Both the position numbers and the translations under genes were made by a program. Positions 1 through 39,317 of a stretch of DNA of 39,317 nt are shown here, in pieces. Origin of the DNA: Sphaerochaetaceae bacterium (GTDB lineage: Bacteria; Spirochaetota; Spirochaetia; Sphaerochaetales; Sphaerochaetaceae); the NCBI GenBank assembly GCA_016938475.1, contig JAFGUP010000368.1, positions 1 through 39,317 of the forward strand. The letters run 5' to 3'. Numbering within the stretch: position 1 is the first letter of the stretch; every line of letters starts with the position of its first letter. The notes beneath the pieces are model-generated. The model ran no database searches and was not told where the DNA came from. It was given only the letters and a program-made list of their open reading frames with translations.

Positions 1-1575
1 CAGACAACGCTTCCGGAAGTCACCTTCACAAGAACCGGGTATACCTTTGCCGGATGGGCGACCACGGCAGCAGGAAGTGTGCAGTATACTGATGAAGATA
101 GCTATACGATGGGAACCTCTGATGCAACGCTGTACGCGAGGTGGACACTGACATCCTATACGATAACGTATACGTTGAACGAAGGAACGAATCATGAAGA
201 CAACCCGTCTTCCTATACGATCGAAAGTAGTTTGATCACGCTGAATGACCCGACACGGGACGGCTACAGCTTCTCAGGATGGTATAGTGATGCCGGGTTT
301 GAGACATCCTTATCGACGATTCCAACCGGATCCACCGGGGATGCCAGTTTCTATGCGAAGTGGAGTGCGAACAGCTTTACCGTCACCCTTGATCAGCAGA
401 GCGGGAGTGGTGGAACTGAATCGGTGAGCGCGACATATGATGAGGCGATGCCGTCTTCCCTCACTGCACCCTCACGATCAGGATATACCTTCGGCGGCTA
501 CTATGATGCAGTGACCGGAGGGACTCAGTATTACAGCTTTACGATGACGAGTGTGAAGGACTGGGACAAGACAGTTGATACGACGCTCTATGCGAGATGG
601 ACACCGATATCCTATACGATAACGTATACGTTGAACGATGGAACGAATCATGAAGACAACCCGTCTTCCTATACGAGCGAAAGTAGTTTGATCACGCTGA
701 ATGACCCGACACGGGACGGCTACAGCTTCTCGGGCTGGTACAGTGATGCAGCGTTCGCCACAGAGGCGTCAACGATTGCTGCCGGTTCTGATGGTGATAA
801 GAGTTTCTTTGCGAAATGGACGGCTGACAGCCATAGTCTGAGTTTTGATGCCAATGGCGGTGTCGGAACGATGGACTCGGTGGATCTGGATACCGATGAA
901 CAGTCAACGCTTCCGGAAGTCACCTTCACGAGAACCGGGTATACCTTTGCCGGTTGGGCTAAAACTGAAGATGGAAGTGCGGAGTATGTTGATGAAGATA
1001 GCTATACGATGGGGACCTCTGATGCAACACTGTATGCGAAATGGACGGAACTTACCGTAGGAGGTCCCGGCCCAGCTAGGGGCTTGATATTTTATGACAA
1101 AGGAACTTACAGCGATGGATGGAGGTATATGGAAGCAGCACCGAAATCGACAGAATGGACGAAAAAAACATATGGTGCTTATGAAAATTCTGTAGGCTAT
1201 CCTTGGGCCATAGGAACAGAAATTGGCACTGGAAAAGCGAATACCGAAGGCATTTACAGTTGGATCGAAGGTCAGACAGCCCTTCCGCGCCGTGACGAAT
1301 ATATAGCAGATTATGCAGCAAAACTCTGCTTGGATCTTGTGTACAATGGCTATAGTGATTGGTTTTTGCCGTCAAAGGATGAATTGAATGAGATGTATAC
1401 GAACTTACACGCGCAGGGGAAAGGTGAATTTACAGGAGGATCCAGCGACTATTATTACTACAGCTCCTCTGAATATAATAGATATAACGCGATGGCTCAG
1501 GACTTCAGACAAGGTTACCAGAACGACATGATGAAGGATTCTGAATTTAGCGTTCGTGCAATACGGGCTTTTTAA
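1..1575 (+). CDS. InlB-repeat / DUF1566 surface protein, 5'-truncated by the window
   Basis: The frame is open from base 1 to a TAA at 1573-1575, giving 524 visible residues; the start lies outside the window. The first about 345 residues are tandem InlB-type beta-grasp repeats (Listeria-Bacteroides repeat, Flg_new), each ending in a GYxFxGWY or GYTFAGW motif followed by a short loop and A-K-W or A-R-W. The order is type D (partial), A, B, A', D', so two repeat types occur twice. After residue about 350 comes a DUF1566/Lcl-type domain with YNGYSDWFLPSKDEL near residues 445-460 and SVRAIRAF at the C-terminus, the usual close of that family. Such proteins are normally exported and act in adhesion or cell-surface display; the export signal would lie upstream. 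The specific ligand is unknown. Confidence 0.85.
   Translation, partial: QTTLPEVTFTRTGYTFAGWATTAAGSVQYTDEDSYTMGTSDATLYARWTLTSYTITYTLNEGTNHEDNPSSYTIESSLITLNDPTRDGYSFSGWYSDAGFETSLSTIPTGSTGDASFYAKWSANSFTVTLDQQSGSGGTESVSATYDEAMPSSLTAPSRSGYTFGGYYDAVTGGTQYYSFTMTSVKDWDKTVDTTLYARWTPISYTITYTLNDGTNHEDNPSSYTSESSLITLNDPTRDGYSFSGWYSDAAFATEASTIAAGSDGDKSFFAKWTADSHSLSFDANGGVGTMDSVDLDTDEQSTLPEVTFTRTGYTFAGWAKTEDGSAEYVDEDSYTMGTSDATLYAKWTELTVGGPGPARGLIFYDKGTYSDGWRYMEAAPKSTEWTKKTYGAYENSVGYPWAIGTEIGTGKANTEGIYSWIEGQTALPRRDEYIADYAAKLCLDLVYNGYSDWFLPSKDELNEMYTNLHAQGKGEFTGGSSDYYYYSSSEYNRYNAMAQDFRQGYQNDMMKDSEFSVRAIRAF
154..275 (+). repeat. Direct DNA repeat, type A (second copy 610-731)
   Basis: The 122 bases at 154-275 recur at 610-731 (offset 456) with only two mismatches by eye: the third base of a GAA/GAT codon and the middle base of an ATC/AGC codon. 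Both copies are in the same frame and encode the first half of InlB-type repeats. Near-identity at synonymous positions suggests recent duplication or gene conversion rather than protein-level conservation alone. Confidence 0.85.
901..1044 (+). repeat. Direct DNA repeat, type D (first copy 1-144)
   Basis: Bases 901-1044 match 1-144 at an offset of 900. The ends are almost identical, with a cluster of differences in the middle (about 960-992) where residues ATTAAGSVQY in copy one become AKTEDGSAEY in copy two. Both encode the GYTFAGW repeat type. The patchy divergence fits gene conversion between repeats. Confidence 0.75.
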
Positions 1576-1808
1576 CAGTTCAGCTTTCAACCCAGGTGAA
1601 TGGGAGAGGAGGCAAGGGGCTTAAGCTCCTACATTTTACACAATGAGACATATACTGAATGTTCTGTTAAAGTCTACGTGAAATCGGCTGAACGAAATTA
1701 TCCCTCACAGACAGAGCGGTGTTCAGATGATAGGAGCGGATAGCGTCTGGTGGGTAGCGAGATGCAGGTTAATCAGGAAAGGTACGCATCTGGTTTCCCT
1801 AGAATTCT
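1576..1808. other. Intergenic gap between convergent genes
   Basis: This 233-base gap separates the InlB-repeat gene from the response regulator, whose 3' ends face each other. I see no coding sequence. A near-perfect 16-bp palindrome centred on GCTTAAGC lies at 1615-1630, but it lacks a loop and T-tract and is not a convincing terminator. Confidence 0.5.
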
Positions 1809-2468
1809 CTACAGGTGCTCTTTGCCCTCTTCGAGATGAGAGTGCCAGGCGATTGCGTAGAGGGTGAGCTCTTCTATTGATGAGAAGCTGAGTTTGAATT
1901 TGATGTTCTCGATATGGGTGCTGACTGTACTGTTGGTGATGTGAAGCTCTTCTGCGACTTCTTTGACATTGCGGCCTGTGGCGAGAGTGTTCATCACTTC
2001 TATTTCTCTCTTCGTCAGGAGCTCATAAACCTGTAGGATAGATAATTCTCCGGGCTGTCGTGTCTTGGTCGGGGTCTGACTGGTCGGTGCGAGGAAGATG
2101 TTTCCTTCATGCACTGCATGAATCGCTTCAATCAGATATTCTGAGACCTCATGTTTTGATAAAAAGCCCCGGGCCCCAAGACCAAGGACCTTCCTGACAA
2201 TACCGGGACCCGTGAGCATCGAGATGCTCAGGATCTGTGTTTTGCTCCTTTCTCGTATGATTTTTTGAATAATGGTCAATCCCGTGTCACGTGATTCCAT
2301 ATAGAGATCCAGCAGTAGGATGTCAGGGTGCGTTTCTTTCACCAGCATGAGGGCCTTTTCACCAGAGGCGGCCTCACCGATAACAGTCAACTCTGAGTCG
2401 GTTTCAAGTATCGCCTTGAGCCCAACCCGGACAATATCATGGTCATCAGCTATTGCGATCGTAATCAT
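1809..2468 (-). CDS. NarL/LuxR-family response regulator
   Basis: This 219-residue protein has a receiver domain at residues 1-120: acidic pair D8-D9, phospho-acceptor D54 in LLLDLYM, and the conserved lysine in GFLSKHE. A LuxR-type helix-turn-helix follows at about 150-210 (LTKREIEVMNTLATGRNVKEVAEELHITNSTVSTHI). The length is typical of the family. It should bind DNA as a dimer when phosphorylated by the adjacent kinase. Its ATG overlaps the kinase stop codon (ATGA at 2465-2468), so the two are translationally coupled. The nearest likely targets, the InlB-repeat and secreted-protein genes on either side, are only a suggestion from position. Confidence 0.92.
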   Translation of the reverse strand: MITIAIADDHDIVRVGLKAILETDSELTVIGEAASGEKALMLVKETHPDILLLDLYMESRDTGLTIIQKIIRERSKTQILSISMLTGPGIVRKVLGLGARGFLSKHEVSEYLIEAIHAVHEGNIFLAPTSQTPTKTRQPGELSILQVYELLTKREIEVMNTLATGRNVKEVAEELHITNSTVSTHIENIKFKLSFSSIEELTLYAIAWHSHLEEGKEHL

Positions 2469-4360
2469 GTCTCTTCCTCGTTCTTATTTGTATCAGCTTT
2501 TCCGAACGGGATCTCTGCCTGTACTATGAAGATTCCTTTCGGTCGGATCGATGTATGCAGACGACCGCCGAGCTCAGTTATCCGCTGGCGCATGATCTCG
2601 AGGCCGTGGCCTTCTTTTCTGTGGTCACTGAAGAGATTGGATCGGGCTCCATCATTCAGTACCTGCAGATATAGGATATCCTCCCCTTCCTGAATGGTTA
2701 TCGTTATATAGGTAGGCTCTGCGTGCCGGCACGCGTTCGTGATCGCTTCGCGCACAACGAGGTAGATCTGCTCCGCCTGTGTATTCCATGAATCGTTCGG
2801 TACGTAACATACTTCGGTATGTACATCGATGCCGTATGTATAAGCTGCATCTTCTGCCATCTCCGCGATGGCTTCTTTGAAGCCCACCTCTATCAGCCGC
2901 GGTGAGCCGAGTCCATCCAGCATGTTCCGTATCTCCCTGTTGATGTCCTGTGATACATCCCGTAGCCGGCGAATAGTGTTCTGGTCTTTGGAAGAGGAGA
3001 GGAGCAGGGACTCTGCCAGGAATTCCATGCCGTAGGTCAGCTGTCCAAGTCTGTCATGCAGATCGTTCCTCAGTTTATTCCTGATCCGGGCATCTTCATG
3101 TATGATGAGGCTTTTTGCTCTGTCGGTTCGTTTCTGTGCATCCAGACGTAACCGTACCAGAAAGAAGCTGTGAATGATCGCGAAGATGCAAGTTGCTATA
3201 GGTACAACTAGATAGTCATATCGTCCGAAGAGTACGGCATTCGCATCATGCACTATCGCGTACAGAAGAATGCTGTCTCCCGCAAGGTGCGCGATGTTCC
3301 ACCATGAGATACCCCCATCATGCAGGGATGGGATGATGTTCTGCACATGGCGGTACAATAGAGCGCTCATGATGCCGAATACGAAGACATAGAATGGGAA
3401 GCTTATGTAATAGGAAACGGTGAAAGGGAGGAGAATGGTTAGAAGGGAAAGGGCGAGGGAAAACCAGAAAAAAATGAGTAGCTGAGGTCGGATATGTTCT
3501 TCCAGTTCTTTATAGGAGCGAAAGAAGAAGGCTGCTGCAAGGTAGTAGAAGATAAACGATCCCTTTTTGACGAGGATATAGTCGATGTCGGGAAGAAACA
3601 TCATAATTGTGTAGGTGTTTCTCATGAGATTGCCGACTGCAACAGCCCCTACCGCTGCCGCCAGACAATAGATCATCCTGCCTTTTTCGAGCTGCAACCC
3701 GAGGGTCAGATTATAGAATGCCACGAACACAAGAGCACCGAACATCGTAAGGTCAAGGGCTGTGGCTCCAGCGTGCATGCGTTCGAGAAATGGATCACGC
3801 GCGATGAATACCGGATCCCAGATGCCTGTCCGTGGATGAACAAAGTTGCTGATTTGCACCGAAAGCCTGTTCCAACCAGCGTGAGGGGTAAGAAGATAGA
3901 CCCGCCCTCGGGCAGAGGGCTGTGCCAGTTCGGGTGCTTCTCCGTATGTTCCCTGCTCCCCTATGAGAGTATCGTTGAGCAAAAAACGGGCACTCGTGCT
4001 CACATTCCGTGTGTAGAGGTTGTATTCCCGGTTCGCATCGTCAGGTTCAAAATATATATCCAGAAAGAATGTCCCATATCCCTGATCCCATGCTACTGAG
4101 GGTACACTCTGAAGACTCGCCGCATCATCAGGGTTCCGTTTGAGAAGCCACTTTCCATCCAGCGTGTAGATCTGACGTGGGTTCCCATCCGCTGGCCACA
4201 CAGCCGTACCTTCAGTGACCGCAAGCGTGTGTGCGTTGCTGGGAAATGGTTTATATGAAAGGAAAGTGATCAGAACAATCATGAACACGGTGATCATCAC
4301 ACTGAGACCTGTTCTTCTTCTGCTCTGTAACGCGTTTCTTTTCATCACACTGGCTATCAT
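2465..4360 (-). CDS. 7TMR-DISM-like sensor histidine kinase (HisKA_3 type)
   Basis: This 631-residue membrane kinase is the probable partner of the downstream regulator. An N-terminal membrane segment (about 18-38) precedes an extracytoplasmic beta-rich region (about 45-190) like the DISM extracellular domains, then about seven membrane helices at 200-410. The cytoplasmic part has a HisKA_3 dimerisation box, RNDLHDRLGQL, with phospho-acceptor H435, and a C-terminal HATPase_c domain with N-box VREAITNACRHAE and a G-box around GHGLEIMRQR. DISM-type receptors often sense small carbohydrate-like or envelope ligands; the ligand here is unknown. The first ATG (4360) has a weak AGG eight bases upstream; an ATG at 4345 is an alternative. 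Confidence 0.88.
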   Translation of the reverse strand: MIASVMKRNALQSRRRTGLSVMITVFMIVLITFLSYKPFPSNAHTLAVTEGTAVWPADGNPRQIYTLDGKWLLKRNPDDAASLQSVPSVAWDQGYGTFFLDIYFEPDDANREYNLYTRNVSTSARFLLNDTLIGEQGTYGEAPELAQPSARGRVYLLTPHAGWNRLSVQISNFVHPRTGIWDPVFIARDPFLERMHAGATALDLTMFGALVFVAFYNLTLGLQLEKGRMIYCLAAAVGAVAVGNLMRNTYTIMMFLPDIDYILVKKGSFIFYYLAAAFFFRSYKELEEHIRPQLLIFFWFSLALSLLTILLPFTVSYYISFPFYVFVFGIMSALLYRHVQNIIPSLHDGGISWWNIAHLAGDSILLYAIVHDANAVLFGRYDYLVVPIATCIFAIIHSFFLVRLRLDAQKRTDRAKSLIIHEDARIRNKLRNDLHDRLGQLTYGMEFLAESLLLSSSKDQNTIRRLRDVSQDINREIRNMLDGLGSPRLIEVGFKEAIAEMAEDAAYTYGIDVHTEVCYVPNDSWNTQAEQIYLVVREAITNACRHAEPTYITITIQEGEDILYLQVLNDGARSNLFSDHRKEGHGLEIMRQRITELGGRLHTSIRPKGIFIVQAEIPFGKADTNKNEEET

Positions 4361-4729
4361 ATCCGATACCTGAGCTCTTGGCGAGTCAATTTATGTTCGT
4401 AGAGACACCTCCGCGCAGGGATTTCGTGCTTCAGGCAAAGGAGGCTGTCATTATCCTCTTATTCACCGAATGAACCCTGATTGCACTTCTTTTCGTATCG
4501 ACATGTCTTTGTCCATGTCCTGCCCTTCTTCGAGTAGGGGTATATGAACATAAGACATTAGACACAAAATAAATGGAAGAAATGCAATGTTTTCATAGTT
4601 GGATATACAATAAATATATCCATTATGTATGGCTTTAACAGGGTTTAGAGTGTAAAAAATGGAAATAATTCATTTTATTTAATTGAAATAATTGTTTCAA
4701 TATTTTTTTCTCTATTCTCTGAAAAAGAT
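4361..4729. other. AT-rich divergent intergenic region
   Basis: This gap of about 370 bases lies between the divergent kinase operon and the secreted-protein gene. I see no convincing gene. The half from about 4540 is strongly AT-rich compared with neighbouring coding DNA. It contains an 8-bp inverted repeat TGGATATA/TATATCCA at 4600-4607 and 4615-4622 and a second one near the promoter (separate entry). A promoter for the kinase operon must lie here, but I could not pick a convincing -35/-10 pair. Confidence 0.5.
4682..4701. promoter_or_regulatory. Inverted repeat, operator candidate
   Basis: A perfect 7-bp inverted repeat, ATTGAAA-N6-TTTCAAT, ends 28 bases upstream of the -35 box of the secreted-protein promoter. 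Its position would suit an activator. No regulator can be assigned from sequence; the neighbouring LuxR-type regulator is one possibility. Confidence 0.4.
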
Positions 4730-4758
4730 TTGACATAAGTTTTGTTGATATGTATTAT
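4730..4758 (+). promoter_or_regulatory. Sigma-70-type promoter of the secreted-protein gene
   Basis: TTGACA (4730-4735), a 17-base spacer and TATTAT (4753-4758) form a near-consensus promoter. The expected start of transcription is about 4765, leaving an untranslated leader of about 27 bases with a GAAGGAAG ribosome site before the ATG at 4792. Confidence 0.8.
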
Positions 4759-4791
4759 TATAACAGCATGTGTAAAAAAGAAGGAAGATGT

Positions 4792-5394
4792 ATGAAATAT
4801 ATTAGTATCACGGTACTTCTGGCACTTTCCCTGTTCATGGTGTACTCCACTCCGGTTTCGAATGATCCTACACTGACCCTCAAGGCCTCTGTTTCCGGAG
4901 ACTTGTTCCATGGGTTTTCGACTGTCGACAGTACGAATTCCAATACGGCACGTCAGGTTATCACATCGTCACAGGTCGGCGATCAGCTGAAAACCGGGAT
5001 TGATATGGAGTCTTCACAAGCTCAGGACGTCGGCTTTTATAATATCCTCACCACCAGTGCAAACCAGGTAAAGGTGACACTGAAGGTGTCGCCGATGAAA
5101 GCTGTACTGGGAACAACGAGTTATTATGTTCCCTACCTTCTCAGCTATGAGGAATCACACGGGACAGGGAATGTAGATGTTGACGGGAACGGTCAGATTG
5201 GCAGCGATACGCTATCTCCCTCCACGACAAATCCCGGTGATGTTTCAAAGCAGATTCTGCATACTGGTAGTCATGGTCTCAGGTGGAAGACCTTCGCTCT
5301 ATCGGTAACATTCAACGGTGATGAGAACGAATCCTTTGGTCTGCCTGAAGCGAATTTCTCAGGTACGGTTGTTGCTCAGATCACAACCTTCTGA
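4792..5394 (+). CDS. Small secreted protein of unknown function
   Basis: I do not recognise this 200-residue protein. Residues 1-20 form a classical signal peptide (MKYIS, then a hydrophobic core ITVLLALSLFMV ending near YSTPVS), so the product is exported. The mature part is rich in Ser, Thr, Val and Gly with alternating hydrophobic residues, suggesting a beta-sandwich like fimbrial or coat proteins, with a closing strand GTVVAQITTF. The start at 4792 is chosen over an in-frame ATG at 4750 because it has a GAAGGAAG ribosome site and begins the signal peptide. The strong promoter suggests an abundant product. No partner secretion genes are adjacent. Confidence 0.75.
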   Translation: MKYISITVLLALSLFMVYSTPVSNDPTLTLKASVSGDLFHGFSTVDSTNSNTARQVITSSQVGDQLKTGIDMESSQAQDVGFYNILTTSANQVKVTLKVSPMKAVLGTTSYYVPYLLSYEESHGTGNVDVDGNGQIGSDTLSPSTTNPGDVSKQILHTGSHGLRWKTFALSVTFNGDENESFGLPEANFSGTVVAQITTF

Positions 5395-5421
5395 TCTGAA
5401 AAAGGTTGTTTGTTCAGAGAC

Positions 5422-5446
5422 CCCGAATCTTCAGAATGAATTCGGG
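5422..5446. terminator. Hairpin between convergent genes
   Basis: CCCGAAT (5422-5428) pairs with ATTCGGG (5440-5446) around an 11-base loop, and AGAG/CTCT flanks can extend the stem with bulges. It sits 27 bases after the secreted-protein stop and about 180 bases from the stop of the convergent DUF438 gene. There is no T-tract, so it is a weak terminator candidate. The rest of the 5395-5623 gap shows nothing else. Confidence 0.35.
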
Positions 5447-5623
5447 ACCTCTTCAGATAGGTCCTCTGTCTCGTGGTATACGCAATCAGTGTAAGGATCA
5501 GGAACATGCTCTTCTGGATACGGTACTGTAGGAATTCTCCTTTTTCCCCCGATCCATTGGTGAATGTGCTCGAGTGCGGCATCTTCCTATCAATCATCGT
5601 CTGGTTCGGTCAGTTTCTGCGCC

Positions 5624-6853
5624 TTACCAGTCAAGGAGTTTCTTGTCCCCGCTGATAGCCTGGATGGGGGCGATGTTCTGTGCAACTTCAACAGTTCCCA
5701 TATATTCTTTTTTCTCGTTTCTTATCGCGAAGTATCGGATGTGTACATACACTTCACCCAGGTGGAGGTAGAACTCGGCCACATCCCGCGCACCGCTCTT
5801 AAAATCGTTCACGATCCGCTCGACGATGTGCACACTGGCAGGTGGATGACAGTTTGCGACTTCTCGTCCGATGATGGCGAGGGTTCTCGGGAAGATCCTC
5901 TCACTTGACTGACTGAAGTAGGCTACCCGGTCATTCTTATCTACGAAGGTGATATCGACAGGCAGGATGTTCAGCACAAGGGTGAGTTCTTCGGGGGTGA
6001 AATGCCCGCTCGGTAGCGTGATGAGTCCTTCGGAGAGTTTGGCTTGTACCTCTTCGCTCTCTTTCTCGGGTTCCCAGGTATGTTCTGATTCAACATAGGA
6101 ATCGGCGAACTCGTCGATCCCATCTGCAATGGTCTTCCACTCATGCGGTGTGAAGATCTCGGAGACCATAGGGATGAGGATGTCGTTCTCCTTGATGATC
6201 ATCTCGGAGATCTTATCCTTCGCAGCAGCGAAATCCGAAACGAAGGTCTCCCGGGTGGTTTCATCGGGACGGCCGGAGTCCATCAATCCATCGAAGGTCG
6301 CTCTGAGCGACTTGACCATACCGCGGATCTCATCATCAACACCCCACATCACCTGAGGGGGGGCTGTGATCCCGTGGTTCTCCATCAGAGGGAACCAGAG
6401 GTTCTCCTTTTTTGCATAGTGGGAATCAAGTTTCTTCAGATCAGTCAATCCGTCCGATAAGCGCTTCAGTGCAGAGATATCTCCACGGGAAAGTGCTGTG
6501 ATATCGGCTTCCAGTGTCTCAAGCAGGTGTGAGATGTGTTCATTCTCCTTCTTGAGGATCCATGCAGGATGACCGAGCGTCTCATCCATCTTCTTCGCAC
6601 CATGGATGTCTGCAACAGAACCATGGACAAGTGCGGAGTGGACGTCACAGAGCCTCTGGACCTCTTCAACGCTCACTTCACCCTCTTCGATGAGTTTCTT
6701 CTCGGCATCGGCTATCTCATCGGCACCGACACCCTCGAAGGCCTCGGCGAATTCCTTCTTCACCGCTTCAAACTCTTCTCCACTGTGAAGTTTTTTGATC
6801 ATATCTTTGAGAAGAGAACTTCTCGTATCGCTATTCTGTATTTCTGCACTCAT
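5624..6853 (-). CDS. DUF438 / hemerythrin / PAS domain protein
   Basis: This 409-residue cytosolic protein has an N-terminal DUF438 helical domain (about 10-90), a hemerythrin-like HHE domain (about 90-240, with HPAWILKKENEHI, DSHYAKKENLWFPL and IIKENDILIP supplying His and Glu metal ligands) and a C-terminal PAS domain (about 290-400, with LPVDITFVDKNDRVAYF and CHPPASV). Proteins of this layout are usually linked to sensing or scavenging NO or oxygen, or to repair of iron-sulfur damage; that role here is inferred. The start at 6853 has AGGAG ten bases upstream and begins at the conserved N-terminus; the ATG at 6925 would read through the palindromic operator. Transcribed alone behind a candidate Crp/Fnr-type site. 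Confidence 0.87.
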   Translation of the reverse strand: MSAEIQNSDTRSSLLKDMIKKLHSGEEFEAVKKEFAEAFEGVGADEIADAEKKLIEEGEVSVEEVQRLCDVHSALVHGSVADIHGAKKMDETLGHPAWILKKENEHISHLLETLEADITALSRGDISALKRLSDGLTDLKKLDSHYAKKENLWFPLMENHGITAPPQVMWGVDDEIRGMVKSLRATFDGLMDSGRPDETTRETFVSDFAAAKDKISEMIIKENDILIPMVSEIFTPHEWKTIADGIDEFADSYVESEHTWEPEKESEEVQAKLSEGLITLPSGHFTPEELTLVLNILPVDITFVDKNDRVAYFSQSSERIFPRTLAIIGREVANCHPPASVHIVERIVNDFKSGARDVAEFYLHLGEVYVHIRYFAIRNEKKEYMGTVEVAQNIAPIQAISGDKKLLDW

Positions 6854-6884
6854 GTCGTGTCTCCTATCCATTCCTGATAATGAT

Positions 6885-6931
6885 AGCATACAACGGACAA
6901 AAAGAATATTCAGTTGCAATTGCAACTGAAT
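6885..6931 (-). promoter_or_regulatory. Crp/Fnr-like palindrome and promoter of the hemerythrin gene
   Basis: A perfect 24-bp palindrome occupies 6908-6931; its core is TTGCAATTGCAA and its outer arms read ATTCAG and CTGAAT. On the minus strand a TATGCT -10 box lies at 6890-6885, predicting transcription from about 6878. The palindrome centre is then at about -41.5, the position used by Crp/Fnr-family class II activators, and it replaces a recognisable -35 box. The regulator is inferred, perhaps an HcpR/DNR-like NO sensor; none is encoded in this window. Confidence 0.6.
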
Positions 6932-6946
6932 GTGTGTTTCTGCAGA

Positions 6947-8854
6947 TCAGGCGAACAGTGATTCAATCTCCTTCTCATACTGTTCTGATATCTTGTGACG
7001 CATAATTTCCTGTTTCGCCGAGAGCTGTTCTCCGACTTTGAAGGAATCGGGAATCAGGGTGAACCGGTTGATTAGCTCGAACGACTTGAAACCGTTCTTC
7101 GAACTGATCAGTTCATTGATCTCGGCCTGAATGAGGGCTCTTACTTCATCGATTTCCACCACATCCTTACGTGTCATGTAGGGAATGCCCTGTTCCTTCA
7201 CGTACTGTTCGATCATCTTGCTGTCGGGAACGATCAGTGCTCCGAGGTATTTCTTGTCCTGACCGACGACCATCACCTGTTCGATGTACTCGCTTTCTCT
7301 CAGACGGGCTTCGAGCGGGACCGGTTCGATATTCTCTCCACCGCTGAGGACGATCGTGTCTTTCGCTCTTCCTCTGATGCCGTACTCGCCCTTGTGGGTC
7401 CAGATCCCGATATCGCCTGTATTGAGGTAACCTTCGTCATTGATGATGGCGCTGGTGAGGTCGGGTCGCTTATAGTAGCCTTTCATCACCTGTTCTCCCT
7501 TGACCCAGATGACACCTTTCTCTCCCGGGGCTGCTTTTTCCCCGTTCTCCTTGATGATCCGGATATCGGTCTCGGGAAGAGGGGAGACGGTCAGAGGGAC
7601 CTGATGGGACAGTTCGCGCAGGCCTATGACCGGTGCTGTCTCGGTCAGGCCGTAGCCGTCAAGGAGTGTGACGCCGATTGCCTTGAAGAATTTGTCGATC
7701 GAGGAGGGAAGAGAGCCCCCTCCCGATACACCTGCACGGAAGCCGGAACCGAACTTCTTCTTGATCGTCTTGAATACAAGGATATCACCGAGGTATTTCA
7801 GAGGGAGTGTGGGTATGAACATCAGAAGTCCGAGGAGCAGGTCTGCCGGGTAGAACCTTCGAGAGAACTGGGGCTTGCGGTTCTGTATACGGGCGATTGC
7901 ATCAGCATGAACTGCTCCGATAAAGACGAAGAAGTGGAACAGTCCTCGCGCAACCGGCGATTTACCTTTCACGTTCTGGTAGACGCCTCCTTTGACTGCC
8001 TCCCATATCCTCGGTACCGAACCCATCCATTGAGGGTTGGTTCTCTGCAGATCGAGGAGCATGATCTTTCCGATGGGTTTTGAATACACGACGGTTGAAG
8101 CCTGTGAGAGGATGACATACTGCAGGATGCGCTCGAACGAGTGCCAGACAGGCAGTACGCTGAGCCATCTTTCACCCTTCTTGAGGTCAATGACCTTAGG
8201 GATCTGTTCCAGCTGGAACAGGAAGTTTCTGTGGGTGAGCATGACTCCTTTGGGTTCACCGGTCGTGCCGCTGGTGAAGATGATCGTAGCAAGGTCATCA
8301 CCTTTACCCATCTCTATCTCCCTTTGAACAAAACCGCCATCATCCTTGAGTCGTTCCCGTCCGGATTGCAGAACATCCTCGATCGTAAGAACCTTCAATC
8401 CTTCCGGGGTGACTGTCTTGTTTTTGCTCGCATGGTGAAAGGTATCCATGATAATCAGGGTCGTGAGTGTGTCAAGGACCGGTGCAAGTGACGAAACCTT
8501 TGCCATCTGCTCTTCGTTTTCTACGAAACAGAGACTGCATTCACTTGTTTTCAGGATGAACTCCAGTTCATGCGGCATCGCGTCTCTTCCACGGGGAACA
8601 TCGATCGCTCCCAGCGAGAGGATAGCCGTATCGGCAAGGAGCCACTCCTTCCTGTTGTCACTTATCAATCCGACATTGTCCGACCGTTTGACCCCCAGAG
8701 CACTGAGTCCGGCTGCGAGCAGTTCGCTGTCACTGGTGAAATCCTTGTAGGTCACAGAGAGAAATGCTCCCTCATCATCCTTATACATCTGCACTGCTGT
8801 GTCGGGGTATTGCGTACTCATGACTCTCAGCAGTTGTGGAATCGTCGTATACAT
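6947..8854 (-). CDS. Long-chain acyl-CoA synthetase-like AMP-forming ligase
   Basis: This 635-residue ANL-superfamily enzyme should activate a fatty acid (or similar carboxylate) with ATP to an acyl adenylate and then to acyl-CoA. The P-loop motif IIFTSGTTGEPKGVMLTHRN lies near residues 195-215, GYGLTETAP near 405, the STGD-like LNTGDIG with downstream R in the hinge near 480-500, and a C-terminal lid ending with a conserved-type GFKSFELINRFTLIPDSF. The length matches FadD15/long-chain types. The start at 8854 has AAGGAG upstream; an in-frame GTG/ATG at 8884 lacks this. It is divergent from the 2-oxoacid oxidoreductase operon, and both share a symmetric promoter region. The substrate cannot be read from sequence. 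Confidence 0.88.
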   Translation of the reverse strand: MYTTIPQLLRVMSTQYPDTAVQMYKDDEGAFLSVTYKDFTSDSELLAAGLSALGVKRSDNVGLISDNRKEWLLADTAILSLGAIDVPRGRDAMPHELEFILKTSECSLCFVENEEQMAKVSSLAPVLDTLTTLIIMDTFHHASKNKTVTPEGLKVLTIEDVLQSGRERLKDDGGFVQREIEMGKGDDLATIIFTSGTTGEPKGVMLTHRNFLFQLEQIPKVIDLKKGERWLSVLPVWHSFERILQYVILSQASTVVYSKPIGKIMLLDLQRTNPQWMGSVPRIWEAVKGGVYQNVKGKSPVARGLFHFFVFIGAVHADAIARIQNRKPQFSRRFYPADLLLGLLMFIPTLPLKYLGDILVFKTIKKKFGSGFRAGVSGGGSLPSSIDKFFKAIGVTLLDGYGLTETAPVIGLRELSHQVPLTVSPLPETDIRIIKENGEKAAPGEKGVIWVKGEQVMKGYYKRPDLTSAIINDEGYLNTGDIGIWTHKGEYGIRGRAKDTIVLSGGENIEPVPLEARLRESEYIEQVMVVGQDKKYLGALIVPDSKMIEQYVKEQGIPYMTRKDVVEIDEVRALIQAEINELISSKNGFKSFELINRFTLIPDSFKVGEQLSAKQEIMRHKISEQYEKEIESLFA

Positions 8855-9001
8855 GTTCTTTCTCCTTTTCGCCACCACTTTCACCTACGATGGACATGTG
8901 ACCGTCAGAGATGTTCTCTTCGAGTCATTGTTTACAAACATATTCTTCTGTGTCAGAAAAAACCGGCTGCGATCTAAAGAATCAACCATTCCGGTCCTCT
9001 A

Positions 9002-9033
9002 TTATTGACACTAAAAGGTTCAGGTGTCAATAT
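9002..9033. promoter_or_regulatory. Symmetric divergent promoter/operator
   Basis: A perfect 9-bp inverted repeat, TATTGACAC-N12-GTGTCAATA, spans 9003-9032. Each arm contains TTGACA, so each can act as a consensus -35 box reading across the other arm: plus strand TTGACA (9005-9010), 17 bases, CAATAT (9028-9033); minus strand TTGACA (9030-9025), 17 bases, CAATAA (9007-9002). The plus promoter would serve the ferredoxin/oxidoreductase operon and the minus one the acyl-CoA synthetase. A dimeric repressor binding the repeat would cover both. Confidence 0.6.
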
Positions 9034-9066
9034 AACAATATCTCTTGTGAAGGAGAAAGAAGAAAT

Positions 9067-9309
9067 ATGAGTAATCAAGTCATTGTCGATGCCGATAGAT
9101 GCAAGGGGTGCGGTATATGTCCGTCAGTCTGCCCGAAGGGCTGTCTTCGTATCGGCACGGAGATAAACCTGCAGGGGTACGAGCATGTCGAGGTGGTTCC
9201 CGGTTCTGTGTGTATCGCATGTGGAATGTGCGTCCTTGCCTGCCCTGAACCGAGGGCTTTGACGATAGTGAAGCATACGGAGGAAGAAAAATCATGCACA
9301 AGCGCCTGA
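9067..9309 (+). CDS. 2-oxoacid:ferredoxin oxidoreductase delta (2[4Fe-4S] ferredoxin) subunit
   Basis: This 80-residue protein has two classical 4Fe-4S motifs: CKGCGICPSVCP (about 13-24) and CIACGMCVLACP (about 49-60). It is the electron-carrying delta subunit (PorD/KorD/VorD type) for the alpha and beta-gamma subunits encoded next. The start at 9067 follows AAGGAG and begins a conserved-type N-terminus; the frame is open further upstream, through the promoter, and that part is not coding. The 3' end overlaps the alpha gene by 16 bases, indicating a tight operon and coupled synthesis. Confidence 0.93.
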   Translation: MSNQVIVDADRCKGCGICPSVCPKGCLRIGTEINLQGYEHVEVVPGSVCIACGMCVLACPEPRALTIVKHTEEEKSCTSA

Positions 9310-10343
9310 TGAAAGGGAACGATGCAGCGGTTTATGGAGCGCTGATGGGAGGATGTACCCATTTCTTCGGGTATCCTATTACACCTGCAAGTGAAATCGC
9401 TCAGACTGCCTCCTACTATTTCAGGAAGACAGGAAGGACCTATCTCCAGGGGGAAAGTGAGGTCAGCGTGATCAATATGCTGTACGGAGCCTCCAGCGGG
9501 GGAGCCAGAGTGATGACTGCATCAAGCGGGCCCGGAATCGCCCTGATGGCGGAAGGCCTCAGCTATCTGGCCGGAGCGAGACTTCCTGCAGTGGTCATCG
9601 ATATGCAGCGTGCAGGACCCGGTCTCGGGAATATATGGCCGGAACAGGGGGACTATGCGATGGTCGTGAAGGGCGGAGGTCAGGGGAACTACAAGAATAT
9701 TGTCCTTGCACCAGCTAGTGCACAGGAGATGTTCGACTTCACCAAACAAGCCTTCACGCTTGCTGAGCGGTATCGCATGACAGTCTTTATTCTTGGTGAT
9801 GCCTATCTCGGACAGGTGATGGAATCGGTCGAGATCTCCGGGGAACTAGAACAGAGTGAGCGGAAGGACTGGGCCCTCTACGGGGACAAGGAAAGCCGTA
9901 GGAATCTGATTACCTCGATCTACATGTCACCTTCTGATATGGAAGCTCATAACGAGCTTCTTCAGAGACAGTATGCGAAGGTCGAGAGGGAAATCGTCGA
10001 TTACAGTGAGACTGACACTGATGATGCTTCTCTAATTTTTATCACCTATGGAATCGTATCGAGAATCTGCCATGGAGCGGTGAAACGTCTGAGAGAACTC
10101 GGCCTTAAGGTCGGCATGCTTCGACTTAAAACACTGTTTCCCTTCCCGAAGGAACGGTTGAAGGAACTGGCGAGAAAGAAGATAACCTTCGTTGCTGTCG
10201 AATTGAGTAACGGCCAGATGGCTGAAGATGTGCGGCTGAGTGTTGACGGTCTGACGAAAGTACTCTCATTCAATCGCATGGGCGGTGAGGTGATGAAGTC
10301 GCAGGATCTCGTGGCCTTTGCCACTGAATATCTCAAGGGGTAG
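9294..10343 (+). CDS. 2-oxoacid:ferredoxin oxidoreductase alpha subunit (KorA/VorB-like)
   Basis: This 349-residue subunit carries the pyrimidine-binding fold of the thiamine enzyme (about 1-190; GGCTHFFGYPITPASEI, GESEVSVINMLYGAS, TASSGPGI) and the domain II/transketolase C-like part (about 230-349; FITYGIVSR, TLFPFP). It catalyses, with the beta-gamma subunit and ferredoxin, CoA-dependent oxidative decarboxylation of a 2-oxoacid to acyl-CoA and CO2. The PITPASE signature is shared by 2-oxoglutarate and branched-chain 2-oxoacid enzymes, so the substrate is undecided. The ATG at 9294 has GGAGGAAG nine bases upstream; an ATG at 9309 overlapping the previous stop is less well placed. Confidence 0.9.
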   Translation: MHKRLMKGNDAAVYGALMGGCTHFFGYPITPASEIAQTASYYFRKTGRTYLQGESEVSVINMLYGASSGGARVMTASSGPGIALMAEGLSYLAGARLPAVVIDMQRAGPGLGNIWPEQGDYAMVVKGGGQGNYKNIVLAPASAQEMFDFTKQAFTLAERYRMTVFILGDAYLGQVMESVEISGELEQSERKDWALYGDKESRRNLITSIYMSPSDMEAHNELLQRQYAKVEREIVDYSETDTDDASLIFITYGIVSRICHGAVKRLRELGLKVGMLRLKTLFPFPKERLKELARKKITFVAVELSNGQMAEDVRLSVDGLTKVLSFNRMGGEVMKSQDLVAFATEYLKG

Positions 10344-10348
10344 TGGAT

Positions 10349-11758
10349 ATGGAACAGATCAAGACCAGTGATGTTTTGTATGAAGAGTTCTTTCGGAAAG
10401 ATGGAGATAAGAAGATCACTCATTACTGTCCCGGATGCGGGCATGGCACGATACAGAAGATGATAGCACAGGCCATAGAGGATCTGGGCATCCAGGACCG
10501 TGTCGTCTTTCTCTCTCCGGTTGGTTGTTCGGTATTCAGTTACTACTACTTTGACACCGGCAATATCCAGTGCTCCCATGGCAGAGCACCGGCGGTCGGT
10601 ACCGCCTTCAAGCGTGTTCATGAGGATTCGATCGTGATCAGCTACCAGGGGGATGGAGACCTTGCCGGTATCGGGACAGCCGAGATCATTCACGCGGCAA
10701 ACCGCGGTGAGAACATGAGTGTGTTCTTCATCAACAATGCGACGTACGGAATGACGGGAGGTCAGATGGCTCCAACGACGCTTCTTGAGGAGAAGACCCT
10801 CACCAGCCCGTTCGGACGTGACAGGAAGCGTGACGGGGCTCCCATCAAGATGGCTGAGATGATAGCTACTCTCGATGAGCCGGTTCTGGTCTCCCGTGTG
10901 GCGGTCTCGAGTACTAAAGAGATGCTCAAGACAAAGAAGATGATCTACAAGGCCCTCAAGAATCAGGTGGACAACCTCGGTTTTTCCTTTGTGGAGATCC
11001 TGAGTGCCTGCCCGACCAGCTGGCATGTGAGTCCGGTTGAGGCAAGGGTCCATATAGATGAGACACTGAGCACAGTCTTCCCGCTTGGCACCTTTGTTGA
11101 CAAGGCAGATACGGTCCTCCCCTATGGTCCTTCTCTCTTTCCGTTTCTCAGTGGAGAGGATTTTCTTGTTGCGATAGTTGAGGGAGGAGAGCTGGCGGAA
11201 TGTGAACAGGCTCCGCTGAAGGACGAACTTGCCATCATGGTAGCGGGGTTCGGAGGTCAGGGGGTGCTTTCGGGAGGAGTCTCTCTTGCCAATGCGGCGA
11301 TAGCCCATCAGTTGCAGGTCTCCTGGCTTCCCTCCTATGGCCCCGAGATGCGTGGAGGAAAAGCATCAGTCACGGTAGTGATGTCTCCGGATGAAGTCTC
11401 TTCTCCTCTTGCCGAGGATATAGACTGCCTGATAGCGCTGAATTCTCCTTCGCTCACCGCCTATGAACATATGGTGAAACCTTCTGGGACAATCCTGGTC
11501 AACTCTTCCCTCATCGACCATGAGCCTGAACGTGATGATGTGACGGTACATCATGTACCTGCATCTGATCTTGCGAAAGAAGCGGGGCTGCCTCAGGCCA
11601 CAGCACTGGTGATGATAAGTGCATACATCCATTACTCGCAGGTGCTGACGATCGATTCCCTCATCGAGTCTCTCCATCTCGGACTCAAGAAGAAATCTCT
11701 GATAGGGAAGAATCGTGAACTGATCCTGAAGACGGTAGAGATATTGGTGTCAAAATAG
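10349..11758 (+). CDS. 2-oxoacid:ferredoxin oxidoreductase fused beta-gamma subunit
   Basis: This 469-residue protein joins two normally separate subunits. Residues about 1-270 are the TPP-binding beta subunit: YCPGCGHG near the N-terminus, SPVGCSVF, and the TPP/Mg motif GDGD...NNATYGMTGGQ. Residues about 290-469 are the gamma subunit, beginning at GFGGQGV (300-306) and continuing with WLPSYGPEMRGG. Separate beta and gamma polypeptides are usual in Kor/Vor enzymes. The ATG at 10349 has AAGGGG eight bases upstream; a GTG at 10343 overlaps the preceding stop and has poor spacing. It closes the operon delta-alpha-beta/gamma. The enzyme should yield reduced ferredoxin in the cytosol. Confidence 0.9.
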   Translation: MEQIKTSDVLYEEFFRKDGDKKITHYCPGCGHGTIQKMIAQAIEDLGIQDRVVFLSPVGCSVFSYYYFDTGNIQCSHGRAPAVGTAFKRVHEDSIVISYQGDGDLAGIGTAEIIHAANRGENMSVFFINNATYGMTGGQMAPTTLLEEKTLTSPFGRDRKRDGAPIKMAEMIATLDEPVLVSRVAVSSTKEMLKTKKMIYKALKNQVDNLGFSFVEILSACPTSWHVSPVEARVHIDETLSTVFPLGTFVDKADTVLPYGPSLFPFLSGEDFLVAIVEGGELAECEQAPLKDELAIMVAGFGGQGVLSGGVSLANAAIAHQLQVSWLPSYGPEMRGGKASVTVVMSPDEVSSPLAEDIDCLIALNSPSLTAYEHMVKPSGTILVNSSLIDHEPERDDVTVHHVPASDLAKEAGLPQATALVMISAYIHYSQVLTIDSLIESLHLGLKKKSLIGKNRELILKTVEILVSK

Positions 11759-11768
11759 AAACGCATAC

Positions 11769-11797
11769 TTTACCACGTGTCTTATGTGTTGTATGCT
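11769..11797 (+). promoter_or_regulatory. Promoter candidate for the GGDEF/HD-GYP gene
   Basis: TTTACC (11769-11774), 17 bases and TATGCT (11792-11797) give a plausible sigma-70-type promoter in the 55-base gap after the oxidoreductase operon. Transcription would begin near 11804, about ten bases before the ATG at 11814, which has no clear ribosome site. Confidence 0.45.
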
Positions 11798-11813
11798 CAT
11801 GGTTAACTGACCT

Positions 11814-14378
11814 ATGATAAACAGCAGACTAAAACACGAACAATCCTTCTACCTGCAAGGGGTTATGGAGCTTGCGCCTCATTATGAAAGCAATCGAGTT
11901 ATCGACTATCGTGTTGTCTTTATCAATGACATCTGTCTCAACATATTCGAGTCCTCGGCGATACCGGATGACATCAGCACTCTTAGTGAACTTATTCCTG
12001 ATGAACCGAGTTTCAAGTCAGTGATGCAACAGCTGGATATGAGTTCAGAATTCCCGTTTTCGCCTGATGTCGGCTTCCTATTCATGAAGGGTCCTGTCGG
12101 AATTTATATCACGGTCCAGCAGATATCTTCACAGCTCATACGCATGGTGTGCGTTGACCTGACCGACCTTATGGATGTTATGCAACGTTCGGATGATCTG
12201 TATGCTCATATGCAAAGTCCTGTCGCGATACTCTCTGAGACAGGAGAGATTCTCAATGTCAACAGGTATTGGCAGCGGCTGTCGGGGTTTGAGAAGACAC
12301 AACTGCTTGCTACGAACATCCTGGATCACGTTCACCCTTCAGACAGAGACTGTGTGAGTTCCCGCTTGCTGCTCAGCTCGAGTGGGGCAGATTCCTGCAA
12401 GAACCAGATCCGTCTTATAGGCTGTGATGGAACGTACCGGATTTTGGAACTGATTAGTGTACGTGTGGGTCGGAATATCCTCATTTCAGGAAACGATATC
12501 ACTGAGAGAGTCCAACGGCAGCAGTTCATCGACCGGCAGGCCCAGCTGTATGCCATGTTCATGGATTCCACCATTGCAGGGTTTTTCTTCTCGATGCGGG
12601 AAGATCCCATCGACATTTCGAGTATTGATCTTGAAGATGAAACCCTTCTTCTTTCGCTACTGCACAGCGAACATATAGTCGAGGTGAACGAGATGTTCCT
12701 CGAGCAAGTCCGGAGAACTCGAGAGGTGGTCATCGGCAGTGCACTGTCTGATTTTTTCCATTGGGATATAGGCAAAGGAATCCGTCATTTCCGCACTGCC
12801 ATTTCTGAAGGTAAAGTCGTTGCTGAAGGACGATTTCCCGTATCTGAGCACACTGAGCGTTGGATAAGTGTCAATATCTCGAATGTCTATGACGAAGCAG
12901 GTCGTCTGCGGGGACATATCGGTATCCAGATAGATATCACCGAAAAAAAGATTCAGGAGCAGGAACTGAGGAACAGGGAGAACAACTATAGAATTCTGAC
13001 CGAGTTTGCCCGTGACATGATCTGGATATACAACCTCGACACTCACAGGTTTACCTTCCTTTCCCCTGCTGTTGAAGGCGTCCTGGGATGGACACCGGAT
13101 GAGGTGAAAAGCGGCGGTCTGGGGTTACTTGTCACTGAACGGACTCTGCATACCCTAAATCAGCAGATCGAGAGGTTCAGTGAGGAATTCAGAAGAAATG
13201 GAAAGGTCAGTTCAGATGCAACGGTCAGGATCGAACATAAGAGAAAGGATGGAAAAAAAGTACACTCTGAGAGTCTGCTGAACTTCAGGTATAATGAAGA
13301 AGGTCAGCTCGAGGTGATTGGAATCTCACGGGATATCAGCGAGACTAAACGGGCTGAGGAGCATCTGGTGTTCACCAGCTATCATGATCAGCTTACCGGC
13401 GTCTATAACCGGCGTTTCCTGAAGGACTTCCTGAACGAAGGGTTAGACACTAGTCACTATCCTCTTTCGATCATTCTCTGTGATCTGAACGGATTGAAGC
13501 TGACCAATGATGTGTTCGGCCATTCAATCGGCGATACCCTGATCGTCGAGAACGCACAGCTTCTTTCCTCCTTTGCCCGAAGCAGTGATATCGTGACGCG
13601 CGAGGGAGGAGATGAATTCGTCATGCTCCTTCCTGCTACCACAGCCGAAAAAGCGCATTCGATCGTGGAAGCTATGAGAAACAGGTGCAAGGAAATCAGT
13701 GTCAATGAACTGCACCTGTCTACCGCCTTCGGCACGGCCACGCTGGAAACGATGAAGGATGAGTATTATAGTGCATACCACACGGCCGAGAAGCATCTGT
13801 ATGCAGACAAACTCAAAACCTCTCCCGAGTACAAGAAGGAGCTTATTGACACATTCCTCAAGTCACTTTTTACCTCAGACAAGGCTCTTGAACGACATAG
13901 CCTTTCGGTCTCTCTCCTCTGTGGTCGGATCGCTCAGGTCCTTTCTCTTGATGATGCGAAAATCGAGCAGCTCACGCTCGCAGGGAAACTCCATGACATC
14001 GGAATCATCGGCCTTGATACCAGGATGATGCCTGATGTCGATTACAAGATGAGTGAGGGAGTAGGAGAGTATGCCCGACATGCGGAACTCGGGTACCACA
14101 TCATCTCTTCGGTGCCGATGTATGGAGAGATTGCCACCTGGATCCTTGCACACCACGAACAGCCGGACGGGAAGGGATACCCGAGAAATCTCAGCGGAGT
14201 CGATATTCCTCTGGAGTCCCATATCATCCATGTTGCCAATGACTATGACCTGTTGATGGATAAACATGGGCAGAACACCGGTACGGTACTCTCTATCATG
14301 GGCAAAGGGAGGAAAAGCCGGTATCCTGTGAAGGTGCTGGATGCTCTGATGGTCTGTATCGATAAGGGATCGTGCTGA
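11814..14378 (+). CDS. PAS-GGDEF-HD-GYP cyclic-di-GMP signalling protein
   Basis: This 854-residue protein has no membrane segment. Three PAS-like regions (about 120-225, 255-390, 395-515) precede a GGDEF domain with intact motif at 598-602 (EGGDEF) and an HD-GYP domain with HD at 727-728, HHEQPDGKGYP around 780-790 and GYP at 788-790. The predicted activities are opposed: GGDEF makes c-di-GMP and HD-GYP degrades it, with PAS domains sensing a ligand or redox state. No RxxD inhibitory site is obvious just ahead of GGDEF. The ATG at 11814 lacks a good ribosome site; an ATG at 11865 after AAGGGG is too close to it, so the longer start is kept with reserve. Confidence 0.9.
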   Translation: MINSRLKHEQSFYLQGVMELAPHYESNRVIDYRVVFINDICLNIFESSAIPDDISTLSELIPDEPSFKSVMQQLDMSSEFPFSPDVGFLFMKGPVGIYITVQQISSQLIRMVCVDLTDLMDVMQRSDDLYAHMQSPVAILSETGEILNVNRYWQRLSGFEKTQLLATNILDHVHPSDRDCVSSRLLLSSSGADSCKNQIRLIGCDGTYRILELISVRVGRNILISGNDITERVQRQQFIDRQAQLYAMFMDSTIAGFFFSMREDPIDISSIDLEDETLLLSLLHSEHIVEVNEMFLEQVRRTREVVIGSALSDFFHWDIGKGIRHFRTAISEGKVVAEGRFPVSEHTERWISVNISNVYDEAGRLRGHIGIQIDITEKKIQEQELRNRENNYRILTEFARDMIWIYNLDTHRFTFLSPAVEGVLGWTPDEVKSGGLGLLVTERTLHTLNQQIERFSEEFRRNGKVSSDATVRIEHKRKDGKKVHSESLLNFRYNEEGQLEVIGISRDISETKRAEEHLVFTSYHDQLTGVYNRRFLKDFLNEGLDTSHYPLSIILCDLNGLKLTNDVFGHSIGDTLIVENAQLLSSFARSSDIVTREGGDEFVMLLPATTAEKAHSIVEAMRNRCKEISVNELHLSTAFGTATLETMKDEYYSAYHTAEKHLYADKLKTSPEYKKELIDTFLKSLFTSDKALERHSLSVSLLCGRIAQVLSLDDAKIEQLTLAGKLHDIGIIGLDTRMMPDVDYKMSEGVGEYARHAELGYHIISSVPMYGEIATWILAHHEQPDGKGYPRNLSGVDIPLESHIIHVANDYDLLMDKHGQNTGTVLSIMGKGRKSRYPVKVLDALMVCIDKGSC

Positions 14379-14404
14379 AGAGACTGTAAGCGGTCTCTTC
14401 AGCA
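14373..14404 (+). terminator. Intrinsic terminator-like hairpin
   Basis: TGCTGAAGAGAC (14373-14384) pairs perfectly with GTCTCTTCAGCA (14393-14404), a 12-bp stem with an 8-base loop that begins at the GGDEF/HD-GYP stop codon and is followed by AATTTCTG. It sits between convergent genes, the minus-strand stop being at 14421, and may serve both. The T-run is short. Confidence 0.6.
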
Positions 14405-14420
14405 AATTTCTGCCCAGGTT

Positions 14421-14891
14421 CTACTGATCTGCTGAGGGAACTTCAAGGACAGCGACAAGATCAGCCGGTTCGATGCGGAAGGGTGAACCCTGACCCTCAT
14501 AGAACCCGTGATCACGTACGAAATGGATGTGAAGGTCGGTGTAGGTCACCTCCCTGCCGTTGGAGAGGTTGCGCACTGTGGTATTCACTTTCTCGTACAT
14601 CCCTCTGCCACCGAAAGGACTCGGCAGCTTTCCTCTTACCGAGTCGACGCGCACTTCATAGTTCACATCGATCTTCAGAAACTCCCCGAGTCCGTCGAGT
14701 CCTGCATCACGAAAGTACTGCATCCGCTCAGCGATAGCTTCATGGGTCACATTCAGTGCATGAACCCGCGCATCATCGGAAGCGATGATGTCTATAAGAT
14801 TACGAGTATCGGTTCCGAGGAAACCGTCAAGAGTGATCACCCCCGGTGCCATCTGCTGTTGGATAGCCTGATATTCAGGTGTCTGTTTCAT
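14421..14891 (-). CDS. Uncharacterised protein at the end of the nqr operon
   Basis: I do not recognise this 156-residue protein. It is soluble, acidic and without signal peptide or cysteines. The C-terminal half contains TDLHIHFVRDHGF and ends RIEPADLVAVLEVPSADQ. It begins 16 bases after nqrF on the same strand with its own GAGG ribosome site at suitable spacing, so it is very likely co-transcribed. Its place suggests an accessory role with the ion pump, or a gene simply riding in the operon; nothing in the sequence decides this. Confidence 0.7.
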   Translation of the reverse strand: MKQTPEYQAIQQQMAPGVITLDGFLGTDTRNLIDIIASDDARVHALNVTHEAIAERMQYFRDAGLDGLGEFLKIDVNYEVRVDSVRGKLPSPFGGRGMYEKVNTTVRNLSNGREVTYTDLHIHFVRDHGFYEGQGSPFRIEPADLVAVLEVPSADQ

Positions 14892-14907
14892 TCAAATACC
14901 TCTACAT

Positions 14908-16011
14908 TTATGCGAACTTGTCATAATAGATTCGCTCCTCGGGCATCCCGAGTTCAGTAAGAACTTTCACACAGGCATCGATCATACCCGGTGAGCCGCA
15001 CAGATAGGCTTCACTCTCTGTCGCATTTTCGCTCATTCTTCTGACGACGTCAGTGATCAGCCCCACTTCTCCTTTCCACTTATCTTCCTCGAGAGGTTCA
15101 CTGAGAGCCGGGACGAAGGTGAATGACGGCATATTCTTTTCTATGTCCTTCATCTCATCAAGGAGGAACAGATCTCGTTTCGATCGTGCGCCGAAGAAAT
15201 ACATCGCCTTGCGGGTACTCTTCTTCTCTGCCATGTCAAGGAGGATCGACTTGATCGGTGCCATTCCCGATCCTCCCGCGATACAGATGATGTCGCGCTC
15301 GGTGTCACGTAGGAAGAAGTCCCCATAGGGACCATTTACCGTTACCGAGTCTCCTTCCTTGAGGTGCTTGTGTACATAGGTGGTACATATCCCATTGGGA
15401 ACAAGCCTGATCTCGAGTTCGATATGGGTATTGTCGGAAGGAACCGACGCCATCGAGTAGGCACGGTACACTTCTTCATCGGTGAGTTCATACTCGGGTA
15501 CCTGGAACTGGATGAACTGGCCTGCCTTGCAGTCGATAGTTCCCGGGTCGTTGAGCTTTAACCGCACCTGCTTGATGTCATGGGTAAGGTCGACAATGCT
15601 TTCCACCGTAGTATCGAACTGGCGTACGTTGAACAGCTCTTCGGGAATCTGGATCGATACATCCTGTTTGACCTTGAACTGACACGAGAGTCGCACCTTC
15701 TGTTCCTTCTCCTCATCCGATATCCAGGGAAGTTCGGTCGGCAGGTATTCGCCGCCCCCTTCAACAACCTTCACCTTGCACAGTCCGCAGGACCCGCGTC
15801 CTCCACAGGCGCTGGGGATGAAGACTCCTTCCGAAACCAGAGCCTTAAGAAGCGGCTGTCCACCGCGGACCGTGAGATTCTTGTCTCCATTGATGGTAAT
15901 GCTGACTTCACCATAGTTACCCACAGTCGCATCCGCTATCACCATCATGAGAGCGAGGAGGGCACTGATTGCTGTGATTATCAGTACACTGATTATGAGT
16001 GTCGTTATCAT
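14908..16011 (-). CDS. nqrF: Na+-NQR-type subunit F (NADH dehydrogenase, FAD and 2Fe-2S)
   Basis: This 367-residue subunit oxidises NADH and passes electrons through FAD and a 2Fe-2S centre into the membrane pump. Residues about 4-26 form the N-terminal membrane anchor. The plant-type ferredoxin domain has C69, C75, C78 and C110. The ferredoxin-reductase part has the FAD motif RAYSMAS (about 210) and the NAD-site motif GGSGMAPIKSIL, and ends YDKFA as is usual. Rnf complexes instead use RnfC and RnfB, so this subunit marks the complex as NQR-like. It starts ten bases after nqrE. Confidence 0.93.
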   Translation of the reverse strand: MITTLIISVLIITAISALLALMMVIADATVGNYGEVSITINGDKNLTVRGGQPLLKALVSEGVFIPSACGGRGSCGLCKVKVVEGGGEYLPTELPWISDEEKEQKVRLSCQFKVKQDVSIQIPEELFNVRQFDTTVESIVDLTHDIKQVRLKLNDPGTIDCKAGQFIQFQVPEYELTDEEVYRAYSMASVPSDNTHIELEIRLVPNGICTTYVHKHLKEGDSVTVNGPYGDFFLRDTERDIICIAGGSGMAPIKSILLDMAEKKSTRKAMYFFGARSKRDLFLLDEMKDIEKNMPSFTFVPALSEPLEEDKWKGEVGLITDVVRRMSENATESEAYLCGSPGMIDACVKVLTELGMPEERIYYDKFA

Positions 16012-16021
16012 CTGTCCCTCC

Positions 16022-16615
16022 TTATCCGATCGCGATCATGCCGCTGAAGCCCATGAAGGCCATTGCCATGAAACCGGCGATGATCAGGGCGATACCCGGG
16101 CCTTCAAGGCCTGCCGGTACTTTTGCGGTTTTCAGTTTCTGTCTGATGCCTGCCATGGCCATGATGGCGAGAAACCATCCGAGACCGCTGCCGATGCCGA
16201 AGAAGAAGGTCGTCATGAACGAGTACTCTCTGATGACCATGAACAGGGAAGCTCCGAGAATCGCGCAGTTGACCGTGATGAGAGGGAGGAAGATTCCCAG
16301 AGCGAAATACAGCCCTTCACTGTAGCGTTCGATCACCATTTCGATGAGCTGGACGAAGGCTGCGATGACGATGATGAAGACGATGAATCTCAGATACTCA
16401 AGTCCGAACGGCAGGAGAACCAGATGGTAGACCACCCAGTTGAGTGCAGTGGTCACTGCCATGACGAAGGTCACAGCAATGCCGAGCCCTGCCGATGTCT
16501 CAATCTCCTTCGATACCGAGAGGAAGGAACACATGCCCAGGTAGTTCGTCAGGAGGATGTTGTTTGTAAATGCAGCTGCGAAAAACACTGCAAGGGGGAA
16601 AAGCATGTCACTCAT
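16022..16615 (-). CDS. nqrE: NQR/Rnf membrane subunit E (RnfA-like)
   Basis: This 197-residue integral membrane protein has about six helices. Near the N-terminus is FTNNILLTNYLGMCSFLSVS, which includes the conserved cysteine of the NqrE/RnfA family that helps hold the intramembrane iron centre. The ATG at 16615 overlaps the nqrD stop (ATGA); a longer upstream extension of the frame lies inside nqrD and is out of line with the family length (about 190-200). It pairs with NqrD in the membrane core. Confidence 0.93.
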   Translation of the reverse strand: MSDMLFPLAVFFAAAFTNNILLTNYLGMCSFLSVSKEIETSAGLGIAVTFVMAVTTALNWVVYHLVLLPFGLEYLRFIVFIIVIAAFVQLIEMVIERYSEGLYFALGIFLPLITVNCAILGASLFMVIREYSFMTTFFFGIGSGLGWFLAIMAMAGIRQKLKTAKVPAGLEGPGIALIIAGFMAMAFMGFSGMIAIG

Positions 16616-17220
16616 GATGTAGCCTCCTTCATGAATGCCTCTTTGGCAATCCAGATGAATATCGCTAGCATGAAAAATCCTCCGGGAGGCATGATCATGA
16701 TCGCCCAGCTGGTCCACCAGTCACCGAGGATTGTGAAGCCGAACAGGGTGCCTGTTCCCATCAGTTCCCGCACGAATGCGATGATGAGCAGCACGTAGGC
16801 ATACCCGATACCCGATGCAATACCATCAACAAGCGAAAGAGAAGGTTTGTTCTGAAGTGCGAAAGCTTCAATTCTGCCCATGACTATACAGTTGGTGATG
16901 ATAAGACCGACATACGGTCCGAGCGACTTCCACATTTCAGGGTAGAATGCCTTCAGAGTAATATCGACGATGATGACGAAGGTCGCTATCACCATGGTCT
17001 CGACCATCATCCTGATGCGGCTTGGGATCCAGGAGCGCATGATTGAGATCGTGAAACTGCTGAGAGCGAGGGTGAATATCACCCCCAGACTCATCACCAG
17101 CGTATTGTCGAGTCTGTTCGTCACGGCCAGGGTGGAGCAGATCCCGAGGATCTGCACGAATACCGGGTTATCCTTTCCCAGCGGAGCCATGAAGGTTTTC
17201 TTGTATATTCCTTTAGCCAT
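16612..17220 (-). CDS. nqrD: NQR/Rnf membrane subunit D (RnfE-like)
   Basis: This 202-residue protein with about six membrane helices belongs to the NqrD/RnfE family; the early stretch NPVFVQILGICSTLAVTNRL carries the family cysteine, and GLIITNCIVMGRIEAFA carries the second one. The ATG at 17220 has GGAGG eight bases upstream and starts one base after the nqrC stop; an upstream in-frame ATG at 17253 is inside nqrC. It forms the symmetric core pair with NqrE. Confidence 0.93.
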   Translation of the reverse strand: MAKGIYKKTFMAPLGKDNPVFVQILGICSTLAVTNRLDNTLVMSLGVIFTLALSSFTISIMRSWIPSRIRMMVETMVIATFVIIVDITLKAFYPEMWKSLGPYVGLIITNCIVMGRIEAFALQNKPSLSLVDGIASGIGYAYVLLIIAFVRELMGTGTLFGFTILGDWWTSWAIMIMPPGGFFMLAIFIWIAKEAFMKEATS

Positions 17221-17221
17221 C

Positions 17222-17812
17222 TTATTGTCCTCCATAGATCGATGGTCCATCACTCACGACAGAGTTCACGATATCGCGGAAATACCGGGAGGTGCGGGTG
17301 GCTCCCGTGATCGCATCTACCTCGTTGGAGGCATCGCTCGTTCCCTCTTCCACAAGGAGGAACGGACCGGTCTTCCCTGCGAACTGGGCAGTGAACCATG
17401 GTTCTTCGATACGAGCACCGAGTCCGGGAGTCTCATTCTGAGACACGATTGAAATACCTGAGAGCACCTGAGGAGAGGAGAAGCCTATCATTACTGTGAT
17501 AGGCCCCCACAGCCCGGGACCGGTTCTCTCAACCACCGTGACAGGACTATCTTCGTTTCCATCGATACGGTACTTTCCATCTGTCTCGGTGACAGATGTT
17601 TCGTACAGGGATTGTACTGCGTCGACGGTCCCGTCGTGCGTGATACCCGCAGCGTCAAGGACACTGCGACGCAGGAAGAACAGTTCGTTCGCCTCTACAC
17701 GATCCTGTGTAGAGAGGTAGAGAGCACTGAGAATCGAGACACACACGATCGTTACAATGCCCATGAATACGATCGGATGTATCCGCAGAGCATAGAATCC
17801 GTCTTTGTTCAT
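17222..17812 (-). CDS. nqrC: NQR/Rnf subunit C with covalent FMN (RnfG-like)
   Basis: This 196-residue protein has one N-terminal membrane helix (about 12-34) and an extracytoplasmic FMN-binding domain. The flavinylation motif DAITGAT places covalently bound FMN on T172, attached by an ApbE-type transferase that is not in this window. At 196 residues it is shorter than classical NqrC (about 250-260) and closer to RnfG. Its ATG overlaps the nqrB stop (ATGA at 17809-17812). Confidence 0.92.
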   Translation of the reverse strand: MNKDGFYALRIHPIVFMGIVTIVCVSILSALYLSTQDRVEANELFFLRRSVLDAAGITHDGTVDAVQSLYETSVTETDGKYRIDGNEDSPVTVVERTGPGLWGPITVMIGFSSPQVLSGISIVSQNETPGLGARIEEPWFTAQFAGKTGPFLLVEEGTSDASNEVDAITGATRTSRYFRDIVNSVVSDGPSIYGGQ

Positions 17813-18765
17813 GCCGTACCCCCTTGAGCATTCCCTTTCAGTTTCTTTTTCTTTTTCGCTTCCTTGATAAGGTGATCAAGAAGGGGCGCGAACATATTGA
17901 CCAGAAGAATCGCAAAGGTGACACCCTCGGCCCAGGAAGAGAACTCTCTGATGAGAACAGTGAGGACACCGAAGGTTCCGCCATACAGCCATCTGCCGAT
18001 ATCGGTTGACTGTGAGGAGCTGACCGGGTCAGTGATCATGAAAAATGCCGCCAGGAGGAACGAGCCGCTCATGAGGGCTGTGAGAGGGTCAAGAGCTCCG
18101 CTTTTTCCTGTGAAGAATACAAGTGACTGGGTGATGGTGAAAAGAAGGATGGAGGAGACAACAAGACGCCATGCTGCTGATTTCTTATAGATGATATACG
18201 CTCCGCCGATCAGGATAAGGATCGCGCTGGTCTCGCCGAAACTGCCCGGGATATTCCCGAGGAACAGGTTCAGATACGAAACATCCGCGCTGATAAGAGG
18301 GGTCGCAGCTCCCACTGAGTCTGCTGTGCTGAGCCAGGTAGCGAATCCTCCGGGAACGGGGGATACCGTGCTCATAGGGGAGACGAAGTGTGCTGTGAGC
18401 GGGACACCGAAGCTGATGTAGACGAAAGCCCTGGCTGTGATGGCAGGATTGAACACATTCCGTCCGAAGCCGCCGAATACCATCTTACCGAACACGATGC
18501 CGAACATGATGCCTACTGCCGCGATCCACAGTGGAATCGTCGGTGGCAGAGACAAAGCGAACAGCGTTGCACTCACATAGAGGGACTCTGTTATCTTGTA
18601 GCCGTATCTTCGTGCCATGAACCATTCGCCGAGGAGTCCGAAGAGCAGGACGATACTGTACACTGCGAGGAATCTCCACCCGAAGAAATATATCGCCGCA
18701 AGAACGAGGGGGGACAGGCCTATGACTACGTTTCGCATGGCCTGCTGTTTCTGAATCTTCACCAT
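17809..18765 (-). CDS. nqrB: NQR/Rnf subunit B with covalent FMN (RnfD-like)
   Basis: This 318-residue membrane protein is the first gene of the operon. Motifs GRNVFNPAITARAF (about 101-114), SFGETSAILILIGG and FMITDPVSS are diagnostic of NqrB/RnfD. The probable FMN site is T155 in DSVGAAT, where the usual SGAT/TGAT is replaced by GAAT. It lacks the N-terminal extension of classical NqrB (about 410 residues). The ATG at 18765 has AAGGAGG upstream; the longer frame from 18843 runs back through the promoter. In the NQR family NqrB forms the ion channel region and part of the quinone site together with NqrA, which is not encoded nearby. Confidence 0.9.
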   Translation of the reverse strand: MVKIQKQQAMRNVVIGLSPLVLAAIYFFGWRFLAVYSIVLLFGLLGEWFMARRYGYKITESLYVSATLFALSLPPTIPLWIAAVGIMFGIVFGKMVFGGFGRNVFNPAITARAFVYISFGVPLTAHFVSPMSTVSPVPGGFATWLSTADSVGAATPLISADVSYLNLFLGNIPGSFGETSAILILIGGAYIIYKKSAAWRLVVSSILLFTITQSLVFFTGKSGALDPLTALMSGSFLLAAFFMITDPVSSSQSTDIGRWLYGGTFGVLTVLIREFSSWAEGVTFAILLVNMFAPLLDHLIKEAKKKKKLKGNAQGGTA

Positions 18766-18791
18766 TTCCTCCTTGAGAATTATCAATATCC

Positions 18792-18820
18792 ATTGTACAG
18801 CATCTTCAACTGTATGTAAA
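18792..18820 (-). promoter_or_regulatory. Promoter of the nqr operon
   Basis: On the minus strand TTTACA (18820-18815), 17 bases and TACAAT (18797-18792) match sigma-70 consensus at five of six positions each. Transcription would begin near 18785, about 20 bases before the nqrB ATG, leaving room for the AAGGAGG site. It lies in the gap downstream of the DnaE-type gene, so the two units are separately transcribed. Confidence 0.7.
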
Positions 18821-18871
18821 AAGGTAAACTGAACATGATGCAAAAAAGATTGCTTCCCACAGCATCACTGT

Positions 18872-21775
18872 TCATGCCAATGCTGACAGGGATGTCACTT
18901 CGATCGAGAATGCCCGATGGCAGCGTTTTACGATGCCACGGACGATGAGAGGTCTCGATGCATAGATCAGAGACTCGTAGCGTTCATGCACCTGAGGAAA
19001 GATCACCGCTTCGTAGATGCACGTTTCGTCTTCGAAGGAGACGAAGGCCATGACATGTTTCTGCTTCGTCATGATCGTCCGTTTCGTGACCGGCCATCCG
19101 GCAAGTGTAACCTGCTGATCTTCGTGTCCGGGTATCTCGTAGCCTCTGATGCGTCTGATTCGTGAGAGCTCGTAAGCCCAGAGAAAGAGGATATGGTGGT
19201 TTCTGAGAAATCCCAGAGCACGGTACTCACTGAGCAGCTCCTCTGTTCTATCCTTGCGCTCACGGATCTGCACCCGGATAGGCTGTACCGACTGCTGAAA
19301 AAGCTCCGGTTCTCCACCCTTGTCTCTCTTCCCGTTGATAAGCAGAATTCTTACCTGCTCTTCCCTGTCGGCAGTTCCGGCGATGGAGTCAAAGACACCG
19401 GCAGAGGCGAGGACCGCGATATCCGTGTGTGGCAGTGTGATACGCTCGGTGATGTCATCAAGAGAAGTGAACACTCCACCTTTGTGCCGTTCGTCGAGGA
19501 TCGTCTGTACACTGCGGTACGAAAGGTCATGTATCGCCATAAACCCGACGATGATACGGTGGTTCGAACCCTGATATCGGTAGATACTCTCGTTGACGTC
19601 GGGCCCTCTCAGTTCAAGACCCATACGACGTGCTTCACTTATATACGCCCCTTCACTGTAGAACCCTCCCCGGTTCGAGAGGACTGATGCCATGAAAGGC
19701 GCAGGGTGGTGAACCCTGAGGTAGGCTGACTGGAAGGAGACCATCGCATAGGAGGCGGAGTGGGGCTTGCAGAAGGAGTAGCCGTCGAAGGAAAGGATCA
19801 TCGACCAGATCCTCTCTCGCACATCCTGTGCGATCCCGCGACTCCTGCAGCCTTCATCGAACTGCCTCTCATAGGCAGCAAGACGTTTGTGTTTGTGCTT
19901 TTTCGCAACCACCTTGCGAAGCTGATCCCCGTCATGTTCACTGAACCCGGCCAGTACGATGGCCGTCTTCGATACATCCTCCTGATAGCACATGATGCCG
20001 TAACTCTCCTGCACGATCTGTTCGAACAGAGGATGTATCGGTTCCCATGGTTTCCCGTGGACCCTCTGTACATACTCTTCTATATACGCATTGGCCGCGG
20101 GACGAATCAGCGAAGAGTGGATGACGATATGTTCAAAGTCTCCCTTTCCCGTCTTTTTCTGGAGCAGTCGCATTGCTGGAGACTCGATATAGAAGACACC
20201 CATCGTATCACCGCGCGCGATGAGGTCGACGGTTGCCTCATCCTCTGCAGGACGCCAGGTGTCACGGTCTATGATGATTCCTTCCTTCTCAAGGGCCGCA
20301 AGTGTGTCGCGGATCACGGCAAGAGAACGGTTTCCCAGCAGGTCGATCTTCACCAGTCCTGCACTCTCGACTCCCTCCTTATCCCAGGTGAGCAGGGGGT
20401 ACCCTTCCCGTGAACGGATCACGTGTGCGTAGGTATCGACTGTACGGGGAGTGATGACAAGACCCCCGCAATGCATCGAGAGGGACCGGGGCAACCCTGT
20501 GATGCTCTGTGCAAGGGCAAGGACACTGTTCCACACTGATTGTTGCTCGATGAGCTGATTTCTTCCACTGAGAACCTGCGTGATCTGATCATCACTCAGA
20601 CCGTGAGCCTTTGCACTCTCCCTCACCGCCGAGCGGAAGCGGAACAGATTGTGATTGGCCACTCTGGCACAGTGCTCCACTGTGAAATTATCCATCACCT
20701 GATGCAGGATCCCGTCCCGTTCATCCCAGGCGAAATCGACGTCGATGTCGGGCATATCTTCACGGCTGCTTGTCAGGAACCGTTCGAAGTACAGATTGTA
20801 GGCGATAGGGTCGACCTGGGTGATCCCGAGGGCATACGATATGATGGAGGCAGCGGCAGAACCTCGTCCACAGCTGCGTGACGCCATATTGACGATGTCA
20901 TGCATGATGAGAAAGTAGGGAGCGAACCCCTTCTGGATGACTATCGAAAGCTCCCACTCGATTCTGTCTATGATAGCATCGTTGAGCTCTCCATAGCGCA
21001 TGTCGGCACCTTCGAAGACTCTTTCTCGCAGAACCGCACCGCTGTGTGCATCATCGAGCAAGTGATACGAGGGGAAGATGAGTGAGGAGAAGAGCCCTGA
21101 AAACGAACACTGCCGTGCGATACGTTCGCTTCCTTCGAGCGCTTCGGGCCAGGGGGAGAATATTCGCTGATATTCACTTGCGCTGTGAATGACAGCATCG
21201 GGTGAGGCGAGGAGAGACTCATCAAGACTTCCCACCGTCTTTTTCTGCGCTATAGCACACAGCAGTCTGTGTGTATCATAGTCCTTCTTTTCGATGAACA
21301 GTGCATCTTCGATCGCGACAAGGGGAAGTGACAGGGCTGATCCGTAGTTGCATCCTCCCAGATTCCCGGGAGTAATGGCCGCGTACAGTTCGTCGCTGCA
21401 GCTCTTCAGCCGTGTGAGTATGGGTCGGGAAGAGGATGCAAGAATCAGACCCCGGCTCTCACTGGAGAGAGCCTCTATGACATCGGATCCCTGCACCTGC
21501 AATGACAGAATATGTGTCAGATGCGCATACCCCTGTGCAGAAGAGACGAAGGCCCACAGAGGCCCCTGAGGAGTGATGAACTTGGTCGCGGTGATGATCG
21601 TCACTCCGTATTCCTGTGCTTCTTCTCTGAATGCATGAAGACCGTGCATCCCTGAGATATCGGTGATGGCGATGGTATCTATCGCATGTGTTCTGCATGC
21701 TTCAAGGATGTCACCCGGCATGAGTACGCCATAGAGCAGGGAATAGGCGCTGATGATGCCCAGTCTGCTAGCCAT
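18872..21775 (-). CDS. DnaE-type DNA polymerase III alpha, DnaE2/ImuC-like
   Basis: This 967-residue C-family polymerase is shorter than replicative DnaE1 (about 1100-1200). The N-terminal PHP domain is recognisable (SAYSLLYG, AITDISGMHGL) but the metal-binding histidines of LHVHSEYSLLDG are replaced by G and I. The palm is intact: D343 and D345 in PDIDVDF and D478 in VKIDLLG. Later parts include MCYQEDVSKTA, SFCKPHSASYA and a C-terminal OB-fold region (about 870-950). The ATG at 21775 overlaps the stop of the Y-family gene by eight bases; a TTG at 21787 is possible. Its coupling to a dead Y-family homologue points to translesion synthesis rather than chromosome replication. A normal DnaE must be encoded elsewhere for this reading to hold. 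Confidence 0.88.
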   Translation of the reverse strand: MASRLGIISAYSLLYGVLMPGDILEACRTHAIDTIAITDISGMHGLHAFREEAQEYGVTIITATKFITPQGPLWAFVSSAQGYAHLTHILSLQVQGSDVIEALSSESRGLILASSSRPILTRLKSCSDELYAAITPGNLGGCNYGSALSLPLVAIEDALFIEKKDYDTHRLLCAIAQKKTVGSLDESLLASPDAVIHSASEYQRIFSPWPEALEGSERIARQCSFSGLFSSLIFPSYHLLDDAHSGAVLRERVFEGADMRYGELNDAIIDRIEWELSIVIQKGFAPYFLIMHDIVNMASRSCGRGSAAASIISYALGITQVDPIAYNLYFERFLTSSREDMPDIDVDFAWDERDGILHQVMDNFTVEHCARVANHNLFRFRSAVRESAKAHGLSDDQITQVLSGRNQLIEQQSVWNSVLALAQSITGLPRSLSMHCGGLVITPRTVDTYAHVIRSREGYPLLTWDKEGVESAGLVKIDLLGNRSLAVIRDTLAALEKEGIIIDRDTWRPAEDEATVDLIARGDTMGVFYIESPAMRLLQKKTGKGDFEHIVIHSSLIRPAANAYIEEYVQRVHGKPWEPIHPLFEQIVQESYGIMCYQEDVSKTAIVLAGFSEHDGDQLRKVVAKKHKHKRLAAYERQFDEGCRSRGIAQDVRERIWSMILSFDGYSFCKPHSASYAMVSFQSAYLRVHHPAPFMASVLSNRGGFYSEGAYISEARRMGLELRGPDVNESIYRYQGSNHRIIVGFMAIHDLSYRSVQTILDERHKGGVFTSLDDITERITLPHTDIAVLASAGVFDSIAGTADREEQVRILLINGKRDKGGEPELFQQSVQPIRVQIRERKDRTEELLSEYRALGFLRNHHILFLWAYELSRIRRIRGYEIPGHEDQQVTLAGWPVTKRTIMTKQKHVMAFVSFEDETCIYEAVIFPQVHERYESLIYASRPLIVRGIVKRCHRAFSIEVTSLSALA

Positions 21776-22958
21776 GATAGAGTGCAAAGCTCCGTGTGAT
21801 GATCCTGTTCCCGTACTTGCGTCTCAGGGTATCAACATGCTGCTGGAAGCGTTCGCTCAGCTGCTCCTGTTCGAACTTGAACAGATCGTGTTGTTTCCTG
21901 TGCCGGTGGAAATGGGAGAGTCTGATGCCGATAGAAGAGACCATGATCCGCCGTTTCAATGCTCTGGAGAGAAGGTCTCTCCCATAACTGATCAGCTGAC
22001 CATCATACAGGAGTTCCCCGGGAACGGATGCGCTGAGTGTGGATGTCTGTCGGTCTGCATAGACGATGGTGATTTCAACCCGCTCAGCTTGTTCTTCACG
22101 GGCCCGCAACTGAGTCCATGCCTCTTCAAGAATCTGAAACATACCCCCTTCTATGGTGGGAAGGTGTTCGCTCGGATGTGCGAGGTCCACCCGGGTCTCG
22201 ATCTGATTATTCTCAAGAGTGTGAATGCTCCCCGCTGAAAGGTCTTCGCCGAGGGCCAGGTGTCTGACGGCGATACCGTTTCTTCCGAGGAGCAGTACGG
22301 CTTGAGTCTCATCGAGATCGGCCAGTGCTCCGATGTTTCTCATTCCTGCAGCTGAGAGCACCCGTTTCATCGAACGGGTGAGCCCCGGAAGGATATTGAT
22401 GTCCTGTGATCTGAGGAAGAGCCGTTCTTCACCTACCGCGATGGCTGTCACTGCGCTGGGGCGAATCGCCCGTGTCGCGATCTTTGCCACCAGACGGTTC
22501 GATGCGATCCCTACGGAGGGGGTGATGGAAAGGTCTTCACGTATGTGTGAGGACAGACCCATCGCGATATCCCGTGGAGGGCCGAACAGGCGGCGTGTCC
22601 CTTTCGCATCAAGATACAGATGTCCCCTCATATCATGTTCGATAGCAGGAGAATACTGTTGAGCGATACGCAGCAGTTCCCTCTGCACGGTCTGTGCCTG
22701 TTGCATGTCAGGGGTCAGGACCGTGAGGTGGGGGACAAGTTTGAAAGCCTGAGCCACGCTCATACCCCTCTCTATTCCTTCCTTGCGTGCTCCCTCAGAG
22801 GTGTTGATGATGGCACACGCACCGTAGGTCTCAGGCGCGATGACGAAGGCTTTGCGGTTCAGTGAACGGTCTTTTGCCGCCGCCAGTGAAGCGAAGAAGT
22901 TGGTGATGTTCACGTGGATGATCGATGCATCCTGTGTCGCAGCAGGCTCATGATGCAT
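21768..22958 (-). CDS. Y-family polymerase homologue without catalytic residues (ImuB-like)
   Basis: This 396-residue protein has the DinB/Pol IV layout: palm-finger (IIHVN...FFASL, CAIINTSEGARKEGIERGMSVAQAFKLVP), thumb with helix-hairpin-helix (DINILPGLTRSMKRVLSAAGMRNIGALADL) and little-finger domain. The catalytic set is missing: the Asp of IIHVDMD is N17, and the Asp-Glu of SLDE is G112-H113. A clamp-binding pentapeptide QHDLF lies at 356-360. Loss of catalysis with retained clamp binding is the mark of ImuB, which recruits ImuC/DnaE2. The ATG at 22958 follows GAGGGA and overlaps the DUF72 gene by 11 bases. An ordinary Pol IV annotation would miss the missing residues. Confidence 0.88.
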   Translation of the reverse strand: MHHEPAATQDASIIHVNITNFFASLAAAKDRSLNRKAFVIAPETYGACAIINTSEGARKEGIERGMSVAQAFKLVPHLTVLTPDMQQAQTVQRELLRIAQQYSPAIEHDMRGHLYLDAKGTRRLFGPPRDIAMGLSSHIREDLSITPSVGIASNRLVAKIATRAIRPSAVTAIAVGEERLFLRSQDINILPGLTRSMKRVLSAAGMRNIGALADLDETQAVLLLGRNGIAVRHLALGEDLSAGSIHTLENNQIETRVDLAHPSEHLPTIEGGMFQILEEAWTQLRAREEQAERVEITIVYADRQTSTLSASVPGELLYDGQLISYGRDLLSRALKRRIMVSSIGIRLSHFHRHRKQHDLFKFEQEQLSERFQQHVDTLRRKYGNRIITRSFALYHG

Positions 22959-23748
22959 GTTCTGTCCCTCGACCGCCCAGCAGTTCGATAAGTCTCTTTG
23001 CACCGAGGACTGCCTGTCCCCGGCGATGGTTGTTGAAGTACACAAGGACCGTATCAACGGAGGATGCGATCATTTTTACCCTCTGTGCGATAGCTTCAAG
23101 TTCTCTCTCACTGTACAGATAATCGTAACGGCCGGCCGCATCGCTCTTCCACCAGGCCTCTCCGTTACGTCCATGCAGACGCAGGTAGGCAAGAGAGGAT
23201 GTGTGTACATCCATCATCGGAGGCATTCCCTTCGTCTCAGGAATATCGAGGGAGACAAGAGATATATTCCGCGTTCTCAGCGCCTCGATAGTCCTGCTGT
23301 TGTACCACTGTCCGTTACGGAATTCCACTGCCAGAGGGAAGGCCGAACACTCTCTGAGGATGGCATCGAGGTATCGTCTCTGATCCGCCTCGTAATGAAA
23401 GGAGTAGGGGAACTGGAACAGGACGGCTTTAAGCCTGTCTGCATGTAACAGCACATCCGCGCTCCGGCAGAACTCTGAGGCAGAGTCCTTCCAGGAAGTG
23501 TAGTCGATGGTGTGGGTGAGCGACTGATGGGCCTTGATCGAGTAGTGCAGAGCTTTGCCACCCTCTTGAATCATGTTCTGCAGCTGAGCCTCTTTCGGCA
23601 TCTGGTAGTAGCTGAAATTCAGTTCGACTGTGTCAAAATCCTGTGCATAGAGTGACAGGAAATCCTGCCTCCGGGTCCCGGCTGGATAGACCGGACCGAC
23701 CCATTCGTTGTAGCTGTAGCCAGATGTGCCGATCAATAGTGTTGCCAT
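22948..23748 (-). CDS. DUF72 (YecE-like) TIM-barrel protein
   Basis: This 266-residue protein begins with the DUF72 signature LIGTSGYSYNEWVGPVYP and carries FDTVELNFSYYQMP, QFPYSFHY, AVEFRNGQWY, YLRLHG and YFNNHRRGQA, all typical of the family. Length is normal. The fold is a TIM barrel; the biochemical role is unknown, although a computational study of a Thermotoga member proposed an endonuclease IV-like DNA-binding site. Here it heads an operon with an ImuB-like and a DnaE-type polymerase, occupying the place of ImuA. I prefer the ATG at 23748, which would be the first base of a leaderless message; a GTG at 23754 is the alternative. Confidence 0.88.
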   Translation of the reverse strand: MATLLIGTSGYSYNEWVGPVYPAGTRRQDFLSLYAQDFDTVELNFSYYQMPKEAQLQNMIQEGGKALHYSIKAHQSLTHTIDYTSWKDSASEFCRSADVLLHADRLKAVLFQFPYSFHYEADQRRYLDAILRECSAFPLAVEFRNGQWYNSRTIEALRTRNISLVSLDIPETKGMPPMMDVHTSSLAYLRLHGRNGEAWWKSDAAGRYDYLYSERELEAIAQRVKMIASSVDTVLVYFNNHRRGQAVLGAKRLIELLGGRGTEHAS

Positions 23749-23754
23749 ACTCAC

Positions 23755-23783
23755 ATAGTACGTAACATATGTTTAGTAGTCAA
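23755..23783 (-). promoter_or_regulatory. Promoter with SOS-box-like palindrome, DUF72-polymerase operon
   Basis: On the minus strand TTGACT (23783-23778), 17 bases and TACTAT (23760-23755) form a strong promoter. Its spacer holds the perfect palindrome AACATATGTT (23773-23764), which matches the core AAC-N4-GTT of Bacillus-type LexA (DinR) boxes but lacks their outer G/C bases. A repressor there would block RNA polymerase. Seven bases separate the -10 box from the ATG at 23748, so the message is probably leaderless; no ribosome site is visible. Confidence 0.65.
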
Positions 23784-23854
23784 GTAGGATTTTACTCGAT
23801 ACTTGCTGGATATTCTCATAACTATCCCGTATGATACATGCAGCGAGGTTATTT

Positions 23855-24829
23855 ATGAACAATCATATCATCCTGCTTTCAGGGGGGTCCGGTAGGCGAT
23901 TATGGCCATTGAGCACTCCCGAGAAGTCAAAACAGTTTCTGCACCTGATTCCCGATGGTGCCGGTGGCGAGATATCGATGCTGAACAGAATGTATCAGCA
24001 GTTGAACCGGGTCCTTCCTTCCTCACATATCGTGGTTGCAACGAGTGAACAGCAGGTCCCTCTGATCAGGGCGGAACTGTCAGAAGAGATCGAAGTGGTC
24101 CCGGAGCCGAACAGGCGTAACACATTTGCCGCCATTGCTCTTGCCTTGAGATATCTCAGAGATGTTTCAGGCGCCGCACAGGAGGACAGTGTCGTAGTGC
24201 TTCCGGTCGATGTGTTCACCGAAGAACGATACTTTCAGGTGGTGAAGAAGATGCTCGATACGGTCACTGACCATCCGGAGCGTGTCACCCTCATGGGTAT
24301 CACTCCCACGTACCCGGCCACTCGCTACGGATATATTCTTCCTGATGGACGATTCCGAGAGAAGCCCGATGAGGAGACCGCGCGCTATCTGGTGGAGGAG
24401 GGTGCACTGTGGAACGGCGGCGTGTTTGCCTTCAATCTGGGTATGATGCTCTCGATCACCGAAGGGAAACTGAAGAAGGGGAGTTACACCGAACTTCTGG
24501 AATCCTATGCACAACAGAAGAGTATCAGCTTCGATTACGAGGTGCTCGAACACCTTGAGGAGGTCGCCGTCGTGCCGTACAGCGGGGCGTGGAATGATAT
24601 CGGCACCTGGGATGCCCTTCTCAGTGAGATAGGTCCGCAGAGGAAAGGGCCTGCCATTATATATCAAAGCAGCAATACCTCGGTGTTGAATGAAACCTTG
24701 CTTCCCATCATAACTCTCGGCACCCGTGATCTTGTGGTCGTAGCCAGTGAATCGGGTATCCTGGTAAGCGATATAGGCAGCTCAGTTAATCTTAAAGAGG
24801 CTCTAGAAGAGCTGGATTCCCACGTGTGA
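23855..24829 (+). CDS. Mannose-1-phosphate guanylyltransferase
   Basis: This 324-residue nucleotidyltransferase should make GDP-mannose from mannose-1-phosphate and GTP in the cytosol for surface polysaccharide or glycoprotein synthesis. The signature LSGGSGRRLWPLSTPEKSKQF is at the N-terminus; VLPVDVF, MGITPTYPATRYGYI, WNGGVFAF and WNDIGTWDALL follow. The C-terminal phosphomannose isomerase domain of bifunctional enzymes is absent. The ATG at 23855 has GAGG seven bases upstream; an in-frame ATG at 23831 has none. It is transcribed divergently from the DUF72 operon and appears to stand alone. Confidence 0.92.
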   Translation: MNNHIILLSGGSGRRLWPLSTPEKSKQFLHLIPDGAGGEISMLNRMYQQLNRVLPSSHIVVATSEQQVPLIRAELSEEIEVVPEPNRRNTFAAIALALRYLRDVSGAAQEDSVVVLPVDVFTEERYFQVVKKMLDTVTDHPERVTLMGITPTYPATRYGYILPDGRFREKPDEETARYLVEEGALWNGGVFAFNLGMMLSITEGKLKKGSYTELLESYAQQKSISFDYEVLEHLEEVAVVPYSGAWNDIGTWDALLSEIGPQRKGPAIIYQSSNTSVLNETLLPIITLGTRDLVVVASESGILVSDIGSSVNLKEALEELDSHV

Positions 24830-24902
24830 AGAAGCTCTGTTTTTCTTGCAGTTTTTTAACACAGACAGGTAGTCGATGGCTTTTGTAGTACGTATTGTAT
24901 AT

Positions 24903-24931
24903 ATTGTAATCATTACAATTAGACTTATATC
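24903..24931 (+). promoter_or_regulatory. 7-1-7 palindromic operator and promoter of the RND operon
   Basis: TTGTAAT-C-ATTACAA at 24904-24918, extended by an A/T pair to 17 bp, is a perfect palindrome in the 7-1-7 form seen for Fur/PerR/Zur-family boxes. It overlaps a possible -35 box TTGTAA (24904-24909), followed by 16 bases and TATATC (24926-24931). The efflux adaptor ATG is at 24962. A repressor is inferred; none is encoded alongside. Confidence 0.55.
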
Positions 24932-24961
24932 GTAAAGATGTTAGATAAAAAGGAGTACTTG

Positions 24962-26080
24962 ATGAAACGATTCCTTGGATACCTGTCCTTTTCAATTCTC
25001 ATACTTATCATGTTGACTTCCTGTATTCCAGGTCAAGATGAAGGTGTACAGGAGAGCAGTGAAGAGATGGCTTCTGCCAGCTGGGTCGTCGATCCGGACG
25101 GTGTTACCGAGTTTTCAAGCATAGTCAGCCAGACTGCTGAAGTGAAAAAGAGGGCCCTCAGGGAGTATGTGTATGCCAGTGCTCCAGTCAGAGGGGTTAA
25201 TGAAGCTGTCTTGAGGGCAGATGTGCCCGGAACTATAGAACGTATAGACGTCAACCTTGGCGACACTGTACAGAAAGAAGATATCCTGGTCACACTTGCC
25301 AGTGGCGTTTCTTCTCTGACGGTACAGCAGCTTGAGGCTCAGCGTGATACTCTTTTGCGACAGATGGATGCTCAGAAGGTGTTGTATGATAGGGGATCTG
25401 TGAGTCAATCTGCCCTCTCAACCACGGAATCTTCACTGAAAGGAATTGAGGCACAGCTCGAGAGTGCACAGGACACCTTGTCCAGTTCGTTCATCAGCTC
25501 ACCGATAGCTGGCAGGATCGGATACCTTGATGATTCACTGGTCATCGGCACGACGGTATCTCCCAACCAGATGATAGCCCGCGTGGTGGATAACACCAGA
25601 ATGAAGCTGATCTTCAGTGTAGGAGAATCGCAGCTGTTTCAGATCAAGGAAGGCTACAGTGCAACTGTAACCATCTCAACGCAGTATGACAGGTATCAGA
25701 GTGAAGGTGTGGTGACAGCAATCAGTGCGGCAAGTGATGAGAGCACCGGTTCCTGGCGTGTGATGGTTGAAGCGGACAATCCTGATCCGGATCTGATACG
25801 TGCAGGTATATCGGCCGATATAGCGATCTTCAACAGTGATGCTCCACTGCAGTTCGTTGTTCCGAACTCGGCGATGGTATACAGAAACGGCATGACCTAT
25901 GTATACCTTCTTGAGAGTGAGAACACTGCAAAGCTGCTTGAAGTGAACCTTCTTGATACATATGGTGACTACACTGCCATTTCCTCAGTAGATGAGGCTG
26001 TCGACCTGAACGATAGAGAAGTGCTTGTCACCCGTCTTGACTCGATCCAGTCAGGCGATGTGGTCGTCACCCGTGAATAG
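24962..26080 (+). CDS. RND efflux periplasmic adaptor lipoprotein
   Basis: This 372-residue membrane fusion protein links the inner-membrane pump to the outer channel. A lipoprotein signal ends in LTSC with lipidation at C21. A biotinyl-lipoyl half-motif (about 90-115, GTIERIDVNLGDTVQKEDILVTL), an alpha-helical hairpin (about 120-175) and the second half (SSPIAGRIGYLDDSLVIGTTV) lead to a beta-barrel domain and a membrane-proximal domain (FVVPNSAMVYRNGMTYVYLL). The ATG at 24962 has AAGGAG upstream; the ATG at 24938 would put charged residues ahead of the signal. It is the first gene of a three-gene efflux operon. Confidence 0.92.
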   Translation: MKRFLGYLSFSILILIMLTSCIPGQDEGVQESSEEMASASWVVDPDGVTEFSSIVSQTAEVKKRALREYVYASAPVRGVNEAVLRADVPGTIERIDVNLGDTVQKEDILVTLASGVSSLTVQQLEAQRDTLLRQMDAQKVLYDRGSVSQSALSTTESSLKGIEAQLESAQDTLSSSFISSPIAGRIGYLDDSLVIGTTVSPNQMIARVVDNTRMKLIFSVGESQLFQIKEGYSATVTISTQYDRYQSEGVVTAISAASDESTGSWRVMVEADNPDPDLIRAGISADIAIFNSDAPLQFVVPNSAMVYRNGMTYVYLLESENTAKLLEVNLLDTYGDYTAISSVDEAVDLNDREVLVTRLDSIQSGDVVVTRE

Positions 26081-26102
26081 CTGACAAGAGGAGATTGATC
26101 GT

Positions 26103-29100
26103 ATGATACATTCACTGGACCCTGCACGAATAAGCATCGGTCGTTTTTCCGTGACGAAACCGGTCCTGATAAACATCCTGATGATCACACTGCTGGTTCT
26201 TGGAGCATTCTCACTCGTACAGCTTCCTCAGGAACAGTTCGCGGAAGTTCCCTTCTACTGGGTGAACATCATCACAGCCTATCCGGGGACCTCAGCGGAG
26301 GATGTCGAATCCTCGGTTACGGTTCCCATCGAAAACAGTTTCAGCGGAATAAGCAAACTCAAGGCCATAGCCTCAACGACTACTGAAGGACTATCGGTTG
26401 TCAGGGTAGAGTTTGACGATGGAATATCTAACGAGGAGTTCAGAACACTTTATCAGGATGCTCAGACCCGTGTCAGTCAGGTCTCTCTGCCGGAAGGAAC
26501 CCTTGACCCGGCGATCGATGACTTTTCATCTGCGGACTTTCTTCCTGTCATTGAAGTTATCCTCAGTGGTAATATGTCGTACGATCAGCTGTATCAGCAG
26601 ACCCACTATCTGAAAGAGAAGATTCTTCAGGTGCAGGATGTCAGCGATGTAAACATCGTGGGACTTCCAGACCGTCAGATCCTGGTACATGTCGACCCTA
26701 AGAAACTTGAATCCCTGGGGTTGAGCATGAACGAGCTCAGCCGAGCCATTCAGCGTGAAAACAGTGTCGTTCCCGGGGGGACGCTCAGCAGCGGTAGCAG
26801 AGAGTACCTGTTGAGAACGCTGGGGTCGATACGGACCAGTGGTGATATTTCACAGGTAACTGTCCGCAGAGGTTCAGACAAGGTGGGCTCGGTAACTGTC
26901 GGTGATGTTGCTGAGGTAGTTGACGGGTTCGACCCCGATTCTCTTGTTCAGCGCTATGATGGAGAGACTTCCGTCTCCCTCAAGGTTATCAAAGTACCCG
27001 GAGGCAGCAGTGTCTCGGTTGTGGACGGGATTACATCCATCGTGAATGAGAGCAGAGCAGACAGCACTTTTACCGGAACGCTGAGTCTGTTCAATGATTC
27101 CACCGTTCAGATTGCATCGAGCCTCTCGGTTCTTGCGGTCAATGCCGGTATAGGGCTTGCGATACTGTTCGTCGTCCTGACTCTGTTCATCGGTCTCAGG
27201 AACGCAGCGATGACAGCTCTTGGTATCCCCGTATCGTTTGCAATCACCTTTATCATTCTTGATTATCTCGGGGAGACGATCAATACCAATACCTTGTTCG
27301 GTCTTGTTCTGGTGCTTGGGCTGATAGTAGACCATGCGATTGTTGTGATCGAGAACTCCTACAGGCTCCGCCTTGAAGGGTATTCACGAGAGGAATCAGC
27401 AATACTCGGAACAGATCAGGTAGTATGGCCGGTCATTGCCGCAACGGGAACCACCGTGGCAGCCTTTCTTCCTCTGATGATCATTCCAGGCACGATAGGG
27501 AAATTTCTGCGGGTCATACCCCTTACTGTTACGATAGCCCTTCTTGCTAGTACAGCAGAGTCTCTGGTGATTCTTCCTTCCCACTTTGCCGACTGGGGAA
27601 AGAAACGGGAACAGAAGAGACTCGAGAGGGGGCAGAATCGGGGTAGTGAGGTAGGGCAGTGGTTTCATGTGGTTCAGTCTGGCTACTCCAGGGTGCTTTC
27701 AGGGGTATACCGGTTCAAGAAGAGTGTCCTTTTCCTTGCCTTTGCACTGACTGTGGGTTCCTTCGCCCTTGTGGGTTATCTTGATACAGACCTGTTCAGT
27801 GCAGAGGACTTCAGTTATTTCACCATCGATATCAAGACTCCCACCGGAAGTTCGATAGAGATGACAGACTCAGTTGTGAGAGCCTTTGAAGAGGTCCTGT
27901 TCGATCCTTCGTATCAGAGTGAGATATCGAGCATCAGTAGTACAGTGGGAGCATCTTCCTCCTCCGCCACCGGCAATGCCTCCAATCTTGCAGAGATCAC
28001 TGTAGACCTGTATGAACAGGATGAAGGGAGGGTGCGCAGTATCGATGAAATTATCGAGAATGTGAGGCAGAAGACCTTCTACATAACCGGAGTAGATGAT
28101 GTGTTCTACCGTAAGGCACAGAACGGACCACCTACTGCGGCCCCTATAGGCTACCGGTTATCCGGGGATGACTATAACGAGCTTATTGCTGCCTCTGAAG
28201 CGCTGAAAGGGTATCTTGGAGAGTATCCAGAGCTGAATACGGTGGAAAGTGACTATGAGAAGGGTTCTCCCGAATTACAGATCGTGCTGAATGCCGAACG
28301 GGCGAGTGCGCTTGGAGTGGATGTGGCAACGATCGGTTCCTTTATACGAAGCAGATACGATGGTATTGAGACAGGTGTCCTGTTTGAGAACAATATCGAA
28401 GTTCCCATAGTTGTTCGTACAGACCTGTCCGAGTCAGATCCGTTCAGTAGTCTTGAACAATCGCTGATTCCCACTGCAGATGGCAGGTTTATACCCTTTT
28501 CTTCTGTAGCCGATATAGAGCTCTCCTCTTCGTATGGTTCGATACGACGTACAGACGGGACCCGTGAGATTCAGGTCACAGCCAACACTTCTGAGGGGGT
28601 CAATACAGGAAGTGTGGATGAGTGGGTGCAGGAGTACTGGGATGAGACCCTTTCCCTTCAGTATCCGGGAGTATCCTTCTCAGCGGGAGGAGATTTTGCC
28701 GAGTTCAATACCCTCCTTCTTGAGATACTCCGGGTATTCCTCATAGGGATTTTCCTTATCTATTTGATTCTTGGAGCACAGTTTAACAGTTACACGCAAC
28801 CACTGCTCATACTGCTTTCCATCCCATTCGCCTTCGTCGGTGTGATCCTGTTCCTGTTCGTTTCGGGAACACCGTTTTCTACGACAGTCCTGTATGCAGG
28901 GGTGGCCCTGGCAGGTATCGCGGTCAATGATGCAATCGTTCTGATCAGTTTCATCAACGATCTCAGGAAGGAGGGAAAGACAGTTGCTGAGGCAGTGAAG
29001 GAAGGAGCCCAGAAGCGCATCCGGCCGATTCTGCTCACTTCTCTTACCACGATCGGAGGGCTGCTTCCCACCTCGTTAGGGATTGGCGGTACGAGTGTCG

Positions 29101-29231
29101 TGTGGGGACCGATGGCTTCCACCATCATGTTCGGCCTTATCTTCTCGACCATAAGTGCTCTGCTGATCATCCCGCTGCTCTACGGGCTGCTGTATGACCG
29201 CAAACGCACTGCATCAGGAGGTGAAGCATGA
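26103..29231 (+). CDS. RND-family efflux pump (AcrB-like), atypical proton relay
   Basis: This 1042-residue inner-membrane transporter has the twelve-helix RND layout with two large extracytoplasmic loops (about 35-335 and 560-865). Family stretches include AYPGTSAEDVESSVTVPIE and LGLIVDHAIVVIENSY. In AcrB the proton relay is D407, D408 and K940; here the aligned residues are D410, H411 and N942. Only one of three is kept, so either coupling differs or other residues substitute. The substrate is not evident. It has an AGAGGAGA ribosome site 22 bases after the adaptor stop and overlaps the channel gene by four bases. Confidence 0.92.
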   Translation: MIHSLDPARISIGRFSVTKPVLINILMITLLVLGAFSLVQLPQEQFAEVPFYWVNIITAYPGTSAEDVESSVTVPIENSFSGISKLKAIASTTTEGLSVVRVEFDDGISNEEFRTLYQDAQTRVSQVSLPEGTLDPAIDDFSSADFLPVIEVILSGNMSYDQLYQQTHYLKEKILQVQDVSDVNIVGLPDRQILVHVDPKKLESLGLSMNELSRAIQRENSVVPGGTLSSGSREYLLRTLGSIRTSGDISQVTVRRGSDKVGSVTVGDVAEVVDGFDPDSLVQRYDGETSVSLKVIKVPGGSSVSVVDGITSIVNESRADSTFTGTLSLFNDSTVQIASSLSVLAVNAGIGLAILFVVLTLFIGLRNAAMTALGIPVSFAITFIILDYLGETINTNTLFGLVLVLGLIVDHAIVVIENSYRLRLEGYSREESAILGTDQVVWPVIAATGTTVAAFLPLMIIPGTIGKFLRVIPLTVTIALLASTAESLVILPSHFADWGKKREQKRLERGQNRGSEVGQWFHVVQSGYSRVLSGVYRFKKSVLFLAFALTVGSFALVGYLDTDLFSAEDFSYFTIDIKTPTGSSIEMTDSVVRAFEEVLFDPSYQSEISSISSTVGASSSSATGNASNLAEITVDLYEQDEGRVRSIDEIIENVRQKTFYITGVDDVFYRKAQNGPPTAAPIGYRLSGDDYNELIAASEALKGYLGEYPELNTVESDYEKGSPELQIVLNAERASALGVDVATIGSFIRSRYDGIETGVLFENNIEVPIVVRTDLSESDPFSSLEQSLIPTADGRFIPFSSVADIELSSSYGSIRRTDGTREIQVTANTSEGVNTGSVDEWVQEYWDETLSLQYPGVSFSAGGDFAEFNTLLLEILRVFLIGIFLIYLILGAQFNSYTQPLLILLSIPFAFVGVILFLFVSGTPFSTTVLYAGVALAGIAVNDAIVLISFINDLRKEGKTVAEAVKEGAQKRIRPILLTSLTTIGGLLPTSLGIGGTSVVWGPMASTIMFGLIFSTISALLIIPLLYGLLYDRKRTASGGEA

Positions 29232-30817
29232 AAAGGCACCGCAGATCTTTCTCACTTTTCATCACGTTGTTTCTTGTACTGGCATCTCTCAGTGCCTCTA
29301 TGTATCCCTCACTCGATATTCCCTTCACGAATGAGTCAGGGAAGTCTTCTGAAGTGAATACCGAATTCCTCTCTGACTTCCTCAGTCAGTGGGAGATGCC
29401 GGATGCACAGATGAACAGGGCCATAGAGGATGTGATCCGAGCTGAAAACAGAACACTCAGGACACTTGAGTCAGTTGCCGAGATCCAGCGCCTCTCACTG
29501 GAGCGGGTGAAAGCCGGTCAGAGACCGACCCTCTCGGTGAACTCGGCCCCCCTGTACTCCTACATTGATGACACTTCTCTTACAGGAGCTCCTCCGGCTA
29601 CGACTATCACCAATCACTCTTTCGGGTTCAACGGAGCTCTTTCGCAGAGTCTCATGACCGGCGGCTCTCTCTCGGTACAGCTCTCTTCGATGAGCTCCCT
29701 CATCACAGATGATGGTGGAACCACATGGACCTGGAACCAGAGCCCTTCTGCATCCCTGTCTCTGACCCAGCCGATCGGTATCAACGACAAGGTGCTTGAC
29801 TTCAACTACGGCAATCATGTGCTTGAGACCAGTGAATTGGCCTATGAGAGTGCACTGATGAGTGTGGAGGATACGGCTCAGGAGCTTTCTCGTGAAGCTC
29901 TTTCCCTCCTGCAGGGGTATCAGGCACTCAGGGAGAGCCGGTTCCTGCTCATCAAGGAGTATGAGATACAGGAAAACCGGGTTCAGGACGCCATCGAGAA
30001 CGAAGCTAAAGGGCTGATCAGCCGCAATGACCTTCTCGCTGAGAAGCAACGACTCTCCACTCTTGCTCTTCAGATCACGAACATGGAATCTGAGATAGCT
30101 TCATTGGAAGAGACTCTGACACTCTTCTCCTCTGACCCGGAGACCCGGAGTTTCCCTCTGGCAACCTCTTCGCTCGAGAGTATCGAAGATCTCTTCCTCC
30201 TGTATGGCAGTACTCTTGATTCCGACCCGTTCTATGAACAGCGTGCTCTTGAGACCGACTCGGCCTACATGCAGGCTCAGCTTGATTACAAAGCGGCACA
30301 GGCCCAGTACGCACAGGGTTCTCCATCTGATGCACCCTCGTTCACTCTGAGCGTCAACTATGAACCGTTCAGTAATCCAGCTCCGGGCAGCAGCTTCAGT
30401 GACAGTATCGGTGATCTGTTCTCATCATCAACCGAACACAACGTTCGTGTATCATTTCTGTTCAATGCTCCTGATGTGTTCAGAAAGACCAGAAGGGCGC
30501 AGACCGGTCAGCTCGATCAGCAGCTCGTGCAGGCGCAGCTGGCAGTAAAGGAGGCAGAGGAACAGGTCAAGGCTTCACTGAAGACACTGCAGCTGAGAAT
30601 CAACGGAGCCTTCGATGCTCTTGAACTGAAGATCAGTGAATATACCCTGGCTAGAACTCAGGCGGAAGATGAACAGATCAGACTTGAGTACGGGTTGAGC
30701 GACGAGTATCAGGTCGCACGGAAGGAAATCGCGATGTATCAAAGTGCATTCAGTCTTCTCGATTCACTCAGGACACTGACAGTACTCGCACAGGAAGTGT
30801 CTCCTCTCCTCAACTGA
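29228..30817 (+). CDS. TolC-like outer membrane efflux channel
   Basis: This 529-residue protein starts with a signal peptide (hydrophobic LFITLFLVLASLSAS after KRHRR) and has the two long alpha-helical and beta-strand repeats of the outer membrane efflux family (OEP): a first half with ENRTLRTLESVAEIQRLSLERVKAG and a second with DYKAAQAQYAQGSPSDAPSFTLSVNY. The ATG overlaps the pump stop (ATGA, 29228-29231). It completes a tripartite efflux machine, which implies a diderm envelope. Confidence 0.9.
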   Translation: MKRHRRSFSLFITLFLVLASLSASMYPSLDIPFTNESGKSSEVNTEFLSDFLSQWEMPDAQMNRAIEDVIRAENRTLRTLESVAEIQRLSLERVKAGQRPTLSVNSAPLYSYIDDTSLTGAPPATTITNHSFGFNGALSQSLMTGGSLSVQLSSMSSLITDDGGTTWTWNQSPSASLSLTQPIGINDKVLDFNYGNHVLETSELAYESALMSVEDTAQELSREALSLLQGYQALRESRFLLIKEYEIQENRVQDAIENEAKGLISRNDLLAEKQRLSTLALQITNMESEIASLEETLTLFSSDPETRSFPLATSSLESIEDLFLLYGSTLDSDPFYEQRALETDSAYMQAQLDYKAAQAQYAQGSPSDAPSFTLSVNYEPFSNPAPGSSFSDSIGDLFSSSTEHNVRVSFLFNAPDVFRKTRRAQTGQLDQQLVQAQLAVKEAEEQVKASLKTLQLRINGAFDALELKISEYTLARTQAEDEQIRLEYGLSDEYQVARKEIAMYQSAFSLLDSLRTLTVLAQEVSPLLN

Positions 30818-30857
30818 CGGGTAGGTAAAGCCGGTTCTCACTGTAGCACGTATGGTA

Positions 30858-30883
30858 ATCACTCCTGTTCAGAAAGGAGTGAT
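30858..30883. terminator. Hairpin between convergent operons
   Basis: ATCACTCC (30858-30865) pairs with GGAGTGAT (30876-30883) around a ten-base loop, between the RND operon stop (30817) and the stop of the minus-strand hydrolase (30919). Neither side has a T-tract. The right arm is also a strong AAAGGAG ribosome-site sequence seven bases ahead of an ATG pair at 30887, discussed in the findings. Confidence 0.4.
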
Positions 30884-30918
30884 ACGATGATGGAACTGTT
30901 CGGAATCGAGAGTAGAGG

Positions 30919-31812
30919 TCAAATCAGCTGCTGTTCCTTTTCCTTCATCACCAGAGCAGAGAATCTGTCCCGGTAGTCATCCAACGTCTGATTCCACACG
31001 ACTGTGTCGATGAAGGGGTTGCTGTGAGGAGTTGTCAGCATAGCAGTTCTCCGCTCTATCAGACCGCCCGGGCGGGGATGGGTATCGAGAGTTATATCGA
31101 TGTCCATGTCCCTCAGACTTTCTATGGTGCTCAGATACTGTTCTCTGGTCTCTAGGGGAATTCCGTATTTTAGAAGCCTTCCGACATGCAGGGGGAGATT
31201 CCCGTTCACACCGCAGAGACCAACCTTTATCACCTTTTCCTGTTCACGTTCACGTTCACCCATTTCGAACACGAAGGTGAGTGCTCCGGCAGCATGCCCC
31301 GGTGAATGGATACAGGATATCTTCACCCTCCCCAGTTCGACGATATCGCCATGAGCCAGTTCGACATCCGGTATGAAAAGAGCAGCATCGGGACAATAGG
31401 ATGATTGCAGTTCAGTGTGGTGAGGGTGACTGCGGAAGACCTCTGCGCCGTCCTTATGGATAAAGGTCCTGCAGCCGTATTTCGTCTGCAGATAAGCTGT
31501 CGCACCAAAATGGTCGAAGTGTTCATGAGTATGAAGGATGTACCGAATATCTTTCGGGTCGAATCCGAGGGCCTTGATACTTTCCTCGAGCTGTTTCGCG
31601 TTGTGTGGAAATCCCGTATCGATGAGGATCAGCCCATCGCCGGAATTGATCAGATGGGAGCAGACAACACGGTTGCCTACATAGTATAGATCGCCATAAA
31701 TCCTGAAGGGTTCAAACCTGTGTGATTCACCATCGAGGACATTCGCGAGACTTCTCATATTCAGCCCGCGTTCTATCTCATCCCATGCTTCAATAGCCTT
31801 TCGTACATTCAT
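30919..31812 (-). CDS. Metallo-beta-lactamase-fold hydrolase
   Basis: This 297-residue protein carries the MBL dinuclear metal motif HTHEHFDH (about 94-101), a further ligand at SPGHAAGAL and a terminal DTHPRPGG. The N-terminus shows the usual VCSHLINSGDGLILIDTGFP lead. It is cytosolic (no signal). The start at 31812 has GGAGG at good spacing. It is last in the minus-strand tctCBA-dehydratase operon, so it may hydrolyse an ester, lactone or thioester related to the imported acid. This is an inference, since the fold covers many substrates. Confidence 0.88.
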   Translation of the reverse strand: MNVRKAIEAWDEIERGLNMRSLANVLDGESHRFEPFRIYGDLYYVGNRVVCSHLINSGDGLILIDTGFPHNAKQLEESIKALGFDPKDIRYILHTHEHFDHFGATAYLQTKYGCRTFIHKDGAEVFRSHPHHTELQSSYCPDAALFIPDVELAHGDIVELGRVKISCIHSPGHAAGALTFVFEMGEREREQEKVIKVGLCGVNGNLPLHVGRLLKYGIPLETREQYLSTIESLRDMDIDITLDTHPRPGGLIERRTAMLTTPHSNPFIDTVVWNQTLDDYRDRFSALVMKEKEQQLI

Positions 31813-31864
31813 ACCGTTCCTCCGATTCCATCATAGACACATGTTTTGTCCCGGTTCGAGTGTT

Positions 31865-33013
31865 CTATACATCTCTGACCGATCCATCGAAAGCCAGCTG
31901 TTTCTTGAAGGACCGGGCTCTATCTACAGGCGGGAATCTCTTCTCCAGATCAGGTGCCAGTTCAATTCCGATTCCCGGCGCATCCGGTATGATAAGATAT
32001 CCCTGTTCTATGGTAAATGGATCGACCATCATCCCGTTGTCACCGTTTTCCAGATAGAACGAGGGGAATTCCTGAATCGTGAAGTTCGGAATGCAGGCAT
32101 CAAGCTGAATACACGCTGCAGTGGACACGGGACCGAGCGGGTTATGGGGTATTACTCCCGCGAACCGTGCTTCGGCGATACCTGCTATTTTCTTGGAAGC
32201 ACTCAGGCCTCCCACAACACAGACATCGGGTCGAATATACTTGACAGCCCCTCTGGAAAGAAGCAGTTCAAATTCATGAATATTGATGAACCGTTCCCCG
32301 GTAGCAATTGGAATACAGGTTCGACCGGCAATATCCGCCATGATATCGTAATTGTCCGGCGGAATGGGGTCTTCGATGAACATGGGTGTGTATTGCTCAA
32401 CCCGTTTCACGAACACCGATGCTTCGGCCGGGGTCATGCTTCTGTGGACCTCGAGACAGAGATCGAAATCCTGACCGACTGCCTCACGGCATATGCGCAC
32501 TTTTTCAACCGCTTCATGGACCCTGTTGGAGTTGATGCTGTCTCTCAGGTCGCTTCGTCCATTCTGGACAGGACTTGTGATCATTAATCTGGCTGCGGTA
32601 AATCCCTGTTCCTTGAGCCTGAGGCAGCCTTGAGCCATCTTATCAGCAGTGAACTCGAACACCGGGGCGTAGGTCCTCACCTTGTCCCTGCATTTGCCCC
32701 CGAGCAGTTCATACACGGGGACCCCGAGCGCCTTTCCCTTGATATCCCATAAAGCGATATCGATAGCGGAGATGGCACTTGAGATGATCGAACCCCTGAA
32801 ATAGGTCCAGCGGTAGAGGCTCTGCCAGTGATGTTCGATAAGAAACGGGTCTTCACCGATAAGACTGGTTCTGAATTCCTTCAGTGCACCGATGGTCGCC
32901 TCGGGAAAACTCCAGGCTCCAGCCTCACCGATGCCGGTGATCCCGGCATCAGTCTCAACATTGATGAATAAGTATCTATCTGCTCTCAGTATTTTTATAT
33001 CCGTGATCTTCAT
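31865..33013 (-). CDS. Enolase-superfamily sugar-acid dehydratase (galactonate/mannonate dehydratase-like)
   Basis: This 382-residue protein has the capping domain (about 1-120) and the TIM barrel with metal ligands spaced 26 residues apart: E188 (in EVHRSM, with H190 nearby), E214 (FIEDPI) and E240 (ATGERF). The catalytic histidine is in IPHNPLGPVS and a late Glu in QEFPSFY. The spacing and E-x-H arrangement match D-galactonate dehydratase-type enzymes, except that the first metal ligand is Glu in place of Asp. It should dehydrate an aldonic acid to a 2-keto-3-deoxy acid; which one is not decidable here. The ATG at 33013 is used although its GGAG is 12 bases upstream. Confidence 0.85.
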   Translation of the reverse strand: MKITDIKILRADRYLFINVETDAGITGIGEAGAWSFPEATIGALKEFRTSLIGEDPFLIEHHWQSLYRWTYFRGSIISSAISAIDIALWDIKGKALGVPVYELLGGKCRDKVRTYAPVFEFTADKMAQGCLRLKEQGFTAARLMITSPVQNGRSDLRDSINSNRVHEAVEKVRICREAVGQDFDLCLEVHRSMTPAEASVFVKRVEQYTPMFIEDPIPPDNYDIMADIAGRTCIPIATGERFINIHEFELLLSRGAVKYIRPDVCVVGGLSASKKIAGIAEARFAGVIPHNPLGPVSTAACIQLDACIPNFTIQEFPSFYLENGDNGMMVDPFTIEQGYLIIPDAPGIGIELAPDLEKRFPPVDRARSFKKQLAFDGSVRDV

Positions 33014-33102
33014 ACAGTGTTTCAACTCCAGGAATATGTATTGCGTACAGGATTGTCTTTTGTTTCTTCAGTGTCTCAGCCATGCGCTCAGTGTTCTGTG
33101 CA

Positions 33103-34569
33103 TCATGTCTTTTTCAGCAGCCCGCGAATGATTGAGAAGGTGGCGATGATGATGAGGGCAAGTGAGATAGGACGGGTGAAGAAGGTAAGAGCACCTTGTT
33201 CCGTGTAGGAAATCCCCCGTCTGAGATAGGTTTCAAGAAGTGGTGCGAGAATGTAGGCCAGAATCAGAGGAGTGATGGGGAATCTGCCTACGGACAACAG
33301 GAATCCGATAGCACCGCAGACAACTACCATATAGACATTGAAAATTGAATTGCCCTGCGCGAATGCTCCGTTGAATCCAAAAACCATGATCACCGGGAAA
33401 AGGAACATGAATTTGATGCTGAGGATCTTTGGGAACAGTCTCATCCCGAAGTACTGGATGCCCAGTGTCACGATCGAGGCAAGGATCAGTCCGCCGAACA
33501 GCACATACACGAATCCGGGATCGTTGACCATGAGAAGCGGTCCGGGTTCAAGACCTTGGATTGTCAGTGCTCCCAGAAGAATCGCCGTTGTGGTGTCACC
33601 GGGGATCCCGAGAGCGATCATGGGAACGACAGCACCTCCGATGGTGGAGTTGTTCGCGGTCTCTGTGGCAAAGATCCCCTCTATGGCACCATTACCGAAC
33701 TCTTCGGGATGTTTGGAACTGTCCTTGGCTTTTGCATAGGATACAAAGGCTGATATGCCTGATCCCATACCCGGAAGAAAGCCGATTCCCAGACCGATGA
33801 AGAAGGATCTGATGATATTCCAGACGTTGTCTTTGAATTCCCTTAGTGTGAAACCCCATCCTTTGATAGATTGTTTTGCCACCGAAGGGAGCGTCATGTT
33901 CCCTTTCCCGTAGTCAATGAGTACCGAACTCAGGACAAAGAAACCCATCATGGTTGAACCGAGAGCGAGACCGGTATTCAACTGTGATATACCGAACGTG
34001 AAACGGCGGGCTCCGTCGATCGGTGCGAATCCTATGGATCCGATGATGAAACCGATACATGCTGATGCAATTCCCTTCAGGACATCCGCCTTTGAGAGCG
34101 AGATGACCAGAGACACTGCCGTAAGACAGAGACCGAAGAATTCCCATGGTCCCAGCTTGACTGCATAGGTAGCGATGATGGGACTGAGGAACATCGCTAT
34201 GATACAGCTGAAGAACGTACCGATGAATGTTGCGATCGTGCCGACACCGAGAGCTTTCACAGCTCCGCCTTTCTGCGTGAGCGGCCATGCCTCGATTGTG
34301 GTTGCTATTGCCGCGGGAGCTCCGGGAATCCCTATGAGAGCGGCAGATATGAATCCACCGGAAATACCGCCTACGTAGATAGAGACAAGCAGGACGATTC
34401 CCAGTTCAGCTTCGAGCATGAAGGTGAATGGAAGGAGCAGAATGATTGCCAGGGCCCCGTTCAGGCCGGGGATACTCCCGAAGATGACACCAAGTACCGT
34501 TCCCCCGAATATCAGCAGCAGTGAGAACGGATCAAAAAGATTTTCAAAGACGAATTGTAGTAATTCCAT
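33103..34569 (-). CDS. tctA: Tripartite tricarboxylate transporter large membrane subunit (TctA)
   Basis: This 488-residue protein has about eleven membrane helices and the TctA motifs GLNGALAIILLLPFTFMLE, GISGGFISAALIGIPGAPAAIAT and AVVPMIALGIPGDTTTAILLGAL. It forms the secondary transport channel that works with TctB and the binding protein TctC. It starts nine bases after tctB. The transported acid is unknown; the dehydratase directly downstream suggests a sugar acid or related carboxylate. Confidence 0.93.
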   Translation of the reverse strand: MELLQFVFENLFDPFSLLLIFGGTVLGVIFGSIPGLNGALAIILLLPFTFMLEAELGIVLLVSIYVGGISGGFISAALIGIPGAPAAIATTIEAWPLTQKGGAVKALGVGTIATFIGTFFSCIIAMFLSPIIATYAVKLGPWEFFGLCLTAVSLVISLSKADVLKGIASACIGFIIGSIGFAPIDGARRFTFGISQLNTGLALGSTMMGFFVLSSVLIDYGKGNMTLPSVAKQSIKGWGFTLREFKDNVWNIIRSFFIGLGIGFLPGMGSGISAFVSYAKAKDSSKHPEEFGNGAIEGIFATETANNSTIGGAVVPMIALGIPGDTTTAILLGALTIQGLEPGPLLMVNDPGFVYVLFGGLILASIVTLGIQYFGMRLFPKILSIKFMFLFPVIMVFGFNGAFAQGNSIFNVYMVVVCGAIGFLLSVGRFPITPLILAYILAPLLETYLRRGISYTEQGALTFFTRPISLALIIIATFSIIRGLLKKT

Positions 34570-34578
34570 GATGGTACC

Positions 34579-35043
34579 CTATCGAATCAACGGTCTGATG
34601 ATTTCTCCGACCGGTAGAGGAAGATCTAAAACATATTGGAAAAAGATGTATGCCGGTGCCGTGATGAGGACGGGAAATATCAGTCGTCTACGCAGAGACA
34701 GTGTCCTCTTCAGGTCGAACAGTGTGACCGTGACGAACAGCAGGTAGAATGAAGCGACGATGAATCCCAGATACTCCAGCATGAAGGGGTACACGACGAG
34801 TGTCAGGGACAGCTTTCCAACGCGTTTCCATCCATCCCGGGAGAGAAATGGCTTACTTTCTCCCTTCTGCTTGCGCAGCAGAAGTCCGATGCCGCAGAGT
34901 ATCAGTCCGCCACTTGCCAGATTCGGGAACAGTTCCGGTCCGATCACTGTTGAAAATGCATTCCCTTTCACCTGAGTTGTCAGTACCATCCAGATTATGC
35001 CGATGAGTAGGATAATCGCTCCGCTGATTCTATCTTTTGTCAA
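34579..35043 (-). CDS. tctB: Tripartite tricarboxylate transporter small membrane subunit (TctB)
   Basis: This 154-residue protein has four predicted membrane helices and the general TctB layout: a first helix after a short charged start, FPNLASGGLILCGIGLL, then the paired helices around SLTLVVYPFMLEYLGFIVASFYLLF. I choose the TTG at 35043 because GGGAGG lies seven bases upstream; the GTG at 35052 sits directly on that site. TTG would lower expression relative to tctC, in line with the hairpin between the two genes. Confidence 0.85.
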   Translation of the reverse strand: MTKDRISGAIILLIGIIWMVLTTQVKGNAFSTVIGPELFPNLASGGLILCGIGLLLRKQKGESKPFLSRDGWKRVGKLSLTLVVYPFMLEYLGFIVASFYLLFVTVTLFDLKRTLSLRRRLIFPVLITAPAYIFFQYVLDLPLPVGEIIRPLIR

Positions 35044-35069
35044 AGGATCCACCTCCCTGTCTGAATACG

Positions 35070-35100
35070 TGTTCTGCAGCCGCCTGGCGGCTGCAGAACA
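35070..35100 (-). ncRNA. Intercistronic mRNA hairpin between tctC and tctB
   Basis: TGTTCTGCAGCCGC pairs perfectly with GCGGCTGCAGAACA across a three-base loop, a 14-bp stem (35070-35083 with 35087-35100). No T-run follows on the minus strand, so it is more likely an mRNA-stabilising or partial-attenuation element than a full terminator. Such hairpins often raise the amount of a binding protein over its membrane partners. Confidence 0.7.
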
Positions 35101-35115
35101 GTGATGTCCTGATGG

Positions 35116-36108
35116 TTAGAAACCGAATTCTTCCGCTAAGGATTCAATATCATTAAACTGCTTGAAGTAGTACGCCTGTGATTCCTCGACATTCATGTAG
35201 GTGAAGTCAGAACCCATCTTGTCAAGAGCCTCTTTCGCTTTTTCATCTTCTCCATACCCTTTGAGGGCTTCATTGATCATCGTCACGAGAGCCGGATCCA
35301 TCCCGGCAGGTCCGTACAGGCCGAAGGCACCTGCCCACGCAACATCATATCCCTGTTCACGGATTGTCGGATACTGGGTAAGGTTCTTATCGCGCTTGTC
35401 GCCTATGACACCCAGAATCTTCATGTTCCCTGCCAGTGCGTGCTGGTGAGCGCCATTGATTCCCATGTTGGTCACATCGATGAATCCGCCGAGCATGGCA
35501 GTCACCCGTTCAGCTTCGTTTCCCGCGTCCAGCATTCTGAATTTTACATCGGCTTCCCTTTCCAGCAGTGCCATCATGAAGTGAGAGGTCACGCCTGCTG
35601 CAGCTCCCCATTTCACACTCTCCGGATTGGCTCTGGCATACTGGACCAGTTCTTCGATGGTACTGTAGGGAGCGTCGGCCCGGGTGATGAACACATGGTA
35701 TCCACCGGTCTGAGTGGCGGCAAGGACGGTAAAGTCTTTTTTCGGGTCTCCGTCATACACTCCGGTATATGCGGCGATGGGGAATGATGTATGGAAGTGA
35801 AGCAGGGTCCTTCCATCCGGTTCCGCATATCGAACCGTGTCGCTTCCGATATTGCCTCCGCCGTCACTCTGGTTGACGACTGCGAAAGGCACACCGGTCG
35901 TCCTCTGTAGATAATCAGCAAGAATTCTGCTGTGAATGTCAGCGAAGCCGCCGGCCCTGGAGGGACTGATGATGGTCACGGCTCCTGAAGGCCATTGTTT
36001 GACCGCTGCCGACGAACTCTGTTCTTCAGTTCCTGCAGCAGCAAGACCTGCTGTGACCAGGACTGTGAAAACGAAGAACAGGACAGTCATGTTGATGATT
36101 TTTTTCAT
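35116..36108 (-). CDS. tctC: Tripartite tricarboxylate transporter substrate-binding protein (TctC)
   Basis: This 330-residue periplasmic binding protein begins with a signal peptide (KKIINMTVLFFVFTVLVTAGLAA, residues about 2-24) and continues with the Bug/TctC signatures AVTIISPSRAGGFADIHSR, VVNQSDGGGNIG and YPTIREQGYDVAWAGAFGLYGPAG. The ATG at 36108 has AGGAG seven bases upstream; a TTG at 36114 is less likely. It heads the operon tctCBA-dehydratase-hydrolase and is divergent from the LysR gene that probably regulates it. Confidence 0.93.
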   Translation of the reverse strand: MKKIINMTVLFFVFTVLVTAGLAAAGTEEQSSSAAVKQWPSGAVTIISPSRAGGFADIHSRILADYLQRTTGVPFAVVNQSDGGGNIGSDTVRYAEPDGRTLLHFHTSFPIAAYTGVYDGDPKKDFTVLAATQTGGYHVFITRADAPYSTIEELVQYARANPESVKWGAAAGVTSHFMMALLEREADVKFRMLDAGNEAERVTAMLGGFIDVTNMGINGAHQHALAGNMKILGVIGDKRDKNLTQYPTIREQGYDVAWAGAFGLYGPAGMDPALVTMINEALKGYGEDEKAKEALDKMGSDFTYMNVEESQAYYFKQFNDIESLAEEFGF

Positions 36109-36156
36109 GTGCAATCTCCTTTTTTCATATGCCTGTAAAAAATTACACGCAATATC

Positions 36157-36194
36157 TTGATTTTTAGTATATTCGGCATATAATGAAAAGTAAA
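36157..36194. promoter_or_regulatory. Overlapping divergent promoters with LysR-type site
   Basis: Plus strand: TTGATT (36157-36162), 16 bases, TATAAT (36179-36184) for the LysR gene. Minus strand: TTTACT (36194-36189), 17 bases, TATACT (36171-36166) for tctC. Between and across both is TATAT-TCGGC-ATATA (36168-36182), which contains the T-N11-A of LysR-type sites. A regulator bound there could repress its own gene and control tctC. Confidence 0.65.
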
Positions 36195-36255
36195 GTTAAT
36201 TAAATATTCTATATTGTAAAGAAAAACTTAACAAATAAAATGTGGAGGCCATTGC

Positions 36256-37185
36256 ATGAATCTTGCTCTTTTACAGTACATCGTCACGATCGCGGAAGAA
36301 AAAGGGCTTGCCAGGGCCGCCGCCAGATTGAATATCACGCCCTCGGCACTGAGTCAGAGTGTGAAGAAACTTGAGGGGGAACTCAATATCCCGATCTTTG
36401 AGAAGATCAACAGCCACACATTCCAGTTGACCTCCGGGGGAAAGATCTATGTCGAGGCTGCAGAAAGGATCCTGAAGATCAGGGACGAGACCTATCTGAG
36501 ACTGGAAGATACCCAGCGTTCGAACCGGACACGTTTTGTGTTCGGGTGCTCCCCGAGAAGGGGACTGGCGATGCTCACGAACGTATTTCCTCCCTTTCAT
36601 AAGAAGTATCCGAACGTTCAGATCGAACTCAGGGAATCATATCTGAACACACTGCTCGATTGTGTGATCGAGGGATCGGTCGATATCGCTGTGCTGACTC
36701 CCTTATCAGACGAACACCATCTGGTTGAACTCGAGATTCTGGATACGGAAGAGATCGTCCTGGCGATTCCGGCTGATCACCCCCATACTGCAGAACTGAC
36801 AGGAGATGCACAGACCGGAACGATCTCCTATTCGGACCTGCATCTGTTCAGACATGATAACTGGATGCTGTCCAACAAGGACTCCATGCACCGCAATCTT
36901 ACCGATGACATCCTGAAGAAGGTGGGCTTCTATCCTGAACGGGTACTGCTGGAGACCTCATCCACCACACCCCATATAGCTGCCGTGGAAGCAGGTATCG
37001 CGGTGAGCCTGGTGCCTGTACCCCAACGTCCCGGTCCGAATACCAGACTGCTCCATCTGGAACCGAAGATCTACCGGACCCTGTATGCCGCCTACAGAAA
37101 AAGTTACATTCTGTCTGACAGCCAGAGAGACTTCATCGACAGCATCCGACAGTACTATCGTTCGGAGAAGAATGATCTCGAGTGA
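36256..37185 (+). CDS. LysR-family transcriptional regulator
   Basis: This 309-residue regulator has the N-terminal winged helix-turn-helix (residues 1-60, GLARAAARLNITPSALSQSVKKLEGEL) and the two-lobe effector domain (about 90-300, RTRFVFGCSPRRG, SVDIAVLTPL, AAVEAGIAVSLVP). The start has GGAGG eight bases upstream. Its divergent place next to tctC makes it the likely sensor of the substrate of the tct/dehydratase operon. The 3' end is 15 bases from the stop of the opposing carboxyltransferase gene, with no visible terminator. Confidence 0.92.
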   Translation: MNLALLQYIVTIAEEKGLARAAARLNITPSALSQSVKKLEGELNIPIFEKINSHTFQLTSGGKIYVEAAERILKIRDETYLRLEDTQRSNRTRFVFGCSPRRGLAMLTNVFPPFHKKYPNVQIELRESYLNTLLDCVIEGSVDIAVLTPLSDEHHLVELEILDTEEIVLAIPADHPHTAELTGDAQTGTISYSDLHLFRHDNWMLSNKDSMHRNLTDDILKKVGFYPERVLLETSSTTPHIAAVEAGIAVSLVPVPQRPGPNTRLLHLEPKIYRTLYAAYRKSYILSDSQRDFIDSIRQYYRSEKNDLE

Positions 37186-37200
37186 TGCGGTGTACTGTGC

Positions 37201-38754
37201 CTATACCGGCATGAGTCCATGCTTCCTGGACGGCCTGTCCTCTTTCTTGCGGGAAATCATCCGTAATGAGTATATCAGTTCCCTGCGGGTCTGCTCAGGA
37301 TCGATGATGTCATCCACCAGACCGAGGGCGGCCGCGGAATAGGGATTCATGAACTGTTGCTGGAATTCAGCAATCTTCTCATTCTTCTTCTTCTCTGGGT
37401 GTTTTGCCATCTGAATTTCCTTATGGAAGATGATGGAGGCCGCGCTCTCTGCACCCATCACTGCGATTTCCGCTGTCGGGTACGCAAGGACCCGGTCATA
37501 CCCGAGAGCTTTCGCTGACATCGCTATCATGGAACCCCCATAGGATTTTCGCATGATCAGGGCGATCTTCGGGACGGTGGCTTCAGAGACCGCAAACAGC
37601 ATCTTCGCTCCGTGGCGGATGATCCCCGCATGCTCCTGCGCGACCCCCGGGAGATAACCCGGAACATCGACAAGTGAGATCAGCGGGATATTGAAGGCAT
37701 CACAGAAGCGGATGAACCGTGAACCCTTGTCCGACGAGTCGATATCCAGGACTGCGGCCATATGTTTGGGCTGGTTGGCAAAGATTCCCACGGTCCTGCC
37801 TTCGAGACGGGCGAACCCGATCACCAGAGTCATGGCCCACTCCTTCTGTATCTCTATGAAGGAATCACGGTCTGCTATCTGCGTGATGATGTCTCTCACA
37901 TCATAGGACATCTTCGCGGTATCAGGAATGATCGATAGGATGTCGGGAGTGGGTCTTGTCACCGGGTCACCGCTATGCACGACAGGCGGATCTTCGCTGT
38001 TGTTTGACGGCAGGTAGGTGAGGAACTTCCTCAGGAAGGAAAAACACTCCTGTTCTGTGGCGAATCGGAAATGAGCAACACCGCTCTTACTGCAGTGTGC
38101 ACTGGCTCCACCCAGTTGTTCATGAGTGATGACTTCGCCGGTCACGGTCCGGATCACGTCCGGGCCTGTGATATACATGTGGCTGATGGTGTCGACCATG
38201 AAGATGAAATCGGTCAATGCGGGTGAATACACAGCTCCTCCCGCACAGGGGCCCAGAATGAGAGAGATCTGCGGGATCACTCCGGATGCTAAGGTGTTGT
38301 TCCTGAATATCCGTGCGTAACCATTGAGTGACAGTACCCCCTCCTGGATCCGGGCTCCGCCGGAATCGTTGATCTGTACAAACGGGGAGCCTGTTCTGAT
38401 CGCCAGTTCCTGTACCTCTGCTATCTTATGGGCATGCATCTCACCAAGCGATCCGCCCACGATCGAGAAGTCCTGAGATGAGACAAACACCTGCCGGCCC
38501 CGTACCGTCCCGCTGCCGGTGACGACACCGTCACCGAAGTGTCTCTTTGCATCCATACCGAAATCACTGGTCCGGCTTGTGCTGTACACCTGATCCTCGA
38601 TGAATGATTCCTGATCATAGAGAACTTCAATCCTCTCCCGGGCCGTGAGCTTGCCGGCGGCATGTTGCCGCTCTGTCTGATTCCCGCTGACCCCGCCCCC
38701 GAGCATGATCTTCCCTCGTAATTCTTTGAACTCTTCGATTTTCTTCGTTTCCAT
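37201..38754 (-). CDS. Acyl-CoA carboxyltransferase subunit (propionyl-/methylmalonyl-CoA type)
   Basis: This 517-residue protein is a complete carboxyltransferase of the PCC-beta / methylmalonyl-CoA decarboxylase alpha family: TARERIEVLYD, INDSGGARIQEGV and GPCAGGAVYSPALTDF in the N-terminal half, VDVPGYLPG and RKSYGGSMIAMSAK in the C-terminal half. It moves CO2 between biotin and an acyl-CoA in the cytosol. No biotin carboxylase, biotin carrier or sodium-pump subunit is next to it, so its partners are elsewhere. The ATG at 38754 aligns with the family start; a GTG at 38778 is possible. It follows an aldehyde dehydrogenase on the same strand. Confidence 0.9.
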   Translation of the reverse strand: METKKIEEFKELRGKIMLGGGVSGNQTERQHAAGKLTARERIEVLYDQESFIEDQVYSTSRTSDFGMDAKRHFGDGVVTGSGTVRGRQVFVSSQDFSIVGGSLGEMHAHKIAEVQELAIRTGSPFVQINDSGGARIQEGVLSLNGYARIFRNNTLASGVIPQISLILGPCAGGAVYSPALTDFIFMVDTISHMYITGPDVIRTVTGEVITHEQLGGASAHCSKSGVAHFRFATEQECFSFLRKFLTYLPSNNSEDPPVVHSGDPVTRPTPDILSIIPDTAKMSYDVRDIITQIADRDSFIEIQKEWAMTLVIGFARLEGRTVGIFANQPKHMAAVLDIDSSDKGSRFIRFCDAFNIPLISLVDVPGYLPGVAQEHAGIIRHGAKMLFAVSEATVPKIALIMRKSYGGSMIAMSAKALGYDRVLAYPTAEIAVMGAESAASIIFHKEIQMAKHPEKKKNEKIAEFQQQFMNPYSAAALGLVDDIIDPEQTRRELIYSLRMISRKKEDRPSRKHGLMPV

Positions 38755-38828
38755 TTCTTCACGGTTCCTGTGATACACTCGCAGGGTACATCTCTCACGA
38801 TGAACACGACACGGGAGGTTCTTCTCAG

Positions 38829-38861
38829 GGGAGTGACAGTATTCATATACCGTTCACTCCC
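38829..38861 (-). ncRNA. Hairpin upstream of the carboxyltransferase gene
   Basis: In the gap between the aldehyde dehydrogenase and the carboxyltransferase, GGGAGTG pairs with CACTCCC (38829-38835 with 38855-38861). After a one-base bulge the stem continues through ACAGTAT/ATACCGT with one G-U pair in the minus-strand RNA, ending in a four-base loop. There is no T-run. It may shape mRNA decay between the two genes or act as a leader structure. Confidence 0.5.
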
Positions 38862-38897
38862 GCGTATCTGCATGTATCTGACTGTATCGATTCCTAC

Positions 38898-39317
38898 CTA
38901 GAGAACAAGGTCTCCGAACAGTTCCTCATCACGTGGTCTGTTCATCTCTATAGGGTAGGAAATCCATGTGTGGTTGAGCAGGTGCTTCCAGGTGACATTC
39001 TCTGTCGTACTGTTGCCTCCCCATGAGCCACAGCCGAGGGTGAGGGTAAAGGGCATCCCGTTGGTCCATGCACCGCTGTTTGCGAGGCATTGGGGCTGTC
39101 TCACCATAATGCGTGAAACGTTGACGTTCTCACCAAGGGTCTCGACCCGTTTCTCATCGCTGGTATGGATCCCGCAGGAATGTCCGGCGCCGGAAAAAGC
39201 GGTTATCCTGTTCACCAGATCAACGGCCTCTTCGAACTGTGACCAGCGATACAGTGTCGTGACCACGGTAAGCTTTTCACCGGAGAACGGATGGTCCGGA
39301 CCGACTCCGTCTTCTTC
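38898..39317 (-). CDS. Acylating-type aldehyde dehydrogenase, C-terminal part only
   Basis: The frame enters from the right edge of the window and ends with TAG at 38900-38898; 139 C-terminal residues are visible. The opening GVGPDHPFSGEKLT and later GHSCGIHTSDE, VNVSRIMVRQPQC and GCGSWGGNSTTENVTWKHLLN resemble CoA-acylating aldehyde dehydrogenases of the EutE / sulfoacetaldehyde dehydrogenase group. The catalytic cysteine lies outside the window. These enzymes convert an aldehyde, NAD(P)+ and CoA to an acyl-CoA, which would fit with the acyl-CoA carboxyltransferase that follows. The exact substrate cannot be judged from the tail. Confidence 0.8.
   Translation of the reverse strand, partial: EEDGVGPDHPFSGEKLTVVTTLYRWSQFEEAVDLVNRITAFSGAGHSCGIHTSDEKRVETLGENVNVSRIMVRQPQCLANSGAWTNGMPFTLTLGCGSWGGNSTTENVTWKHLLNHTWISYPIEMNRPRDEELFGDLVL

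Follow-up and report, generated by a model that had tools for sequence, protein, structure and literature searches.

We analyzed a stretch of 39,317 nucleotides from a Sphaerochaetaceae bacterium, hereafter the window, in which a long palindrome separates an acyl-CoA ligase gene from a gene encoding a DUF438-hemerythrin-PAS protein (Table 1). Read along the minus strand, the ligase stop codon (6947-6949) is followed after 15 bp by the palindrome, a T-rich stretch, the hexamer TATGCT and the DUF438-hemerythrin-PAS gene, whose ATG is at 6853.

Table 1. Features of the palindrome locus, and the gene of the candidate regulator elsewhere in the same genome.
Feature	Coordinates	Strand	Description
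Acyl-CoA ligase (AMP-binding) gene	6947-8884	minus	Pfam PF00501, PF23562; upstream flanking gene, not the proposed target
Palindrome ATTCAGTTGCAATTGCAACTGAAT	6908-6931		Perfect over 24 bp
Predicted operator core GTTGCAATTGCAAC	6913-6926	none	Within the 24-bp palindrome
Terminator-like hairpin	6898-6931	minus	10-bp stem, AATT loop, then ATTCTTTTTG; 15 bp past the ligase stop codon
-10-like hexamer TATGCT	6890-6885	minus	29 nt beyond the palindrome centre (6919/6920)
DUF438-hemerythrin-PAS protein gene	5624-6853	minus	409 aa; Pfam PF04282, PF01814, PF13596; proposed target
Crp/Fnr-family regulator gene	G000:C392:21712-22383		In the window's genome (G000), outside the window

The palindrome is the longest perfect one in the window, the next longest measuring 18 bp, and in 100 dinucleotide-preserving shuffles of the window the longest palindrome per shuffle ranged from 12 to 20 bp. 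An earlier reading of the sequence alone had already called it longer than chance and placed it at about -41.5 of the hemerythrin gene relative to TATGCT, and both statements are borne out here: the distance from centre to hexamer is 29 nt, it is kept at 29 or 30 nt in all 11 related loci described below, and it puts the predicted transcript start near 6878, with the palindrome centre at -41.5. The core pattern within the palindrome is GTTGC-N4-GCAAC. The 18-bp palindrome, CTGTTCCAGCTGGAACAG at 8204-8221, is inside the acyl-CoA ligase gene, and 14 of the 100 shuffles reach its length.

The family set comprised 139 genomes, 36 of which encode a protein related to the hemerythrin protein. The closest hemerythrin loci (L011-L021, n = 11) belong to six genera (g1, g5, g6, g9, g19 and g20), and every one of them carries GTTGC-N4-GCAAC, directly 5' of the hemerythrin gene in three g1 genomes and 5' of a short leader gene in the remaining loci; the single leader that was scanned matches DUF1858. 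The core is absent from all 19 hemerythrin loci of g16 (L022-L040) and from all more distant loci, 107 upstream regions having been examined; this count leaves out L041, apparently the same contig as L012, and L099 and L103, which are almost devoid of upstream sequence, and L042 apparently repeats L018. Because the core is missing at the g16 and more distant loci, the regulon claim is limited to the six genera. Several g16 genomes (G100, G109, G110 and others; L022-L040 with L133-L142) have another Crp/Fnr gene, coding for 250 aa, no more than about 2 kb from the hemerythrin gene, which may therefore be under a different regulator there.

The spacing between operator and promoter is also conserved. 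The distance from the centre to a TAnnnT hexamer is 29 nt in nine of the 11 hemerythrin loci and 30 nt in two, a result matched by none of 2000 shuffles, and with one locus per genus it is conserved in 6/6, again with 0/2000 shuffles; the 22-nt spacers between operator and hexamer share only 1-8 bases across loci. Since the -10-like hexamer is 29 or 30 nt from the centre, the operator is predicted to be located at -41.5 or -42.5 in all 11 loci. This geometry is that of a class II Crp/Fnr promoter, in which the operator is centred at -41.5, as it would be here with the predicted starts.

We analyzed the occurrence of the half-site pattern across the same 11 genomes and found 66 sites, against 34 for the reversed pattern. 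Four kinds of gene are preceded by 31 of the 66. Hemerythrin and a Nim-like flavin protein account for 11 each, a Crp/Fnr regulator for 7 and a NapH-like 4Fe-4S protein for 2; the other 35 are not assigned to the regulon. In the window's genome, the exact 14-mer core is unique, with no site at one mismatch and ten at two, and the half-site pattern occurs seven times, four of them before the hemerythrin gene, a nim-cupin pair, the regulator gene and a NapH-like ferredoxin gene. The sequence-only reading had staked its case on a motif that recurs in the genome; taken on the exact 14-mer alone that case would have failed, but with the half-site pattern it did not.

All 11 genomes have the core in front of a nim-cupin(-hcp) operon, in which the Nim-like gene comes first, accompanied by a cupin gene and hcp, and in G021 and G121 by a ferredoxin gene too. 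The hcp gene was found in nine of the 11, always 3' of nim in the same orientation, but neither in the whole assembly of the window's genome nor in G020, where the nim gene is cut off by a contig end. The expectation that the motif would be found near hcp thus applies to the relatives and not to the window's own genome, which retains nim-cupin with the operator (G000:C381, L231 6131-6930) though no hcp was found in its assembly. At the nim promoter, the hexamer is again 29 nt from the centre in 9/11 genomes (0/2000 shuffles), the exceptions being the window's own genome with 25 nt and G088 with 24 nt.

Several further sites were not counted as regulon members. Apart from those named as members, the sites in L153-L164 lie within genes or in hairpins whose loops differ; the 14-mer in L195 equals the regulator operator of G021 and lies where an unrelated gene (MKKVVALLF...) begins; and L200 and L203 showed no match to the NapH-like protein. 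The site in L148 (GTTGCATATGCAAC at 2023-2036, G000:C373), about 30 bp 5' of an AI-2E family transporter gene, occurs in the window's genome only and may be chance.

The candidate regulator is encoded elsewhere in the window's genome and combines a cNMP-binding domain (PF00027) with a Crp helix-turn-helix (PF13545), both over their cut-offs. Eight of the 11 operator-bearing genomes yielded orthologues at 52% identity or more; in G088, G022 and G027, all three of which are fragmented assemblies, none was found. The exact operator lies just upstream of seven of the eight orthologues, the eighth having a mismatch, and the exact pattern is absent at all 12 more distant regulator homologues examined. 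The regulator promoter lacks a hexamer at the 29-nt distance; a -10-like box instead lies a few bases ahead of the operator in most genomes, and this arrangement suggests that the regulator represses its own gene. In two genomes of the window's genus (L145, L146) the contig breaks off some 150-160 bp 5' of the regulator operator, and the third, G088, has no detectable orthologue; perhaps the regulator neighbourhood is hard to assemble in this genus.

The recognition helix of the candidate, VNRSALSRE, places Arg180, Ser181 and Arg185 in CRP numbering, as matched by eye and by alignment. In an alignment of 13 regulators (L165-L172, L174, L183, L269, L274 and L285), C28, C119, C123 and H126 are invariant, the last three forming C-x3-C-x2-H before the long helix, and there is no conserved N-terminal cysteine cluster. 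These four residues are candidate sensor ligands, possibly of a haem, metal or Fe-S site.

To relate the recognition helix to the operator, we used 160 regulator loci, of which 154 were usable and six had no tblastn match at 1e-5, and defined a site as an exact GTTG-N6-CAAC between -120 and +25. Such a site is present at the own promoter of 111 of 126 homologues with Ser or Ala at position 181; 26 of 28 homologues with other helix classes have none, and control windows downstream of the regulator genes contained 0 sites in 152. Among homologues with Ser or Ala181 and Arg185 (n = 45), the inner pair was C/G in 37 and another pair in 1, with no site in 7, and among those without Arg185 (n = 81) it was C/G in 1, half C/G in 13 and other in 59, with no site in 8. 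The inner pair is thus C/G in 37 of 38 sites with Arg185 and in 1 of 73 without it (Fisher test, 3.7e-27, kinship ignored). On a tree of the 111 rows, the residue-185 trait and the inner-base trait each change seven times; independent pairs number seven on the best tree and two on well-supported branches, with none in the opposite direction, and the kinship-corrected test of the association on this tree is not significant. Smaller, earlier tests had given 25 C/G to 2 other with Arg185 (1 without a site) and 0 to 31 without it, and three and four trait changes on a 74-row tree of which 58 rows were counted. Across these promoters, therefore, Arg185 appears to go with the C/G inner pair in a strong association under a weak kinship correction. 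In E. coli FNR, Arg at position 185 goes with T in its site, and we accordingly caution against a universal residue-185 rule.

The promoters of related regulators lacking Arg185 (L173-L184, L239-L378) carry TGTTG-N6-CAACA with T, G or A as the inner base. In a few Pro181 types the palindromes are of the GTAAC, GTAGC or GTATC kind, and in Thr181 types they are GTTACCAAGGTAAC or GTAGC.

The closest described counterpart is HcpR2, which Rodionov et al. (2005, PMC1274295) present as a Crp/Fnr-family protein controlling hcp and ferredoxin genes of anaerobes, with hemerythrin-like genes among its further predicted targets. The same study links the residues at 180 and 181 with bases of the operator and assigns to most HcpR2 proteins the motif GTAACnnnnGTTAC together with Pro181. 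For the HcpR2 proteins of C. difficile and C. thermocellum it notes Ser181 and a distinct motif, drawn in a figure, which may already be GTTGC-N4-GCAAC. The system described here shares with HcpR2 the domain architecture, a palindromic operator of 5-4-5 form, Arg180 matched by G at the corresponding base and predicted targets of the hcp, ferredoxin and hemerythrin-like kinds, hcp with an upstream operator being found in relatives (nim-(ferredoxin)-cupin-hcp, 9/11) and not in the window's genome. It differs in having GTTGC-N4-GCAAC and Ser181 in place of GTAACnnnnGTTAC, with its GTAAC half-site, and Pro181. In the loci examined, hcp does not adjoin the regulator gene in any of the 8 spirochaete orthologues, and among Ser/Ala181 homologues 20 of 59 have hcp inside the retrieved locus. 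Judged on domain architecture, targets and operator, we file the regulator as a variant of HcpR2 and, because of its motif and its Ser181, not as a standard member.

In the available part of its description, the HcpR of Clostridioides difficile (PMC12915319) is likewise tied to a ferredoxin-hcp pair and to nitrosative stress; that text gives only one predicted site among its regulated genes and no operator letters, and does not mention hemerythrin. The FNR/DNR box TTGATnnnnATCAA, as cited in PMC1274295, has the same 5-4-5 geometry and class II position, but its half-site is TTGAT and not GTTGC, the divergence that the sequence-only reading had pointed out, and the candidate here has Arg180-Ser181, with no N-terminal cysteine cluster conserved among the 13 aligned regulators. 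The open-access literature searched contained no GTTGC-N4-GCAAC operator of a spirochaete Crp/Fnr regulator and no paper on DUF438 with hemerythrin, and the available part of a preprint on the Bacteroides HcpR (PMC13370916) gives no operator letters.

We consider it very probable that the palindrome is the operator of this HcpR-kind regulator. The reading draws on the computed observations of a shared operator, a conserved spacing, an autoregulatory site, the content of the regulon and the fit between recognition helix and operator bases. According to it, a dimer of the regulator would bind GTTGC-N4-GCAAC at -41.5, over the place of the -35 box, and would activate the DUF438-hemerythrin gene and, with the same spacing in relatives, the nim-cupin(-hcp) operon, and it would repress its own gene, where the operator is close downstream of the -10-like box in most genomes. 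We infer the binding and the sign of regulation, and by analogy with HcpR the signal would be nitrosative stress (NO or nitrite). The conserved core and spacing, the nim operons and the regulator's own promoter also favour the proposal of the sequence-only reading that a Crp/Fnr activator of the HcpR or DNR kind acts here. Against this stand the three operator-bearing genomes of 11 in which no orthologue was found, the missing hcp in the window's genome and G020, the missing operator at g16 and more distant loci, the 25-nt hexamer at nim in the window's own genome and the terminator-like character of the palindrome. That a different regulator reads the operator, be it another Crp/Fnr protein of the genome or a member of another family, gains some ground from the same three genomes and from the 12 HTH_Crp_2 matches in the window's genome; it is nonetheless improbable, as the operator stands at this regulator's own promoter in 7/8 orthologues and its inner base tracks residue 185 of this protein family.

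A functionless palindrome arising by chance can be practically dismissed: the exact 14-mer is indeed unique in the genome, but the palindrome exceeds the longest of 100 shuffles, and core and spacing are conserved in 11/11 loci. The hairpin calls for closer weighing. It scores as terminator-like at -13.3 kcal/mol (z -6.5, short fold), follows the ligase stop codon at 15 bp and has counterparts in all three genomes of g1, the window's genus (z against shuffles -3.1 in the window, -6.6 and -7.6), each followed by T-rich sequence, so that the palindrome might serve solely as an intrinsic terminator for the acyl-CoA ligase gene. We hold this to be very unlikely, because the 14-bp core is kept in the eight other loci, where the upstream gene is a different one and seven lack a notable hairpin (z above -1.6), the last, L019 (z -5.0), lacking a T-tract, and because a terminator would leave unexplained the recurrence of these letters ahead of nim-hcp and of the regulator gene and the fixed 29/30-nt distance to the -10-like box. 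Rho-independent terminators resemble the palindrome in hairpin and T-rich tail after a stop codon in the window's genus, and differ from it in lacking conserved core letters and a fixed promoter distance. The ligase stop, the hairpin with its T-tract and a possible terminator use had gone unmentioned in the sequence-only reading. Compatible with the HcpR-type operator is a dual use confined to the window's genus, in which the operator would be extended into a terminator that ends the ligase transcript and also controls the hemerythrin promoter. The chances of this appear evenly balanced: the outer stems of the three genomes differ in sequence and still pair, with T-rich sequence behind them, but the stem in the window is AT-rich, its T-tract begins 3-4 nt past the stem, and three genomes are all that bear on the matter.

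We tentatively propose, at slightly less than even confidence, that a large Ser181 HcpR-like branch of spirochaetes and Clostridia reads TGTTG-N6-CAACA, with residue 185 setting the innermost pair, and that in the window's genus the operator is built into the ligase terminator. Within this proposal, Arg185 would demand C/G (GTTGC...GCAAC), and Ser, Ala, Asn, Thr or Lys would relax the inner pair. If true, the published rule for positions 180 and 181 would gain residue 185 as a third position that sets specificity; should the correlation hold, it would add a new position to the Crp/Fnr recognition code and make the operators of many uncharacterised clostridial regulators predictable from sequence. 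If the clostridial motif in the published figure is GTTGC-N4-GCAAC, the motif itself is known, and what is new is the spirochaete regulon and the residue-185 association. For the organism, the analysis names a predicted regulator, operator, autoregulation and transcription start, and it brings the DUF438-hemerythrin-PAS protein and the hybrid cluster protein operon together under one predicted switch, an arrangement suggestive of defence by these spirochaetes against nitrosative or oxidative stress.
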